Origin: Actinopolymorpha singaporensis
GTDB lineage: Bacteria > Actinomycetota > Actinomycetes > Propionibacteriales > Actinopolymorphaceae
Assembly (NCBI RefSeq): GCF_900104745.1
Contig: NZ_LT629732.1
Span: 5,071,981-5,135,980 of the forward strand
Direction of reading: 5' to 3'
DNA: 64,000 nt
Part shown: positions 1 to 64,000 of the stretch, piece after piece
Position numbering within the stretch: the stretch's first letter is position 1
Layout: the number at the start of each line of letters is the position of its first letter
Notes under the pieces: model-generated
Told to the model about the DNA's origin: nothing
The model's database searches: none
The model's input: only the letters and a program-made list of their open reading frames with translations
Program-made: the position numbers and the translations under genes

Positions 1-299
1 TCAAGCCCAACCAGGCCGGCACGCTCACCCGCGCCGAACGTGTCGTACGCGAGGCGCAGAGCGCTGGTCTGGGAACCGTCGTCAGCGCGCGGTCGGGCGA
101 CACCGAGGACACCTGGCTGGCCGACCTCGCCGTGGGCTGGCGTGCGGGGCAGGTCAAGGTGGGCTCGACCATGCGGTCCGAACGCACCGCCAAGTGGAAC
201 CGCCTGCTCGAGCTCGAGCACGACCTGGGTCGCAACGCGGTGCTGGCCGGCCCGGAGCTGTTCGGCCGTTCGACATCGGTGTCCGGCGTCCGGTCCTGA
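1..299 (+). CDS. Enolase-family protein (paralogue), C-terminal part only
   Basis: The window opens inside this gene; about 99 C-terminal residues are visible, in the frame beginning at base 3, up to TGA at 297-299. The end of the TIM barrel of enolase (2-phosphoglycerate to phosphoenolpyruvate) is recognisable: KPNQAGTLTRA, RSGDTEDTWLADLAVGWRAGQVKVGS, and RSERTAKWNRLLELEHDLG, matching the family's KxNQxGT, SHRSGETED and QIKTG blocks. The His of the SHRSGETED block, which contacts substrate phosphate in known enolases, is Ala here (SARSGDTED); the Lys of the QxK block is kept. I infer a divergent second enolase or enolase-like enzyme rather than the housekeeping copy. The N-terminal part lies outside the window. 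Confidence 0.8.
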   Translation, partial: KPNQAGTLTRAERVVREAQSAGLGTVVSARSGDTEDTWLADLAVGWRAGQVKVGSTMRSERTAKWNRLLELEHDLGRNAVLAGPELFGRSTSVSGVRS

Positions 300-320
300 C
301 GGTCCTGACGGTCCTGACGG
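294..320. repeat. Three tandem copies of a 9-bp unit (GGTCCTGAC)
   Basis: Three head-to-tail copies of GGTCCTGAC run from just before the enolase-like stop codon into the intergenic space. The unit is a multiple of three, and the stop codon of the upstream gene lies in the first copy. This looks like a small slippage repeat; no function is visible. Confidence 0.7.
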
Positions 321-537
321 CGAGCTCACGGGCTGACCGAGCGGACCAAGCCGACCGAGCTGACAAGGCGGGCTTGACAGGCGATCTGGGTCGTACGCCC
401 GGACTCCAGCACCTGGTCCGAACTCCCGTGACCTCCTGGGTACGGTCGGCCGATCCGGCGTCCGCGTAGATCGAAGGTGGCGTTGATTCCTCTTGTGGGT
501 AAGGGGTTTCCCGCGCGCATGAGCCGATCTTGTTCGG

Positions 538-558
538 TAGAATCGAACGCGTGAGCGA
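538..558 (+). promoter_or_regulatory. Leaderless promoter -10 (TAGAAT) overlapping a degenerate SOS box
   Basis: TAGAAT (538-543) ends seven nt before the GTG at 551. Starting at its last T is TCGAAC-N4-GAGCGA (543-558), which matches 10 of 12 positions of the mycobacterial LexA consensus TCGAAC-N4-GTTCGA. The start codon lies inside the box. The same arrangement occurs at the second DUF222 gene (31250-31271), which strengthens the call. LexA binding is inferred. Confidence 0.5.
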
Positions 559-2461
559 TGGCGGTGAGTGCTTCGACGGCCACCTGGGCGGGCAGCCCGG
601 TGGCCGTCGGGTGCTGCCCGCAGGGCTGGCGGAGATGTCGGCTGGTCCGCGGTTGGCAGTGCTGGTCGCCTCGGTGGACCGAAGCATGTGTAACGGGTTC
701 GAGCTGGAGGAGTCGATCAAGGCACGGCGGCGGCTGATCTGCTGGCTGGAGGCTGAGTGCCTGTCCGATGTGAACGAGCTGGCCTACGCCGAGCCCGGCA
801 TGGTTGACGGCCCGGCCGGACGCAGGGTGACGCCGGATCCGATGACCCCGGAGGTCCTGGAGCCGTTGTTGGGGTGGACCGGCTACCGGGCGCACCAGTA
901 CGTGGCCCTGGCCGCCACCCTGCCCCGGCTGCCGCGGGTCCGTGAAGCTCTCGCGTCCGGTGGGCTGGAGCTCAACGATGTGCGGGTGATCGTGGACCGG
1001 ATCACCGATGCCAAGCCCGACCTGTGGGCAGCCATCGAGGACGCACTGTTCCCCAAAGTCCTCGAACTGCGGGGCGGGTTGTTGCGGGCGAAGGTCGAAG
1101 CCGAGGTCGTCAAGGCAGACCCCGACGCCGCGGCCAAACGTCACCGGGCGGCCAGGTCCGGGCGGAACGTGGCGATCTGGGCCGCCGTCGACGGCGTCGC
1201 CGACCTCGCCATCCGCGGCCTGTCCGCAGACCAGGCCGCCGAAGCGTACGGCCACCTCGACGCCATCGCCCGCGCAGCCAAAGCAACCGGCGACACCCGC
1301 AGCCTCAGCCAACTCCGCGCCGACGTCGCCGCCGCCCTACTCACCGGCACCGCCGACATCAAAGACTGCTCCACCCCGAGACAAGCCGACCAGACGCACG
1401 GCGACACCGCTCAAGGCCGCGCCGAGCAGCACGAGGCCGAACAAGACCAGACCGAGCAGCACCAGGCCGAACGAACCGAAGGTGAATCCGAGCAGACGCC
1501 GGACGAACAGGGGCACTGTCCCATTCACCGCTACCCCGACCACGACCTGCACAGTGCCGGCTGTGACTGCGGCGACTGTGCTCCCGCCGGAACCGCAAAC
1601 ACCACCGCCCACTACACCCCCTGCCACTGCTCCACCGCCCACGACGCTGAAGCCCACGACGCCGCCGCGCGCGCCGCGGCCGCAGAGAATGCAACCGCTC
1701 GCACCATGGGGTCCAACACCTCCGGTCCCAACTCCGTTCTCCCCACCGCGGGTCAGATCCCGCGGCAGAACCGCAGACCCGATGAGCCGGCCGACTCACC
1801 GCCAGATGAAACGCCACCACCCCCGCAACCCGCATCACCTACACCGCCTTCGCCGCCCTGGTCCTCCTCACAGCCGAGCTGGGGGCCCATACGAACGCGC
1901 GCCAAAGTGCAGCTGAACATGCCGTTGACCACGCTGATGGGGCTGTCCGCCCAGCCCGGTGAGCTCGGCGGCTTCGGACCCGTCATCACCGAAGTCGCCC
2001 GCCGCATCGTCGCAAACCACCTCGACAACCCCGAAGCCAGACTCTCCGTCGGAGTCACCCACCCGGTCACCGGACGCCTACTGCACCTGCACCCCATCCC
2101 GGCAAGATTCCTCCGCGGGCTGCAGGCAGAACTCGTCCACGCCCGCGACCAACGCTGCGCATGGACCACCTGCAGGAGACCCGCCGCCACCTGCCACCTC
2201 GACCACAACACCGAACACCACCACGGCGGATCGACGTCCGTAGAGAACATCGCACCGCTCTGCCCACGCCACCACAAAACCAAAACCGACCGCAACTGGA
2301 AACTCCACCAGACCGGACCCGGCGAACACACCCCCACCGACCCCCACGGACGGCAATACCACAGCCGAACACCATCACTCACCGACCCGGTGGCACCAGC
2401 CCAACCGGCACCCGCCACCGCGAACACAAGAACGGCCGCGGATGACCTACCGCCGTTCTGA
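551..2461 (+). CDS. DUF222 / HNH endonuclease domain protein (13E12 repeat family)
   Basis: The product is about 636 aa from GTG 551. I prefer this start over TTG 530 because a -10 hexamer lies immediately upstream and the paralogue at 31262 starts at the same place relative to its SOS box. The N-terminal half is a helical DUF222 region. A low-complexity Gln/Glu/His and then Pro/Ala-rich linker follows (roughly residues 280-450). The C-terminal HNH nuclease motif has CAWTTC, then CHLDHN, then the PLCPRHH metal-binding histidines. Members of this family are abundant in actinobacteria (13E12 repeats in mycobacteria) and several are reported as DNA-damage inducible. The substrate and biological role are unknown; nuclease activity is inferred from the intact HNH motif. 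Confidence 0.85.
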   Translation: MSDGGECFDGHLGGQPGGRRVLPAGLAEMSAGPRLAVLVASVDRSMCNGFELEESIKARRRLICWLEAECLSDVNELAYAEPGMVDGPAGRRVTPDPMTPEVLEPLLGWTGYRAHQYVALAATLPRLPRVREALASGGLELNDVRVIVDRITDAKPDLWAAIEDALFPKVLELRGGLLRAKVEAEVVKADPDAAAKRHRAARSGRNVAIWAAVDGVADLAIRGLSADQAAEAYGHLDAIARAAKATGDTRSLSQLRADVAAALLTGTADIKDCSTPRQADQTHGDTAQGRAEQHEAEQDQTEQHQAERTEGESEQTPDEQGHCPIHRYPDHDLHSAGCDCGDCAPAGTANTTAHYTPCHCSTAHDAEAHDAAARAAAAENATARTMGSNTSGPNSVLPTAGQIPRQNRRPDEPADSPPDETPPPPQPASPTPPSPPWSSSQPSWGPIRTRAKVQLNMPLTTLMGLSAQPGELGGFGPVITEVARRIVANHLDNPEARLSVGVTHPVTGRLLHLHPIPARFLRGLQAELVHARDQRCAWTTCRRPAATCHLDHNTEHHHGGSTSVENIAPLCPRHHKTKTDRNWKLHQTGPGEHTPTDPHGRQYHSRTPSLTDPVAPAQPAPATANTRTAADDLPPF

Positions 2462-2497
2462 GCGTCTGCCGTCCCTGCGCCAACCAGGGTCCGGCGA

Positions 2498-2971
2498 TCA
2501 GGCCGCCTCCTGCAGCGCCAGACCGAAGTCGCGCAGCAGCCGGTTGCGCTGGTCCTCCGCCAACAGGTGGCCCACCGAGATCACCGCCACCACCGGCCAG
2601 TCCACGATGCCCAGTGCGGCGACAGCAGCGAGGCCGGCGTAGAACGCGAGCCTCTCCGTCGCCGGCAGGGTGACCGGGCCGAAGACCGGCAGCGTCATCC
2701 TCACTGTGTGTTTGTCGATGGCGTGCTCGGCCGCGCCAAGGCGGTTGAACCGGGGTGTACGACGGGCAGGGGTCGGCGCCTTCGGACTGCCCGACGTCGG
2801 CGCTCTGGTCCCGCTCGTGGTGGTCTTCTTCGCGGCGGTCTTCTTCGCGGCGGCCTTCCGGGCGGTGGTCTTCTTCGCGGTGGCCTTCCGGCCGGTGGTC
2901 TTCTTCGCGGCGGTCTTCCGGGTGGCCCGGGCGCTCGGTGCGGTGCCGGCTGTCGTCGGCGCAGCGGTCAC
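2498..2971 (-). CDS. Lys/Ala-rich (histone H1-like) N-terminus with short hydrophobic C-terminal domain
   Basis: A 157-aa hypothetical protein. The first half carries repeated AKKT/ARKA/GRKA blocks like histone H1-type tails, so nucleic-acid or surface charge interactions are possible. The C-terminal ~80 residues contain a hydrophobic stretch (LAFYAGLAAVAALGIVDWPVVAVISVG) followed by HLLAEDQRNRLLRDFG. GTG 2971 is chosen because GGAGG lies 8 nt upstream. A longer reading from GTG 3004 lacks a ribosome site, but a TAGGGT hexamer just upstream of it could be the -10 of this gene. It follows the P-type ATPase and glutamate decarboxylase genes on the same strand, with 62 bp between it and the ATPase. 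The function is not recognised. Confidence 0.6.
   Translation of the reverse strand: MTAAPTTAGTAPSARATRKTAAKKTTGRKATAKKTTARKAAAKKTAAKKTTTSGTRAPTSGSPKAPTPARRTPRFNRLGAAEHAIDKHTVRMTLPVFGPVTLPATERLAFYAGLAAVAALGIVDWPVVAVISVGHLLAEDQRNRLLRDFGLALQEAA
2822..2930. repeat. Degenerate tandem repeats encoding AKKT/RKA blocks
   Basis: Units built on TTCTTCGCGGC and CTTCCGGGCGG recur about seven times inside the Lys/Ala-rich gene, spaced 15-24 bp. They are in-frame and give the basic tail of the protein. This is a protein-coding repeat and not CRISPR-like, since there are no unique spacers of constant length. Confidence 0.7.
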
Positions 2972-3033
2972 GGTCCTCACCTCCGTCGCGTACGGGTTCT
3001 GCACACCCTAGGCAGCGCGGCGTCCCGGCGACC

Positions 3034-6000
3034 TCACCCAGGCTGGGTGAGCGGACCGGCGAACCCACCCGAAAATCCGCCCGAAAACCGGCGAACGGCC
3101 ATCTCGGTCAGTCCCTCCAGGCCGGTGCCCAGAGCCGTTCCGACACCGGCGGCGCCGAGCGCAGTGGCCCAGCCGACCGGACCGAGCGGCCGGCAACCGA
3201 AGAAGTGGCTGAGTCCGGGCACCTGGACCACCGTGGCCAGGCCGAGCCAGGACGCCGCACCGGCGCCGACGACCAGCGGGCTGCGCCACCCGGTCACGAT
3301 GGTCTGTCCGAGCTGGGCGCCGACCATCGACACCAGGGCGATGGTGCCGGCTCGGCCCGGCGTACCCGTGGCCCTCCCGACCACCCAGCCGGCCGACGCC
3401 GCGACCGCGGTGGCGCCTGCCCGGATGGCGACGTCGCGGGCCAGTCGGCTTCCGAGCGAGGCGTCGGGACCCTCGTGCAGCAACGCCTCCGGGGTGAGGT
3501 GGGCGGGTGGCCGGATCGCCAGCGCCATCGCGGGGAGTACGTCGGTGAACAGGTTGACCAGCAGCAACTGCCGGGCGTTCAACGGGGACCCGCTCGGTGA
3601 GAGCAGCCCGGCCCCGAGGGTGAACGCCGTCTCCCCGAGGTTGCCGCCCACCAGGACGGCGATCGCGTCCCGTACCGACGCCCACATCGCCCGGCCCTCG
3701 ACGATCGCGTCGGTGATGGTCTCCAGCCGGTCGTCGGTGACCACCAGGTCGGCGGCCTCCCGGGCGGCGGTGGTGCCGTGGCGGCCGAGGGCGATTCCCA
3801 CGTCGGCGAGCCGGATCGCCGGTGCGTCGTTCGAGCCGTCACCGGCCATCGCGACCGTACGGCCGATGGACTGCAGCGCCTGGACCACGCGTACCTTCTG
3901 CGCCGGCGTCACCCGAGCGACCACCGACACCCCGGGCAGTACGGCGGCCAGCGAGGCGTCGTCGTGGCCGTCCAGGTCGGTGCCGGTGAGTACGCGCCCG
4001 CCGTCGAGGATGCCGAGCTCGGCGGCGATCGAGCCGGCCGTCGTCGGGTGGTCGCCAGTGAGCATCACCACGTCGACTCCGGCCCGGCGCAGCAACGCGA
4101 CCGCCTGTGCGGAGGTCGGCCGCACCTGGTCGGCGAGGGCGAGGAACCCGAGCAGGTCCAGGCGTTCCACCCGGTCCTCGGTGAGGTCGCGCCGGCCGGA
4201 CGCGGCCCGCTCGGCGACCGCGAGCACCCGGAATCCCTGCCCGGCAAGGCGATGTACCTTCGCCTCCACCTTCGCCCGCTCCGCCTCGTCCAGCGGACGT
4301 ACGTCGGCACCGCGGCGCCATCCTCGGCACTTCGGGATCACGATCTCCGGCGCGCCCTTCACCACCAGCCGCTGCCCGTGGTCGGTCGCGCCGAGCGCCG
4401 CGTGATAGCCGCGGCCGGACTCGAAGGGTACGTCGTCGACCAGCGTCCAGCCCGCCGCGCCGGTGTCCGCCCGTACGCCCACCTCCAGCGCGGCGTCCAC
4501 CACCGCCCGGTCGGTCGGGTGTGCGGGCACCTCCCCCGCGACATGCTCGGGGCTGGCCCGCAACCCGGCCGCCAGCACCAGGGCTCCCCGGTCGCCGAGC
4601 TGGTCCAGTGACTCCTCGTCGACGCCGTCCGAGACCCGCCGCAGCCGGATCCTCCCCTCGGTGAGCGTTCCCGTCTTGTCCATCAGCAGGGTCGTCACCC
4701 GGCCGAGCGTCTCCACCGTCGGCGGGTGGCGGACCAGCGCGTTCCGGGTGGACAGCCGGCGCGCGGACGCCAGTTGCGCCACGGTCGCCACCACCGGAAG
4801 CCCTTCCGGCACGGACGCCACCGCCAGGCTCACGGCCGTGCCGAGGGTGTCGCGAAGTCTGCGCCCGCGCAGCAGGCCCACACCGACCAGCGCCGCGCCG
4901 CTGCCCAGCGACACCGGAACAGTCAACCGCACAAGGCGGTTCAGGCGTTCCTGGACGCCGCCGCCGACGGGCCGGTGGGCCGCCACCGCGCGGGTACCCC
5001 GGCCCGCCTCGGTCTCCGCACCGGTCGCCACGACGACCGCGGACGTACGACCCGCCGCCACCACCGTCCCGTCGTACACCATGCTGGAACGGTCGGCGAC
5101 ATCCGCGGCGGCGCACGGCTCGGCGCTCTTGCCGACCAGCTGCGACTCGCCGGTCAGGCTGGACTCGTCGGTCTCCAGCGCACGCTCGGTGAGGATGCGG
5201 GCGTCGGCGGGCACGGCGTCACCCGCGCGCAGGACCACCACGTCACCGGGCACGAGCTGGTCGGCCGGCACCTCCACCTCCTGCCCGTCGCGCCGGACCC
5301 GTACCCGGGCCGCGCTGGTGTCGGCCAGTCGCCGCACCGCGCGGTCGGTGCCCACCCGCTGCATGCCGCCGATGACGGCGTTCACTCCCATCACCGCACC
5401 GATCAGCGCCGCGTCGGACACCGAACCGGTCGCCGCGGCGACCCCGGCTCCGGCCGCGAGAGTGGGGGTGAGCGGGTTGGCCAGCTCCTCCAGGCCGGCG
5501 CCGAGAAGGTTCGCGGGGTGTTCGTCGCCGTCCGCCGAGGTGGCCGGGAGCCGGGCGGCCGCCTCCTGCGCGGTGAGGCCCCGCGGGGTGCTGCGCAGCC
5601 GGCGCAGCGCGGCCGAAGCATCCAGGGCGTGCCAGTGGTTGCGGTCGGTGCGTACGGGCTCCGGTCGGCGGGCCAGCGCGGCGGCCGACCAGGTGCCGGA
5701 GACGAAACCCGCCGCGGCGGCGACGTTGACACCGATCAGGGCACGCTCGGTGGCACCGCCCGCGGGGCCGAGCGCGGCGAGCAGGGCGCCGGTGACCGAG
5801 CCGTAACCCGCCAGCAGCGCGCCGCGCCGGGACACCGCTTTCGCCGCGGTCGCTGCGTCCAGCAGCAGACAGGCGTCCGACAGCCCCGGTCCGCTGAGCA
5901 GGTGGGCGCCCCACGGTGGCCGGTGCCCGGGCAGCGGTACGCCGATGCCGCAGTCGGCGGCCGCGAGCGCGGCACCCGGACCGGCTCCGACCAGCGCGAC

Positions 6001-7566
6001 CACCCGGCCCTCGGCCTGTAGCGCACGAACCGCGCCGGGCAGCCGGTTCCCCGCGGGAAGGACGCGCTCGACGCCGAGCCGTCCGGCCACGCCGCTCCCC
6101 CGCCCAGCGACCATCACCTCACCCGCGCCGCCCGAGGCCGCCACCAGGGCGTCGGCCAGCGGCGCGAACTCCGGCTCCGCCGCCAGCACCGCGACCAGCT
6201 CGCCCGCACGCACCAGCCCCAGCGCCACCGCGCCCCGGCCGGCCAGCCGGCGTGCGGCTGCCCGTGCCGCCGCCGGAAGCGACCCCAGGAGGCGAGTCAG
6301 TTCGGCCAGCGGGCCGAGCGTCCACTCGCCCTCCCGGTGCACGGTCCGCGGCACGGTGGGGTCGAAGAGCGACTCGGCGCGCAGCCGCAGCCGGGCCTCA
6401 CCCGCCGTCCCGGTGCCGTCGGGACGGTGCCCGTCCCCACTGTGCCCGGCGGTCCCTACGTTGCCTGGCGGTTCCGCCGAGCCCTCCCCGCACACCGTCA
6501 GCGGGCCGAGGACGAAACCGTCGGTACGCAGGACGGCGGCGTCCAGCACCACGGTGTCGACGCGGTCCAGCCGGCGCAGCGCCTCCGGGTCCAGGCACAG
6601 CGTGCCCCGAGCTGCCAACGCGCGGTTTACACCGGTCGCGAACGCCTCCCGGGCCACCCGGCCCGCCTTGGGGATCCCGGCTCCGACCAGAGCGATGGTC
6701 CGCCGCGGGTCACGGGTGGCCAGGAAGGTGGCACCGGCCCCCACCACCGACGCCAGCCCGGCGACGTCGGCCAGGCGTTCCACCGGACCCGGCGGCAGCG
6801 GCTCCGGCCGCGGCGGCAACGCCAACGGCGGCGTCCGCTGCCCGTCGTCGGCCGCGCTCAGCTCCGCCTCCCGCCCGGCCCAGACCTGCCGGCGACGCCC
6901 GGCCTCGTCGGCCAGCACCAGCCGCTGGGCGGCGTCGACGAGCAGCCCGAGCGGCCCCTGGGCAAGGCCCTGCGTGACCGCGTTCCCGGCAGCCAGCGTG
7001 AGGTCGGCCGCAGCTCGGCCGAGGAGGCGTTCCCACTCCCGTCGCAGCCGCGGGGTGGAGTCGATCAGGCTGACGAGGGTCGGCACCTCCGCGGGCAGCC
7101 GGGCGATCCGCAGCGCCCGGCCGGCGACGCTGAACCCCAATGCGGCGACGTCTGCGCCGAACGCGAGCAGCTGCCTCCGGCGCGGCTCCACGTCACCTGG
7201 ATGGTCCGGGCGCTGCGGGAAGGGTTCATCGGCCAGCCCGTGCCGACGCTCCACGGCCGCGACGGCGGCCAGAACCTCGGCGAGGAACTCGGCCAGGGCC
7301 TCACCGTTCTGGCCGTCGCCTGTGTGGTCGCCGTACTCCACGACCAGCCGGCCCAGCACCGCGTTCACCCACGCCCGGCGCACGCCGGGCAGCACCTTCA
7401 CCGCATGCTCGAACTCCTCGGCCAGGTGCCCGCCGCCTGGCCGGTCGACTCCCCGTACCTCGACATGCGCCCGGCCGTTGCCCACCCACCACCGCCGGGC
7501 GGTCCGGCCCCGGCGGGGCACCGCGGACACCAGTCCGGCAGCGAGGTCCGGAACACGCAGGGACAT
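3034..7566 (-). CDS. Large cation-transporting P-type ATPase (CtpI-like)
   Basis: A 1510-aa ATPase, far longer than ordinary P-type pumps (~750-900 aa) but comparable to mycobacterial CtpI (~1600 aa). The N-terminal ~600 residues hold an HMA-like start (EFEHAVKVLPGVRRAWV) and a degenerate Ala-rich region. The P-type core follows: the actuator LTGES, the membrane motif PEGLPVVATVA (as in P2-type Ca/cation pumps), the phosphorylation site DKTGTLTEG, the KGAPE nucleotide motif, MLTGDHPTTA, and the hinge GDGSNDAPAIRLADVG. The C-terminal domain has several membrane segments. Start ATG 7566 lies 9 bp after the decarboxylase stop, so the two are probably co-transcribed. The transported ion is unknown; Ca, Mg or heavy metals are all possible. 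Confidence 0.85.
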   Translation of the reverse strand: MSLRVPDLAAGLVSAVPRRGRTARRWWVGNGRAHVEVRGVDRPGGGHLAEEFEHAVKVLPGVRRAWVNAVLGRLVVEYGDHTGDGQNGEALAEFLAEVLAAVAAVERRHGLADEPFPQRPDHPGDVEPRRRQLLAFGADVAALGFSVAGRALRIARLPAEVPTLVSLIDSTPRLRREWERLLGRAAADLTLAAGNAVTQGLAQGPLGLLVDAAQRLVLADEAGRRRQVWAGREAELSAADDGQRTPPLALPPRPEPLPPGPVERLADVAGLASVVGAGATFLATRDPRRTIALVGAGIPKAGRVAREAFATGVNRALAARGTLCLDPEALRRLDRVDTVVLDAAVLRTDGFVLGPLTVCGEGSAEPPGNVGTAGHSGDGHRPDGTGTAGEARLRLRAESLFDPTVPRTVHREGEWTLGPLAELTRLLGSLPAAARAAARRLAGRGAVALGLVRAGELVAVLAAEPEFAPLADALVAASGGAGEVMVAGRGSGVAGRLGVERVLPAGNRLPGAVRALQAEGRVVALVGAGPGAALAAADCGIGVPLPGHRPPWGAHLLSGPGLSDACLLLDAATAAKAVSRRGALLAGYGSVTGALLAALGPAGGATERALIGVNVAAAAGFVSGTWSAAALARRPEPVRTDRNHWHALDASAALRRLRSTPRGLTAQEAAARLPATSADGDEHPANLLGAGLEELANPLTPTLAAGAGVAAATGSVSDAALIGAVMGVNAVIGGMQRVGTDRAVRRLADTSAARVRVRRDGQEVEVPADQLVPGDVVVLRAGDAVPADARILTERALETDESSLTGESQLVGKSAEPCAAADVADRSSMVYDGTVVAAGRTSAVVVATGAETEAGRGTRAVAAHRPVGGGVQERLNRLVRLTVPVSLGSGAALVGVGLLRGRRLRDTLGTAVSLAVASVPEGLPVVATVAQLASARRLSTRNALVRHPPTVETLGRVTTLLMDKTGTLTEGRIRLRRVSDGVDEESLDQLGDRGALVLAAGLRASPEHVAGEVPAHPTDRAVVDAALEVGVRADTGAAGWTLVDDVPFESGRGYHAALGATDHGQRLVVKGAPEIVIPKCRGWRRGADVRPLDEAERAKVEAKVHRLAGQGFRVLAVAERAASGRRDLTEDRVERLDLLGFLALADQVRPTSAQAVALLRRAGVDVVMLTGDHPTTAGSIAAELGILDGGRVLTGTDLDGHDDASLAAVLPGVSVVARVTPAQKVRVVQALQSIGRTVAMAGDGSNDAPAIRLADVGIALGRHGTTAAREAADLVVTDDRLETITDAIVEGRAMWASVRDAIAVLVGGNLGETAFTLGAGLLSPSGSPLNARQLLLVNLFTDVLPAMALAIRPPAHLTPEALLHEGPDASLGSRLARDVAIRAGATAVAASAGWVVGRATGTPGRAGTIALVSMVGAQLGQTIVTGWRSPLVVGAGAASWLGLATVVQVPGLSHFFGCRPLGPVGWATALGAAGVGTALGTGLEGLTEMAVRRFSGGFSGGFAGPLTQPG

Positions 7567-7575
7567 CAGCCGCGC

Positions 7576-8970
7576 TCAGTGGTGGAAGGAGGAGGTCGTA
7601 CGGCCCTCGGCCGGCATCCGCTCGCGCAACCGGTCCAGGAACTTCACTCCGTCCGCCACGTCGTCCAGCAGCAGGTGGGCGAGGTCGCCCGACAGGCCGT
7701 TGCGTACGACGATCCGCATCACCACCACGTCCTCGCGGTTCTTCGGCAGCGGGTACGCCGGCACCATCCAGCCGCGGGCGCGCAGCCGGTTGGACAGGTC
7801 GTACAGGTCCCAGTTGCCGGTGTGGCCGTCGGCCAGCCGCCAGCAGACCACCGGCAGGTCGACGCCCGGCCACATCACCTCGAACGCCCGCATGCCGGCG
7901 AGCCCGTGGGCGATGGTCTCGGCCACGTCGTGGGTGGCCTGCTGCACTCTGGTGAACCCGCGCCGGCCCAGCCGCAGGAAGTTGTAGTACTGCAGCAGCA
8001 CCTGTGCACCGGGCCGGGAGAAGTTCAGGTTGAAGGTGCTCTCCTGCCCGCCCAGGTAGGCCACCTTGAACACCAGCTCCTCCGGCACGAACTCCTTCGT
8101 CCGCCACACCGCCCAACCCACACCTGGGTAGACCAGGCCGTACTTGTGGCCGGAGGCGTTGATGGAGTGCACCCGGTTGAGCCGGAAGTCCCAGCGCAGA
8201 GTGGGATGCAGGAACGGCGCCACGAACCCGCCGGAGGCTGCGTCCACGTGCACCGGTACGTCGAGCCCGGTGCGTTGGTGCAGGTCGTCGAGCGCCGCCG
8301 CGATGTCGGCCACCGGCTCGTACGCTCCGGTGTAGGTGATCCCGAGGACGGCCACCACACCGATGGTGTTCTCGTCCACCACCTCGAGCACGCCCTCCGG
8401 GGTGAGGCACGGCCGCTCGGCGGTGACCGGGACGTACCTCGGCTCCACCTCCCAGTAGTTGGCGAACTTCTCCCACACCACCTGAACCGCGGAGCTGAAC
8501 ACGATGTTCGGCCGGTCGGCCGGCTTGCCCTGGGCGGCGCGGGCCCGCTGCCATCGCCGCTTGAGCGCGAGCCCGCTCAGCATGCACGCCTCCGAGGACC
8601 CCACCGTCGAGGTGCCCAGCGCCGCGTGGCTGTCCGGGGCGTGCCAGAGGTTGGCGATGATGTGGACGCAGCGGTCCTCGATCGCCGCGGTGAGGGGGTA
8701 CTCGTCCTTGTCGACGATGTTCTTGTCCGCCGCCTCGGCGTAGAGCTGTTCGGCCTCGCGTTCCATCCAGGTGGTCACGAACGTCGCGAGGTTCTGCCGG
8801 GCGTTTCCGTCCAGCAGGATCTCGTCGTGGATCAGCTGGTACGCCGTCTCCGGCAGCATCTCGTCGGTGCCCAGCGAGTACCGCGGCACCCGCCGCTCGC
8901 CCTGCCGCGCAAAGAGGGGGTTGACAGGCAACTCGTCCGGCAACCGAAGCGAGGTACGGCGATAGCGCAT
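7576..8970 (-). CDS. gadB: Glutamate decarboxylase
   Basis: A 464-aa PLP enzyme converting L-glutamate to GABA and CO2 while consuming a proton. Visible landmarks are the N-terminal NPLFARQGERRVPRY, the cofactor-region TVGSSEACMLSGLALKRRW, HVDAASGGFVAPF, and the PLP lysine in HSINASGHKYGLVYPGVGW. ATG 8970 is chosen over the upstream in-frame start at 9057 because the family's N-terminus begins there and a GGGAGAGGG ribosome site precedes it. No GABA antiporter (gadC) is visible nearby. It is the first gene of a same-strand set with the CtpI-like ATPase (9 bp spacing) and the Lys-rich protein. Coupling to cation transport is inferred from position only. Confidence 0.93.
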   Translation of the reverse strand: MRYRRTSLRLPDELPVNPLFARQGERRVPRYSLGTDEMLPETAYQLIHDEILLDGNARQNLATFVTTWMEREAEQLYAEAADKNIVDKDEYPLTAAIEDRCVHIIANLWHAPDSHAALGTSTVGSSEACMLSGLALKRRWQRARAAQGKPADRPNIVFSSAVQVVWEKFANYWEVEPRYVPVTAERPCLTPEGVLEVVDENTIGVVAVLGITYTGAYEPVADIAAALDDLHQRTGLDVPVHVDAASGGFVAPFLHPTLRWDFRLNRVHSINASGHKYGLVYPGVGWAVWRTKEFVPEELVFKVAYLGGQESTFNLNFSRPGAQVLLQYYNFLRLGRRGFTRVQQATHDVAETIAHGLAGMRAFEVMWPGVDLPVVCWRLADGHTGNWDLYDLSNRLRARGWMVPAYPLPKNREDVVVMRIVVRNGLSGDLAHLLLDDVADGVKFLDRLRERMPAEGRTTSSFHH

Positions 8971-9106
8971 GGCATCCCTCTCCCCCACCGGCGGCTGCCC
9001 CACGCCGGAGCACGCCCGAGCACGGACTCCCGACCAGGGTGACCAGCTCGTGGCCACCCTGGCCAGGGCCCAACGTCCGCCAGTCGGGGACCTCCGGCGG
9101 GTGTGC

Positions 9107-9136
9107 CCCGCCGAGGGGCGGGCGGGGGCTACCCGC
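9107..9136 (-). terminator. Possible terminator downstream of the sugar permease
   Basis: Two overlapping GC-rich hairpins lie just past the permease stop: CCCGCC-GAGG-GGCGGG (9107-9122) and GCGGG-GGCTA-CCCGC (9122-9136). There is no U-run, as is common in high-GC genomes. The stems are short, so confidence is low. Confidence 0.3.
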
Positions 9137-9142
9137 GCCGGC

Positions 9143-10135
9143 TCACCACAGGCTGGACTTCGCGAACCTGCGGGCGAGCTGGTTGGCCGCGATCAGCAGC
9201 ACCAGGCCGACCACCGAACGGAACAACCCGATCGCCGCGGCGTAGGAGAACAGCGGCACGTCGGAGGCCAGGCCGACCTTGTAGACGTAGGTGTCGATCA
9301 CTTCCGAGGAGGACAGGTTGAGGTTGTTCTGCATCAGCAGAACCTTCTCGAACCCGATGCTCAGGATCGAACCGATGTTGAGAATCAGCAGGATCACGGC
9401 GATCGGCGCGATACCGGGCAGGTCGATGTGCCAGATGCGCTTCAGCTTCGTCGCTCCGTCGACGATCGCCGCCTCGTGCAACTCGGGGTCGATGCCGGCC
9501 AGTGCGGCCAGGTAGATGATCGCGGAGAAGCCCAGGCTCTGCCACACGCCCGACCAGACGTAGATGTGCCGGAACAGGCCGGGGTCGCCCATGAAGTCGG
9601 TCGGTGAGATCCCGAACAGTCCGAGCAGGTTGTTGACCATGCCGATGCGCGGGTCAAGCAGCACGAAGAGCATGCCGACGATCACCACGGTGGAGATGAA
9701 GTGCGGTGCGTACGTCACCATCTGCACCGTGCGCTGGAACCAGCGGACCCGCACGTAGTTGAGTGCGAGCGCGAGGACGATCGGCAGCGGGAAGGTCGCC
9801 ACCAGCTCGTACGCCTGCAGGACGACGGTGTTCCGGATCACCGGCCAGAACTGGTACGACTCGATGAACCGGGTGAAGTTGTCGAACCCGACCCACGGGC
9901 TCCCGGTGATGCCCTGGACGACGTTGTAGTTGCGGAAGGCGATCTGCACGCCGTACATCGGCCAGTACTGGAAGATGATGATGTAGACGACCGGCAGCAA
10001 CAGCATGAGGTAGAGCTGCCAGCCGTGCCCGATCCGCCGGAGCGTCATCTCCAGGCGCGACCGCCGATCGAACCGCGTCGGCCCACGCTGACCGGACTCC
10101 GCGATCTCCCGGCGGTCGGTAAGTGTGTCTGTCAC
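9143..10135 (-). CDS. Carbohydrate ABC transporter permease (LplB/YteP type)
   Basis: A 330-aa inner-membrane permease of the CUT1 family. After a hydrophilic 40-residue N-terminus come six hydrophobic segments starting with LYLMLLLPVVYIIIFQYWPMYGVQIAFRNY. The EAA-type cytoplasmic loop is visible as EAAIVDGATKLKRIWHIDLPGI. The GTG start at 10135 has GGGAG about 8 nt upstream. It is the last gene of the set solute-binding protein, permease B, permease A. No ATP-binding subunit is encoded with it, which is usual for LplABC/YtcQ-type systems that share a common MsmX-like ATPase. Confidence 0.88.
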   Translation of the reverse strand: MTDTLTDRREIAESGQRGPTRFDRRSRLEMTLRRIGHGWQLYLMLLLPVVYIIIFQYWPMYGVQIAFRNYNVVQGITGSPWVGFDNFTRFIESYQFWPVIRNTVVLQAYELVATFPLPIVLALALNYVRVRWFQRTVQMVTYAPHFISTVVIVGMLFVLLDPRIGMVNNLLGLFGISPTDFMGDPGLFRHIYVWSGVWQSLGFSAIIYLAALAGIDPELHEAAIVDGATKLKRIWHIDLPGIAPIAVILLILNIGSILSIGFEKVLLMQNNLNLSSSEVIDTYVYKVGLASDVPLFSYAAAIGLFRSVVGLVLLIAANQLARRFAKSSLW

Positions 10136-10166
10136 GTCGTACTCCCGTCCGTTCTCTGGAGACCGG

Positions 10167-11063
10167 TCAGCCCTTGAGCGAGCCGATCATCACGCCCTTG
10201 ACGAAGTGCCGCTGCACGAACGGATACGCCAGCAGCGGCGGGACGCTGGCGATCACGATCAACGAGTACTTCAGCAGGTCCCGCAGTTCCTGGACCCGCA
10301 TCAGTTCCGCGGCGTCCTGGATCTGGGAGGGGTCGATGGAGTTCTTCACCAGGACCTCGCGCAACACCAGCTGCAGTGGGAACAGCGACTCGTCGGTGAG
10401 GTAGATGAGGGCGTTGAAGAACTGGTTCCAGTGCCCAACCGCGTACAGAAGCGCGTTGACCGCGATGATCGGCTTCGACAGCGGCAGCACGATCCGGGTG
10501 AAGAACCTGAAGTCGTCACACCCGTCGATGCGGGCCGCCTCCAGCAACTCGTGCGGGATCGTCACCTGGTAGTAGGTCCGGGTGATGATCATGTTCCACA
10601 CCGCCATCGCGGTCGGCAGGATCAGCGCCCAACGGGTGTTGAGCAGCCCCAGTTCGTGGACCACGAGGTACGTCGGGATCATGCCGCCGCTGAACAGCAT
10701 GGTGAAGACGAACAGGAACATGAAGCCGTTGCGGCCGTACAGGTCCCGCCTCGACAACGGGTAGGCCGCGAGCAGCGTCATGGTCACGTTGATCAGCGTG
10801 CCGACCACCGCGTAGAAGACCGAGTTGAGGAAACCGGTGACGATCGACTTGTACTCGAAGATCGCCTTGTATCCCTCGAGGTTGAAGTCCACCGGCCACA
10901 ACCACACCTGCCCGGAGCTGATCGCCTGGGCCGAGCTGAACGACGCGCTGAGGATGTAGACCAGCGGATACAGCACGGCTACCAGGAACAACCCCAGGAC
11001 GGCGATGTTGCAGACGTTGAAGATCCGGTCGGACCGGGTCTCCTTCAGTGCCGTCACCGCCAT
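10167..11063 (-). CDS. Carbohydrate ABC transporter permease (LplC/YtcP/AraQ type)
   Basis: A 298-aa permease with six membrane segments (IFNVCNIAVLGLFLVAVLYP first) and the EAA loop ELLEAARIDGCDDFRFFTRIVLPLS. The C-terminus PFVQRHFVKGVMIGSLKG is typical of the family. ATG 11063 is preferred: AGGAGG lies 9 nt upstream, whereas GTG 11069 would leave only 3 nt. It pairs with the permease 31 bp downstream and the lipoprotein about 100 bp upstream to form a sugar or oligosaccharide importer lacking a dedicated ATPase. Confidence 0.88.
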   Translation of the reverse strand: MAVTALKETRSDRIFNVCNIAVLGLFLVAVLYPLVYILSASFSSAQAISSGQVWLWPVDFNLEGYKAIFEYKSIVTGFLNSVFYAVVGTLINVTMTLLAAYPLSRRDLYGRNGFMFLFVFTMLFSGGMIPTYLVVHELGLLNTRWALILPTAMAVWNMIITRTYYQVTIPHELLEAARIDGCDDFRFFTRIVLPLSKPIIAVNALLYAVGHWNQFFNALIYLTDESLFPLQLVLREVLVKNSIDPSQIQDAAELMRVQELRDLLKYSLIVIASVPPLLAYPFVQRHFVKGVMIGSLKG

Positions 11064-11163
11064 ACTCACATTCCTCCTCGTTCACGAGCCGGTCGGTGCG
11101 GACGGGTCACCGGGGGCACTCCGGCGACCCGCCCGCACCGAGTCTGGGTTGGCCGACGCGGGC

Positions 11164-12966
11164 CTACTTGTACTTCGCCTCGTACGCCTTCTGGTTGATG
11201 TCGACGTACTGCGGGGTCCCCATCCGCTCCAGGGTCGACAGGTAGTTCTTCCACGCGGCGTCGTCGTCGACGTTCCACTGACCGAGGACGAACTTCGACA
11301 GGGACTGCTTGACATAGTTGGAGAGCGTGAGGCTGAGCTCGCCGGTCTGCGCGGCCTGCTCCTCGTCGAGGTACAGCGGCGGAAGCTGGACCGACTTGTC
11401 GATCTTGTCCGCGTAGTAGGCCTGCTTGCTCTCCTCGTACAACGGCTTCTCGAACGTCGGGTTCTTCGGGTCGGCCACCTCACCGAGGCGGTAGTCGTTG
11501 GAGCGGTAACCCAGTCCCAGCTGACCCCACCACTGGCCGTCGGGCGGCGGCCAGGTGCCGAGGGTGGTCCACACGGCCTGCTTGCCGTTGATGCCGACCT
11601 CACCCTTCTTCGCCCAGCGCCAGCCCTTGTCCAGGTCGCCGCTGTAGGCGCGCATGATGGACTCCAGCTCGTACTGCCCGTCGGCCCACTGCACCGCGAC
11701 GGCGGGGTTCTTGCACGCCTTGGTCACGACGAACGCGCCACCGGTGACGGCGCCGTAGTAGTTCCAGGTCGCGTGCCGCTGTCCGTCCGGCCCCTTCGGG
11801 ATGGGTACGGCAACGTAGTCGCGCCAGCGTGCCTTGGGGTCGTCGTCGTTCAGGGTGGCGAAGCTGCCCCAGTACCACGTTCTGGTCGCGCCCAGGATCG
11901 GTTCGCCCTTGTGGTCACCGACGCGCCGCAGCTGGTCTCCGTCCTGGGTGAACGACTGCCGCGCGAGCAGGCCCTGCTTGTACAGCTTGTTCATGTACCG
12001 CAGGCCCTCGCGCCACTCCGGCTTGTTGAAGGTCACGTCGACCTTGCCGTCGTTCAGCACCAGCCACGGCTCGCCCGGGTTGTACATGAACGGGCTCATG
12101 AAGTACGTGTCCAGCGCGTCGTCCTTGCTGGACATCAACGGCACCTCGTCGCGCTTGCCGTTGCCGTTGGGGTCGCGGTCCTTGAATGCCTTCAGGACCG
12201 CCTCGAACTCGTCCAGCGTCTGGGGCATGTCCAGGCCCAGCTTGTCCAGCCAGGGCTTGTAGATCCACATCCGCTGGTTGCCGCAGTTGCAGTGGAAGCA
12301 GTCGTTGACGTACGGCATCGAGTAGATGTTGCCGTCGGTGGAGGTGAGGAGGCTCTTGGCGTCCGGGTAGTCCTTGAAGATCCGCTTGGTCTCGACGGTG
12401 TACTCGTCGATCAGCTTGTTCAGCGGCACGAACAGCCCCTGCGACCCGTACAGCAGCTGCTGGGCGTTGGTGAAGTTGATGTTCATGAAGACGTCGGGGA
12501 TGTCCCCGGAGGCGATCATCGCGTTGACCTTGGTCATCGCGTCGTCCCCGCCGGCCACCACCTGCCACTTGATGGCCACGTTGGTGGTCTTCTCGTACCA
12601 CTTGGTGTAGTCGTTCTTGGCCCAGTCTCCGACCGAGACGTTCTGCGGCACGACGACCCGCAGCGTCACCTTCTCCTTGACCAGCATCGCCTTCTTCGAC
12701 GCGCGCGGGCCGACGTATCCCTCCGGATAGATCACGTCGGGATTCGGCGTGGTCTTCGGTCCGCCCTTGGCCGCCAAGGGATCCTTGACAGCAGCGTCCT
12801 TGGAGCCGCCGTCCCCGCCACTGCTGCACGCGGCGAGAACCGGGCCCGCGGCGGCCGCCGACAATCCCACGCCGACCGCCCGGGTGACGAACTGTCGCCG
12901 GGACGAGCCCTGGCTGTGTTCCGGCCCTGCCAACGGGCTCGCCTCGGGCCTTTCATCTACCGCCAT
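11164..12966 (-). CDS. Extracellular solute-binding lipoprotein (LplA/YtcQ type), Tat signal
   Basis: A 600-aa binding protein for an ABC sugar importer. ATG 12966 is preferred because GAGGAG sits 8 nt upstream and the resulting N-terminus carries a twin-arginine motif (SSRRQFVTRAVG) followed by a lipobox (VLAACSS), so it should be exported folded and lipid-anchored. The body is a group-1 periplasmic-type binding fold, with TKWYEKTTNVAIKWQVVAGGDDAMTKVNAMIASGDIPDVF as the recognisable early block. Reading from 13131 would add 55 residues before the signal and is unlikely. The ligand is unknown; the neighbouring GxGYxYP protein suggests a glycan-derived sugar. Confidence 0.9.
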   Translation of the reverse strand: MAVDERPEASPLAGPEHSQGSSRRQFVTRAVGVGLSAAAAGPVLAACSSGGDGGSKDAAVKDPLAAKGGPKTTPNPDVIYPEGYVGPRASKKAMLVKEKVTLRVVVPQNVSVGDWAKNDYTKWYEKTTNVAIKWQVVAGGDDAMTKVNAMIASGDIPDVFMNINFTNAQQLLYGSQGLFVPLNKLIDEYTVETKRIFKDYPDAKSLLTSTDGNIYSMPYVNDCFHCNCGNQRMWIYKPWLDKLGLDMPQTLDEFEAVLKAFKDRDPNGNGKRDEVPLMSSKDDALDTYFMSPFMYNPGEPWLVLNDGKVDVTFNKPEWREGLRYMNKLYKQGLLARQSFTQDGDQLRRVGDHKGEPILGATRTWYWGSFATLNDDDPKARWRDYVAVPIPKGPDGQRHATWNYYGAVTGGAFVVTKACKNPAVAVQWADGQYELESIMRAYSGDLDKGWRWAKKGEVGINGKQAVWTTLGTWPPPDGQWWGQLGLGYRSNDYRLGEVADPKNPTFEKPLYEESKQAYYADKIDKSVQLPPLYLDEEQAAQTGELSLTLSNYVKQSLSKFVLGQWNVDDDAAWKNYLSTLERMGTPQYVDINQKAYEAKYK

Positions 12967-13259
12967 TGCACTTACTCCTCTGCACCCAGGAACGATGAAC
13001 TGCCGCCCTCCGCGTCGGGCGGGCCGGTTGGAGCGAATCCGGCGGGCCGGACCGATCCGGTCCGCCGGCGCAGGCACCGAAGAAGTGAGCGCGCGGGTAC
13101 GGCGTTCACGAATTCGGCAAGTGTCGAACATCCCCGTGGAAACAACGTGAACCGTGTAGGAACCAACAGCCGGGAAAGCGATTGCCAGATTCGGTCGTTC
13201 AGCTGCGACGAGAGCCTAGAGTCTGCGCCGCACCGAGGACCTGGGAAGCTGCCGCATCT
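12967..13259. other. 293-bp gap between solute-binding protein and GntR regulator
   Basis: This holds the presumed promoter of the importer genes on the minus strand. I see no gene and no clear -35/-10 pair. The palindrome found upstream of the regulator (GATCGTG/CACGATC) is not repeated here, so direct control of the importer by that regulator is not shown by the sequence. Confidence 0.5.
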
Positions 13260-13991
13260 TCAGCCGCCTCCCACGCTCGGGCGATCAGAACTCCTGTCGT
13301 ACAAGGGCGCTAGCCTGGACCTGGAGGCTTCCAGGTGCGTCCGCATGGCGGTCTCGGCGGCGTCGGCGTCGCCGCTGGTGATGGCACTGACGAGGGCTCG
13401 GTGTTCGCGTAAGGCGGCCGACCCCATCCCCGCCCCGTAGTTGAGGCGGATGATGTGCAGATGACAGTGCGTTCTGGTGAACGCCGCCCGCATCCGGACG
13501 TTGCCTCCGAGTTGCTGGATGAGGTCGTGCAACCGGTGGTCGTGCGAGGCCATCCGTTGGTAGTCCTGGTAGGACGTTCCCTTCGGCGCACTGGGTGTCG
13601 AGGCCAGCTCCTTGGTGAGGAGCGCGGCCTTGTCGTCGTCGATCGCGGCGGCGGCGTGGGCGGCCGCCCACGGCTCCACCACGAACCGGAACTCGAAGAG
13701 GTCCTCGAACTCCGCCTTGCTGAGCAGTGGCGCGGTCGAGTAGCCCCGGAAGGGCTCCTTGATGACCAGCCCCTCCGACTCCAGCCGGACCAGCGCCTCG
13801 CGGACCGGTGACTGGGAGACCTCCAGTGCACGTGCCGCCTCGTCGATGTTGATCCGGGCGCCCTGGTTGTAGACGCCGTCCATGATCATTTCCTTGAGCG
13901 CTTCGTAGACGCCCTCGGCGAGGTTCTGCCGCCTGGGCAGCACGACGTTCCCACCTCGCCCACCCAGTGACACCCGTGCACGTGCGCCCAT
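13260..13991 (-). CDS. GntR family transcriptional regulator, FCD subfamily
   Basis: A 243-aa regulator. The winged helix-turn-helix is clear near residues 25-85: VYEALKEMIMDGVYNQGARI, then LEVSQSPVREALVRLESEGLV. The C-terminal all-helical FCD effector domain (EFEDLFEFRFVVEPWAAAHA, then HDHRLHDLI and the metal-binding type THCHLHIIRLNY) follows. Start ATG 13991 has AAGAG 6 nt upstream. FCD members usually repress genes for carboxylate or sugar-acid use and bind their effector through a metal site. Position between the glycosidase-like gene and the importer makes it the likely local regulator; a palindrome in its own promoter suggests autoregulation. Confidence 0.88.
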   Translation of the reverse strand: MGARARVSLGGRGGNVVLPRRQNLAEGVYEALKEMIMDGVYNQGARINIDEAARALEVSQSPVREALVRLESEGLVIKEPFRGYSTAPLLSKAEFEDLFEFRFVVEPWAAAHAAAAIDDDKAALLTKELASTPSAPKGTSYQDYQRMASHDHRLHDLIQQLGGNVRMRAAFTRTHCHLHIIRLNYGAGMGSAALREHRALVSAITSGDADAAETAMRTHLEASRSRLAPLYDRSSDRPSVGGG

Positions 13992-14081
13992 GCCGCGCTC
14001 TTTTCAGGTAAGGAGCATCGAGACTTCAGGTAGGCCCCGCGAAGGGCTTGAGAAGAAGAAGCGCGTTCGAGGAGAACCCTC

Positions 14082-14104
14082 GATCGTGGACACACGATCC
14101 TATA
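14082..14104 (-). promoter_or_regulatory. Putative operator/promoter of the GntR regulator
   Basis: A perfect inverted repeat GATCGTG-N4-CACGATC (14082-14099) lies just downstream of a minus-strand -10-like TATAGG (14099-14104). A third half-site CACGATC occurs upstream at about 14111-14117. Position over the expected transcription start fits an autorepression operator. The leader to the regulator start would be about 100 nt. Confidence 0.45.
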
Positions 14105-14198
14105 GCCGACACGATCGCGCAATCCCCATTCGGCGATTGCCCCGCGCGCTTCCGTTTTCGGACGCCGCCCGCCCGGCAGGCGGCATCCGGCAGGACGC

Positions 14199-15842
14199 TC
14201 AGCGGTGCACGTTCGCGGCCATCATCCGTACGAGCACGTCCGGCGTCACCACCCGTACGTGTGGCGCCAGCTGGTTGACGACCGACCGCACGTCGTCCAC
14301 ACTCTTGCTCCACGCGTGCCAGATCACCAACGAGTACGCGTCGACGCTGGTGGGATCGCGGCCCGCGTCGTTCACCGTCGCGGCCACACTGGCCTCGTCG
14401 GCGCCGGACAGCCCCTGCCACAACATGGCGCGCGGAGCGACGACCGGCTTGTCGTTCACCCACACCACCCGGCCACGTCCGGCGTCGTAGCGGGAGTACT
14501 CGAGATACACCAGTCCCTCGATCTGGTCGTGGCGCAGGTAACTCGACCACAGCGACGTGTCGTCCATCGACTCGAAGTCGAGGATCTGCACGACGCCGAG
14601 GTCGGCCCGGCGCATCTGGCCGGCCAGCCGGTCGGTGTGCAGGTCGAGGTCGGCCCTCGGGTACCTGCTGGGATAGAGGTAGCCGCCACCGGAGGGGCCG
14701 ACCACGAACCGGTCGCGGTGCTCACCGTCGGCCGCGTGGTCGTAGTACCACCGGAGCACCGAGGGCGCGAGGTCGACCAGTCCCGGCGCGACGGCCCAAC
14801 CGAGGTCGAGGGACCCGCGCGACGGACTGCCGTACCACCTGCGATCGCTCTGGAAGTCGCCGAGCAGCCACTGCACGTTGTCTCCGTCGGTGACGAGGAA
14901 CGCCACGTGGTGGGTGCCCTGCGGCGGTGCCGGCACTTCGTCAAGCGGATGTTGACGCACGGAGTCGAGGGTGATTCCGGACAGTGGCGCGAGGTTGCGG
15001 GCGTGGTCGGCGGCGATCGTCCGGACGCCGGCTCGGGAGGAGACGGAGACGAACGCGTCCTCCCCCTTGGACGCGTCACCCCAGCCGATCACGGCCGCGT
15101 CCGGATCCAGGTCGCCCACGACCTCGGCGCGGAAGTCGGAGTTGCCGTCGAAGAACACGAACGCGCCGGCCATGGTGGCGTAGTCACGCAGCTGGTTGGC
15201 GAAGTCCGCCTTCTGCTCGATCGCGACGTCGTGGCGCAGCCGGTTCCAGAACGTGTTCTTCACCCAGTGGTCGTCCCGCCCACGCACGTCGAGGACCCGC
15301 CGCATCCGGTGGGCACGTACCGACGGCTCCAGGCTCTCCTCCACCGCGACGGCCCCGAGGAGACCGGCCACGCTGGTAGCCACGTTGACCGACCCGTCGC
15401 CGTCGCGGTAGAGGACGTAGCGGTCCAGCGTCCGCCCGGCCGTGCCCGGCCGCGCGAAGCGGTCGACCAGCTCCCAGGCGCCGGCCGCCTCGACCACCTC
15501 CACGTCGTAGCGGTCGGCAAGGTCTGCCAGCCACACCGGATACCCGACGCCGGGCACGTCGACGTAGATCCCCTCAGAGCCCGAGTACGGCCGGGGGCGC
15601 GCCAGTTGGCCCTGCAAGGTCGCGACGAGCACGCGTTCGGCCGGGCTCAGAGCTCCCTCCCTGACGGCGTGCAGCCGGGTCGGCCGTACGCCCTTCGGGA
15701 ACAGGCTGCGTGACCCCCCTGCCGCCTGCGCGGAAGGCGGCCGGGCCAGGTCGACCGCACCCAGGCCTAGGACACCGGCACCCGCCCATGCCATCCGACT
15801 CATCGCCTGCCGCCGGGAGATCCCGGACCGTGCCTCGGTCAT
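14199..15842 (-). CDS. GxGYxYP domain protein (putative glycoside hydrolase), Tat-exported
   Basis: A 547-aa secreted protein. The N-terminus has a twin-arginine signal (SRRQAMSRMAWAGAGVLGLGAVDLARPPSAQA). The family signature is present as GPSGGGYLYPSRYP, the GxGYxYP motif that names the domain; members are predicted TIM-barrel glycoside hydrolases, with little experimental data. Other conserved blocks are FLVTDGDNVQW and VWVNDKPVVAPRAMLW. It is encoded upstream of the GntR regulator and sugar importer on the same strand, consistent with extracellular release of a sugar that the importer takes up. Catalytic residues cannot be assigned from sequence alone. Confidence 0.8.
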   Translation of the reverse strand: MTEARSGISRRQAMSRMAWAGAGVLGLGAVDLARPPSAQAAGGSRSLFPKGVRPTRLHAVREGALSPAERVLVATLQGQLARPRPYSGSEGIYVDVPGVGYPVWLADLADRYDVEVVEAAGAWELVDRFARPGTAGRTLDRYVLYRDGDGSVNVATSVAGLLGAVAVEESLEPSVRAHRMRRVLDVRGRDDHWVKNTFWNRLRHDVAIEQKADFANQLRDYATMAGAFVFFDGNSDFRAEVVGDLDPDAAVIGWGDASKGEDAFVSVSSRAGVRTIAADHARNLAPLSGITLDSVRQHPLDEVPAPPQGTHHVAFLVTDGDNVQWLLGDFQSDRRWYGSPSRGSLDLGWAVAPGLVDLAPSVLRWYYDHAADGEHRDRFVVGPSGGGYLYPSRYPRADLDLHTDRLAGQMRRADLGVVQILDFESMDDTSLWSSYLRHDQIEGLVYLEYSRYDAGRGRVVWVNDKPVVAPRAMLWQGLSGADEASVAATVNDAGRDPTSVDAYSLVIWHAWSKSVDDVRSVVNQLAPHVRVVTPDVLVRMMAANVHR

Positions 15843-15951
15843 CGCGAACGGTTCCCTTCGTCGCCTCCGGTCGGGGTCGCTCGCACAGTAATGATCTTCG
15901 TTCCGAGGTCACCAGCGTTCGTCCCATGTCGGACGACCAGAACGCCGCGAC

Positions 15952-15999
15952 ACACCGGATGTTGGGTTGCATCGGATTGAGAACCACAACATGTAGTCT
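15952..15999 (+). promoter_or_regulatory. Tandem NrdR boxes upstream of nrdA
   Basis: Box 1 is ACACCGGATGTTGGGT (15952-15967) and box 2 is CCACAACATGTAGTCT (15984-15999). Against the NrdR consensus acaCwAtATaTwGtgt I count 11 and 12 matches, and box 2 keeps the CwAnATnTwG core. Their centres are 32 bp apart, three helical turns, the spacing known for NrdR operators. NrdR represses ribonucleotide reductase genes in response to dATP/ATP. The position about 290 nt before nrdA implies a long leader. Confidence 0.55.
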
Positions 16000-16201
16000 C
16001 TCCGTGCTGGTGATCGCGGCGGATGCGTGACGCGCGACGCGTGCCCGAGGCCGCCGGCACTTCTTTGGACCTGCGGTCGGCGCACGCCCCCACACGGGCG
16101 TACGCCGATCCGACGGCCGCGAGGGTAAATGGTCATGCAGGGCGGGTACGGGCGCAGTGAGCCCGACGCCCCCCGCGTGACCTGCACAGGCCTGGGTCGA
16201 C

Positions 16202-16225
16202 CCGGCGCCGCACCACCGGCGCCGG
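16202..16225 (+). other. Hairpin in the nrdA leader
   Basis: CCGGCGCC-GCACCACC-GGCGCCGG forms a perfect 8-bp stem with an 8-nt loop, about 65 nt upstream of the nrdA start. It might be an attenuator or mRNA-stability element; nothing in the sequence decides which. No cobalamin or other known riboswitch pattern surrounds it. Confidence 0.4.
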
Positions 16226-16289
16226 TTGACCCCGCTCGCCTTTCGCGGCCGGAGGCCGACGTCATTCCGCTCGCGAGGAGAGAGAGCCC

Positions 16290-19214
16290 GTGTCCACGCA
16301 CGACACCACGCACGCAACCATGCACGATGGACCAGACCCCGTCGCCGATTCCGCGATCGGCTCCCCGGCCGAAGGCGTGTCCGTCCCGCCACCGCCTGCC
16401 CCCGACACCGACGAACGCCAGGTGGTCCGCCGCGACGGCAGCATCTCGCCGTTCGACCCGGCGAAGATCGCGGTGGCCATGTCGAAGGCGTTCCTCGCGG
16501 TGGAGGGACCCGACGCCGGGGCGTCCTCCCGCGTCCACGAGACCGTCGACCTGCTCACCCGGCAGGTGGTCGCCTCGCTGACCCGGCACCCCGACCTGGG
16601 CCGGATCTTCCACATCGAGGACATCCAAGACCAGGTGGAGCTCGCCCTGATGCGGTCGGGCAACCACCGCGTCGCCCGGGCGTACGTGCTGTACCGCGAG
16701 GAGCACACCCGCGCCCGGCTGGAACGCGAACCCGCCGTCGAGGTCGAGCCTGCCGAAGTCTCCATGCACGTCAAGGGCGCCGACGGAGAGCTCCACCCGC
16801 TCGACGACGTCCGGCTCACCCGGATCGTCGAGGAGGCCTGCCACGGGCTGCCGGCCACCTCGGCCGAGTTGGTGCTCACCGAGGTGTCCCGCAACCTCTA
16901 CGACGGGATGAGCCAGCACGAACTCGAACTCGCGCTGGTGATGGCCGCCCGAACCTTCGTGGAGACCGACCCGGAGTACTCGCTCGTCAGCGGCCGGCTG
17001 CTGCTGGACAAGCTGCGCCGGGAGGCCCTGTCGTTCCTGCGCGGCAGGCCGGACGAGGCGAGCCAGGAGGAGATGGTCCCGCGCTATCCGGCGTACTTCC
17101 GCGAGTACGTCCAGCGTGCGGTGCGGCTGGAACTGCTGGACCCCGAGCTCGCGAGGTTCGACCTGGACCGGCTGGGTGCCGCGCTGCGGCCGGGCCGGGA
17201 CCCGGCGTTCCAGTTCCTCGGGCTGCAGACGCTCTACGACCGCTACTTCCTGCACAGCGACGGTACGCGGTTCGAACTGCCGCAGGCGTTCTTCATGCGG
17301 GTCGCGATGGGGCTCGCGCTGCGCGAGGACGACCGGGAGCGGCGGGCGATCGAGTTCTACGAGATGCTGTCGTCGTTCGACTTCATGTGCTCCACGCCGA
17401 CGTTGTTCAACGCCGGAACCACCAGGCCCCAGCTGTCGTCGTGCTTCCTCACCACGGTGTCGGACGACCTGGAGGGCATCTTCACCGGCATCCGGAACAA
17501 CGCGATGCTGTCGAAGTACGCCGGCGGACTGGGCAACGACTGGACACCGGTGCGCGGGATGGGCGCCTACATCAAGGGAACCAACGGCCAGTCCCAGGGC
17601 GTCGTGCCGTTCCTGAAGATCGCCAACGACACCGCGGTCGCGGTCAACCAGGGCGGCAAGCGCAAGGGCGCGGCCTGTGCCTACCTCGAGACCTGGCACA
17701 TCGACATCGAGGAGTTCCTCGACCTGCGCAAGAACACCGGCGACGAACGCCGGCGCACCCACGACATGAACACCGCGAACTGGATACCGGACCTGTTCCT
17801 CCAGCGGGTCGAGGCAGACGCCCAGTGGACGTTGTTCTCCCCCGACGAGGTCCCGGACCTGCACGACCTGTACGGACGGGCGTTCGCCGAGCGGTACGCC
17901 GAGTACGAGGCCCGGGCGGACCGCGGCGAGATCAGGGTGTTCCGCCGGTTGCGGGCGGTCGAGCTGTGGCGGCGGATGCTCACCATGCTGTTCGAGACCG
18001 GGCACCCGTGGATCACGTTCAAGGACCCGTGCAACCTGCGCTCCCCGCAACAGCACGCGGGTGTGGTGCACTCCTCCAACCTGTGCACCGAGATCACGCT
18101 GAACACCTCGACCGCCGAGGTGGCGGTCTGCAACCTCGGCTCGGTCAACCTGGCCAACCACGTCACCGCGAACGGCGTCGACCACGAGCATCTGGCGTGG
18201 ACGGTGCGCACGGCGGTGCGCATGCTGGACAACGTCATCGACGTGAACTTCTACACCATCCCGCAGGCCGGTGAGTCCAACCGGCGGCACCGGCCGATCG
18301 GCCTCGGCCTGATGGGCGTGCAGGACGCGTTGTTCACGCTGCGGATCCCGATCGCCTCCGACGCCGCGGTGGAGTTCGCCGACACCACGACCGAGATCTT
18401 CAGCTACGAGGCCATCGCCGCCTCCAGTGACCTGGCAGCCGAACGCGGAACCTACGAGTCCTTTCCGGGATCCCTGTGGAGCAGAGGGATTCTGCCCATC
18501 GACTCCCTCGCCCTGCTCGCCCAGGCCCGCGACGACAAGCTCGACCTGGACCGCTCCAGCCGGCTGGACTGGGACAGCCTGCGCCGTCAGGTTCGCACCA
18601 CCGGCATGCGCAACTCCAACGTGATGGCGATCGCGCCGACAGCGACGATCTCCAACATCTGTGGCGTGGGGCAGTCCATCGAGCCGCTGTACCGCAACCT
18701 GTTCGTCAAGTCGAACATGTCCGGTGACTTCACCGCGATCAACCCCCACCTCGTCCGTGACCTCAAGGCCCGCGGGCTGTGGGACGAGGTGATGGTGAGC
18801 GACCTCAAGTACTACGACGGAAGTGTCGCCCCCATCGACCGGGTGCCGGCCGACCTGAAGGCCCTGTACGCGACGGCGTTCGAGGTCGACCCGGCCTGGC
18901 TGGTGGAGGCGGCGGCCCGGCGCCAGAAGTGGCTCGACCAGGCCCAGGCGCTGAACCTCTACGTCGCCTCACCGAGCGGGCTGCAACTGGACGCGCTCTA
19001 CCGGCTGGCCTGGCGCCGGGGACTGAAGACGACGTACTACCTGCGGTCCCAGAGCGCCACGCACGTGGAGAAGAGCACCCTTCGCGGCACGGACGGCAAG
19101 CTGAACGCGGTGTCGCCGGCACCCGTCGTCACCCCGGCCGGCATCACGGTGCCGCCGCCGTCTGACACGGCGTTCTGTGTGATCAGCGATCCCGACTGCG
19201 AAGCCTGCCAGTAA
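16290..19214 (+). CDS. nrdA: Ribonucleoside-diphosphate reductase alpha subunit, class I
   Basis: A 974-aa catalytic subunit reducing NDPs to dNDPs. The GTG start has GAGGAGAG about 8 nt upstream. The N-terminus carries two ATP-cone regulatory domains (first from [24 protein letters not shown]; second from [24 protein letters not shown]). The barrel has [21 protein letters not shown], then the radical-site loop [11 protein letters not shown], then [11 protein letters not shown] for the redox Cys pair. The conserved GVGQSIEP and the C-terminal [12 protein letters not shown] tail with its thioredoxin-reactive cysteines are present. It lies 25 bp upstream of nrdB. Duplicated ATP cones and the partner beta subunit make it resemble chlamydial-type class Ic enzymes. 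Confidence 0.95.
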
Positions 19215-19239
19215 GCGTCCCCGTGAGGTGTGGAGAACC

Positions 19240-20304
19240 ATGAACAGGACTGACCCGACCGGTCTGGGACACATCGACCGGCACGCGGCCCGCGTCAGCG
19301 TGGACGACAAGGCGATGATCAACGCGCGGGCGGACGTCAACCAGCTGTTGCCCCTGAAGTACAAGTGGGCATGGGAGAAGTACCTCGCCGGCTGCAACAA
19401 CCACTGGATGCCGACCGAGGTCTCCATGCAGGCCGACATCGCCCTGTGGAAGTCGCCGGAGGGGCTGACCGCCGACGAGCGCCTGATGATCAAACGCAAT
19501 CTCGGCTTCTTCGCCACGTCGGAGTCGCTGGTCGCCAACAACATCGTGCTCGCGGTCTACCGGCACCTCACCAACCCCGAGTGCCGGCAGTACCTCCTGC
19601 GCCAGGCCTTCGAGGAGGCCGTGCACACGCACACGTTCGAGTACGTCTGCGAAAGTCTCGGCCTGGACGAGGGTGAGTTGTTCAACATGTACCGCGAGGT
19701 GCCCTCGATCACCGACAAGGCGGCGTGGGCACTGGAGTACACCCGGCACCTGGAGGACCCGTCGTTTCGTACGGGCACCCCCGAACGCGACCAGGCGTTC
19801 CTGCGCGACCTGGTGGCGTTCTACGTCGTCTTCGAGGGAATGTGGTTCTACACCGGATTCGCGCAGATCCTCTCCCTCGGCCGCCGCAACAAGATGGTCG
19901 GCATCGCCGAGCAGTACCAGTACATCCTGCGGGACGAGTCGATCCACCTGAACTTCGGCATCGACACGATCAACCAGATCAAGATCGAGAACCCTCACCT
20001 GTGGACCCCGGCGTTCCAGGAGGAGATCCGCAGGATGCTCGCCGAGGCGTGCGAACTCGAGATCGCCTACGGACGCGACACCCTGCCGCACGGCATGCTC
20101 GGCCTCAACGCGGGCCTGTGTGAGAAGTACATGCGGTTCGTCACCAACCGGCGGTGTGTCCAGATCGGGTTGACACCGGTGTTTGCCGTGACCGAGAACC
20201 CCTTCCCCTGGATGTCGGAAATGATGGACCTCAAGAAGGAGAAGAACTTCTTCGAGACCCGGGTCATCGAGTACCAGAGCGGCGGGGCGCTGACCTGGGA
20301 CTGA
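19240..20304 (+). CDS. nrdB: Ribonucleotide reductase beta subunit, class Ic type (Phe at radical-Tyr site)
   Basis: A 354-aa ferritin-like radical subunit. ATG 19240 is preferred, with GGAG just upstream; an in-frame GTG at 19228 is the alternative. Aligned by motif with E. coli NrdB, the metal ligands are E95 (D84 in E. coli), E126, H129, E199, E233 and H236. The residue at the radical-tyrosine position (Y122 in E. coli) is F133, in the block [11 protein letters not shown]. Glu for Asp plus Phe for Tyr is the signature of class Ic enzymes such as Chlamydia trachomatis, which use a Mn(IV)/Fe(III) cofactor instead of a tyrosyl radical. The C-terminal tail SGGALTWD should dock to NrdA. Mn/Fe use here is inferred. 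Confidence 0.93.
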
Positions 20305-20333
20305 CCTGGAACTGACCTGGAACTGACCTGGAA
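20290..20333. repeat. Four tandem copies of an 11-bp unit (CTGACCTGGRA)
   Basis: CTGACCTGGGA followed by three CTGACCTGGAA units. The first copy contains the last codons and stop of nrdB, so the array extends from the gene end into the spacer before the terminator. An 11-bp unit cannot be selected as a protein repeat; slippage is likely. Confidence 0.8.
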
Positions 20334-20350
20334 CTTGCCTGCACCTGATC

Positions 20351-20385
20351 CGTGGATGGGCGGCGGCCTACGCCGCCCATCCACG
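20351..20385 (+). terminator. Strong hairpin terminator after nrdAB
   Basis: CGTGGATGGGCGGCG and CGCCGCCCATCCACG form a perfect 15-bp stem with the 5-nt loop GCCTA, 46 nt after the nrdB stop. There is no U-tract, which is common for high-GC actinobacterial terminators. It separates nrdAB from treZY. Confidence 0.85.
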
Positions 20386-20560
20386 CTACGACCCGGCCTG
20401 GGCACCACCAGCCTCGTCGGCGGCCAGGCGGTAGGGCGTCCGGCTGTCCCCCGCACCCGAGGACTGGGCGACCGCCCAACCGCTCCCGGCGGTCCGGTGC
20501 CGGACCACCGGCGGCGCAGCACGTGTGCGACTACTCCGCGCACCCTGCAGAATGCGAGAC

Positions 20561-22396
20561 ATGGCGACGACGTTCGAGGTCTGGGCCCCGCTGGCCCGCG
20601 AGCAGGTCCAGGTCGAGGTCGACGGGTCGGCCGTCCCGATGACCGGCTCCGACGACGGGTGGTGGCGGGCACGGGTCGACCAGGCCACGCACGGCACGCC
20701 GTACTCCTTCCGCCTCGACGGCGGTGATCCCCGGCCCGACCCCCGCTCGCGGTGGCAGCCCGAGGGCGTGCCCGGCCCGAGCGCGGTCTACGACCACGGC
20801 CGCTTCTCCTGGACGGACCAGGGCTGGCGGGGCACGCCGCTGCCCGGCGCGGTGATCTACGAGCTCCACGTCGGCACGTTCACTCCGGACGGCACCCTCC
20901 AGTCAGCCGTCGACCGGCTGGACCACCTCGCCGCTCTCGGCGTGACCTTGATCGAACTCCTGCCCCTCGCCGCCTTCCCCGGGCACCACGGCTGGGGCTA
21001 CGACGGGGTCGGGTTGTACGCCGTACACCAGGCCTACGGCGGGCCCGATGGGCTGAAGACGTTCGTCGACGCCTGTCATGCGCGGGGCATCGGGGTCTGC
21101 CTGGACGTCGTGTACAACCACCTCGGCCCGGCCCACAACTACCTGAGCGAGTTCGGGCCGTACTTCACCCACAAGTACGCCACCCCGTGGGGACAGGCGG
21201 TCAACCTCGACGACCCGGGCTCGGACGAGGTCCGGCGGTTCATCGTCGGCAACGCACTCGGCTGGTTCCGCGACTTCCACGTGGACGCGCTCCGCCTGGA
21301 CGCCGTGCACGCCCTGCACGACGAGCGCGCCGTCCCGATCCTGGAGGAGCTCTCGCAGCAGGTGGACGCGGCGGCGGCGACCCTCGGCCGACCGCTGTGG
21401 CTGATCGCAGAGAGCGACCGCAACGACCCGCGCACGGTGACGCCGCGCGAAAGCGGCGGGCTCGGGATCCACGCACAGTGGGATGACGACGTCCACCACG
21501 CCCTGCACGCTCTGCTCACCGGCGAACGCGACGGCTACTACGGCGACTTCGGCAGCCTGCCGTGCCTGGCCAAGACCATGACCCGGGCGTTCTTCCACGA
21601 CGGCACCTGGTCGTCGTTCCGCGGCCGCGTGCACGGCCGGCCGGTCGACGTCGAGCACACGGCCGGCTGGCGGTTCGTCGCCGCGCTGCAGAACCACGAC
21701 CAGATCGGCAACCGCGCGGCCGGCGACCGGCTGTCGGCCACCCTGTCCGACGACCAGCTCGCCGTGGCGGCCGGCCTGCTGCTGACCTCGCCGTACACTC
21801 CGATGCTGTTCATGGGCGAGGAATGGGGCGCGGGCACGCCCTGGCAGTACTTCACCGACTTCGCCGACCCCGACCTCGCCGAGGCCGTTCGCAACGGCCG
21901 CCGCAACGAGTTCGCCGACCACGGCTGGAACCCCGAGGACGTACCCGACCCGCAGGACGAGGGCACGTTCCGCGCCTCCCGGCTGGACTGGAACGAGCCG
22001 GAGAAGGAGACCGGCGCCCGGCTGCTGGACTGGTACACCACCCTGATCCGGCTGCGCCGGGAGCTGCCCGGCCTCGCCGACCCCCGCCTGTACCGTGTCG
22101 AGGTGACCTACGACGAGGACGCGCGCTGGGTGATGATCCGCCGCGGTGACCTCGGCGTGGTCGCCAACCTCGCCGGCGCGCCGGCGACGGTTCCGCTCGG
22201 CGCGGTGGTGGACGAAACGGCCGGCCGCGACGGCGTCGTGCTCGCCTGGCATCCCGACGACACCCACACCGCACCCGGCTCCCACCCCAGTTCGTACCCC
22301 TCCCCCACCTCAGACGCCAACTCCGCGGACAAGGACGACGTGACCCAGATCCAGCTGCCCGGCCACTCCCTCGCGATCGTCGGGCTGCGGCCTTGA
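20561..22396 (+). CDS. treZ: Malto-oligosyltrehalose trehalohydrolase
   Basis: A 611-aa GH13 enzyme that releases trehalose from maltooligosyl-trehalose. ATG 20561 gives the family N-terminus FEVWAPLA, and a CAGAAT -10-like hexamer ends 7 nt before it, suggesting a leaderless transcript. An N-terminal CBM48/E-set domain (residues 1-100) is followed by the barrel: GVTLIELLPLAAFPG, VYNHLGP, then the nucleophile in DALRLDAVHAL and the general acid in WLIAESDRND, and NHDQIGNRA. It overlaps treY by 4 bases (TTGA), so the two are translationally coupled. Together they make trehalose from maltodextrin or glycogen; treX is not in the window. Confidence 0.94.
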   Translation: MATTFEVWAPLAREQVQVEVDGSAVPMTGSDDGWWRARVDQATHGTPYSFRLDGGDPRPDPRSRWQPEGVPGPSAVYDHGRFSWTDQGWRGTPLPGAVIYELHVGTFTPDGTLQSAVDRLDHLAALGVTLIELLPLAAFPGHHGWGYDGVGLYAVHQAYGGPDGLKTFVDACHARGIGVCLDVVYNHLGPAHNYLSEFGPYFTHKYATPWGQAVNLDDPGSDEVRRFIVGNALGWFRDFHVDALRLDAVHALHDERAVPILEELSQQVDAAAATLGRPLWLIAESDRNDPRTVTPRESGGLGIHAQWDDDVHHALHALLTGERDGYYGDFGSLPCLAKTMTRAFFHDGTWSSFRGRVHGRPVDVEHTAGWRFVAALQNHDQIGNRAAGDRLSATLSDDQLAVAAGLLLTSPYTPMLFMGEEWGAGTPWQYFTDFADPDLAEAVRNGRRNEFADHGWNPEDVPDPQDEGTFRASRLDWNEPEKETGARLLDWYTTLIRLRRELPGLADPRLYRVEVTYDEDARWVMIRRGDLGVVANLAGAPATVPLGAVVDETAGRDGVVLAWHPDDTHTAPGSHPSSYPSPTSDANSADKDDVTQIQLPGHSLAIVGLRP

Positions 22397-24888
22397 GCGC
22401 CGCCGAGCACGACCTCGAGCTGCACTCCCCCGCACCCGGGCGCTCGCGCGCGAACGTCGTCTCGACGTACCGCCTGCAGCTCCAGCCGGAGTTCGACTTC
22501 GACGCCGCGGCCGCCGCCGTGCCGTACCTCGCCCGGCTCGGGGTGACCCACCTCTACCTCTCGCCGGTCCTGCAGGCCACGCCCGGCTCCACCCACGGCT
22601 ACGACGTGGTGGACCACACCCGGCTGTCGGCCGACCTCGGCGGACAGCCGGCGTTCGACCGGCTGGTGGCGGCTGCCCACGAGGCCGGGCTGGGCATCGT
22701 CGTCGACGTCGTGCCCAACCACATGGCCGTGCCGACGCCACTGCACCTGAACGCCAAGCTGTGGGCGGTGCTGCGCGACGGGCCGAGCTCTCCGTACGCC
22801 CGCTGGTTCGACGTCGACTGGTCGCTGCAGTCGGGCACCGGCCACGGGGCGATCCTCATGCCCGTACTCGGCGACCGCATCGGCCAGTGCCTGGACCGCG
22901 GTGAGATCCAGCGCGACCAGTACGCCGGCGCGCCGATCCTGCGCTACTTCGACCACGTGTTCCCGGTCCGCCCCGGCACCGAGCACCTGCCGCTGGACGA
23001 ACTGCTCGACATGCAGTTCTACCGGTTGGCGTTCTGGCGGATCGCGGACGAGGAGCTCAACTACCGGCGGTTCTTCGACATCGACACCCTGGCGGCGATC
23101 CGGGTGGAGGATCCCACGGTGTTCGCCGCCAGCCACGACCTGCTGATCCGGCTGCACCGCGAGGGCAAGGTCGACGGCTACCGCATCGACCACCCCGACG
23201 GACTGGCCGACCCGCGCGGTTACCTGCGCCGGCTGGCCGCGGCCACCGGCGACGCCTGGGTGGCGGCGGAGAAGATCCTGGAGGCCGAGGAGCCGCTGCC
23301 GGCCGACTGGCCCTGCGCGGGGACCACCGGGTACGACGCGCTGTGGCGGGTGCAGTCGCTGTTCGTCGACCCCGACGGCGCCGCTCCTCTCCTGCGCCTG
23401 TGGACGTCCCTCACCGGCGAGCCGGACACCCTGCAGCCCGTCGTGGACGAGGCCAAGCGCTACATCGTCGACCAGGTGCTGGCCGCCGAGGTGGTTCGCC
23501 TGGTCGAGCTGCTGATGGCCATCGGCGAGCACGACATCCGGCTCCGCGACTTCACCCGGCGCCGGCTGACCCGCGCGCTGGGCGAGCTCCTGGTGGCGTT
23601 CGACGTCTACCGTGCCTACGTCCACCCGGGTGAGCCGCTCGCACCGGAGGCGGAGGAGACGGTGCGGGCCGCGGCCGCCCGGGCCACCACCGCCGCACCC
23701 GACCTGGCCGAGGAGATCGAGTTCCTCGTCGGCGTCGCCCTCGGCGGCCACGACTGCTCGGGCGCCCGGGCACAGCAGGACGAGTTCTGCGTACGGTTCC
23801 AGCAGACCACCGGGCCGGTGATGGCCAAGGGCATCGAGGACACCGCGTTCTACCGCTGGTTCCCGCTCGTCTCGCTGTGCGAGGTGGGCGCGCCGGCAGA
23901 CCGGTTCGGGATCGCGCCGGACACCTTCCACGAGTGGGCCGCGGGGGCGACCGCGCGCCACCCGTCCGCGATGACGACCCTGTCCACTCACGACACCAAG
24001 CGGACCGAGGACGTACGCGCCCGGCTGGGCGTGCTGTCGGAGCTGCCCGCGGTCTGGGAGCACACCGTGTCCGCGCTGCGTGAGGCGACCGCGGGCTACC
24101 GGCCCGAGCCGCTGGACACCGCGACGGAGTACCTCCTGTGGCAGATCCTCGTCGGCGCGTGGCCGATCGAGGCCGACCGGCTGGTGGAGTTCGTCACCAA
24201 GGCCACCCGCGAGGCCAAGCGGCACACCACCTGGACCGAGCCGAACGAGGCGTACGACGAGGCGGTCACCGGGTTCGCGCGCGCGGTGGTGGCCGACGAG
24301 AACGTCGTACGCCTGGTGCGGACGTTCGTGGACACGATCGCGCCGTACGACCGGGCCAACGTTCTGGGCCAGAAGCTCGTCCAGCTCACCTGCACGGGTG
24401 TGCCCGACGTCTACCAGGGCACCGAGCTGCGCTCGCTGACGCTGGTCGACCCGGACAACCGGCGGCCGGTCGACTTCACCGAACGCGTCCGGCTGCTGGA
24501 CCGGCTCGACGCCGGTGATCCCGTGGCCGAGATCGACGGAGGCTCCCTCGACGCGGAGAAGCTGCTGGTCACCGCTGCGACGTTGCGGTGCCGGGCGGCG
24601 CATCCGGACTGGTTCGTCGGGCCGGGGGCGAGCTACACGCCGTTGGAGACCACCAGCCCGCACGCACTGGCCTTCTTGCGCGGGGGCACGGCGGCCACGG
24701 TGGTCACCCGGCTGTCGGCGGGGCTCGCCGCCGCGGACGGCTGGGGCTCGGCCACCGTGGACCTGCCCGCAGGCAGCTGGACCGACCAGTTCACCGGCCA
24801 GCGGGTCGACGGCGGGAAGGTTCGGCTGGACCAGCTGCTGGCCCGGCGGCCGGTGGCGTTGCTCGTACGCGAGGACGATGGCACCTGA
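22393..24888 (+). CDS. treY: Malto-oligosyltrehalose synthase
   Basis: An 831-aa GH13 enzyme converting the reducing-end alpha-1,4 linkage of maltodextrin into an alpha,alpha-1,1 bond. The TTG start overlaps the treZ stop. Visible are STYRLQLQPEFDFDAAAA, GVTHLYLSPVLQATPGSTHGYDV, VDVVPNHMA, the nucleophile region DGYRIDHPDGL, the acid AAEKILE, and the late block STHDTKRTEDVRARL. The length is usual for the family. The gene ends 8 bp before the convergent alcohol dehydrogenase. It works with TreZ for osmoprotectant and storage trehalose. Confidence 0.94.
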   Translation: MSAAEHDLELHSPAPGRSRANVVSTYRLQLQPEFDFDAAAAAVPYLARLGVTHLYLSPVLQATPGSTHGYDVVDHTRLSADLGGQPAFDRLVAAAHEAGLGIVVDVVPNHMAVPTPLHLNAKLWAVLRDGPSSPYARWFDVDWSLQSGTGHGAILMPVLGDRIGQCLDRGEIQRDQYAGAPILRYFDHVFPVRPGTEHLPLDELLDMQFYRLAFWRIADEELNYRRFFDIDTLAAIRVEDPTVFAASHDLLIRLHREGKVDGYRIDHPDGLADPRGYLRRLAAATGDAWVAAEKILEAEEPLPADWPCAGTTGYDALWRVQSLFVDPDGAAPLLRLWTSLTGEPDTLQPVVDEAKRYIVDQVLAAEVVRLVELLMAIGEHDIRLRDFTRRRLTRALGELLVAFDVYRAYVHPGEPLAPEAEETVRAAAARATTAAPDLAEEIEFLVGVALGGHDCSGARAQQDEFCVRFQQTTGPVMAKGIEDTAFYRWFPLVSLCEVGAPADRFGIAPDTFHEWAAGATARHPSAMTTLSTHDTKRTEDVRARLGVLSELPAVWEHTVSALREATAGYRPEPLDTATEYLLWQILVGAWPIEADRLVEFVTKATREAKRHTTWTEPNEAYDEAVTGFARAVVADENVVRLVRTFVDTIAPYDRANVLGQKLVQLTCTGVPDVYQGTELRSLTLVDPDNRRPVDFTERVRLLDRLDAGDPVAEIDGGSLDAEKLLVTAATLRCRAAHPDWFVGPGASYTPLETTSPHALAFLRGGTAATVVTRLSAGLAAADGWGSATVDLPAGSWTDQFTGQRVDGGKVRLDQLLARRPVALLVREDDGT

Positions 24889-24896
24889 GTCAGGCC

Positions 24897-25988
24897 TCAG
24901 GGCACCAGGACGGCGACGCCGTTCACCCGGTCCGCGGCCAGGTCGTCCAGTGCCTCGTCGGCCCGGTCCAGCGGGTAGGTCGTGGTGGAGATCCGCAGCC
25001 GGTGCGCGGCTGCGGCCGCCAGGAACGCGTGGCCGTCCTCGCGGGTGTTGGCGGTGACGCTGCGAACCGTGCGTTCCTGGAACAGATGCCGCTCGTAGTC
25101 GAGGGAGGGTACGGCGGTCAGGTAGATGCCGGCGATGCTCAGTGTCCCGCCGCGGTCGAGGGCGCTCAGCGCGGCGGGGACGAGATCGCCCACCGGGGCA
25201 AACAGGATCGCCGCGTCGAGTTGCTCCGGCGGTGCGTCGTAGGCGCCACGCGCGGAGGCGGCACCGAGTTCCAGGGCGAGTTCGCGGGCGGCCGCCGACC
25301 GGGTGAGCACGTGCACCGTCGCACCTTCGGCCGCCGCCACCTGGGCGGTGAGATGGGCCGAGCCGCCGAAGCCGTAGACGCCGAGCCGGCCGCCGGCGGG
25401 CAGGTCGGCACGCAACAGCGCGCGGTAGCCGATGATCCCCGCGCACAACAGGGGCGCGAGCTCCTGTTCGGCGTACGCGCCGAACCGGTCGGCCGGCAGC
25501 GGGTAGGCGTAGGCGGCCGGGACGGTGGCGTACTCCGCGTACCCGCCGTCGGCGTCCCAGCCGGTGTAGCGGGAGTTCGGGCAGAGGTTCTCCTGGCCGC
25601 GCAGGCAGTACCTGCACCGCCCGCACGTGTGCCGCAGCCAGGGCACACCGACTCGACTGCCGATCGGTGCGACCTCGGCGATTCGGCGAGCGAGGTCTCC
25701 GGCCTTCGCACCCGCGGCCACCGCGACTTCGGTACCCGTCGCCACCACCTCGCCGACGATCTCGTGGCCGGGCACCACCGGCGAGCGGTGCGGCGGCAGG
25801 TCGCCGTCGCGTACGTGCAGGTCGGTACGGCACACCCCGCACGCCCGCACCCGCACCAGCAGCTCGTCCGGAGCGGGCTCGGGGACCGGCAACTCGACCG
25901 CTTCCAACCGGCCCGGCTCGCTGACCACCCAGGCCCGCATGGTCGCGGGCAGGCCGCCGGGCGCGGCCGGGGAACTCTGCTCCGTCAT
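24897..25988 (-). CDS. Zinc-dependent alcohol dehydrogenase family protein
   Basis: A 363-aa medium-chain dehydrogenase. ATG 25988 is chosen: GGGGGAG precedes it, and longer readings add only low-complexity sequence. The catalytic zinc site is visible ([28 protein letters not shown]), as is the structural zinc site [15 protein letters not shown]. The Rossmann glycine motif is [10 protein letters not shown]. The pattern resembles bacterial AdhA/AdhT-type alcohol dehydrogenases using NAD(H). It is convergent with treY, 8 bp apart. The substrate is unknown. Confidence 0.88.
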
Positions 25989-26090
25989 GGGGCGATTCTC
26001 CCCCGGTGCCCGGCATCTCACCGCGGACCTGATGGAATCGTGCTCGTGGTGTACGGGATCGGGCGTGCGCGGTGAGGTGTACGCCGTGAG

Positions 26091-26879
26091 GTGCGCGTGG
26101 TGAGCGGCGCAGGTGCCGGGGAGCTGCTGGCGGAGGCCGGCACGGTCGGGGCGTACTTCGCCGTCTCCACCGAGGTCCCCCGCGAGCTCCCCGGCGACCG
26201 CGAGCTGGTCTCCCTGGCGCAGTTGTACGCCGGCCACGCCGCGCTGGGGCAGGCGATCACGCACACGACGGACCGGCTCGGCACCACCGAGCCCCGGGTC
26301 GGCGCCTCGATCCTGTTCCAGGGAATGGCCGCGCGCCTGTGGTCACCGGTGGTGGCGGTGGCGCTGCTGCGTCGACGGGTGCCGGTGCTGGCGCCCGGCA
26401 CGACGTGGCCGGACCTCGGCGCCTCGGGCCGGCCGTGGCGTACCGACCCCGCACGGGTCGTCCTGCTCGCCCCTGACGGGCAGCGCGACGTCGACGCGAG
26501 CGGGCACCTGCACAACGACCTCGTTCACCTTGCCAGGCTTGCCGTTCGTACCGTCGTCAAGACGCACCTGACACCCCTGAAGGACGCGGTGCGCGCCGAG
26601 GCGTCGCTGCCGGACGCGCTGCTCTGGGGAAACGCGGCATCGGCGCTCGTGGGCACGCTCGGCGTCCTCGCCGGGGCCAGGCCCGAACTCACCCGTGAGG
26701 TGGCCGCGTTCACCGAGACGGCCCTGCGTCAACCGCCGCTTGCGGACGCCGGGATCGTCGATCCCCCGACGCCCTCCGCGGGAGGAGTGAGCACCTCGGC
26801 GTTCGTGCGCCGGAGCTGTTGCCTCTACTACCGAGTACCCGGCGGCGGGCTGTGCGGTGACTGCCCGCTCGCCCGCTGA
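26091..26879 (+). CDS. FhuF-like (2Fe-2S) protein, possible ferric-siderophore reductase
   Basis: A 262-aa protein ending in the FhuF-type iron-sulfur motif CC-x10-C-x2-C ([21 protein letters not shown]), which in E. coli FhuF ligates a 2Fe-2S cluster used to reduce ferric siderophores. The rest is a soluble helical domain with [17 protein letters not shown], typical of actinobacterial homologues. The start is uncertain: GTG 26091 or GTG 26100, with a GTGAGG just upstream. No siderophore genes are adjacent, so the substrate is open. Confidence 0.75.
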
Positions 26880-26945
26880 CCTCGCCGGCAACGGGGTGGG
26901 GCTGGCCCCACCTTCGACCCGGGGGCGCACGGGCTGCCGCTCGAC

Positions 26946-28034
26946 ATGGCCACCGCACAGACTCGACGGGTGAGCACAGACACCACGCACGAACGAGCCG
27001 GCACTGCCACCTACACCGGCCGGAAGCCCAACCCTGGCAGCGAATTCGCCGAACTCCGCCGCCGGGTGGGCGAGGCCCGGCTCCTGACCAGACGGCCGGG
27101 TTACTACGCGGCCCGGATCGCCGTGGTGGCCACCTGCTACGCCGGCGCCTGGGTGGCGTTCGGCCTCCTCGGCGACACCTGGACGCAACTGCTGGTTGCG
27201 GCGTTCCTCGGCGTGGTCTTTGCCCAGGTCGCCCTGGTCGCGCACGACCTGGCGCATCGGCAGGTCTTCCGTACCCGGCGGCCCAGCGAGTTCGCCGGCC
27301 TGGTCGCGGGCAACCTGGGTATCGGCATGAGCTACGGCTGGTGGATGGACAAGCACACCCGCCACCACGCCAACCCCAACCACGAGGACCTCGACCCCGA
27401 CGTGGGGCCGGGCATCCTGGTGTGGTCGGCGGAGCAGGCTCGGCAAAGTCGCGGCGTGACCCGGATCATCGGCCGCCACCAGGCGTTCTGGTTCTTCCCG
27501 CTGCTCGCCCTGGAGGGCTTCAACCTGCACCTGTCCGCGGTGCGCGCCCTCCTGCGCCCCGGTTTGCGTACCCGCCGGACGGAGGCGGTCCTGCTCACGG
27601 CACACACCGTCGCGTACGTCGCGGCGTTGTTCGTCACGCTCTCCCCCGGCCTCGCGGTCGCGTTCTGTCTGATGCACCAGGCCGTGTTCGGCCTCTACCT
27701 CGGATCGACGTTCGCCCCTAACCACAAGGGGATGCCCGCACCCGGCTCCGAACTGCAGAAGGACTTCCTGCGCCGCCAGGTGCTCACCTCCCGCAACGTC
27801 CGCGGCGGCCGGCTGGTCGACATCGCGCTCGGCGGGCTCAACTACCAGATCGAGCACCACCTGTTCCCGAGCATGCCGTCGCCGCACCTGCGCCGGGCCC
27901 AGCCGATCGTGCGCGCCTACTGCGCCGAACGCGGCATCCCGTACCAGGAATCCGGCCTGGTCGACTCCTACGCGCAGGCGCTGCGGCACCTGCACCGCGT
28001 CGGCGCCCCGCTGCGCATCGGCCGCCGGCCGTAG
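26946..28034 (+). CDS. Membrane fatty acid desaturase (acyl-lipid/acyl-CoA type)
   Basis: A 362-aa integral membrane di-iron enzyme introducing double bonds into fatty acyl chains. The three histidine boxes are intact: HDLAHR, HTRHHANPNHEDLD (HxxHH) and NYQIEHHLFPSMP (QxxHH). Hydrophobic segments lie before box 1 and between boxes 2 and 3. The pattern resembles mycobacterial DesA3-type desaturases, which need an oxidoreductase partner not seen here. The start may be ATG 26946 or GTG 26970; no clear ribosome site decides. Confidence 0.88.
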   Translation: MATAQTRRVSTDTTHERAGTATYTGRKPNPGSEFAELRRRVGEARLLTRRPGYYAARIAVVATCYAGAWVAFGLLGDTWTQLLVAAFLGVVFAQVALVAHDLAHRQVFRTRRPSEFAGLVAGNLGIGMSYGWWMDKHTRHHANPNHEDLDPDVGPGILVWSAEQARQSRGVTRIIGRHQAFWFFPLLALEGFNLHLSAVRALLRPGLRTRRTEAVLLTAHTVAYVAALFVTLSPGLAVAFCLMHQAVFGLYLGSTFAPNHKGMPAPGSELQKDFLRRQVLTSRNVRGGRLVDIALGGLNYQIEHHLFPSMPSPHLRRAQPIVRAYCAERGIPYQESGLVDSYAQALRHLHRVGAPLRIGRRP

Positions 28035-28106
28035 GACCGAAGACTCAGGCCCGGACGGTCCGCGGAACGATGCCGCGAGCCCGCCCCGGTTCCTAAGGTG
28101 GTGCCC

Positions 28107-28940
28107 ATGACGCACTGGATCTGTGGTACCTGTTCGGTGGAGTACGCCGACACTCCCGAGCCGCCGGCTTCCTGTCCGATCTGCACCGACGAGCGGCAGT
28201 ACGTCCCGCCGACCGGGCAGACCTGGACCACCACGAAGGATCGCGCGGCGGCCGGCCACCGCACCCACGTCGAACCGGTCGGGGCGCACGAGCCCGGTCT
28301 CCACCGGGTGAGCGTGCAGCCCACCGTCGGCATCGGCCAGGTCTCCCTGCTGGTGCAGACCGAGGCGGGCAACCTGCTGTGGGACCCCACCGGTTTCGTC
28401 GACCAGGACGCGGTGGACGCCATCTCCGCGCTCGGCGGGCTCGCCGCGATCGCCGCCAGCCACCCGCACATGTTCGGCGTGCAGGTGGAGTGGAGCCATG
28501 CGTTCGGCGGCGTACCGGTGTACGTCAACGAAGCCGACCAGCGCTGGCTCGGGCGTACCGACGAGGTGGTGCGGCCGTGGTCCGGCACCCACGAACCCAT
28601 GCCCGGCGTCAGGTTCGTCCAGGCCGGCGGGCACTTTCCCGGCAGTTCGGTGGCGATCTGGGCGGCCGGCGCCGGCGGACGGGGCGCCCTGCTCAGCGGT
28701 GACACCATCGCCCCGGTGACCGGCCGCGGGTGGGTGACGTTCATGCGCAGCTACCCGAACTCCATCCCGCTGTCCGCCGCCGCCGTGCGCCGCATCGTCG
28801 ACCGGGTCGAGCCGTACGACTTCGATCGGCTGTACGGCAACTTCGGGGCCGTCGTGGAGGCGGACGCGAAGGCCGCCGTACGCCGGTCCGCCGACCGTTA
28901 CATCGGCTGGGTCAGCGGCGACTTCGACGCCGACACCTGA
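28107..28940 (+). CDS. MBL-fold hydrolase-like protein with N-terminal zinc ribbon
   Basis: A 277-aa protein. ATG 28107 follows AAGGTGG. The N-terminus is a compact rubredoxin-like Cys4 motif (WICGTCSVEYADTPEPPASCPIC). The rest looks like a metallo-beta-lactamase fold: LLVQTEAGNLLWDPTG, then SHPHMFG, a GGHFPGSS block, and LLSGDTIAP. The usual HxHxDH motif is reduced to SHPHMFGVQVEW, so the metal site is atypical. The reaction is unknown. It is convergent with the SpoU methyltransferase, 26 bp apart. Confidence 0.7.
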   Translation: MTHWICGTCSVEYADTPEPPASCPICTDERQYVPPTGQTWTTTKDRAAAGHRTHVEPVGAHEPGLHRVSVQPTVGIGQVSLLVQTEAGNLLWDPTGFVDQDAVDAISALGGLAAIAASHPHMFGVQVEWSHAFGGVPVYVNEADQRWLGRTDEVVRPWSGTHEPMPGVRFVQAGGHFPGSSVAIWAAGAGGRGALLSGDTIAPVTGRGWVTFMRSYPNSIPLSAAAVRRIVDRVEPYDFDRLYGNFGAVVEADAKAAVRRSADRYIGWVSGDFDADT

Positions 28941-28966
28941 GACCTTCGGTGCTCCGCGGCCACGGG

Positions 28967-29800
28967 TCACGCCGGCGGCGGGACGTCCCTGGTGAGCACG
29001 TAACAGGCGACCGCCGCGGCGGCGGCGACGTTGAGCGAGTCGACGGCCGCGCTGATCGGGATGCGGGCTCGTACGTCGGCCTGGTCCTGCCACCGCGCCG
29101 ACAGGCCGTCGCCCTCGGTGCCGAGCAGCAGGGCCAGCCGCTCGGCGCCGCCGCTTTCGTCCCCCATCGCGAGGGTGTCGAGGTCTACCGCGTCGTCGGC
29201 CGGGGTGAGAGCCACCAACGTGAACCCGGCCGCGCGCAACGCGTCCAGTCCGTCGTACCAGTTGTCCATCCGGGCGTACGGGCAGCTGAAGACGGTGCCC
29301 ATCGACACCTTCACCGACCGGCGGTACAGCGGATCCGCACATCGCGGCGCGAGCACGATCGCGTCCACCCCGAACGCCGCCGCGCCACGAAAGATCGCTC
29401 CGACATTGGTGTGATCCACGATGTCCTCGAGGACCAGGACCCGGCGCGCGTGCGCGATCACCTCGGCCACCGAGGGCAGCGGCCGGCGTTCCATCGACGC
29501 GATCGCGCCCCGGTGCACGGCGAAGCCCGTGACCTCCTCCAGGCGGTCGGGCGGCAGGACGTAGCAGGGAGCGCCGCTGGCGGTCACGACGTCGGCCAGG
29601 CCGTCCAGCCAGCGTTCGCTCAGCAGGAACGACCGGACGCGGTAGCCGGCGGCGACCGCGCGGCGGATCACCTTCGCTCCCTCGGCGAGGAACAGCCCGT
29701 GCTCGACCTCCAGGCTCCGTCGCAGGGTGACGTCCTTGAGGTTGGCGTAGTCGTCCAGCCGAGGGTCTTCGGCCGACTCCAGCCGTACGATCGCCGACAC
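28967..29800 (-). CDS. SpoU/TrmH family RNA 2'-O-methyltransferase
   Basis: A 277-aa SPOUT methyltransferase. An N-terminal substrate-binding domain (LFLAEGAKVIRRAVAAGYRV) is followed by the knotted catalytic fold: LEDIVDHTNVGAIFRGAAAFGVD, LLLGTEGDGLS, and IPISAAVDSLNVAAAAAVACY. These are the three SpoU motifs. The target (rRNA or tRNA) cannot be told. The GTG start at 29800 has a CAGACT -10-like hexamer ending 6 nt upstream, so a leaderless mRNA is likely. It is divergent from the DNA methyltransferase gene. Confidence 0.88.
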   Translation of the reverse strand: MSAIVRLESAEDPRLDDYANLKDVTLRRSLEVEHGLFLAEGAKVIRRAVAAGYRVRSFLLSERWLDGLADVVTASGAPCYVLPPDRLEEVTGFAVHRGAIASMERRPLPSVAEVIAHARRVLVLEDIVDHTNVGAIFRGAAAFGVDAIVLAPRCADPLYRRSVKVSMGTVFSCPYARMDNWYDGLDALRAAGFTLVALTPADDAVDLDTLAMGDESGGAERLALLLGTEGDGLSARWQDQADVRARIPISAAVDSLNVAAAAAVACYVLTRDVPPPA

Positions 29801-29838
29801 GGCCTCAGTCTGCCGCAGGCCGCGCGGTCCGGACCCGG

Positions 29839-29871
29839 GCGGGTGCCGGGCGGGTGCCGGGCGGGTGCCGG
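29839..29871. repeat. Three tandem copies of an 11-bp unit (GCGGGTGCCGG)
   Basis: The array lies in the 110-bp divergent spacer between the SpoU methyltransferase and the DNA methyltransferase. Copy-number change here would alter the spacing of upstream promoter elements for both genes. Confidence 0.75.
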
Positions 29872-29910
29872 GCAGTGCAGGGGCGACCGGCGCTGTGAGA
29901 ATCTGAGCGC

Positions 29911-30561
29911 ATGCAGCCCGTCCTGCCGCTGTCCGCGAGGGTTCGCCGGACCGACAGCGCCACTGACGAGGACGACGACGACCGCTTCTCCGAGGAGCTG
30001 GTCGAGGCGTTTCTCACCGCGTACACCTCTCCCGGTGACGTCGTTCTCGACCCGTTCGCCGGGTTCGGGACCACCCTGGTCGTCGCGGAGAAGCTGGGCC
30101 GGCGGCCGGTCGGGCTGGAGATCCTGCCCAGCAGGGTCGCGTACGTGCGGGAACGTCTGCGTGACCCGTCGGCGATCATCGAGGGGGACGCCCGCCGGCT
30201 CGGGGAGCTCGACCTGCCATCGGTCGACTTCACGATGACCTCCCCGCCGTACATGACGAGGTCGGACCATCCGGAGAACCCGCTCAACGGGTACCGCACC
30301 GACGACGGCGACTACGGCCGTTACCTCGACGAGCTGACCGCGGTGTACGCGTCGATCGGCAGGCTCCTGAGCGGACCCGAGTCTCGGGCGGTGGTCAACG
30401 TGGCGAACCTGCGTACCGACACCGGCGTCTCCCCCCTCGCGTGGGACGTGGGTGCCGCACTGTCGCGCGTACTCGCGTTCGACCAGGAGGTCGTCCTGGA
30501 CTGGGCAGACCCCGAGGACTGGTACACCAACGACTACTGCCTCGTCTTTCAGCGGCGCTGA
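29911..30561 (+). CDS. Orphan DNA methyltransferase (TSPPY type)
   Basis: A 216-aa AdoMet-dependent DNA methyltransferase. The AdoMet motif I DPFAGFGTT (residues 47-55) comes before the catalytic motif IV TSPPY (110-114); TSPPY is typical of N4-cytosine enzymes, though some N6-adenine enzymes carry it. The motif order I then IV is permuted relative to most beta-class N4C enzymes, and there is no evident separate target-recognition domain. No restriction endonuclease is adjacent, so this is a solitary enzyme. It overlaps the convergent Cpt-like gene by 13 bp. A GAGAAT hexamer ends 8 nt before ATG 29911. Confidence 0.8.
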   Translation: MQPVLPLSARVRRTDSATDEDDDDRFSEELVEAFLTAYTSPGDVVLDPFAGFGTTLVVAEKLGRRPVGLEILPSRVAYVRERLRDPSAIIEGDARRLGELDLPSVDFTMTSPPYMTRSDHPENPLNGYRTDDGDYGRYLDELTAVYASIGRLLSGPESRAVVNVANLRTDTGVSPLAWDVGAALSRVLAFDQEVVLDWADPEDWYTNDYCLVFQRR

Positions 30562-31106
30562 GTCTGCTCTGCCTTGGTGACCCTGGCGGCGATGACCTGC
30601 GCGCATTCCAGGGCGCTCGTCGTGGAGGTGTCGACCTCGAGGTCGTAGCTCACTCCCTCGTGGACGAGCAGCGCCTGGGACGCAGCCATCCCGACGGTAC
30701 GGTCACCGCGGGCGGCCTCCCGCGCCGCGGCCACGTCGGGGTCGCAGCGCACGCCGACCCACAGCACGGGAAGGCCTTCCAGCGCGTTCCGCCAGCGATC
30801 CTGTGACGCCGCGCCGCCGAGGAAGACCTCGTCGACGATCACCTGCGCGCCGGCCCGTACCATCGCGGCGATCCCCAGGCTCCACGCGACGTCGAGCGCC
30901 TTGAACACCTCTCCGGTCGTGACCTCCCCGTCGGCTCCGAACCCGATTCCGGCGTCTGCGTTCGTCAGGGAGGGAGGCATCGCGTCGACCAGGGTGTCGG
31001 TCCCGAACGTCAGCCACGGCGTGGACAGGATCGACTGCAGGCACGCCGCGATCGACGACTTGCCGGTACTCGACCCGCCGTTCAGCACGATCACCTGGTA
31101 GGACAC
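30549..31106 (-). CDS. Chloramphenicol phosphotransferase-like P-loop kinase
   Basis: A 185-aa protein with Walker A GGSSTGKSS (residues 10-18), the Cpt-like substrate block WLTFGTDTLVDAMP, and QVIVDEVFLGG. The family includes Streptomyces venezuelae Cpt, which phosphorylates chloramphenicol, but most members have unknown small-molecule substrates. The GTG start at 31106 has TAGCAT ending 6 nt upstream, pointing to a leaderless mRNA. The 3' end overlaps the convergent DNA methyltransferase. Resistance activity should not be assumed from family alone. Confidence 0.8.
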   Translation of the reverse strand: MSYQVIVLNGGSSTGKSSIAACLQSILSTPWLTFGTDTLVDAMPPSLTNADAGIGFGADGEVTTGEVFKALDVAWSLGIAAMVRAGAQVIVDEVFLGGAASQDRWRNALEGLPVLWVGVRCDPDVAAAREAARGDRTVGMAASQALLVHEGVSYDLEVDTSTTSALECAQVIAARVTKAEQTQRR

Positions 31107-31249
31107 CCCGGCATGCTAGCCCGGCGACGGAGTGGGCTTGAGCGAGACCGCAGGAGGTGGTCGCGAGCTACGTGGTGCCAGCTTTTTGTCCACAGGTGGC
31201 TGATCGGGATCTCCTTGTGGACAACGATCATGGTGGCGGCGCCGGCCAC

Positions 31250-31271
31250 TAGACTTCGAACATGTATTCGA
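31250..31271 (+). promoter_or_regulatory. SOS (LexA) box over a leaderless start
   Basis: TAGACT (31250-31255) is a good -10, ending 6 nt before the ATG at 31262. TCGAACATGTATTCGA (31256-31271) matches the mycobacterial LexA box TCGAAC-N4-GTTCGA at 11 of 12 positions, and the ATG is its spacer. A repressor bound here would cover the transcription start and the start codon. Confidence 0.75.
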
Positions 31272-33235
31272 CAGTGCAGGACTCTTCGGGCTGGGATGGC
31301 GGCACCGACGCCGAGCAGCGGCTGGAGGCTGCGCTGGCCGAGGTCGCCACCATCCTCGCTGACGCGCTGGCCGCGCCGATGCTGTCGCTTCGCCCTGAGA
31401 AGCTCGGCCGGTTGTTCGACCTGCACCGGGCCGATGAGGCGATGATGTCCGCACTGAAACTGGCCATGGTCGCCCGGGCCGAGGCCTGCGACGTCGCCAA
31501 GACGACCGGTGCGCCGACCACGGCTGTGTGGCTGCGGACCGCGCAGCGGATGGGCAGGAGGGACGCCTACGCGGCGGTGGCGCTGGCGCGTGACCTGGAC
31601 CGTACGGTGACGTTGACTGCCGCCGCTCTTGCGCGGGGTGAGGTGTCGTTTCGGCATGCGCAGGTGATCGCCGCCGCGATCAAGGACCTGCCCCAATGGA
31701 TCGGCCTGGAACAGCGGGTGCAGGGTGAGGAGTACCTGATCGACGAATCCCTGCGGCGTAGCCCTGACGATGTGCGGCTGCTGGGGCGGCACCTGCTGCT
31801 GGTGCTCGCCCCGGAGGAATGGGAACGGCGGCTGGGTGAGGAACTCGACGCCGCCGAACGCGCCGCCGAACGCAGACGCTCCCTGAAATACCTGCCGAAC
31901 GGGATCCCCGGGTCCGAAACCATGATCGTCAAGCTGCCGGTGCTGGAGATGGAAACTCTCCGCAAGATCATCGAAGCGCTCATCGCCGCAGATACCCGCC
32001 CCGAACCCGACGAGCGCCCCCTGGACCAAAAACGTGGGGACGCGTTCGCCGAACTCGTCACCAGAATGGCCGAATGGCAGGCGTCCCCCAACCGCGGCCG
32101 TGGACGCGACTGCGTCACCGTCGGACTGGCCCAGCTCCTACAAGGCACCGGGTTCGGCACCATCGACGACACCACCCCCGTCCGCCCCATCCCCTGCGGC
32201 TGCCAGACCCCCGACGCCACACGACAGGCCAAGCGAAAGAACCGGAAACAAGGCGACGGGAAGCAGGGCACCAGCAAGCAGAGCGACGGCGGCACGGATA
32301 CCGCTGGCACGACGGGCACCACCAACTTCAAGCCCACCAAGAACAAGTCCGGCGAAGGCACCGGTGACACCCAGCGTGAAGCCGGGACTCGTAGCGGTGT
32401 CCCCACCCCGGACGCGACGAGGGACCTTCGCGAGACCGCTGGGCCAGCCGGAGGCGTCGATCCGAGCAAGGCTGGCACCGACACCACGACCACTGGCCGG
32501 AAAGGTCAACCAGACAACGACAATCGGCCGCCCGACCCCGCCGAGCTGGCCGACCCAACCCATCCGGCCGCTGTCGCGGAGCGAATAGCCGGACGGCGAG
32601 AACCCCGGCAACAGCCACAACAGAACACCGCAACCGGAACGGGCCTGACCAAGGCCCATCCGGAAGCAAACGCCGAACCCGAGGAACGGTGCCTCGGGGA
32701 GATGGACGACGCCTGCGCCGACTCCGACCGGGGAGACGATGCGACGAGGCCGGACGCTGCCAACGACTCCAACAACCAACTCGATCCCCACGACGGCTGC
32801 ACCAAGTGCGGCGGCGGCGGATCGGCCAGGATCCTCGGCCTGCGCGGAGAACCACTCTCCGTCGCCACCATCCGCCGCATGGCCTGCGACGCCAACATCA
32901 TCCCCGTCGTCCTCGGCGGCAACGGCGAAATCCTCGACATCGGAACGGCCGACCGGTTCTTCACCGAACCACAACGCCGCGCCCTCGCCATCCGCGACGG
33001 AAGCCACTGCCACTTCCCCGGCTGCCACGTCCCCGAACGCCGCTGCATCGCCCACCACATGAACCCCTGGGAAGACTTCGGCCCCACCGACCTCGCCAAC
33101 GGAGTACTGCTCTGCAAAACCCACCACACCTACGTCCACCACAAAGGCTGGACAGTCCGCATGGGCAACCACGGCCACCCCGAATACACCCCACCCGAAT
33201 GGGTGGACCCGCAGCAGAAAGTGCAACGGCCATGA
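31262..33235 (+). CDS. DUF222 / HNH endonuclease domain protein (13E12 repeat family), SOS-box controlled
   Basis: A 657-aa paralogue of the gene at 551. The N-terminal DUF222 domain (LAEVATILADALAAPMLSL; LARGEVSFRHAQVIAAAI; EEWERRLGEELDAAERAAERRRSL) spans about residues 10-250. A disordered Lys/Thr/Gly-rich linker follows (about 290-480). The C-terminal HNH motif reads CHFPGC, then CIAHHMNPWEDFGPTDLANGVLLC and THH. The start ATG lies within a LexA-type box with no ribosome site, implying a leaderless, DNA-damage-inducible mRNA. The role is unknown; the family is linked to SOS responses in mycobacteria. Confidence 0.9.
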   Translation: MYSTVQDSSGWDGGTDAEQRLEAALAEVATILADALAAPMLSLRPEKLGRLFDLHRADEAMMSALKLAMVARAEACDVAKTTGAPTTAVWLRTAQRMGRRDAYAAVALARDLDRTVTLTAAALARGEVSFRHAQVIAAAIKDLPQWIGLEQRVQGEEYLIDESLRRSPDDVRLLGRHLLLVLAPEEWERRLGEELDAAERAAERRRSLKYLPNGIPGSETMIVKLPVLEMETLRKIIEALIAADTRPEPDERPLDQKRGDAFAELVTRMAEWQASPNRGRGRDCVTVGLAQLLQGTGFGTIDDTTPVRPIPCGCQTPDATRQAKRKNRKQGDGKQGTSKQSDGGTDTAGTTGTTNFKPTKNKSGEGTGDTQREAGTRSGVPTPDATRDLRETAGPAGGVDPSKAGTDTTTTGRKGQPDNDNRPPDPAELADPTHPAAVAERIAGRREPRQQPQQNTATGTGLTKAHPEANAEPEERCLGEMDDACADSDRGDDATRPDAANDSNNQLDPHDGCTKCGGGGSARILGLRGEPLSVATIRRMACDANIIPVVLGGNGEILDIGTADRFFTEPQRRALAIRDGSHCHFPGCHVPERRCIAHHMNPWEDFGPTDLANGVLLCKTHHTYVHHKGWTVRMGNHGHPEYTPPEWVDPQQKVQRP

Positions 33236-33282
33236 CGGTGTCGGCACTGGACGGGTGCAGATCCCCTGCTACGAAGGAGATC

Positions 33283-33759
33283 TCACGACGGCACCGGCCC
33301 GGAGTCGTCGGCCGGTTCGATCCGGAACACCGCGAGTCGACCGGCGAGCGCGGCGTACTCCTCGGGCGTACCCTCCCGGACGATGCCGGCCTGCCTCATG
33401 AGCGGCACACCCCTCGGCACCTTCGCAGGGAAGGCGGCCAGCACAGGGCGGGACTCCTCCGGCGACAGTTCCACCAGTCTGACCCGCTGCCGCCGGCGAC
33501 CCGACCCGAACACACCCGCCCCGGCCGCACGCGCGTTCGCCACCCAGTCGGCGCCGGGGAACCCGCCCACGACGTACCGTCCACCCTCGAACTCGAAAGG
33601 CGTCACCGGTGTGGTGCGGTCCTTGCCGGACCTGCGCCCCCGGACCGTCAGCGTGTACACCGGGCCCGTACGCAGACCCGCGCGCTGCACCGTGACGAGG
33701 AGCCTGTTCATCGGCCGCAACCATCGCGGCAGCGCGTATTCCTTCGAGCGACTCGTCAT
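33283..33759 (-). CDS. Deazaflavin (F420)-dependent nitroreductase family protein (Ddn-like)
   Basis: A 158-aa split beta-barrel protein. RSGKDRTTPVTPFEFEGGRYVVGGFPGADWVANARAAG is the conserved block of the Ddn/DUF385 family, which binds F420H2 and reduces quinones or nitro compounds. ATG 33759 has GGGAGG 6 nt upstream. F420 use is inferred from family. It sits alone between the DUF222 gene and the GlxA-type regulator. Confidence 0.85.
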   Translation of the reverse strand: MTSRSKEYALPRWLRPMNRLLVTVQRAGLRTGPVYTLTVRGRRSGKDRTTPVTPFEFEGGRYVVGGFPGADWVANARAAGAGVFGSGRRRQRVRLVELSPEESRPVLAAFPAKVPRGVPLMRQAGIVREGTPEEYAALAGRLAVFRIEPADDSGPVPS

Positions 33760-33808
33760 GTCGTACCTCCCGTTCGGTCGGCGACCCGGCTCGACGCGAC
33801 GGCTCGAC

Positions 33809-34840
33809 TCAGCCGTCAGCCCTCACAGCGGTACGGAACGCCCGCCGATACGCCGATGGCGACGTCCGCATCGTCTTCGCGAAGTGGTGGCGAAAGGTGA
33901 CCGCGGTGGCGAACCCGACGGTGGCGGCAACCTGTTCGACCGGGGCATCGCCGCGCTCCAGCAGCGGCAGACTCGCCTGGACTCGTTGGGATATCAGCCA
34001 TCTGATGGGGCTGGTCCCGGTGCAGCGCTGGAAGTGCCGCAGGTAGCTCCGCCGCGACATGTGCGCCTGGGCGGCCAGCGCCGACACGGTGAGGTCCTCG
34101 TCCAGGTGGGACAGAGCCCACGTCATGCTGGCGCCGATCCGGTCGTCGTCGAGTTCGTCCGGCACCGGGGTCTCGACGTACTGCGCCTGGCCGCCGTCGC
34201 GGTGCGGCGGGACGACCATCCGCCCGGCGACCGCGTTGGCGATCGACGGGCCGAAGTCCTGCCGTACCAGGTGCAGGCACAGGTCGACGCCGGCCGCGCT
34301 GCCGGCGCTGGTGAGAACGTTCCCGTCGTCGACGTACAACACGTCGGCATCCACCTTCACCAAGGGAAACCGCTGCCGCAGCAGAGGCGCGTACTGCCAG
34401 TGCGTCGTCGCGGGCCGGTTGTCGAGCAGGCCCGCCGCGGCGAGCGCGAACGCGCCGGAGCAGATGGACACGATCCGCGCTCCACGCTGGTGGGCGGCCC
34501 GCAGCGCGGTCACCAGCTCAGGCGAGGGGTCGCCGTGAACGTCGGGGACCCCGGGAACGATCACGGTGTGGGCGTGCGCGATCTCCGCCAGTCCGTACGC
34601 CGCGGACAGCTCCGCCCCGCCGACCAGCGGGACCGGGTTCCGCTCGGCACAGATCCGCAGGTCGTACCACCCCAGGTCGAACTCCGGCCGCTCCAGCCCG
34701 AACACCTCGGTGACGATTCCGGTCTCGAACGCAGACATCCCGTCGTAGGCGACCACCACGACCCGCCGGCCCTCTGCCGCGGCCCGTCGACGGCGCCGGA
34801 TCGTCACCGGGGCCGGTGTGCGAAGGTCCGCTGTAGGCAT
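33809..34840 (-). CDS. GlxA-type AraC family regulator with DJ-1/PfpI domain
   Basis: A 343-aa regulator. The N-terminal amidotransferase-like DJ-1/PfpI domain (VVVVAYDGMSAFETGIVTEVF to about residue 195) includes the nucleophile-elbow-like SICSGAFALAAAGLLD. The C-terminal AraC pair of helix-turn-helix motifs is LTVSALAAQAHMSRRSYLRHFQRCTGTSP, then VEQVAATVGFATAVTFRHHFAKTMRTSPSAYR. It is divergent from a rhodanese gene across 71 bp. Such regulators often activate the neighbouring gene. TAATAT ends 6 nt before its ATG, so a leaderless transcript is likely. Confidence 0.9.
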   Translation of the reverse strand: MPTADLRTPAPVTIRRRRRAAAEGRRVVVVAYDGMSAFETGIVTEVFGLERPEFDLGWYDLRICAERNPVPLVGGAELSAAYGLAEIAHAHTVIVPGVPDVHGDPSPELVTALRAAHQRGARIVSICSGAFALAAAGLLDNRPATTHWQYAPLLRQRFPLVKVDADVLYVDDGNVLTSAGSAAGVDLCLHLVRQDFGPSIANAVAGRMVVPPHRDGGQAQYVETPVPDELDDDRIGASMTWALSHLDEDLTVSALAAQAHMSRRSYLRHFQRCTGTSPIRWLISQRVQASLPLLERGDAPVEQVAATVGFATAVTFRHHFAKTMRTSPSAYRRAFRTAVRADG

Positions 34841-34846
34841 GGCGCG

Positions 34847-34875
34847 ATATTAGTGCAGTACGGCATTCGTGCCAC
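34847..34875 (-). promoter_or_regulatory. Promoter of the GlxA-type regulator
   Basis: On the minus strand, GTGGCA (34875-34870), a 17-bp spacer and TAATAT (34852-34847) form a good sigma-70-type promoter whose start point falls at the ATG (34840). The small palindrome GGCA-TTCG-TGCC (34862-34873) overlaps the -35 region and could be an operator. Confidence 0.6.
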
Positions 34876-34911
34876 TGTCGCCGGACTGAGCGAGGCCGCA
34901 GGATCTCGGGC

Positions 34912-35406
34912 ATGAGCAATCCACTGATCACCGCCGACGGCACCCGTCCCTCCGCCGTAGCCGGCATGCCGCCCGCCCCGGCCGTGACCGCCGCCGCGCA
35001 CTTCGCCGCCCGGCTGAGCTTCGAGACCGACGTCAGTGACGTGCACGCGGACCTCGAGGCGCGCGTGGCCGGCCTCGTCGTCGTCGACGTGCGTTCCTAC
35101 GAAGCCTGGGCGCAGGGACACCTGCCCGGAGCGATCCATCTGCCCGCCAACCGGATCTCCACCGACGGTCCCCGCCTCGTACCGGCCGAAGCACTGGTCG
35201 TGACGTACTGCTGGGGACCAGGGTGCAACGGCGCGACCCGGGGCGCCCTGGAGTTCGCCCGCCTGAACCGCCGGGTGAAGGAGATGCTCGGCGGGTTCGA
35301 GTACTGGGTGCGGGAGGGCCTGACGGTCGAGACGGCACAGGGCCGGACGGTACGGCCGGTGGACCCGCTCACCGCTCCGGTCGCAAGCCCCGCCTGCGGG
35401 TGCTGA
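34912..35406 (+). CDS. Rhodanese-like domain protein
   Basis: A 164-aa sulfurtransferase-like protein. VVVDVRSYEAWAQGHLPGAIHLPAN is the rhodanese CH2-type block, and the active-site loop is CNGATR with C105 as catalytic Cys. C100 and two C-terminal cysteines (SPACGC) are also present. ATG 34912 is preceded by CAGGAT seven nt upstream, suggesting a leaderless mRNA. It is divergent from the GlxA-type regulator and probably under its control (inferred). The substrate is unknown. Confidence 0.85.
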   Translation: MSNPLITADGTRPSAVAGMPPAPAVTAAAHFAARLSFETDVSDVHADLEARVAGLVVVDVRSYEAWAQGHLPGAIHLPANRISTDGPRLVPAEALVVTYCWGPGCNGATRGALEFARLNRRVKEMLGGFEYWVREGLTVETAQGRTVRPVDPLTAPVASPACGC

Positions 35407-35546
35407 GGTCGCCGCCTGGGACGGGGCCGGGCAAACCGAGCCGGGCAAACGCGTGAGTAGGCGGAGAGCAAGCCGGATATGTCAAAACGGACATTCCCGC
35501 CGAAAGGTCTTGACCTTGACCGCCGTGACGATGCGATCCTTCCTGC

Positions 35547-35918
35547 GTGAACTCCTACTCCTCCGGCCAGGCGGCGGACAGATCAGGCTTCAGCATCGAC
35601 ACCCTTCGTTACTACGAACGGATCGGGCTGCTGAAGGGGATCAACCGCACCGAGTCCGGGCAACGCCGGTTCACCGACGAGGACGTCACCTGGCTGCGCC
35701 TGCTGCGGTGCATGCGGGACACCGAGATGCCGCTGGCCGAGATGCGCCGGTACGCCGACCTCCACCGCGCCGGCCCCGCCCGGCTCGTCGAGCGCCTCGC
35801 CCTCCTGGAGGAACACGGCCGGCGGGTGGAGCACCGGCTCGCGCATCTGCAGTCGTGCTGGACCGTCATCCAGGACGAGATCCAGACCGCGGCGGAGGCC
35901 GAGCAGCCTGTCAGCTGA
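35547..35918 (+). CDS. MerR family transcriptional regulator
   Basis: A 123-aa regulator. The winged helix-turn-helix is at the N-terminus (SSGQAADRSGFSIDTLRYYERIGLL, then RRFTDEDVTWLRLLRCMRD), followed by a dimerisation coiled coil (LVERLALLEEHGRRVEHRLAHLQSCW). There is no metal-binding Cys pattern, so it is nearer to the stress/small-molecule members than to MerR/CueR. The start is GTG 35547 with no ribosome site. A duplicated TTGACC (35510-35521) upstream may be part of its promoter; I could not place a matching -10. Confidence 0.85.
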   Translation: MNSYSSGQAADRSGFSIDTLRYYERIGLLKGINRTESGQRRFTDEDVTWLRLLRCMRDTEMPLAEMRRYADLHRAGPARLVERLALLEEHGRRVEHRLAHLQSCWTVIQDEIQTAAEAEQPVS

Positions 35919-36029
35919 CCGCCCGCTCCCGATCACCGTTGTCCCCGCCGCCACTGTCAAGCCAGCCTTGACGGCCGCACCGGACGCCCGTCATCGGCAA
36001 CGCCGTTCGGAGTCGGGCAGAATGTCCCG

Positions 36030-37400
36030 ATGCTGACCGACGTTCCGAAGCTCGCCGGCGCGCGGGTCACCGTGATGGGTCTCGGCCTGTTCGGCGCGGG
36101 GATGGGCGTGACGAAGTTCCTGTGCCGATCGGGTGCGCGCGTCACCGTCACCGACCTCCACGACGAGCACCAGCTCAGGGAGTCGGTGGCGGCACTCGAC
36201 GGCTGGCCGGTCGACTTCCACCTCGGGGGGCACCGCGAGGAGGACTTCACCCGCGCCGACCTGGTCGTCGTCAGCCCGGGCGTGCCGGACGAGTCGCCCT
36301 GGCCGGGACTCGCCAACGCGTTGGAGGCGGAGCTGAACCTGTTCGTGAAGCTCTGCCCGGCGCGTACGGTCTACGGCATCACCGGCTCCAACGGCAAGTC
36401 CACCACGACGACGCTGATCGGCCGGATTCTCGCCCGCGGACCTCGCCGGGTCTGGGTCGGCGGCAACCTTGGGGTTTCCCTGCTGGACCGCCTCGACGAG
36501 ATCCGCCGGGACGACATCGTCGTACTCGAACTCTCCAGCTTCCAACTGCAACGGCTGGCTCCGCTGCGGTGGAGCCCCCAGGTGTCGGTCGTCACCAACA
36601 TCACTCCCAACCACCTCGACCGGCACGGCACGATGGCCCGTTACGTCGAGGCCAAGCAGACGATCGTCCGTCACCAACGCGAGGGCGACGTACGAGTGCT
36701 GAACGCCGACGACCCGTTCGCCGCGCAGTTCACCGGACACTTCGCCGATGACGGCATCGAGGGCCCACCTTCCGTGCGCTGGTTCGGTGCGAACGCAGCG
36801 GTCGACGGCACCCGGATCGGCGACGAGGTGATCGAGCACGCCGGCCACCTGTTCGACGTCCGCAACCGCCGGCTGCCCGGGAGATTCCAGCTGCACAACC
36901 TCGCCGCGGCCACCGCCGCCACCGCGGACGCCTTTCCCGGCTGGGCGCAGGCAGCGGCCGAGATCATGGCGAGCTTTCCCGGGGTGGAGCACCGGCTGGA
37001 GTTCGTCGGCGAGATCGACGGTGTCGCCTACTACGACGACTCGATCGCCACCACGCCCGAACGCACCCTGGCCGCCCTGGACACCCTGCCCGGGCCACTG
37101 GTGATCCTGCTCGGCGGTTACGACAAGGGGCTGTCCTTCGACGCCCTCGGCGCTCGGGTCCGGGAACGCTGCCGGGACGCGGTGGTGTTCGGGCAGACCT
37201 CCGACACACTGGCCGAGGCCATCGGTGCCGACCGGACCGGCGTCCACCGGGCGGCCTCGTTCGAGGACGCGGTCGGCCGGGCGCGTGCGCTGGCCCGGCC
37301 CGGCGACACGGTGCTGTTGTCACCGGCCTGCGCGAGCTACGGATGGTTTCGCAACTTCACCGAACGCGGACGCAGGTTCAAGGAACTCGTCCGGGACTGA
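36030..37400 (+). CDS. murD: UDP-N-acetylmuramoylalanine--D-glutamate ligase (stand-alone)
   Basis: A 456-aa Mur ligase adding D-Glu to UDP-MurNAc-L-Ala in peptidoglycan synthesis. The order is an N-terminal Rossmann-type UDP-binding domain (VTVMGLGLFGAGMGVTKFL), the ATP loop GITGSNGKSTTTTL, NITPNHLDRHGTMARYVEAKQTI, LPGRFQLHNLAAATAA, then the C-terminal FPGVEHRLEFVGEIDGVAYYDDSIATTPERTLAAL and GGYDKGLSFD. It is not inside a dcw cell-division cluster. CAGAAT ends 6 nt before the ATG, pointing to a leaderless mRNA. It could be a second murD-like gene; that cannot be judged from this window. Confidence 0.9.
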   Translation: MLTDVPKLAGARVTVMGLGLFGAGMGVTKFLCRSGARVTVTDLHDEHQLRESVAALDGWPVDFHLGGHREEDFTRADLVVVSPGVPDESPWPGLANALEAELNLFVKLCPARTVYGITGSNGKSTTTTLIGRILARGPRRVWVGGNLGVSLLDRLDEIRRDDIVVLELSSFQLQRLAPLRWSPQVSVVTNITPNHLDRHGTMARYVEAKQTIVRHQREGDVRVLNADDPFAAQFTGHFADDGIEGPPSVRWFGANAAVDGTRIGDEVIEHAGHLFDVRNRRLPGRFQLHNLAAATAATADAFPGWAQAAAEIMASFPGVEHRLEFVGEIDGVAYYDDSIATTPERTLAALDTLPGPLVILLGGYDKGLSFDALGARVRERCRDAVVFGQTSDTLAEAIGADRTGVHRAASFEDAVGRARALARPGDTVLLSPACASYGWFRNFTERGRRFKELVRD

Positions 37401-37458
37401 ATGGATCCCGGCCGACCGAGCCCGAGCCACTTCGCAACACACGTTAGGGTTCGGCAGC

Positions 37459-38283
37459 ATGTCCCTCGCAGCTGACGGCGGATTCGAAGAGCTGAAGCCG
37501 CCCAGCACGATCCGCGCTCTGGTGTTCGACTTCGACGGTCTGGTGGTCGACACCGAGACACCGGAGTTCCGGGCGTGGCAGGAGATCTTCGCCGACCACG
37601 GCACCGTGCTCGAGCTGGCGACGTGGGCGGGCGGAATCGGTACGACCGACCACCACTTCGACCCGTACGTCGCACTCGAACGCGCCTCGGCCCGCGCCGT
37701 CGACCGGGACGCCATCCGCGCTGCGCGGCGGGCCCGAATTCGGGAACTCGTCAGCGACCAGCCCGTCCTGCCCGGTGTCGAGGACTACCTCCGGCAGGCC
37801 CGCGAACACGGACTCCGGGTCGGCCTGGCGTCCAGTTCGTCCCGTGACTGGGTGCACGGCCACCTGGCCGAACGCGGCCTGCTGCACCACTTCGACACGA
37901 TCCGCACCGGTGACGAGGTGGCGCGCACCAAACCCGATCCGGCGCTGTATCGGCTGGCGACGGCCGACCTGGGCGTGGACCCGGCGCGGGCGGTCGCGCT
38001 GGAGGACTCCCCCAACGGCGTGGTTGCGGCCAAGCGGGCCGGGCTGTACTGCGTCGTGGTGCCGAACGCCCTGACCCGTCAACTCGACCTTGCGGCGGCC
38101 GAACTCCGGGTCGACTCGCTTGCCAACCTCCCGTTGACACGGTTGCTGGAAATGGCTCGGGCATGGGCCGAAGGCGCACCCGGGCCGAACCACCATCCGA
38201 TCCCGGGCCGAACCACCGGCCCAGCCACCGTCCCAGCCACCGGCGCCGGCCACCGTCCCGAGCCGGGAGCGAAAAGGTGGTGA
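37459..38283 (+). CDS. HAD superfamily hydrolase (phosphatase / beta-phosphoglucomutase-like)
   Basis: A 274-aa protein. Motif I is FDFDGLVVDTETP, motif II SSSSRDW, motif III/IV GDEVARTKPDPALY and VALEDSPNGVVAAKRAGL, typical of HAD subfamily IA phosphatases and beta-phosphoglucomutase relatives. The last ~35 residues are a Pro/Gly/His-rich tail built from short repeats and are outside the fold. ATG 37459 follows TAGGGT by 8 nt. It lies 58 bp after murD; the substrate is unknown. Confidence 0.87.
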   Translation: MSLAADGGFEELKPPSTIRALVFDFDGLVVDTETPEFRAWQEIFADHGTVLELATWAGGIGTTDHHFDPYVALERASARAVDRDAIRAARRARIRELVSDQPVLPGVEDYLRQAREHGLRVGLASSSSRDWVHGHLAERGLLHHFDTIRTGDEVARTKPDPALYRLATADLGVDPARAVALEDSPNGVVAAKRAGLYCVVVPNALTRQLDLAAAELRVDSLANLPLTRLLEMARAWAEGAPGPNHHPIPGRTTGPATVPATGAGHRPEPGAKRW

Positions 38284-38317
38284 CACCCCGGCAGAGCACC
38301 TATAGCGTCTCGGGGTC

Positions 38318-39019
38318 ATGAGCTCCCCCTCCTCGGCCGGCGACCACGTGCCACCCGCGCGAGCCACCTCCCCGGGCGCGGAGTTCTGCATGGAGTGCGG
38401 CCCAGAGACCGCGCTGCGCCCTCACGACACCGCGGACGGTGCGGCGTTCGGGGCTCGGTGCCCCCGGTGCGGCTGGGAGCGTCCCTTCACCCGGCGGCCG
38501 CTGCTGCTCCTCACCGGCGCGAGCGGCACCGGGAAGACCACGGTCACCGACGAGCTCACCAGGCTGGCCGAGCGCGGCGGCCTGCCCGGCTGCGCGGTGT
38601 TCGACGTCGACCTCACCCTGCACGTCGCCGCCTTGGGCTGGGACGTCTGGCGCAACACCTGGCTGCAGCTCGCGCACGGGCTCGCCGGCAACGGCCTGGC
38701 CACGTTGCTGTGCGGGACGATCCTTCCCGGCCAGCTGGCGGGCCTGCCTGCCCGGATGCTGGTCGGTCCGATCCACCACGCCGCCCTGGACTGTCCGGAC
38801 GACGTACTCGCCGGGCGTCTTCGGGACCGGCCGGCGTGGCGCGGCTCGACCGAGGAGTTCGTCGCCGACCAGCTTCGTTTCGCCGAGTGGCATCGTTCCC
38901 AGGTCGGCCGGAGGTTCGGCACGCATCGATCCGATCCGGCGGCGGTGGCTGCCGAGGTCGCGGTGTGGGTACGCGAGGTGCTGGGCACGACGACGAAGAC
39001 GACGGGAGGTGCCCGGTGA
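38318..39019 (+). CDS. Zinc-ribbon P-loop kinase/ATPase coupled to class I LysRS
   Basis: A 233-aa protein with a Cys4 zinc ribbon at the N-terminus (C24, C27, C48, C51) and Walker A GASGTGKTT beginning at G67. A nucleoside/adenylate-kinase-like body follows (VFDVDLTLHVAALGWDVWR; a lid-like RLRDRPAWRGSTEEFVADQL). Its stop overlaps the GTG of the next gene by 4 bases (GTGA), so translation is coupled with class I lysyl-tRNA synthetase. The substrate is not known. A TAGCGT hexamer ends 9 nt before ATG 38318. The pairing suggests a function around tRNA-Lys or aminoacylation, which is inference. Confidence 0.7.
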   Translation: MSSPSSAGDHVPPARATSPGAEFCMECGPETALRPHDTADGAAFGARCPRCGWERPFTRRPLLLLTGASGTGKTTVTDELTRLAERGGLPGCAVFDVDLTLHVAALGWDVWRNTWLQLAHGLAGNGLATLLCGTILPGQLAGLPARMLVGPIHHAALDCPDDVLAGRLRDRPAWRGSTEEFVADQLRFAEWHRSQVGRRFGTHRSDPAAVAAEVAVWVREVLGTTTKTTGGAR

Positions 39020-40767
39020 CCGGCACCGAGGGCAGCGACTGGGTGAGCCGTACCGCCGACGAGGTGATCGCCGAAGCCGACCGCCGTGCGCCCGGCGCGC
39101 CGGTCGTGTGTGCCTCCGGCCTCAGCCCGTCCGGCCCGATCCACCTGGGCAACCTCCGCGAGCTGATGGTCCCCCACCTGGTCGCCGACGAGGTCCGCCG
39201 CCGTGGCCGGGAGTGCGTCCACCTGCTGTCCTGGGACGACTACGACCGGCTGCGAAGGGTTCCGGCCGGGCTGCCGCCGTCGTTCGCCGACCACGTCGGC
39301 CGCCCGCTGACCGCCGTACCCGATCCCGACGGCGTCCACGACAGCTGGGCCGAACGCTTCAAGGCTCCGGTGCGGGCTGCCATGGACGCGCTCGGCATCG
39401 AGGTACGCGAGATCAGCCAGACCGCGATGTACGCCTCCGGGACGTACGCCGACGCGATCCTGCACGCTCTCGACGAACGCGCCCGCATCGACTCGATCCT
39501 GGCCCGCTACCGCACCCGGCCAGGAGCCGGCGGCTCAGCCGCCACCGAGGAAACCACGGACGCCGGGGAAGCAGGGGACGCCGTAGGCCCGGACTCGGCT
39601 GCCCGCCTCTACTACCCCTACCGGCCGTACTGCCACCGGTGTGGCCGCGACACCACACAGGTGACGTCCTACGACGCCGCCGGCGCGTGGGTCGACTACG
39701 CCTGCGCCGCCTGCGGGCACCGCGACCGCGTGCACCTGCGCGAGGACAACCACGGCAAGCTGGTGTGGAAGGTCGACTGGCCGATGCGCTGGGCCCACGA
39801 GCGTGTCACGTTCGAACCCTTCGGCGCCGACCACTCGGCCCCGGGGTCCTCCTACACCGTCGGCGCACAGGTGGTCCGCGAGGTGTTCGGCGGGCAGCCG
39901 CCGGTCCCGTTGGCGTACTCCTTCGTGGGCATCCGCGGCATGGCGAAGATGTCGAGTTCGGCCGGTGGCGTCCCGACCCCGGCCGACGGGCTGCGGATCC
40001 TGGAGCCCGCGGTGCTGCGCTGGCTGTACGCCAGGCGGCTGCCCGGCCAGGCGTTCACCATCGACTTCGGGGCGGAGGTGAGCCGGCTGTACGACGAGTG
40101 GGACCGGCTCGCCGAGCGCATCGAGGCCGGGCAGGCGCAGCCGTGGGAGCGCGACGTCGCCGACCGAGCGACCACGACCAGCCGTGGCCGGGTCGCCGGC
40201 CCGCGCCGCCGGGTGTCGTTCCGCGTCCTCGCCTCCCTCCTCGACGTCACCGCGGGCGACACCGCCCAGGTCGGCCGGATCCTCACCGGTTTCGACGACG
40301 GCGCACCCGGCATCACCGTCGACGACGTCGAGCCGCGGCTGAGTCTTGCCCGCACCTGGCTGGCCGAGCAGGTGCCCGCCGAGGAACGCACCCACGTACG
40401 CACCGAGCCCGACACCGACCTGCTGGCCTCGCTGTCCGCCGAGGACGCGGCGTCCCTGCGCGAGCTGACCACCCGGCTGACCGACGACTGGACGCTTACC
40501 GGGCTGACCCGCCTGGTGTACGGCGTACCGAAGCTGAGGGCGGGCCTGACCCTGGACGACCCGGCGACGGCGGAGGTCAAACGCGCGCAGCGGGGATTCT
40601 TCCGGTTGCTGTACCGCCTGCTCGTAGGCGCCGACCGCGGGCCGCGGCTGCCGACCCTGCTGCTGGCGCTGGGTCCGGACCGGGTGCGGGCCCTGCTCGC
40701 AGAAGGCGGCCCGCTCCAGGAGGCAGGTACGTCCGGCGGGGATAACCGGCTGACCGAACCTGGCTAG
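39016..40767 (+). CDS. lysS: Lysine--tRNA ligase, class I
   Basis: A 583-aa class I (Rossmann) lysyl-tRNA synthetase. SGLSPSGPIHLGNLRELM contains the HIGH-type motif (HLGN at residue 43) and KMSSSAG (K311) is the KMSKS loop. A Cys4 knob is visible (CHRCGRDTTQ, CAACGH). The C-terminal helical anticodon-binding domain is present. Class I LysRS is the archaeal-type enzyme, found in a minority of bacteria including some actinobacteria, some of which also have the class II enzyme. GTG 39016 overlaps the upstream kinase-like gene. Whether this is the sole LysRS cannot be told here. Confidence 0.92.
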   Translation: MTGTEGSDWVSRTADEVIAEADRRAPGAPVVCASGLSPSGPIHLGNLRELMVPHLVADEVRRRGRECVHLLSWDDYDRLRRVPAGLPPSFADHVGRPLTAVPDPDGVHDSWAERFKAPVRAAMDALGIEVREISQTAMYASGTYADAILHALDERARIDSILARYRTRPGAGGSAATEETTDAGEAGDAVGPDSAARLYYPYRPYCHRCGRDTTQVTSYDAAGAWVDYACAACGHRDRVHLREDNHGKLVWKVDWPMRWAHERVTFEPFGADHSAPGSSYTVGAQVVREVFGGQPPVPLAYSFVGIRGMAKMSSSAGGVPTPADGLRILEPAVLRWLYARRLPGQAFTIDFGAEVSRLYDEWDRLAERIEAGQAQPWERDVADRATTTSRGRVAGPRRRVSFRVLASLLDVTAGDTAQVGRILTGFDDGAPGITVDDVEPRLSLARTWLAEQVPAEERTHVRTEPDTDLLASLSAEDAASLRELTTRLTDDWTLTGLTRLVYGVPKLRAGLTLDDPATAEVKRAQRGFFRLLYRLLVGADRGPRLPTLLLALGPDRVRALLAEGGPLQEAGTSGGDNRLTEPG

Positions 40768-40845
40768 AACCCGGCCGGCGAGGTGCGACTCCCGGCTCAC
40801 CTTCGTACGGTGGAAGGGATCCCCGAACGCTGCCAGGGAGGCATC

Positions 40846-41676
40846 GTGACCACCGTCGTGGAAACACCCCAGGTTCTGAGTGACGCAGAGATCACGCAGT
40901 TCTGGGAGCAGGGTTATCTCCTCGTGCGCGGAGCAATCTCCCGGGAGGAGGCGGCCCACTACCGCGACCACATCCTGGACATGATTCCGCGCAACCTCGC
41001 CTTGCCCGAGCACTGGCACTCCGCCGCGGGCCGGATCAAGCCGATGCGCAACGCCCACGACCACACCTTCGACACACCGGAACTCCTGCCGCTGTGGGCG
41101 AACGAGAAGCTGTACCACGTCGCCGCGCAACTGCTGGAGTCGACGCGGCTGCGGGTGCTGGACGGTTCGCTCGGCATCACCCTGCGCAACGACAGCGACC
41201 GGGACCGCGCGCTCAGCCAGACGCTGCACATCGACGCGTCGGTGCCGACCGACATCGACCAGTTCCTGTTCTCGCTGGCCGAGGTGCAGATCGGCGGCTG
41301 CTTCTACTTCACCGACGTACTCCCGAACGGCGGCGGCATCCACGTCGTACCCGGCGGTCACCGGATCGTGGAGGAGGAGGCCCGCGCCCACCCGCAGGGC
41401 CGGCACCTGTACGACAACTGGAAGCGCATCACCCACCTGGAAAGCGTCGAGGTCACCGGCGAGGCCGGCGACTTCGCGCTGCTGCACCATCTGATGCCGC
41501 ACGGCGCGTCGCACAACCGCCGGTCCACGCCGCGGGTGGCGCAGTTCCTGCGGTGGGTACGCGAGGACCAGCCGCATGGCGCGGGCAAGGCGCCGGAGCC
41601 GGGCCGGTACGGCGCACGCCAGCTGGAGGCGGCCGGTCCCCTCGGCCGCAAGCTGCTCGGCGTCGAGCCCTGGTAG
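40846..41676 (+). CDS. Phytanoyl-CoA dioxygenase (PhyH) family protein
   Basis: A 276-aa Fe(II)/2-oxoglutarate-dependent oxygenase. The GTG start has GGGAGG about 5 nt upstream. The iron triad is H128-x-D130 in QTLHIDAS and H219 in LMPHGAS, with Arg residues in the following NRRSTPR as candidate 2-oxoglutarate anchors. The double-stranded beta-helix is further marked by GGGIHVVPGGHR. It is 6 bp upstream of manD, so they are probably one operon. The substrate is unknown, possibly a sugar-derived or small hydroxylated compound given its partner. Confidence 0.87.
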   Translation: MTTVVETPQVLSDAEITQFWEQGYLLVRGAISREEAAHYRDHILDMIPRNLALPEHWHSAAGRIKPMRNAHDHTFDTPELLPLWANEKLYHVAAQLLESTRLRVLDGSLGITLRNDSDRDRALSQTLHIDASVPTDIDQFLFSLAEVQIGGCFYFTDVLPNGGGIHVVPGGHRIVEEEARAHPQGRHLYDNWKRITHLESVEVTGEAGDFALLHHLMPHGASHNRRSTPRVAQFLRWVREDQPHGAGKAPEPGRYGARQLEAAGPLGRKLLGVEPW

Positions 41677-41682
41677 GCCGGC

Positions 41683-42888
41683 ATGAGGATCACCGGTGCC
41701 CGGGTGATCGTGACCTCACCCGGGCGGAACTTCGTCACGTTGAAGGTCGAGACCGACGAGGGCGTCCACGGCATCGGGGACGGCACTCTCAACGGCCGTG
41801 AGCTCGCCGTGGCGTCCTACCTCGCCGACCACGTGGTGCCCATGCTGGAAGGCCGCGACCCGGCCGACATCGAGGACACCTGGCAACTGCTCTACAAGGG
41901 CGCGTACTGGCGGCGTGGCCCGGTGACGATGGCCGCGATCGCCGCCGTGGACATGGCGTTGTGGGACATCAAGGGGAAGGTCCTCGGCACCCCGGTCCAC
42001 AACCTGCTCGGCGGCCGGTCGAGGCGCGGCGTGCTGTGTTACGCCCACGCCTCCGGCCGGACGATCGAGGACACCGTGGAGCAGGTGCTCCGGCTGCGGG
42101 AGGAGGGCTACCGTGCGATCCGGGCGCAGTGCGTCGTGCCCGGCATCGACAACATGTACGGCACGCCGCGCGGCGACGTGTCCGGACAGCGGCCCGACCT
42201 GCCGTTCGTCGAGGACGGCTGGGCGAGTGAGAAGTACCTCCGATTCGCGCCCGAACTGTTCGCCCGGATCCGGGAGGCTGTCGGCTTCGACGTCCACCTG
42301 CTGCACGATGCTCACCACCGGCTGACCCCGGCCGAGGCGGGCTGGCTGGGCCGGCGACTGGAGGACCACCAGCTGTTCTGGCTGGAGGACGCCGTACCCG
42401 CCGAACTGCAGGAGAGCTTCCGGGTGATCCGGCAGCACACCACCACCCCGCTGGCGGTGGGCGAGGTGTTCAACTCGCTGTACGACTGTCACCAGCTGAT
42501 CCGCGAACAGCTGATCGACTACATCCGGGCCAGCGTCGTGCACGCGGGCGGGATCACCCACCTGCGCAAGATCGCGCACTTCGCCGAGCCGTACCACGTC
42601 CGTACCGGGTGCCACGGCGCCGCCGACCTGTCGCCGGTCTCGATGGCGGCCGCGCTGCACTTCGGCCTGGCCACCCACAACGCGGCGATCCAGGAGTACG
42701 GCCACCACAGCGAGGAGACGCTCGAGGTCTTCCCGCGTGCCTGGTCGTTTGCCGACGGCTACCTTCACCCCGGTGAGGCGCCCGGACTGGGCGTGGACAT
42801 CGACGAGGGTCTCGCCGCGAAGTACGAGTACCAGCGCGGCTACCTGCCGGTCAGCCGCCGGGTGGACGGCACCGTCGGGAGCTGGTGA
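41683..42888 (+). CDS. manD: Mannonate dehydratase-type enolase superfamily enzyme (ManD)
   Basis: A 401-aa member of the mandelate racemase/enolase superfamily ManD subgroup, which dehydrates D-mannonate (or gluconate) to 2-keto-3-deoxygluconate, some members with low activity. Recognisable are [85 protein letters not shown], and [19 protein letters not shown]. It follows phyH by 6 bp. Its last 38 bp overlap the convergent nucleotidyltransferase gene. True mannonate activity is not certain; several ManD proteins are catalytically poor. Confidence 0.88.
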
Positions 42889-43744
42889 GCTCCGCCTCGG
42901 TGGCTTCGGCTCGAGCCGGGGCTCGGTCCTGAGCCTCGGCTTCGACCCACCCGGCCAGCCGGTCGGGTGGGTCGAAGCCCCACATCGCGGCGAGCGCGCG
43001 CCACAGCCGGTCCCCCAGCGCCCACGCGGAGTCGTACGCCCGGGCGAGGTCGGCCGGCTCGGTGCGGGCGGAGACACGCCCCAGGGCCTCGACCACCTCC
43101 GGGGCCAGGTCCCGTTCGGCCAGCCGGGACGGCGTGAGCCATCGCCCGGTGGCGTCACCGGACAGCCGGGCCATCCACAACAGCTCGCGGCGTACGTGCG
43201 CGAGCGCGTCCTGGGAACGTTCCCACTCACCTCGGCCCGAGACGTTGTGGCCGAGCACCCACCAGTTGGCGAACCGCCCGCAGACCTGCGCAACCTCCGC
43301 CGCGGTGCCCGGCACGCGTGGATCTTCGGGGAGTGCCGCCACCGCGGGCGTCAGCGCGCCGTCCCGGTCCAGCACCACCATCGCCTCCACCGGCGCGCCC
43401 CGCGCCGGCCAGCCGCGTACGACGTCGACATCCGCGGCCGGCCACACGTGCACCTCCACACGTACCAGCCCGGCGTGCACCGCGACCCAGGCGCCGAACT
43501 CGTTGCGCACCAGCAGCGCCGGGTCACCGACCTCGCACAGCCACTTCGGCGGGTGCTCGAGGTGGTCGGCGGCCGACTGCTCGTCCGCCACGAACACCCA
43601 GTACTCCACGTCCGACCACGCGTCGCCCAGCCCGGCCGGCCGGGATCCGTAGGTGAGCGCGGCGCGAACCCGCTCGTCGGCAGTGAACGCCGCGCGGTAC
43701 GCCGCGTCGAGCGCGTCCTGCCGCGAAGTGGCCGAAGAAGACAT
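42851..43744 (-). CDS. Nucleotidyltransferase (lincosamide NTase-like)
   Basis: A 297-aa protein with the polymerase-beta-type nucleotidyltransferase core: [20 protein letters not shown] (GS-x-DxE), and [13 protein letters not shown]. The helical C-terminal part resembles LnuB/LnuF-type lincosamide nucleotidyltransferases and related unknowns. The second acidic residue is Glu rather than Asp in DVE. ATG 43744 is chosen, 10 bp after the upstream NTase stop. The 3' end runs 38 bp into manD on the other strand. Antibiotic modification is only a family possibility. Confidence 0.72.
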
Positions 43745-43754
43745 GGAGCCGGCG

Positions 43755-44594
43755 TCAGCCGCCGCGGACGTCGGCGAGCAGTCGCTCGGCGTCGTCCAGC
43801 CGGGCGGTGAGTTCGGCAGGCGTGGCGCCGATCCGGCCGCACAGCACCTGGGCACGGGCCGTGAACTCGGCCGGTGCGCCCGGCAGCCGGCCGGCCGCGG
43901 CGACCAGGCCCTTCTCGTTCAGCACCCACCGGCCGGCACGGGCGTGCAGCGCGTGCGCCATGATGCCGACCGCCCGCAGCACGCACATCGCGACGTACGC
44001 CGCGTCGCCGCGCCCGGTCGCCTTGCGAGCCACCGCGAGGCTGAAGTCCGCCTCCCACAGCCAGCCGACGAGCGCGTCGCGCAGTGGTTCGGGATACCGC
44101 GCGGCGGCCTGCCGGAGCCGGCCCACCTCGCCGGTCGGGTCGGCGACGACGACCGCGGTCGCGAGCTCCCCGACGTAGGTCGTACTGAGGAATCCGAACG
44201 GGTGACCCGGCTGGTGGTGCAGTCCGAACTCCCCGCGCCGGGCTCGTTCCCATTCGTGGGTGACCCGGTCCAGGTCGCGGAGGATCCAGTCCACGGGGCC
44301 TGAGTCGGTGGACAGCCATGCGCCGCCGTTCACCCACGGCCCCCACCCACCTGGCGGAGCGACCTCGGTGGGCCGGCCGGAGAGCGTGGTCGCCAGGTCG
44401 GCCAGCGCCGAGACGTCGAGGGGTTCTCGGTAGTAGAGGCCGAGATCGAGGTCGGAGGTGGCGTCGGCGGTTCCGCTGGCGTGGCTGCCGCCCACCACCA
44501 CCGCGACCACGCCCTTCACCTCGACCAGCGCCCGCGCGTGCGTACGCGCCGTCGCCATCGGATCCACGGCGGCGGCGAAGGACGGCTCAGTCAC
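43755..44594 (-). CDS. Nucleotidyltransferase domain protein
   Basis: A 279-aa protein with a minimal nucleotidyltransferase motif GGSHASGTADATSDLDLGLYY (GS-x-DxD), followed by a helical domain rich in Ala and Leu. GTG 44594 is chosen because it overlaps the stop of the DUF3817 gene by 8 nt, indicating coupling; an upstream in-frame start at 44630 is possible. It lies next to a second NTase gene (10 bp), so the two are co-transcribed. The substrate is unknown. Confidence 0.72.
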   Translation of the reverse strand: MTEPSFAAAVDPMATARTHARALVEVKGVVAVVVGGSHASGTADATSDLDLGLYYREPLDVSALADLATTLSGRPTEVAPPGGWGPWVNGGAWLSTDSGPVDWILRDLDRVTHEWERARRGEFGLHHQPGHPFGFLSTTYVGELATAVVVADPTGEVGRLRQAAARYPEPLRDALVGWLWEADFSLAVARKATGRGDAAYVAMCVLRAVGIMAHALHARAGRWVLNEKGLVAAAGRLPGAPAEFTARAQVLCGRIGATPAELTARLDDAERLLADVRGG

Positions 44595-44937
44595 CCGCGC
44601 CGACCCGCTCGCTCCGCCGGTCGCCCTCACGGCCGCCGGTGCCCCGGCCGCGCTGGACGTCGGCGACGATCCTGCGCTCGGCGAAGAACGCCGCGAAGGG
44701 AATCGTCCCCGCCAGCATCACCACCAGCATGCGCACCGGCCGCCACCGCAGCGAGAACCCCAGCAGCAGGACCACCACGACGTAGACCATGTAGAGGAAG
44801 CCGTGCAGCTGGCCGATCACCATGGTCGGGCCGGGAGTGTCCGCGAAGTACTTCAGCGGCATCGCGACCAGCACCAGCGCGAGCAGCACGACACCGGTGA
44901 CGTAGGACATGACCCGGTAGACAGTCAGCAGGGGCAT
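44587..44937 (-). CDS. DUF3817 family membrane protein
   Basis: A 116-aa protein with three hydrophobic segments (YRVMSYVTGVVLLALVLVAMPLKYF; GQLHGFLYMVYVVVVLLLGFSL; MLVVMLAGTIPFAAFFAERRI) and a charged C-terminal tail. The conserved TPGPTMVIGQLHGFLYMVY block is diagnostic of DUF3817. ATG 44937 has GAAGG upstream. It is the first gene of a minus-strand set with the two nucleotidyltransferases. The function is unknown. Confidence 0.8.
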   Translation of the reverse strand: MPLLTVYRVMSYVTGVVLLALVLVAMPLKYFADTPGPTMVIGQLHGFLYMVYVVVVLLLGFSLRWRPVRMLVVMLAGTIPFAAFFAERRIVADVQRGRGTGGREGDRRSERVGAGD

Positions 44938-45420
44938 GGCGGAACCTTCGTGAGCTGGTGGCTCGCGGCGGCCGGGGGACGCACCGCGCACGAACGGGAC
45001 CCTGCCTGCATATCACGGGGACCTCACCGCCGGAATCACCGCCTCGGGCGGGCGCCGCGGGAAGTTCGCCGGAGTTCTGACGCGCAGGTTCGCCACGGCG
45101 GTCCGGCGAATATCCCTTCCCGTCCCGGCCGGTGCCGGTTATGCTGTCTGGCCGCCAAAATCCCGGTCTGCCCCCGGTCTGGCCATCGTCAGCCCAGCGG
45201 CCGGTCACATCCGCCCCCAGCTCCACCCCCGGTCATGACCGCTGCGGGGGAAGTTCGACGTGCCCAGCGCACCGCCCGCCCTCGTCGCGGACCGTGCCGT
45301 CCCAGGTCCACCCCAAGCGCGAGCAACTGCCCGCGCTGCTCCCCGCGTGCCAAAGACGCGCCCCCTCCGCGCGCTCTGCCCGTCCCACGCATGCCGCCCG
45401 TCGAAGGGAGCCGCCCCCTC
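44938..45420. other. Divergent 483-bp intergenic region (DUF3817 / ABC exporter)
   Basis: No gene is supported here. A possible plus-strand -10 TATGCT lies at 45140-45145, and a 9-bp inverted repeat TTCGCCGGA/TCCGGCGAA (45065-45073 and 45102-45110) is separated by 28 bp. The rest is Pro/Arg-coding-looking GC-rich sequence without ribosome sites. Confidence 0.4.
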
Positions 45421-46221
45421 ATGAGGGTCTATGCCGCGATCGCGTGGCGTACCTTCCGCCGATACTCGACCTACCGCGCCGCCACCGCCGCCGGCGTCTT
45501 CACCAACACCGTCTTCGGCTTCATCATGGCGTTCACCTACATCGCGTTGTGGCGCGCCCGGCCCTCTCTCGGCGGGTACGACGTGACCGACGCGGTGACC
45601 TACGTCTGGCTCGGCCAGTCCCTCGGCATGGTCGGTGCGCTGTGGGGCGGCGGGTTCCGGGAGGAGCTCGCCGAGCGCATCCGCACCGGCGACATCGCCG
45701 TCGACCTCTACCGCCCGGTCGACCTGCAGGCGTGGTGGCTCGCGAGCGACCTGGGCCGGGCCGCGTTCCACCTGCTCGGCCGGGGCATCGGCCCGACCCT
45801 GGTGGGCGCGTTCGCGTTCACCCTCAACGTCCCCGGCGACCTGGCGACCTGGCTGGCGTTCCTGCTCTCTGTCTTCCTGGGCGCGGTGGTCTGCTTCAGC
45901 CTCAACTACCTGTTCACCCTGGCCGGCTTCTGGCTGATGGACGCGCGCGGTGTGCACCAGCTGGCCGGGGTGCTGGCGATGTTCTTCTCCGGCATGTTGC
46001 TGCCGCTGAACGTCTTCCCCGGCTGGCTGGGCGACCTGGCCCGGGCACTGCCGTGGTCGTCGGCGCTGCAGATCCCGGCCGACGTGTTCCTCGGCAAGCG
46101 TCAGGGCTCGGCGCTGGTCCTCGTCCTCGCCTTCCAGGCGGGCTGGGGGCTGGTGCTCTGGCTGGCCGGACGGGCACTCACGCAGCTCGCCACGCGGAAG
46201 GTGGTGGTCCAGGGTGGGTGA
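45421..46221 (+). CDS. ABC-2 type transporter permease (DUF990/PF06182-like), first subunit
   Basis: A 266-aa membrane protein with six hydrophobic segments and the family start MRVYAAIAWRTFRRYSTYRAATAAGVFTNTVFGF. IRTGDIAVDLYRPVDLQAWW is the conserved cytoplasmic loop. ATG 45421 follows a GAAGGGAG. It overlaps the second permease by 8 nt. With the downstream ATPase it forms an export-type ABC transporter of unknown substrate. Confidence 0.85.
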   Translation: MRVYAAIAWRTFRRYSTYRAATAAGVFTNTVFGFIMAFTYIALWRARPSLGGYDVTDAVTYVWLGQSLGMVGALWGGGFREELAERIRTGDIAVDLYRPVDLQAWWLASDLGRAAFHLLGRGIGPTLVGAFAFTLNVPGDLATWLAFLLSVFLGAVVCFSLNYLFTLAGFWLMDARGVHQLAGVLAMFFSGMLLPLNVFPGWLGDLARALPWSSALQIPADVFLGKRQGSALVLVLAFQAGWGLVLWLAGRALTQLATRKVVVQGG

Positions 46222-47017
46222 CGCCCTGCGGGCGTACGGCTGGATCGTCGCGATGTGGGTGCGCTCCACGATGGTCTACCGGGCGTCGTTCGCCATGCTC
46301 ACCGTCGGGCAGTTCGTGGTGACCGGCTTCGACTTCGTGGCGATCTTCATCATGTTCGTGCACACCGACACCCTCGGCGGGTTCGACCTGCCCGAGGTCG
46401 CCTTCCTCTACGCCACCTCCGGGGTGGCGATGGGCACCGCCGACCTGCTGGTGGGCAGCATCGAACGCCTGGGCCGGCGGATCCGGGACGGCTCCCTCGA
46501 CGTGATGCTGATCCGGCCGGTGCCGACGTTCGTCCAGGCCGCCGCCGACGACTTCGCGCTGCGCCGGCTCGGGCGGATCACCCAGAGCGCGCTGGTGTTC
46601 GGCTGGGCGATGGTCGCGGTCGACGTGCACTGGACGTGGGACCGGATCGTTCTGATACCGGTCATGCTGGTCAGCGGCACCGTCATCTTCGCCGCGATCT
46701 TCGTCCTCGGCGCCGCGTTCCAGTTCGCCGCGACCGACGCCGCCGAGGTTGCCAACGCCTTCACCTACGGCGGCAACTTCCTGACGCAGTACCCTCCGAC
46801 GATCTTCGCCAAGGACCTGCTCCGGGCGGCGACGTTCGGCATCCCGCTGGCGTTCGTCAACTGGCTGCCGGCACTGCACGTCCTCGGCCACCCCGACCCG
46901 CTCGGGCTGCCGAAGGGCTTCCAGTTCGCCTCGCCGCTGGCCGCGGCAGTCCTCGCCCTCGTCGCCGCGCTGGCCTGGCGGGCCGGCCTGCGCAGCTATC
47001 GCAGCACCGGGAGCTGA
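46214..47017 (+). CDS. ABC-2 type transporter permease (DUF990/PF06182-like), second subunit
   Basis: A 267-aa partner permease with six hydrophobic segments; LGRRIRDGSLDVMLIRPVPTFVQ is the cytoplasmic loop equivalent to that of the first subunit. The GTG start overlaps the previous stop by 8 nt, and its own stop is 2 bp before the ATPase start, so the three genes are one translationally coupled operon. Confidence 0.85.
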   Translation: MGDALRAYGWIVAMWVRSTMVYRASFAMLTVGQFVVTGFDFVAIFIMFVHTDTLGGFDLPEVAFLYATSGVAMGTADLLVGSIERLGRRIRDGSLDVMLIRPVPTFVQAAADDFALRRLGRITQSALVFGWAMVAVDVHWTWDRIVLIPVMLVSGTVIFAAIFVLGAAFQFAATDAAEVANAFTYGGNFLTQYPPTIFAKDLLRAATFGIPLAFVNWLPALHVLGHPDPLGLPKGFQFASPLAAAVLALVAALAWRAGLRSYRSTGS

Positions 47018-47019
47018 CC

Positions 47020-48123
47020 ATGACACCACGGACCACACGTTCGGACCAGCCGTCCCTCACGACCACAGCCGCGTCCACGGCCGCACCCACGAACGCCGTG
47101 CCCACGAACGCCGTGCCCACGAACGCCTTGCCCACCAGTGCCGCCACCCAGGAGCCCGCCGCCGACGGTCCGCTGATCGAGGTGCGGGACGTGCGGAAGA
47201 CGTTCGCCGTACGACGTCGTGCCGGCCGGCTGCGGCGTACCCGGTCGGAGGTGCACGCGGTCGCCGGGCTGTCCTTCGAGGTGGCCGCCGGGGAGATGGT
47301 CGGCTACATCGGGCCCAACGGAGCCGGCAAGTCGACCACGATCAAGATGCTCACCGGCATTCTCGTACCCACCGCCGGCACGTTGCGCGTCGCCGGCATC
47401 GAGCCGTCGCGCGACCGGATCCGGCTGGCCCGGCGGATCGGCGTCGTGTTCGGCCAGCGCACCACCCTGTGGTGGGACCTGCCGCTGCGGGACAGCTTCG
47501 GCCTGCTGCGGCGGATCTACAAGATCCCGGACGCGCGCTACCACGAGAACCTCGACCACTACGTCGGCCTGCTCGAGCTCGGTCCGCTGCTCGACGTGCC
47601 CGTACGCCAGCTCTCCCTCGGCCAGCGCATGCGGGGCGACATCGCCGCCGCGCTGCTGCACGACCCGGAGGTCGTCTACCTCGACGAACCCACCATCGGG
47701 CTGGACATCGTGAGCAAGGCCAAGGTGCGGGAGTTCCTGCGCGACCTCAACCGTGAACGCGGCACCACCGTCCTGCTGACCACTCACGACCTCACCGACA
47801 TCGAGCAACTGTGTTCGCGGGTGATGGTGATCGACCACGGGCGGGTGATGTACGACGGGAGCCTGCCGGGGCTGCACGGCCTCGGCGAGAGCGAACGCAC
47901 CCTCGTGGTCGACCTCGCCGAGCCGGGCCCGCCGATCGAGGTGGACGGGGCGAGCGTGGTCCGGGTGGACGGCCCACGGCAGTGGCTGGCCTTCCCCGCG
48001 GCGACCAGCGCCGCCCCCCTGGTGGCGTCGATCGCCGCGCGCTACCCCCTGGCAGACCTGTCGATCCAGGAGCCCGCGATCGAGTCGGTGATCGCCCGGA
48101 TGTACGCCGCCGGCGAGGCCTGA
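47020..48123 (+). CDS. ABC transporter ATP-binding protein (ABC-2 exporter)
   Basis: A 367-aa ATPase. Walker A is GPNGAGKST, signature LSLGQ (a variant of LSGGQ), Walker B VVYLDEPTIGLD, and the switch His is in LLTTHDL. The first ~45 residues are a Thr/Ala/Pro-rich leader containing three PTNAV repeats, outside the fold; a start further in is possible, but ATG 47020 is positioned for coupling with the permease stop. A C-terminal ~60-residue domain is typical of DUF990-linked ATPases. Confidence 0.9.
   Translation: MTPRTTRSDQPSLTTTAASTAAPTNAVPTNAVPTNALPTSAATQEPAADGPLIEVRDVRKTFAVRRRAGRLRRTRSEVHAVAGLSFEVAAGEMVGYIGPNGAGKSTTIKMLTGILVPTAGTLRVAGIEPSRDRIRLARRIGVVFGQRTTLWWDLPLRDSFGLLRRIYKIPDARYHENLDHYVGLLELGPLLDVPVRQLSLGQRMRGDIAAALLHDPEVVYLDEPTIGLDIVSKAKVREFLRDLNRERGTTVLLTTHDLTDIEQLCSRVMVIDHGRVMYDGSLPGLHGLGESERTLVVDLAEPGPPIEVDGASVVRVDGPRQWLAFPAATSAAPLVASIAARYPLADLSIQEPAIESVIARMYAAGEA
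47086..47130. repeat. Three tandem copies of a 15-bp unit (CCCACGAACGCCGTG)
   Basis: The in-frame repeat encodes PTNAV-PTNAV-PTNAL in the N-terminal leader of the ABC ATPase. The first two copies are identical and the third has one change. Copy number could vary without harming the frame. Confidence 0.8.
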
Positions 48124-48137
48124 GCGGGGACATGAGT

Positions 48138-48156
48138 CGGACCCGAGCGGGGTCCG
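48138..48156 (+). terminator. Hairpin terminator after the ABC exporter operon
   Basis: CGGACCC-GAGCG-GGGTCCG is a perfect 7-bp stem with a 5-nt loop, 15 nt after the ATPase stop. There is no U-run. Confidence 0.5.
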
Positions 48157-48303
48157 GCACAGGCACCCACCACGTCGTCGTCGCGGTACGCACCCGGTTC
48201 GACACGTCTGGTAGCGCTTCGTCCCATAGCGGATGAGGCTCGCCGATCGGAGCGGGTTTTCCGGTAATGTCCCGCCCACTCGGGGTGGAGAGGGAGCAGC
48301 GCT

Positions 48304-49995
48304 ATGCCCGGTCGTCATGCCGCCGCAGACCTGCGACCCCGCCGTCACCACGGGCGAGGTCGAGGTCTGCTCGTACTCGTCGTCGCCTGTGCGTTGATCA
48401 TTCCGGCGGCGGTCTTCCTCGGTGTCCGCGAGTTCGGTGCGTCCGCGAGCAGCACGCCGGCTGCCTGCAAGGGCACCATGCGTGTCCGGATCGCGGCCGC
48501 ACCCGAGATGGTCGCGCCGCTGAAGGCGGTGGCCGCCCGCGTCGAGAAGGACAGGGTGCCGATCGGCGGCGCATGTCTGACGTTCGGGGTCACGGCGGCA
48601 AGCTCGCGCGACATGTTCACCCGGTTGTCCAGCGAGACCGCGGGTGCCATCGCGAACTCCCCCGACCTGTGGGTACCGGACACGTTCGAGTGGATTGCCC
48701 GTACCGGCATCCCGCCGTCCCGGGTGCTCGCACTGAGCCCGTCGCTGGCCGCGTCCCCGATGGTTCTCGCCACCACCCAGGCACAGGCGGAGAAGCTCGG
48801 CGGCGACGCGGACAACTGGTCGACGCTGGCCACCAGCGGGCACATGGCGGTGGCGGACGCGGAGCGGTCCGGCGTCGCCCTGAGCGCACTGCTCGGCGTG
48901 CGGCGCTCGGTGACCGGCGAGGCCGAGGAGGCCCGGTCCAAGCTCGGCACGGTACTCATCAAACTGGCCAAGGATCGCGTCGACGACCTCGACCGCGAAC
49001 TCGCCCAGGCAGCCACCGAGGCCGGCCTGCAGCGAGGTGTCCCCACCAGTGAGCAACAGGTGCTGAGCTTCACCCGGGAACACGCAGACACCGACGTCGT
49101 GGCGGTCGCGCCGAAGAACGGCACGGTCCTCCTCGACTACCCCCTCGTCGCGATCCGCCACGGCGGGGCCCGCACCAACCAGATCGCCGCCGCCGGTGCC
49201 GCGCTCGCCCGGTTCGCCGACGCCCCGCAGGGCCGGGAGACGTTCCGCAAGGCGGGGTTCCGCGACTACCGCGACCTCGCCCCACCCGTCAAGAACTCCG
49301 ACGTCGGCACGGTCAAGGTGCTCCCGCCGGTCACGCTGCACGACGCCGACGACGTTCTGCGCAGCTGGGCCGCGCTCAGCCTGCAGTCGCGGCTGCTCGC
49401 CGTCGTCGACGTGTCCGGTTCGATGGCCGAGGCGGCCGGCAGCCGGAGCCGGATCGAACTGGCCCGTGACGCCGCCGGCACCGCGCTCAGTTACTTCCCC
49501 GACGGGGGCGAGGTCGGACTGTGGGAGTTCTCCGAACTCCGCGACGGCACCCGCGACTACCGCGAGCTCGCGAAGACCGCCGAACTGTCTGCCGCACACC
49601 GTGCCGAGCTGGCGAAGGTGCTGGCGAAGCTGCCCAGCCAGGTCAGCGGCGGCACCGGCCTCTACGACACGTTCCTGGCCGCCTACCGCACCGCGCAGAA
49701 CGGCTACGACGACTCCAAGGTCAACTCCGTGGTGCTGCTCACCGACGGCAAGGACGAGGACCGTACGGGCGTCTCCCTGACCCAGCTGCTCAACACGCTG
49801 AAGACGGAGGCCGACCCGGCTCGCCCGATCGCGGTCGTCCTGGTCGGCATCGGCCCGCAGGCCGACCTCGCCTCGCTCGGCAAGATCGCGGACGCGACCG
49901 GCGGCCGGGCCTACCGCGCGCGCGACCCCAAGGACATGGAGGGCATCGTCATCGACGCGCTGCTGCGCCGCCAGTGCGGGGCGACCTGCAACTAG
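48304..49995 (+). CDS. Membrane-anchored substrate-binding plus vWA domain protein
   Basis: A 563-aa protein. A cytoplasmic basic N-terminus and one membrane segment (GLLVLVVACALIIPAAVFLGV) anchor it outside the cell. Residues about 55-330 resemble an extracellular solute-binding fold (VRIAAAPEMVAPLKAVAARVEKD; SPDLWVPDTFEWIARTG). The C-terminal ~190 residues are a von Willebrand factor A domain with MIDAS motif DVSGSMAEAAGSRSRIELA and VLLTDGKDED. ATG 48304 follows GGAGAGGGAGCAGC. No Mg-chelatase or MoxR-type ATPase partner is nearby. The role is unknown; adhesion or complex assembly is plausible. Confidence 0.8.
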   Translation: MPGRHAAADLRPRRHHGRGRGLLVLVVACALIIPAAVFLGVREFGASASSTPAACKGTMRVRIAAAPEMVAPLKAVAARVEKDRVPIGGACLTFGVTAASSRDMFTRLSSETAGAIANSPDLWVPDTFEWIARTGIPPSRVLALSPSLAASPMVLATTQAQAEKLGGDADNWSTLATSGHMAVADAERSGVALSALLGVRRSVTGEAEEARSKLGTVLIKLAKDRVDDLDRELAQAATEAGLQRGVPTSEQQVLSFTREHADTDVVAVAPKNGTVLLDYPLVAIRHGGARTNQIAAAGAALARFADAPQGRETFRKAGFRDYRDLAPPVKNSDVGTVKVLPPVTLHDADDVLRSWAALSLQSRLLAVVDVSGSMAEAAGSRSRIELARDAAGTALSYFPDGGEVGLWEFSELRDGTRDYRELAKTAELSAAHRAELAKVLAKLPSQVSGGTGLYDTFLAAYRTAQNGYDDSKVNSVVLLTDGKDEDRTGVSLTQLLNTLKTEADPARPIAVVLVGIGPQADLASLGKIADATGGRAYRARDPKDMEGIVIDALLRRQCGATCN

Positions 49996-50818
49996 CGTCT
50001 GTCCTGGGGCCCCCTCCTGGGGTACTCCTGCGCGCCTCGTACAGCAGCAGCGCCGCCGACACCGAGACGTTCAGCGAGTCGGCGGTCCCGAACATCGGGA
50101 TCGACACCGGCCGGACCCTTGCCGCGTACCACGCCGAGGAGACGCCGCGTCCTTCCGAGCCCACGACGACGGCCGTCCGCGGGCCGGACAGGTCGCCCGC
50201 GCGGTAGTCGCGGGTCGCTCCGGGCTCGGCGACCACGACGGTGAAGCCACACCGGTCCAGCCAGGCCGAGGCCGCCGCCGGGTCGGGAAACTCCACCAGC
50301 GGCACGGTGAGCACGGTCCCCCGGCTCGCCACGAACACCCTGGGATGGTTGGGCCGGACCTGCCGGCGCACCAGCACAACACAGTCGGCGCTGCACGCGT
50401 CGGCGGTCCGGACCAGCGTGCCGAGATTCCCGGCGTACTCGATGCCGTCGGCCACGACCACCAGCGCCGAGCTGCCGAACTCCAGCTCCGCCGCGGTCCG
50501 GCGCGGCAACCGTGCCAGGGCGAGCAGGCCGTCGGGGCGGGCCCGGCCGCACAGCCGGGTGAGCACCCTGGGACCGATCTCGTACGCCGTCGCAGCACGC
50601 GCACGCAGGACGTCCGCGCACCGGCGCGCCGCCCGCGTACGAACCAGCTCCGGGCACCACAGGAAGGTCTGCACCGGCGTCCGCGCGGCCAGCAGCTGCT
50701 CGTGCGCCCACGTCCCCTCGACCACCACGTGGTCCTCGTCGGGTGGCGCGGTGTTCCGCGCGGCGGCCAGGAAGGGACGCAGGCAGGGGTGGTGGAGGCC
50801 GACGCGTTGCGGCGTCAT
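49949..50818 (-). CDS. SpoU/TrmH family RNA 2'-O-methyltransferase (second copy)
   Basis: A 289-aa SPOUT methyltransferase with motifs VVVADGIEYAGNLGTLVRTADACSAD, VVVGSEGRGVSS and VSIPMFGTADSLNVSVSAALLLYEARR. The last ~24 residues are low-complexity and overlap the convergent vWA gene by 47 bp. The N-terminal part differs from the SpoU gene at 28967. Some relatives with this N-terminal layout confer resistance to ribosome-targeting peptides (TsnR type), but I cannot assign that here. Confidence 0.82.
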   Translation of the reverse strand: MTPQRVGLHHPCLRPFLAAARNTAPPDEDHVVVEGTWAHEQLLAARTPVQTFLWCPELVRTRAARRCADVLRARAATAYEIGPRVLTRLCGRARPDGLLALARLPRRTAAELEFGSSALVVVADGIEYAGNLGTLVRTADACSADCVVLVRRQVRPNHPRVFVASRGTVLTVPLVEFPDPAAASAWLDRCGFTVVVAEPGATRDYRAGDLSGPRTAVVVGSEGRGVSSAWYAARVRPVSIPMFGTADSLNVSVSAALLLYEARRSTPGGGPRTDASCRSPRTGGAAARR

Positions 50819-51078
50819 CGCGATGCTCCCGGGAGGAGTGGCCGCGACGACGCGCGGCCACGGAAGGTGGAGAGACGGGGAAGTTCGGGCGGACCGAGTG
50901 ACGCCGGCTCGACGCCGGGACGGTCCGTCCGGAGGTCGCCGGCCGCTACGGCCGGGCTGTCGGCCGTCAGGGCCGGGCGGTCACGCGGGCGCTACCCGCG
51001 GCGCATCTCCACGTCCCCGACCATAGGCCGGGGTGTACCGGTGGGTCATCAGGTTTTGCGCGGGGCGAGGATGGGGTC

Positions 51079-51933
51079 ATGAGTCTCCCTACCCGGCGAC
51101 CGGGCAGCACGGTGCGAGTACGCGTCCGCGAGGTCGACGGTGCCACGGTCCGCGGCCGCGCCGACGTGGTGGCGACCGAGGAGCCACTGGAGATCCGGGT
51201 CGGCTGGCCGGGAGCGGCCCCGCGGTCGCTGGTGGTCACCATGCGCACGCCGGGTGCCGACTTCGAGCTGGCCGCGGGCTTCTTGCGGTCGGAGGGGTTG
51301 CTGACCGATCCCGACGACGTGGTACGACTGGCGTACTGCACGGATCCGACGCTGCGCTCCGAGCAGCGCTACAACGTCGTCACCGCCGACCTGGCACGCC
51401 CGCTGCCCGATGCTCCGACCGCCAGGTACGGCGCGGCCACCTCGGCCTGCGGCGTGTGCGGCAAGGAGAGCCTGGACGAGCTCGAACTCCGCGGGTGCTC
51501 GTCCGTCGCTCCCGGACCGGAGCTGGACTCGGCCCTGCTGTGCGCGCTGCCCGACCGGCTCCGCGAGGCGCAGAACGTGTTCAGCCGGACCGGCGGGCTG
51601 CACGCGGCCGGGTTGTTCACCGCCGACGGAACGCTGGTGCGCGCCCGCGAGGACATCGGCCGGCACAACGCGGTGGACAAGGTGGTCGGCTGGGCGTTCC
51701 TCGAACGCCGGCTGCCGCTGGCCGGCCACATCCTGGTCACCAGCGGCCGGGCGGGATACGAGATCTGCCAGAAGGCGCTCGCGGCCGGCATCCCGTTCGT
51801 GGCGGCGGTCGGCGCACCGTCCAGCCTCGCGGTGGACCTGGCCGAGCGGTTCGGGATGACGTTGGTCGGGTTCCTGCGCGGTGAGCGCTACGTCGCCTAC
51901 ACCCACCCCGAACGTCTCGCCGAACTCCGCTGA
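51079..51933 (+). CDS. fdhD: Formate dehydrogenase accessory sulfurtransferase FdhD
   Basis: A 284-aa protein that delivers sulfur from IscS to the molybdenum bis-PGD cofactor of formate dehydrogenases. The catalytic CxxC loop is SACGVCGKES (C124 and C127), and the block RTGGLHAAGLF with REDIGRHNAVDKVVGW is highly conserved. ATG 51079 is chosen. No formate dehydrogenase structural gene is in the window, so its client is elsewhere. Confidence 0.93.
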   Translation: MSLPTRRPGSTVRVRVREVDGATVRGRADVVATEEPLEIRVGWPGAAPRSLVVTMRTPGADFELAAGFLRSEGLLTDPDDVVRLAYCTDPTLRSEQRYNVVTADLARPLPDAPTARYGAATSACGVCGKESLDELELRGCSSVAPGPELDSALLCALPDRLREAQNVFSRTGGLHAAGLFTADGTLVRAREDIGRHNAVDKVVGWAFLERRLPLAGHILVTSGRAGYEICQKALAAGIPFVAAVGAPSSLAVDLAERFGMTLVGFLRGERYVAYTHPERLAELR

Positions 51934-51989
51934 ACCGCCCGGCCGGCCAAGCGACCCGGCTGTCCGATTCGCGTGATCATCTATCGACT

Positions 51990-52046
51990 GGCTTGTTCAG
52001 CTGCGGCCGGCTTGTTCTGCAGCGGCCGGCTTGTTCAGCAGCGGCT
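51990..52046. repeat. Three tandem copies of a 19-bp unit at the end of tctA
   Basis: GGCTTGTTCAGCTGCGGCC, GGCTTGTTCTGCAGCGGCC and GGCTTGTTCAGCAGCGGCT run head to tail across the tctA stop codon (51997). Because 19 is not a multiple of three, copy number changes would alter the C-terminus of TctA, whose last residues ([14 protein letters not shown]) already come from the array. Confidence 0.8.
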
Positions 52047-53520
52047 GGACGACGTAACGCCGAAGACACGGCCCGACCAGGATGATGCCGATCAGCGCGT
52101 AGATGATGAACGACACCGGCCCGCCGATCAGACCGGACAGGTCGCCACCCGACAGTTGGAGGGCCATCCGTCCCTGTCGTTCGGCGATCGGACCGAGAAT
52201 GACGCCGACGATGAGCGGCAACACCGGAAGCCCGAAGCGGCGCATGGCGAAGCCCAGAATTCCCAACACCAGCAGGAGAAACAGGTCGAAGGGCTGGGCG
52301 TTCACGGCGTAGGCACCCATCGAGGCGAAGAAGAGGATACCCGCGTAGAGATACGGTCGCGGAATGCGCAACAGCCGTGCCCACAGCGGCGCCAGCGGCA
52401 GGTTGAGCACCAGCAGCATCAGGTTTCCGACGAACAGGCTCGCGATCAGGGTCCACACCAGAGCGGATTCGCGCTGGAACAACAACGGACCCGGCTGGAT
52501 CCCGTACGACTGGAAGGCCGCCAGCATGACCGCCGCCGTGGCGTTGGTGGGCAGCCCGATCGCCAGCATGGGCACGAGCGTGCCGGCTGCCGAAGCGTTG
52601 TTCGCCGCCTCCGGACCGGCAACCCCTTCGATGGCACCCTTGCCGAACTCCTCCGGATGCCTGGTGAGTTTGCGTTCGGTGACGTACGACAGGAAGGTGG
52701 GGATCTCCGCACCGCCCGCCGGTAGTGCGCCGAACGGGAAACCTATCGCGGCGCCACGCAGCCAGGGCTTCCAGGATCGGCCCCAGTCCTGCCGGCCCAT
52801 CCATGGCTGACCGACCGACACGACCTCCCCGGCCGTACGGCGCAGGTGTGCGGCGACCCACAGCACCTCACCGACGGCGAAGATGCCGACCGCGATCACC
52901 ACGACGTCGAGACCGTCGGCCAGCAAGGGAGAGCCCAGCGTCAACCGTTGCTGGCCGGTGACCTGGTCGATGCCGACCAGGCCGATGACCAGGCCGAGCA
53001 ACAACGACGCGAATCCTCGCACCCGGGAGCGCCCGATCACGGCGGTGACCGCGATGAACGCGAGTACCACGATCGCCAGGTAGTCGGGCGCGCCGAGGCT
53101 GATCGCGAACGCCACCACAAGAGGCGCGACGAGAACGAGCAGCAGGGTGCCGATCGTCCCTGCGACGAACGAGCCGATGGCCGCCGTCGCGAGGGCCTGC
53201 GCCGCCCTCCCGGCCTTGGCCATCTTGTTGCCCTCGATCGCGGTGACCACCGACGACGACTCACCGGGCGTGTTCAACAGGATGGAGGTCGTCGAGCCGC
53301 CGTACATGCCGCCGTAGAAGATGCCGGCGAACATGATGAGCGCCTGCGTCGGGTCCATGCCGTACGTGATCGGCAACAACATGGCGACGGTCATCGCCGG
53401 ACCGACGCCCGGAAGCACGCCGACGGCCGTGCCCACCGTCACCCCGATCAGAGCGATCAGCAGGTTCGCCGGGGTCACGACGTGCGCGAAGCCGGTCAGT
53501 AGCTCAGTCAGGTTGCCCAT
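51997..53520 (-). CDS. tctA: Tripartite tricarboxylate transporter large membrane subunit TctA
   Basis: A 507-aa permease with about 11-12 hydrophobic segments. The TctA signature is present near the N-terminus ([42 protein letters not shown]), as is the second repeat ([14 protein letters not shown]). It works with TctB and the binding protein TctC to import citrate or related carboxylates using the ion gradient. It lies directly after tctB. The C-terminus is formed by a 19-bp repeat array. Confidence 0.93.
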
Positions 53521-54024
53521 CTACAGGATCCCCCGCAGAATTCCGGCCGGCAGGTTGACGCCCAGCCCGATCGCGAACGCATAGAAGCTGACAAGCGACA
53601 GCGCGACTCCGAACGCGAGAGCGATGACGTAGCGCCTGCTGCCGAGGGCGAGAGCCGAACCCCAGAACAGCAACGCCCCGCTGATCACCCAGCCGAGCCG
53701 GTCGATCAGCAGCGCGTTGGCGACGAAGATGCCGATCAGGGCAAGCACCGATCGCCAGCCGATCTTCGCGGTGAGATCGACGTCCTCGCCGCCCTCCTGC
53801 TCGCCGGTGCCGCCCCTGGCCACGTCGATCGCGTACACCACGGCGACGACCAGCAGCAGTACGCCGAGCAGAGTCGGCACCGGACGCGGACCGACAGGGT
53901 CGTTGCTGCTCGTCGCGCTGCCGATGCGGCTGGCGTCGACGACCACCGCCGTACCCGCCAGGGCGAGGAACGCGCACACCCCGTACTGTGCGCGATCCGG
54001 CCGCTGTTCGTTCGTCTGGTTCAT
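53521..54024 (-). CDS. tctB: Tripartite tricarboxylate transporter small membrane subunit TctB
   Basis: A 167-aa protein with four hydrophobic segments (YGVCAFLALAGTAVVVDASRIG; LLGVLLLVVAVVYAIDVARGG; two near the C-terminus), fitting TctB. It overlaps the tctC stop by 4 nt and abuts tctA, which gives an operon order of tctC-tctB-tctA. Confidence 0.88.
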   Translation of the reverse strand: MNQTNEQRPDRAQYGVCAFLALAGTAVVVDASRIGSATSSNDPVGPRPVPTLLGVLLLVVAVVYAIDVARGGTGEQEGGEDVDLTAKIGWRSVLALIGIFVANALLIDRLGWVISGALLFWGSALALGSRRYVIALAFGVALSLVSFYAFAIGLGVNLPAGILRGIL

Positions 54025-55019
54025 GCCAGCCCGAGCCTCGACAGGGTGTCGGCGACCGTCTGGTCCTGTTTCCTGAGGAAGGTGCCGAACTCGTCGCCGG
54101 TGACGTAGGCGTCGGTCCAGCCGTACTTCTTCTCCTGGTCCTTCCAGTCCTGCGTGCCGTGCATCTTCGTCAGGGCGTCGACCCAGACCTGGCGCTCCTC
54201 GTCGGAGATCCCTGGTGGGGCGACGATCCCGCGCCAGTTCGTGAACACGAGGTCGATGCCCGCGCTCTTCAGCGTCGGCGCGTCCTTGATCGCCTCGACC
54301 GGCTTCTCACTGGTCACCGCGAGGACCCGGATCTGGCCCGCCTCGATCTGGTCGAGGAACTCGCCGACACCACTCGCTCCGAAGGCGATCTTGTCGCCGA
54401 GGAGGGCAGGCAGCAACTCGCCGCCGCCGTCGTACGTGACGTAGTTGACCTTCTTGGGATCGATGCCCACCGCCTTGGCCAGTTGCATCGGCAGCAGGTG
54501 ATCCGGCCCGCCGGGCGAGGAGCCGCCGCCGACTGCGACGCGCTTGGGATCTGCCTTCCAGGCGGTGACGAGATCGTCGATCGTCTGGTACGGCGAGTCC
54601 TTGGGAACCACGATGGCGCCCGCCTCCTCGATGAGCTTGGCGATCGGCGTGGTGTCGGTGAGCTTCGCCTTCGACTTCTGGGTGTACGACGCACCGACGA
54701 CGCCAAGCCCCATCTGCATGGCGAGCTTGCCGTTGCCCTTCTCGTTGACCGTGCGCTGCAGACCGACCACGCCGCCGGCACCTTCGAGGTTGAACACGTT
54801 GACCCCGGTGGCGATCTTGTTGTCCTCCATCACCTTGGCAACGGTCCGGGCCGTGATGTCGTAGCCGCCGCCGGGGCTGTTGGGGACCATGATCCGCAGA
54901 TCGCCGACCGGTCCGTCGGCCTTCTCGCCTTGCTGCTTGTCCGCCGTAACGCCGCAGGCACTGGCCGCGAGCACCGCGGCAGCCACAGCGCCGGCGAACA
55001 GGCCCCTTCGAAGTTTCAT
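54021..55019 (-). CDS. tctC: Tripartite tricarboxylate transporter substrate-binding protein TctC (Bug family)
   Basis: A 332-aa exported lipoprotein: signal peptide MKLRRGLFAGAVAAAVLAASAC with a lipobox Cys. The Bug-family binding loops are recognisable (MVPNSPGGGYDITARTVAKV; VVGLQRTVNEKG; AFGASGVGEFLDQIEAGQIRVLAVTSEKPV). AAAGAG lies upstream of the ATG. It captures a carboxylate (citrate or tricarballylate-like) for TctAB. It is divergent from the sensor kinase that likely regulates it. Confidence 0.92.
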   Translation of the reverse strand: MKLRRGLFAGAVAAAVLAASACGVTADKQQGEKADGPVGDLRIMVPNSPGGGYDITARTVAKVMEDNKIATGVNVFNLEGAGGVVGLQRTVNEKGNGKLAMQMGLGVVGASYTQKSKAKLTDTTPIAKLIEEAGAIVVPKDSPYQTIDDLVTAWKADPKRVAVGGGSSPGGPDHLLPMQLAKAVGIDPKKVNYVTYDGGGELLPALLGDKIAFGASGVGEFLDQIEAGQIRVLAVTSEKPVEAIKDAPTLKSAGIDLVFTNWRGIVAPPGISDEERQVWVDALTKMHGTQDWKDQEKKYGWTDAYVTGDEFGTFLRKQDQTVADTLSRLGLA

Positions 55020-55089
55020 CGCGGTTTCTCTTTCGTTTCGTCGGACTCAGGCGCGATGATGGTGGCTCTTCAGCGGGTGGCCGTCCACC

Positions 55090-55125
55090 GTTGTGTCACT
55101 TGCGAAGGTTGTGTTCATTGTGGTC
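55090..55125 (+). repeat. Four 9-bp phased repeats (KTTGYGWNN) between tctC and the sensor kinase
   Basis: GTTGTGTCA, CTTGCGAAG, GTTGTGTTC and ATTGTGGTC follow each other exactly, ending at the preferred ATG of the kinase. The array may be a binding site for the response regulator, or simply coding sequence if the kinase starts at GTG 55093. It lies in the divergent tctC/kinase spacer. Confidence 0.45.
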
Positions 55126-56784
55126 ATGAGGTCCCGCCGCCCCTCCCTGGCGGGCCAGTTGCTGGCTCTGCAGCTCGTGATCATCGTCCTCGTCCTGGTG
55201 GCGGTCGCCGCGTTGTCACTCGCCCAGTCCGCGGCGACGTTCAACCGTGTCGAGGGCCGCCGGGTCGCCGCGCTCGCCGAGCAGCTGGCCGCCAATCCGC
55301 TGGTACGCGGCGAGCTGGTTCCCCCCGAATCCGCCGGCGCGCTCGCCACGCTCGTCCAGACCGTACAAACCCAGTCCGACGTCACGTCGGTGACCGTCGC
55401 GAACGCGCGCGGCGAGGTGGTCAGCTCCACCAATCCGCTCCTCGTCCGTACCCGGCTGCCGTTCGGCGGCCCGGACGGCAGGGTCGGACGTGGCTGGTCC
55501 GGGGAGATCGACATCGGCGGATCTCGCGAGCTGGTCGCCCAGGTGCCGGTGCTCTCGGCGCAGCGGCAGAGCCTGGGCAAGAACCTCGGCACCGTCATGA
55601 TCGGGGAGGCGTCACCATCGCTGTGGGACCGCCTGGTCGGCGCTTCGTCGTACCTCGTGATCTATCTCGGCATCGCCAGCCTGATCGGGCTGGTCGGCTC
55701 CTGGCTGCTGGTGCGGCGGATCAAGCGGCAGACCTTCGGCATGGAGCCGCGAGAGATCGCCGGGCTCGCCGAGCACCGTGAGGCGATGCTCTACGGGATC
55801 GCCGAGGGTGTCATTGCGCTCGACCCACACCACTGCGTCACGCTGGCCAACGCGGTGGCCCGGACCCTGCTCGACCTGCCCGAGCGGTGCGTCGGCAAGA
55901 GCCTCGACGAGCTCTCGATCGAGGGACGGCTGCGGGACGTCCTGCTGGCGTCCGACGGCGTCGCCGAGCGGGACGAGGTCGTGTTGAGGCGAGGGCGGGT
56001 CCTGATCATGAACCGGATGACCGTCGTGAAGGACGGCCGGACGCTCGGTTCGGTGACCACCCTTCGTGACCGCACCGAGCTGGCAGAGCGGGAACGCGAG
56101 GTCGGCTCGTTCCGCAGCTCGGCTGAGCTGCTGAGGGCACAGGCCCACGAGTTCGCCAACCAACTGCACACCATCTCCGGCCTGATCCAGATCGGAGAGT
56201 ACGACGAGGTGGTGCGCTACGTCGACGCGCTCAACCTGCACCGGCAGTCGCTGGACCTGACTCTCACCCAGCGGATCCAGGACCTGGCGGTCTCCGCCCT
56301 GCTGATGGCGAAGTCCGCGCACGCGGCGGAGCGCAAGATCGAGCTCCGGGTCTCCGAACGCACCTGCCTGAACCACCTGGACCCACACGACTCGGCGGAC
56401 GTGGCGACCGTCGTCGGCAACCTCGTGGACAATGCTCTGGACGCCGCGGCCGACGCCGCCGGAGGCGCAGAACCCGCCTGGGTCGAGCTCGAGGTCCTGC
56501 AGGACGCGTCGAGCGTGGAGATCGTCGTGCAGGACTCCGGCCCGGGCGTGGCACCGGACCTGGCGCAGGAGGTGTTCTCGCACGGGTTCACCACCAAGGC
56601 CGCGAAGGCCGGTGAGCGAGGCATCGGGCTGGCGTTGACGCGGCGCATCTGCGTACGCCGCGGCGGAGAGATCGCGGTGACGAACACCACCGACGGCGCC
56701 AGGTTCACTGCTCGCCTGTCGATCGGTCAGCGTGCGGACAGCACCATGCACACCATCGGCATGACCGAAGGAGCGGCCCCATGA
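55126..56784 (+). CDS. Sensor histidine kinase of the CitA/DcuS family
   Basis: A 552-aa kinase from ATG 55126; GTG 55093 would add 11 hydrophobic residues. An N-terminal membrane segment (LLALQLVIIVLVLVAVAALSLAQ), an extracytoplasmic PAS-like sensor of about 130 residues, a second membrane segment (YLVIYLGIASLIGLVGSWLLV), a cytoplasmic PAS (MLYGIAEGVIALDPHHCVTLAN) and a SpoOB-type dimerisation helix with the phospho-His in QAHEFANQLHTISGLIQIG are seen. The ATPase has NLVDNALDAA and DSGPGV. This family senses di- and tricarboxylates. It overlaps its response regulator by 4 nt and lies beside tctCBA. Confidence 0.9.
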   Translation: MRSRRPSLAGQLLALQLVIIVLVLVAVAALSLAQSAATFNRVEGRRVAALAEQLAANPLVRGELVPPESAGALATLVQTVQTQSDVTSVTVANARGEVVSSTNPLLVRTRLPFGGPDGRVGRGWSGEIDIGGSRELVAQVPVLSAQRQSLGKNLGTVMIGEASPSLWDRLVGASSYLVIYLGIASLIGLVGSWLLVRRIKRQTFGMEPREIAGLAEHREAMLYGIAEGVIALDPHHCVTLANAVARTLLDLPERCVGKSLDELSIEGRLRDVLLASDGVAERDEVVLRRGRVLIMNRMTVVKDGRTLGSVTTLRDRTELAEREREVGSFRSSAELLRAQAHEFANQLHTISGLIQIGEYDEVVRYVDALNLHRQSLDLTLTQRIQDLAVSALLMAKSAHAAERKIELRVSERTCLNHLDPHDSADVATVVGNLVDNALDAAADAAGGAEPAWVELEVLQDASSVEIVVQDSGPGVAPDLAQEVFSHGFTTKAAKAGERGIGLALTRRICVRRGGEIAVTNTTDGARFTARLSIGQRADSTMHTIGMTEGAAP

Positions 56785-57455
56785 TCGGCGTACTCGTCGT
56801 CGACGACGACTACCGAGTCGCACGGATCCACGACAACTTCGTCGCCAGAGTGCCCGGCTTCACCGTCGTCGGCGTGGCCCACACCGGCCGGGAGGCCATC
56901 GCCATGGCTGCCCGGCTCCGCCCCGACCTGGTACTGCTCGATCTCTACCTTCCCGACATCCACGGCCTCGACGTGATCAACCAGCTAAGGGTCGCCGGGC
57001 ACGACTGCGACATGCTGGTGATCTCGGCCGCCAAGGAGGCCGCCGCGATCCGTACGTCGGTCCGGCAGGGAGCGGTCAACTACCTGCTGAAGCCGTTCGG
57101 TTTCGACGACCTTCGGCGCCGCCTGGAGCGCTATGCTGCGCAGCGGGCGGGACTGTCGCTCGCCGCGGTTCAGGACCAGACAGACGTGGACCGCATGCTT
57201 GCCAGCGCCACCTCACGGATGACCGCGACCGCGTTGCCCAAGGGGCAGAGTGCGGAGACGGCCGCACTGGTCGAGCGGGCTCTCCGCGCCGCCGACGCCG
57301 GGCTTTCCGCCGCGGAATGTGCCGACCAGGTGGGCATCTCGCGGGTGAGTGCGAGGCGGTACCTCGAGCACCTGAACGAGACCGGACATGCCGAGATCAC
57401 GCTGCGCTACCAGGCGACCGGCCGACCCGAACGTCGCTACCGCTGGGTCGGCTGA
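56781..57455 (+). CDS. Response regulator of the CitB/DcuR family
   Basis: A 224-aa regulator with receiver domain MIGVLVVDDDYRVARIHDNF, phospho-acceptor D54 in LVLLDLYLPD, and the LLKPF loop Lys. The C-terminal helix-turn-helix is SAAECADQVGISRVSARRYLEHLNETGHAEI, the form seen in CitB/DcuR-type regulators. It overlaps the kinase by ATGA. Likely targets are the divergent tctCBA genes and possibly its own operon. Confidence 0.9.
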   Translation: MIGVLVVDDDYRVARIHDNFVARVPGFTVVGVAHTGREAIAMAARLRPDLVLLDLYLPDIHGLDVINQLRVAGHDCDMLVISAAKEAAAIRTSVRQGAVNYLLKPFGFDDLRRRLERYAAQRAGLSLAAVQDQTDVDRMLASATSRMTATALPKGQSAETAALVERALRAADAGLSAAECADQVGISRVSARRYLEHLNETGHAEITLRYQATGRPERRYRWVG

Positions 57456-57476
57456 CCGGTGCCGGAGGTGGTTTCG

Positions 57477-57965
57477 TCAGCCGACCGTGAACGTCAACTG
57501 CGTGGCCGGCAGGTCTGTTTCGGGCGGCCCGATCCGCCGCCGGCCGACCTCGCCGGTCGCCACCGCCCGCACCACGTCGGGCCAGAACTGCCGGGCGGCC
57601 GCGTTCGCGTCGTAGTACTCGAGGCTCCACTCGCCCGGGTAACGGCGGAACAACGCGTGCGCCGCCGACCGGCCGACCCCGAGCCGGCGGTGCTTCGCGA
57701 CGACGAAGAACTCCGCGAGGAGGTTCACCCCGTCCACGTGCCGCACCAGCGCGAACCCGGCCAGCCGGTCACCCACCAGGATGAACAGCGGCTCGCGGCC
57801 GGCCTCGACGAAGTAGTGGTCGAGGTAGCGGTAGGAGTACGTCCCGTGCGTGGACAGCTCGACGTCCCTGAGGGAGCTGAAGTCGTACAGGTAGAGCTGC
57901 AACAGGTTGGCGAGGACGGACTTGTGGGGCTCGGTCACCCGGACCAGCCGAACCGCGTCGTTCAC
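57477..57965 (-). CDS. GNAT family N-acetyltransferase
   Basis: A 162-aa GCN5-type acetyltransferase. The acetyl-CoA-binding motif is VAKHRRLGVGRSAAHALFRRYPGEWSLEYYDANAAARQFW. The N-terminal half contains HGTYSYRYLDHYFVEAGREPLFILVGDRLAGFALV. The substrate is unknown. It is convergent with the response regulator gene, 21 bp apart. Confidence 0.85.
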   Translation of the reverse strand: MNDAVRLVRVTEPHKSVLANLLQLYLYDFSSLRDVELSTHGTYSYRYLDHYFVEAGREPLFILVGDRLAGFALVRHVDGVNLLAEFFVVAKHRRLGVGRSAAHALFRRYPGEWSLEYYDANAAARQFWPDVVRAVATGEVGRRRIGPPETDLPATQLTFTVG

Positions 57966-57995
57966 CCGGTCAGCCTAGGGGGCCGTCCGGCGCGC

Positions 57996-60917
57996 CTAGA
58001 TCCGCACCACCCGGGCGCCGGGGACCGTCCCGACGTACCGGTCCGGCGCCGAGGTCAGCAGGATCACCTGACCGGTGGCACCGGCGCGGGCCAGCAGCGC
58101 GCCCATCGCCTGCAGCCGGCCTGGGTCGGACCAGCCGAGGGCGTCGTCGAGCACCACCGGGACGCCGCTGCCGTCGGTGGCGGTGAGGCCGGCGATGGCG
58201 AGCCGCACCAGGGTGGCGAGCTGTTCGCGGGCGCCGGTGGACAGTGACGACACCGGAAGCCGGATCCCGTCGACCGTGCGGGCCTCCACCTCCAGGTCGG
58301 CGCCCAGGCCGACACCGAACGACGGTCCGTGCACCACCCGGCCGAGCGTCTCGATGCGTTCCCGTAGCGGTGCGGCGTACCGGAGACGGGCCTCAGCACG
58401 GTGGCGTTCGAGCGTCTCCCGCAACCGCGCGGCCGCCAGCGCGCGGCGTTCGAGCGTGGCGTGGTGCTCCTCGGCGTGGGCGAGTTCGGCCCGGGCCCGC
58501 TCGGCGGCGGTGGCCAGGCCCTGCGCGCCGGCGCGTTCCAGCGCGCCCTCGACCCGGCTGAGCTCGTCCTGCAGGTGTTCGACCTGCTCGGCCAGCTGCG
58601 CGCGCAGCGTCGTCGCCTCCGCCAACTGCTCACCGAGCCGGCCGGCTCCGCTGCGCGAGACCGCCTCCTCCGCCCCGGCGAGATCCGCGGCGATCGCGGC
58701 CGCCTCCTGCACCGCCTTGTCCAGCGCGGCGGTGAGGAGCTCGTCGCCCTGCCGGGCACGGTCGCGGTCCAGCGCGTCGCGGATGTCGGCACGGCGTTCG
58801 GCCGCCTGCTCGGCGCGTACGCGGGCCTCGGTCGCCTCGTCCCGCGCGGCCTCGAACGCCGTACGAACGCCTGCCTCGGCGGCCTCCGCGCGGGCCAGCG
58901 CCTCTGCCGCGGCGACGTCCTCGGCCTGTGCACGGGCGAGCGCCTCCCGGGTGCGCTCCTGCGTGCGGGGCAACGGCTCGCCTGCCGTCAAGGTCTCCTT
59001 GACAGACCTCGGAGTCTCGGCCGGCAAGGGCTCCTCGGCCGGCAAGGGCTCGTTGACAGCCAGTGTTTCCTTGGCCGGGGATTTCCTCGCAGGCAGGGAT
59101 CTCTTCCGAGGAAGGGATTTCTGGACAGGCAACGGCTCTGCGTCGAAGAGCGTGGCGGCCCCCTCCGCGCGGTTTCCCCACACGTCGCCACCAGAGTCGT
59201 CGTCGCCCCCAGCACCGTCGGCCCTGTCACCGTCGGCCCTGTCACCGTCGGCCCTGTCACCGTCGGCCCTGTCACCCGCAGGGTCGTCGAGACGCCCGTC
59301 GTCGGTGACCCTGGCCAGCAGCTGGTCGCGGGCGGCAACCAGGTCGGCGAACGTGCGTCCCTCCAGTCGGCGGGTGAGGTCCTCGCGAGCGACGGTCAGG
59401 GCGCGCTCGGCCTCGGCCCTGGCCCTGGCCGCCTGCCGGACCGCGCCGATGTCCGGAAGGCCCAGCTCCGCGAGAAGCCGCCGCTCGGCGTCCTCGGCAC
59501 TGGCGGTGGCGGCGGCGAGTTCGGCCGCGCCCGTACCCGGTCGTACGGTCACCTCGACCACGCCCGGAACGCTGACGGTGGTGTCCCGGTCGACCGTCAC
59601 CTCCCGGTGGGCCTCCTCGAGGGGTACGCCGGACAGCTCCACACCGGCGTCACCGAGCCGGCGGACCACCATCGCCGGCGCACCCGCGGCCAGCGCCGCC
59701 CGGGCGGCGAGCACGTCCACGTGCGCGGATTCGGCGGCCTCCAGCGCGGCCTCGTCGACGTTCGCGCGCTCCAGTGCGGCGGCGGCCCGGCGTTCCTGTT
59801 CGCGGGCCTCCTCCACCGCGGCGAGCCGCTCTTCCAGATCGGCCAGGTCGGAGCGGTCACGCAGCCTGGACAGGTGCGCGTCGAGCCGGCGGACCTCCGC
59901 CCGCCGTGCGGCCTGCTCGTCCCTGGCTACCCGAAGTGCCGCGGTGGCGTGTTCCCACTCCTGCTCGGCGACCCGCAGAGCGGCGGCCGAACGCAGCCGT
60001 ACCTCCTCCGCCTCGGTCGCCGCGCGGTCGCGCTCCTTCGCCTCGGCGACCAGGGCGGTCCGGCGTTCGGCCTCCGCGCGGGCAGCCTCGGCCTGCGCGG
60101 CGGCGAACTCGGCGTCGCGGCGCAGGCGTTCGACCTGACCGACGAGCTCGTCCGCGGCCTGCCTGCGGTCGGAAAGCTCCGCGACCCGGGCCTCCTGCTC
60201 GCGCAACCGGGCACTCATCGTGGCCCGGTCGCGGGTCAGGCGTTCGGCTCGGCCGACGTCCTGCTCGACCTCGACCAGCCGTGCCTGTGCGTCCTCCACC
60301 CGCACGCGTTCCTGGTCGCGCCGGCTGATCGCCTCGGCGTAGTCGCCGCTGGGCCGGCCGGTCCGGGTGAAGTACCGCTGGTACTCGCGTTCGACAGCCG
60401 CCACCAGCGGCACCGACGCGCCGTGGTCGACCTCACCACCGGCGGACTCGTCCAGTGCGGTGAGCACCGCCGCCACCGAACCGGCAGCCGGCACGGCGAG
60501 CGCGTGTTCCTGGCCCACCACCAGCGCCGCCCACAGGCTCTGGTCAACGTACGCGGCGAACAGCCTCGCGGCCTCGTCGTGCGCCTCCCGCCCGGTCCAG
60601 GTGTGCCCGCCCGGATCGACCCGAAGCTCGGTGAGCCGCTGACGGAACCACCGCTTGCGGTAGTGCACCCGCTGCCCGCCGAGGGTCAGCTCCGCGGCGA
60701 CCTCGCTGGGTACGTCACGTCCGGCCGGCTGGACCGCGCGCAGCTTCGCCGCCTTGGAGTCGTCCGGCAGCTCGAACAGCAGGCTGAGCGCCTCCAGGAT
60801 GCTGGACTTGCCGGTCTCGTTGTCGCCGAGTACGACGGTGACGCCGGCCTCGTCGAAGTCCAGGTCGCGCGCGGCCACCCCGCGGAAGTCGCGCAACGTC
60901 AGCCGGTGCAGCCTCAT
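57996..60917 (-). CDS. AAA/SMC-like ATPase of the YhaN/SbcC type
   Basis: A 973-aa protein. The ATP-binding head is split between the ends: Walker A GDNETGKSS (about residues 31-39) at the N-terminus and Walker B PVVLDDALGWSDPGRL near the C-terminus, with long Ala/Glu/Arg coiled coils between. Instead of a zinc hook (no CxxC is seen), the mid-region carries a linker built from DNA repeats (DRADG units) and then KSLPRKRSLPARKSP-type and EPLPAEEPLPAE-type units. ATG 60917 overlaps the upstream nuclease gene by ATGA. With it this should form a Rad50/Mre11-like DNA repair or processing pair. Confidence 0.85.
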   Translation of the reverse strand: MRLHRLTLRDFRGVAARDLDFDEAGVTVVLGDNETGKSSILEALSLLFELPDDSKAAKLRAVQPAGRDVPSEVAAELTLGGQRVHYRKRWFRQRLTELRVDPGGHTWTGREAHDEAARLFAAYVDQSLWAALVVGQEHALAVPAAGSVAAVLTALDESAGGEVDHGASVPLVAAVEREYQRYFTRTGRPSGDYAEAISRRDQERVRVEDAQARLVEVEQDVGRAERLTRDRATMSARLREQEARVAELSDRRQAADELVGQVERLRRDAEFAAAQAEAARAEAERRTALVAEAKERDRAATEAEEVRLRSAAALRVAEQEWEHATAALRVARDEQAARRAEVRRLDAHLSRLRDRSDLADLEERLAAVEEAREQERRAAAALERANVDEAALEAAESAHVDVLAARAALAAGAPAMVVRRLGDAGVELSGVPLEEAHREVTVDRDTTVSVPGVVEVTVRPGTGAAELAAATASAEDAERRLLAELGLPDIGAVRQAARARAEAERALTVAREDLTRRLEGRTFADLVAARDQLLARVTDDGRLDDPAGDRADGDRADGDRADGDRADGAGGDDDSGGDVWGNRAEGAATLFDAEPLPVQKSLPRKRSLPARKSPAKETLAVNEPLPAEEPLPAETPRSVKETLTAGEPLPRTQERTREALARAQAEDVAAAEALARAEAAEAGVRTAFEAARDEATEARVRAEQAAERRADIRDALDRDRARQGDELLTAALDKAVQEAAAIAADLAGAEEAVSRSGAGRLGEQLAEATTLRAQLAEQVEHLQDELSRVEGALERAGAQGLATAAERARAELAHAEEHHATLERRALAAARLRETLERHRAEARLRYAAPLRERIETLGRVVHGPSFGVGLGADLEVEARTVDGIRLPVSSLSTGAREQLATLVRLAIAGLTATDGSGVPVVLDDALGWSDPGRLQAMGALLARAGATGQVILLTSAPDRYVGTVPGARVVRI
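59215..59274. repeat. Four tandem copies of a 15-bp unit in the YhaN-like linker
   Basis: CCGTCGGCCCTGTCA repeats four times exactly, encoding DRADG units on the minus strand in the middle of the coiled-coil region. Exact DNA identity suggests recent expansion. Confidence 0.85.
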
Positions 60918-62071
60918 GCCGCTCCCCCGGCCAGCCGGTGCAGCAGCGCGAGTGCGTCGGCGGCCTCGCCCGCGTCGTCGCTGCCGCTGGCGACGGTGAG
61001 CCGCAACTCCTCCAGCGCGGCCCGGGCCGGCCCGGTCACCGGTAGGTCGTCCAGCATCTGGTCGTCGGGCAGAACGCCGACGTCCCAGTTCCGGCGCCAT
61101 CGCTGGATCGCGGCGTACACCTCGGTCTGCGCGTCCAGCAGCACCTCCAGCCGCGTCAGCCCGGCGACGGACAGCGCGCCGCGGACGCCGAGGCGTACGA
61201 CGGTGCGCGCCTTGTCCGGCTGCTCGCCCAGCCAGCGGTCGAGCGCGTCGAGGGAGCTGTCGCCGTCCACCTCGACCACCCGGGAGAGCAGCCGCCAGGT
61301 GCCCACGCGTTCAGGGCTGACGGTGCAGGTGGAGCCTCCCGGGCCGGTGGACAGCTCGACCAGGAGCACGTCACCGGGGTGTTCCTCCTCTGGGCGCGTC
61401 GGCTCCGGAGTGCCGGCGTACCAGATCCGGCCCGACTCGCCGACGGACGTACGCGAGTGCCGGTCGCCCAGCGCGGCGTAGTGGATCCGGCCGGCGGCGA
61501 GCGCCTCCTCCAGCGTCCGCAGGCGTACCAGAGCCGGCTCGCCGACGTCCGGGGCGAGGCTGTCCGTCTGGCCGTGGCCGACGAGGACCCGCACCACGCC
61601 CTCCGCGGGCGGGTCGGCGTCGAGCACGTCTGCCACCGGGTCGCGCAGTGGCCGGCGGGTACGCCACGGGGCACCGACCACCTCGACACCAGGAGCGGGC
61701 GTGCGGGGGTCGGAGTCGCGCAGCACCTCGACGTGGGACGGCAGGTGCGCGGCCAGCATCGGGCTCGCCCACACCGAACCCGGCTCCAGCGAGTCGTGGT
61801 TGCCCGGCAGCAGATAGACCGGGCAGGTGAGGGCCCGCAGCGCCTCGCACGCCCGCAACACGACCTTCCGGTCGACCTGGTTGGCGTCGAACACGTCACC
61901 GGCCACCACGACGAACGCCGCGGAGGTACGGGCGGCCACCGCGCCGATGCGTTCGATCGCGTCGACGCGCGCCTGGCCGTAACGAGCCTGCGCCTCCGGG
62001 CCGAGGAACCGGCGCATCATCCCGAGCTGCCAGTCGCCGGAGTGCAGGAACCTGATGGTGGTGTCGGGCAT
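60914..62071 (-). CDS. Exonuclease-type metallophosphoesterase of the YhaO/SbcD (Mre11-like) family
   Basis: A 385-aa nuclease subunit. The phosphoesterase motifs are intact: FLHSGDWQLG, VVAGDVFDANQV, LLPGNHDSLEP, LVGHGQTD and ALGDRHSR (GDxH variant). ATG 62071 gives the normal N-terminus; the open frame continues upstream to 62257 without support. It overlaps the ATPase gene by 4 nt. The pair is the actinobacterial counterpart of SbcCD/YhaNO involved in double-strand break or hairpin processing; exact function is inferred. Confidence 0.88.
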   Translation of the reverse strand: MPDTTIRFLHSGDWQLGMMRRFLGPEAQARYGQARVDAIERIGAVAARTSAAFVVVAGDVFDANQVDRKVVLRACEALRALTCPVYLLPGNHDSLEPGSVWASPMLAAHLPSHVEVLRDSDPRTPAPGVEVVGAPWRTRRPLRDPVADVLDADPPAEGVVRVLVGHGQTDSLAPDVGEPALVRLRTLEEALAAGRIHYAALGDRHSRTSVGESGRIWYAGTPEPTRPEEEHPGDVLLVELSTGPGGSTCTVSPERVGTWRLLSRVVEVDGDSSLDALDRWLGEQPDKARTVVRLGVRGALSVAGLTRLEVLLDAQTEVYAAIQRWRRNWDVGVLPDDQMLDDLPVTGPARAALEELRLTVASGSDDAGEAADALALLHRLAGGAA

Positions 62072-62454
62072 CGTGTCCCGAACGCTAGCGAGACCCGCGC
62101 CCGAACACCCGTTCGCCACGCGGAGACGACGAAAGCCCGCGCCCTCGGAGCCGTTCTTCGTCAACCACAGCGAGAAATTCCGGCGCGCCGCGGACCTGGT
62201 AAGACCGCGTCGCCGACCGCTCGCACAGCCTGGCGCGGCGGGCCGGTCACCGGCCAAGCAACCGCAGTCGTCATGGCCGTCACACCATCGCCTGCAACCC
62301 CGTCACCAGCGGTTTTGCCTTCTGTCGCAGCAATCTCGGCCGGCGCGCGGACGGCATCGTCAGCTCGTCGTCGGGTCATCGTCGGCCGGGTCGCACCCAC
62401 TTCATCGTGGTAAACAAAGGACGGTCGCGACTTCGGTGAATCCTCTGGATCAGG
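62072..62454. other. 383-bp intergenic stretch between the nuclease gene and the Rpf promoter
   Basis: No gene is supported; open frames here are short and overlapping. I see no hairpin of terminator strength. The promoter of the YhaNO pair should lie at its left end on the minus strand but is not evident. Confidence 0.4.
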
Positions 62455-62483
62455 TTGGCAACGAAACGATCACGTCGTACAGT
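62455..62483 (+). promoter_or_regulatory. Sigma-70-type promoter for the riboswitch-Rpf unit
   Basis: TTGGCA (62455-62460), a 17-bp spacer, and TACAGT (62478-62483) form a near-consensus promoter. The predicted start at about 62490 lies about 40 nt before the riboswitch. Confidence 0.7.
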
Positions 62484-62529
62484 CATTGCCGGTCGCGCCG
62501 ACAGGGGGGCGGCTACGACCCGCTTCGCC

Positions 62530-62692
62530 TAGCTCCGCCCGGCGGTGTCGTCAGACCCGGTACTTCCATCGGGCGGAGACGGAGGAACCACATACGGACC
62601 CGGTGACGGGTCCTGGGGTGAAGCCGCCTCGGCGGCCGGGCACTTCCTCTCGCCCGAATCCGACAGCTAACTCCGCAGGCGACGGGAGGGAA
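62530..62692 (+). ncRNA. c-di-AMP riboswitch (ydaO/yuaA type)
   Basis: The leader shows the conserved ydaO features in order: stem CTCCGCCC/GGGCGGAG, GGAGGAACCA, GGGGTGAA, and the block CCCGAATCCGACAGCTAAC followed by GCAGGCGACGGGAGGGA. Such riboswitches precede Rpf and other cell-wall hydrolase genes in actinobacteria (known for Streptomyces) and turn the gene off when c-di-AMP is high. The 3' end overlaps the ribosome-binding region of the next gene. Confidence 0.9.
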
Positions 62693-62700
62693 CCGATCTC

Positions 62701-63375
62701 ATGGCCTATCAGGCAAAGCACCGCGGCGCCAGTCGTTCGAAGACCGTCGCCAAGCGCGTCACGCAGACCGCCGCCGTCACCGGTATCGCCGCCGCCGTCC
62801 CCGTGGTCGGAATGGCCGCTCCGGCCCACGCCGCCAGCACCGACACGTGGGAGCGCCTCGCCCAGTGCGAGAGCAGCGGCAACTGGCACATCAACACCGG
62901 CAACGGCTTCTACGGCGGCCTGCAGTTCACCCGTTCGACCTGGACCGGCTTCGGTGGCGGCAAGTACGCCTCCCGCGCCGACTACGCCAGCAAGTGGCAG
63001 CAGATCGCCATCGCCGAGAAGGTCCTGAAGGTGCAGGGCTGGAACGCCTGGCCTGCATGCTCGGCCAAGCTCGGCCTCGGCTCCGGCGACAAGGGCGGCA
63101 GCCCGAACACGCGCGCCCAGACGCAGGAGCGCAAGCAGCACAGCACCCGCTCCTCGCGTGGCACCTCCCGGCCGAAGATCGTGGCCAGGTCCACGCACTC
63201 CCGGCACGCGGCCACCGGCGCCAGGTACGTCGTCCGTCCGGGCGACACCCTGTCGACCATCGCGCAGGCGCAGGGTGTCGACGGCGGCTGGCGGGCGCTG
63301 TGGAAGCTCAACCGGAAGCTGGTCGGGAGCAACCCCAACCTGATCTTCCCGAACGAGCGGCTCCGCCTCGGCTGA
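62701..63375 (+). CDS. Resuscitation-promoting-factor-like transglycosylase with LysM domain
   Basis: A 224-aa exported cell-wall hydrolase. The signal peptide ends in PAHA-A. The Rpf domain follows (WERLAQCESSGNWHINTGNGFYGGLQFTRSTW, with the catalytic Glu in AQCESSG, and WQQIAIAEKVLKVQGWNAWPACS). A basic Ser/Thr linker and a C-terminal LysM peptidoglycan-binding domain (YVVRPGDTLSTIAQAQG to FPNERLRLG) complete it. The ribosome site is GGGAGGGAACC before ATG 62701. It cleaves peptidoglycan during growth or germination and is controlled by the riboswitch upstream. Confidence 0.92.
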   Translation: MAYQAKHRGASRSKTVAKRVTQTAAVTGIAAAVPVVGMAAPAHAASTDTWERLAQCESSGNWHINTGNGFYGGLQFTRSTWTGFGGGKYASRADYASKWQQIAIAEKVLKVQGWNAWPACSAKLGLGSGDKGGSPNTRAQTQERKQHSTRSSRGTSRPKIVARSTHSRHAATGARYVVRPGDTLSTIAQAQGVDGGWRALWKLNRKLVGSNPNLIFPNERLRLG

Positions 63376-63396
63376 GCCTGACCGCTTCACCAAGGT

Positions 63397-63430
63397 GAAC
63401 GCCCCGACTGCTGCGGCGGTCGGGGCGTTC
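63397..63430 (+). terminator. Hairpin terminator after the Rpf-like gene
   Basis: GAACGCCCCGAC and GTCGGGGCGTTC form a perfect 12-bp stem with a 10-nt loop, 21 nt after the stop codon. No U-run follows. Confidence 0.8.
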
Positions 63431-63479
63431 GTCCGTCCTGTCGGCCCCCTCCGCATCACGGTCGGCGGTGCACGCGAAG

Positions 63480-64000
63480 ATGGACCCGATGAACGAGGCG
63501 CCCAGACCACCGCGACCGGTCGGTGACCCGTCGCCGACCGCCGGCGACCTCGTCCCCCGGGTGGCCCGGGGCGACGAGGAGGCCTTCGGCGCGCTGTACG
63601 ACCTGCTGGCCCCGCAGGTGTTCGGCGTCGTCCGCCGCGTGCTGCGCAACCCCTCGCACGCGGAGGAGGTGAGCCAGGAGGTGTTCGTCGAGATCTGGCG
63701 TACGGCGTCCCGGTTCGACCCGTCCCGCGGCTCGGTACGCACGTGGGCGGCCACGCTGGCCCACCGCCGGGCCGTCGACCGCGTCCGGTCCGAGCAGGCG
63801 TCCACCGACCGCGAACGCCGGGCCGCGGCCGGCGACAACTCCCCCTCCTACGACCAGGTGGTCGAGGAGGTGACGGCGAGCCTGGAGCAGGAGCAGGTCC
63901 GCCGCTGTCTGGGTTCCCTCACCGACCTCCAGCGGCAGGCGGTGACCCTCGCCTACTACGTGGGGTACAACTACCGCGAGGTCGCCGAGCACCTCGGCGC
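63480..64000 (+). CDS. ECF RNA polymerase sigma factor, SigK-like (truncated by window end)
   Basis: About 173 residues are visible, running off the window. Sigma region 2 is VARGDEEAFGALYDLLAPQVFGVVRRVLRNPSHAEEVSQEVFVEIWR, and region 4 begins at CLGSLTDLQRQAVTLAYYVGYNYREVAEHLG. The SYDQVVEEV segment between resembles SigK-group ECF factors, which are usually followed by the membrane anti-sigma factor RskA; that gene would be just outside. Start is ATG 63480 or ATG 63489; GAAG lies 9 nt before the second. Confidence 0.9.
   Translation, partial: MDPMNEAPRPPRPVGDPSPTAGDLVPRVARGDEEAFGALYDLLAPQVFGVVRRVLRNPSHAEEVSQEVFVEIWRTASRFDPSRGSVRTWAATLAHRRAVDRVRSEQASTDRERRAAAGDNSPSYDQVVEEVTASLEQEQVRRCLGSLTDLQRQAVTLAYYVGYNYREVAEHLG

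Follow-up and report, generated by a model that had tools for sequence, protein, structure and literature searches.

Actinopolymorpha singaporensis carries a gene for a class I lysyl-tRNA synthetase (LysRS1) whose start codon overlaps the stop codon of a gene for a small kinase-like protein (Table 1). The question raised by this locus is whether the two products work together and, if so, what such a pair might do in a bacterium that also encodes a class II enzyme. The stretch of DNA analysed here, hereafter the window, is 64,000 nucleotides long and corresponds to positions 5071981-5135980 of contig 1 in a single-contig 6.40-Mb genome. A first-pass annotation had described the two genes as translationally coupled and had proposed either a tRNA-Lys-related activity or a resistance device against a lysine mimic. 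Judging from titles and the opening parts of abstracts, no paper on this pair was among those listed in searches of the open-licence literature.

Table 1. Features of the kinase-LysRS1 locus (window coordinates)
Feature	Position	Strand	Details and evidence
Second MurD paralog, first gene of the same-strand run	36030..37400	+	TIGR01087, 360.7 bits (cut-off 211.95)
HAD-family phosphatase	37459..38283	+	PF00702/PF13419, E~1e-25 on the longer ORF; start from gene caller
Zinc-ribbon P-loop kinase-like gene	38318..39019	+	233 aa; ATG at 38318, TGA ending at 39019
Predicted Cys4 zinc ribbon, C24-x2-C27 ... C48-x2-C51	38387..38470	+	Alignment and model
P-loop GASGTGKT, kinase residues 67-74	38516..38539	+	Sequence and alignment
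GGAGG, likely LysRS1 ribosome-binding site inside the kinase gene	39005..39009	+	6 bases before GTG
GTGA stop/start overlap of kinase and LysRS1, 4 nt	39016..39019	+	Sequence
Class I lysyl-tRNA synthetase (LysRS1) gene	39016..40767	+	583 aa; GTG start, TAG stop ending at 40767
PhyH-family dioxygenase, next downstream of LysRS1	40810..41676	+	PF05721, E=1.8e-11; longer ORF from 40783
ManD-type dehydratase	41683..42888	+	NF043051, 655.8 bits (cut-off 550)

By its sequence, the downstream product is an archaeal-type class I LysRS, in agreement with the first-pass annotation. It matches PF01921 (380.1 bits for a cut-off of 27, E=1.2e-113), TIGR00467 (317.2 bits for a cut-off of 147.55) and the Pyrococcus horikoshii LysRS structure 1IRX (E=4.2e-79). 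Its HLGN and KMSSS motifs align with HVGN and KMSGS of 1IRX, which are of the HIGH and KMSKS types, and intact motifs are common to other actinobacterial LysRS1. The protein would be expected to aminoacylate tRNA. Pairwise dN/dS values within Actinopolymorpha range from 0.14 to 0.31 for LysRS1 and from 0.25 to 0.36 for the kinase. The LysRS1 tree comprised 22 sequences including that of the window, 11 of 32 loci having been excluded by a failed motif filter.

The GTGA overlap is present as first described, and by itself it is ordinary: with a rough GC-bias gene caller, which missed LysRS1 in two of the loci compared (L117 and L118), exact 4-nt overlaps were found in four of the 31 co-directional neighbour pairs of the window. 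A scan of positions 37380-40900 returned neither promoters nor terminators, a result of little weight in a GC-rich actinobacterium. T-box control of LysRS1 was considered and rejected, no T-box being detected in the window at Rfam gathering scores; the only riboswitch is a distant c-di-AMP element (ydaO/yuaA leader, 62546-62695, + strand, 64.3 bits) before a gene called at 62701. Elsewhere in the window are a chloramphenicol phosphotransferase-like gene (30549-31106, - strand, PF07931, E=1.1e-61) and, at 42851-44594 on the - strand, adjoining genes with a LinB-type nucleotidyltransferase C-terminal domain and an NTP_transf_2 match. A higher-scoring MurD is located at genome positions 5281078-5282460 amid other Mur-ligase-like matches, and two MurD matches occur in six of the seven other Actinopolymorphaceae genomes.

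Of the eight Actinopolymorphaceae genomes compared, five have the two genes side by side, and all five are among the six Actinopolymorpha genomes. The 4-nt overlap and the preceding GGAGG are kept in all five of these loci, window included, and the geometry of translational coupling proposed at first is thus upheld; it persists down to 75% identity for LysRS1 and 63% for the kinase, with the overlap reading ATGA instead of GTGA in A. pittospori. Co-translation of the two genes in the genus is probable. These numbers have to be weighed against the possibility that a rearrangement in the ancestor of the genus placed LysRS1 behind an unrelated kinase and that synteny simply persisted. The whole block (MurD, HAD, kinase, LysRS1, PhyH and ManD) is syntenic in the four other Actinopolymorpha genomes with the pair, PhyH following LysRS1 in each, so that the flanking MurD-HAD and PhyH-ManD pairs were kept as well; 4-nt overlaps are common, and the pair is seen in a single genus. 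Against such chance neighbourhood, the kinase and LysRS1 genes of A. pittospori are still joined despite three minus-strand genes (as called by the GC-bias caller) that separate HAD from the kinase.

The sixth Actinopolymorpha genome (G018) also bears on this point. LysRS1 was not found in this draft assembly (130 contigs, 95% complete), and its absence is uncertain for that reason. Just ahead of the PhyH gene is a 41-aa match to the C-terminus of the kinase (39% identity, E=2.7e-4), the next match of the same search (E=0.007) looking like chance. Matches to HAD (60%), MurD (34%, perhaps a non-ortholog) and PhyH (72%) are grouped within 12 kb in this genome. Either both genes were lost from this genome and left a kinase remnant, or LysRS1 entered the other branch later; the two genes look as if they were kept or lost together. 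The junction conserved in five of five loci, the genes still joined in A. pittospori and their apparent joint absence from G018 speak for a possible functional partnership; mere chance neighbourhood is considered unlikely. A genome from another genus of the family (G015) contains both genes about 200 kb apart, its kinase gene standing some 20 nt from an ORF that is presumably RpiB-like. In the kinase tree, this sequence is placed beside Actinopolymorpha (support 90/81, with long branches flagged), a position consistent with a kinase that was inherited and became paired with LysRS1 later. At the level of the genus, the kinase-LysRS1 link is sound but narrow.

Outside Actinopolymorpha, the picture is different. 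In a sample of the order, LysRS1 was found in 37 of 147 genomes and the kinase query matched ten at E<=1e-8 and six at E<1e-30, these six being all LysRS1-positive. In a sample of the phylum, LysRS1 occurred in 54 of 396 genomes and the kinase query matched two (window included) at E<=1e-8, in a search that scored few candidates per genome (seven of those from the first look). Among 51 LysRS1-centred loci (43 distinct places, five in the genus and 38 outside; 30 loci with flanks of at most 1.5 kb), a kinase profile matched seven, all from five Actinopolymorpha genomes, and the kinase was absent from the examined flanks of the 38 places outside the genus. Conversely, LysRS1 was present in six of 64 kinase-centred loci, a set with flanks from 1.5 kb upward in which some loci are repeated and some are paralogs lacking the Cys4 ribbon; all six were from Actinopolymorpha and none of the loci outside it had LysRS1. 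The order and phylum samples together gave 85 LysRS1-positive genomes outside the genus, from which the 38 places were inspected for the kinase; when these samples were searched for the kinase across whole genomes, with few candidates scored per genome, only G015 among the 85 had a match at E<=1e-8. Each protein is thus usually found without the other. The conservation of the pairing that had been anticipated holds for five of the six Actinopolymorpha genomes and not beyond the genus in the loci examined, and a general LysRS1-kinase module was rejected. Seen in one genus only among the genomes examined, with proteins that mostly occur apart, the pair appears to be a minor local oddity and not a system of a new kind.

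The class II enzyme that had been expected elsewhere in the genome was found. Besides a stand-alone class II lysS (genome positions 2214402-2215862, 505-aa frame), A. singaporensis has a 1143-aa open frame that contains another class II match (4355086-4356564). The latter probably represents a fusion of MprF and LysRS, which according to PMC2922099 would be expected to serve lipid lysylation. The stand-alone gene is present in all six Actinopolymorpha genomes; G018, in which LysRS1 was not found, has in addition a third class II match (contig 1, 69396-70859, 412.2 bits for a cut-off of 427.6). This survey was extended to 33 hand-picked genomes, 28 of them LysRS1-positive, from the positives of the order and phylum samples. 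In thirteen of the 28, nothing matched class II LysRS at E<=1e-60, so that LysRS1 appears to be their sole LysRS, and ten had a class II match only in a frame of more than 1000 aa (an open frame, in which a fusion is not proven). In the remaining five, all Actinopolymorphaceae, the class II gene occupies a frame of 504-539 aa; the corresponding frames of the five LysRS1-negative genomes measure 504-575 aa. With the window genome included, six of the 29 LysRS1 genomes checked, all six Actinopolymorphaceae, also encode a stand-alone class II enzyme. Since the stand-alone gene is present, LysRS1 is redundant by gene content in A. singaporensis. The six genomes offer a clear natural example of bacteria with a redundant class I LysRS beside a stand-alone class II enzyme, in which the "safety net" idea could be tested: for coexisting LysRS1 and LysRS2, a "safety net" or protection from lysine analogues has been proposed (PMC1475646, section 15). 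Among 45 tRNA matches in the genome, there was one tRNA-Lys(CTT), one tRNA-Lys(TTT) and no special tRNA-Lys.

The kinase stays below the curated cut-off of every Pfam and NCBIfam model, its best Pfam matches being sub-threshold P-loop domains (AAA_18, E=7.7e-6). In an alignment of 24 sequences (that of locus L079 taken in frame), the invariant columns include C24, C27, C48 and C51, the Walker A residues G67, G72 and K73, D98, R146, and the presumed lid arginines R167 and R171. The two conserved CxxC pairs are predicted to form the zinc ribbon that had been noticed at first. In the AlphaFold2 model (mean pLDDT 87.7), the kinase core is preceded by an N-terminal part rich in beta structure, where the strands of the ribbon region fall between residues 28 and 57. 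Foldseek and VIA-align comparisons revealed a tie between hCINAP, chloramphenicol phosphotransferase (CPT), and guanylate, adenylate, NMP, APS, gluconate and shikimate kinases, with query-normalised TM values of 0.38-0.52 in the Foldseek top 50 and, among the VIA-align matches listed, Z scores of 12.1-13.6 and rmsd of 2.7-4.3. The model thus suggests a P-loop kinase fold of a generic kind, which does not point to a particular substrate; with so many kinase types tied, the fold does not decide between them, although a small molecule is the likely class. Known defence systems were set aside, since no PADLOC match was obtained at E<=0.01 for the kinase, LysRS1, one kinase relative and its neighbour. 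So was a phage origin: no phage record matched the kinase at E<=1e-5 and PHROGs matches were weak. Plasmid records contained two distant relatives, one from a haloarchaeon (annotated as a hypothetical protein) and one from Paenibacillus.

A kinase that acts on tRNA-Lys, Lys-tRNA-Lys or LysRS1 itself, in a PSTK-like or regulatory manner and with an RNA-binding zinc ribbon, would account for the one-operon geometry and the invariant Cys4 motif. O-phosphoseryl-tRNA kinase structures (3a4l, 3add and 3adb) are indeed in the Foldseek top 50, and tRNA isopentenyltransferases (3exa, 2qgn and 2zm5, Z 12.1-12.6) in the top VIA-align matches. Yet these tRNA-related structures, the three O-phosphoseryl-tRNA kinases included, match no better than metabolic kinases and fall in the same score ranges; A. 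singaporensis has only ordinary tRNA-Lys genes, and kinase loci outside Actinopolymorpha lack LysRS1. Such a role is very unlikely, and the proposal that the pair is a general tRNA-Lys activity finds no support in a link restricted to one genus and a generic fold.

A resistance module may also be considered, in which LysRS1 would be an insensitive copy and the kinase would inactivate, in a CPT-like manner, a lysine-like or LysRS2-directed antibiotic. Protection from lysine analogues has been put forward for coexisting LysRS enzymes (PMC1475646, as noted above), the structural matches include CPT 1qhs (Z 13.1, rmsd 3.1), and the coupled geometry is kept in Actinopolymorpha. In addition, the second MurD stands two genes upstream of the kinase, which places paralogs of two essential enzymes, MurD and LysRS1, in one gene run. 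The CPT match is nonetheless shared with many metabolic kinases, kinase loci outside the genus are without LysRS1, and a Pfam scan of 23 window genes (27066-49992) gave no sign of a biosynthetic cluster. The complete module is distinctly unlikely. Resistance to a lysine mimic thus survives from the first-pass annotation as a possibility for LysRS1 alone, by reference to PMC1475646, and nothing found here ties the kinase to it.

The two genes are best accounted for by an accessory LysRS1, a "safety net" enzyme, that is co-translated in Actinopolymorpha with a small-molecule kinase which is not a general tRNA-Lys factor, a reading to which we give slightly better than even chances. LysRS1 would charge both of the tRNA-Lys species that the housekeeping class II enzyme serves and would act as a back-up tolerating conditions or lysine analogues that hamper the latter, a tolerance that is suggested by analogy with other LysRS1 in the literature. 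In the Actinopolymorpha lineage, its gene would have come to lie behind that of the kinase, the two being co-translated, and the kinase would most likely phosphorylate a small metabolite or nucleotide. A closer association may also be envisaged, namely a genus-specific device in which the kinase phosphorylates a lysine-like inhibitor, Lys-tRNA or LysRS1, and the spare LysRS1 thereby functions, or is switched, under a block of the class II enzyme; this is improbable.

Beyond LysRS1, these analyses expose an unnamed zinc-ribbon kinase family that spans several actinobacterial families. A profile search revealed relatives in 33 of 296 genomes of the class (window included). In 28 (L072-L099) of the 29 class-level loci with the best scores, from which the window was omitted, a gene for a TFIIB-type zinc-ribbon/proline-rich protein is located directly upstream of the kinase gene. 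This steady neighbour is a small protein that contains a proline-rich stretch and ends in a KRRKSFLEDLFD-like sequence, and the three proteins scanned all match PF13453. It was found upstream of the kinase in none of ten Actinopolymorpha loci, nor in five further loci (those of G015 and G292, that of a second Cys4 kinase in G011, and the two plasmid records).

Several known or related systems can be compared with the pair. CPT and the gluconate, shikimate, APS and NMP kinases share with the window kinase the fold of residues ~58-227, the P-loop and the conserved pair of arginines in the presumed lid, but the window kinase has an extra N-terminal Cys4 ribbon and its sequence identity to the structure matches listed is only 11-25%. 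The TFIIB-neighboured kinases are closer, with a Cys4 ribbon, a P-loop kinase and 32-40% identity, yet they adjoin a PF13453-type gene whereas the window kinase adjoins LysRS1. Streptomyces- and Nocardioides-like LysRS1 (names inferred) belong to the same subfamily as those of Actinopolymorpha and have the same motifs; in the genomes checked, they either stand alone or are accompanied by class II matches only in a frame of more than 1000 aa and, unlike in Actinopolymorpha, have no Cys4 P-loop kinase in the flanks examined. LysRS1 with loss of LysRS2 has been reported for two Streptomyces species (PMC1475646). A further parallel is Bacillus cereus lysK, where LysRS1 occurs alongside LysRS2 (PMC1475646 and PMC2916919), a class I enzyme being added to a class II enzyme as in A. 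singaporensis. The B. cereus gene has a T-box, in contrast to the window at Rfam gathering scores. As regards tRNA-Other, the sole CCA-anticodon tRNA among the 45 A. singaporensis matches is called as tRNA-Trp. In contrast to lysK, the LysRS1 gene of A. singaporensis overlaps a kinase gene.
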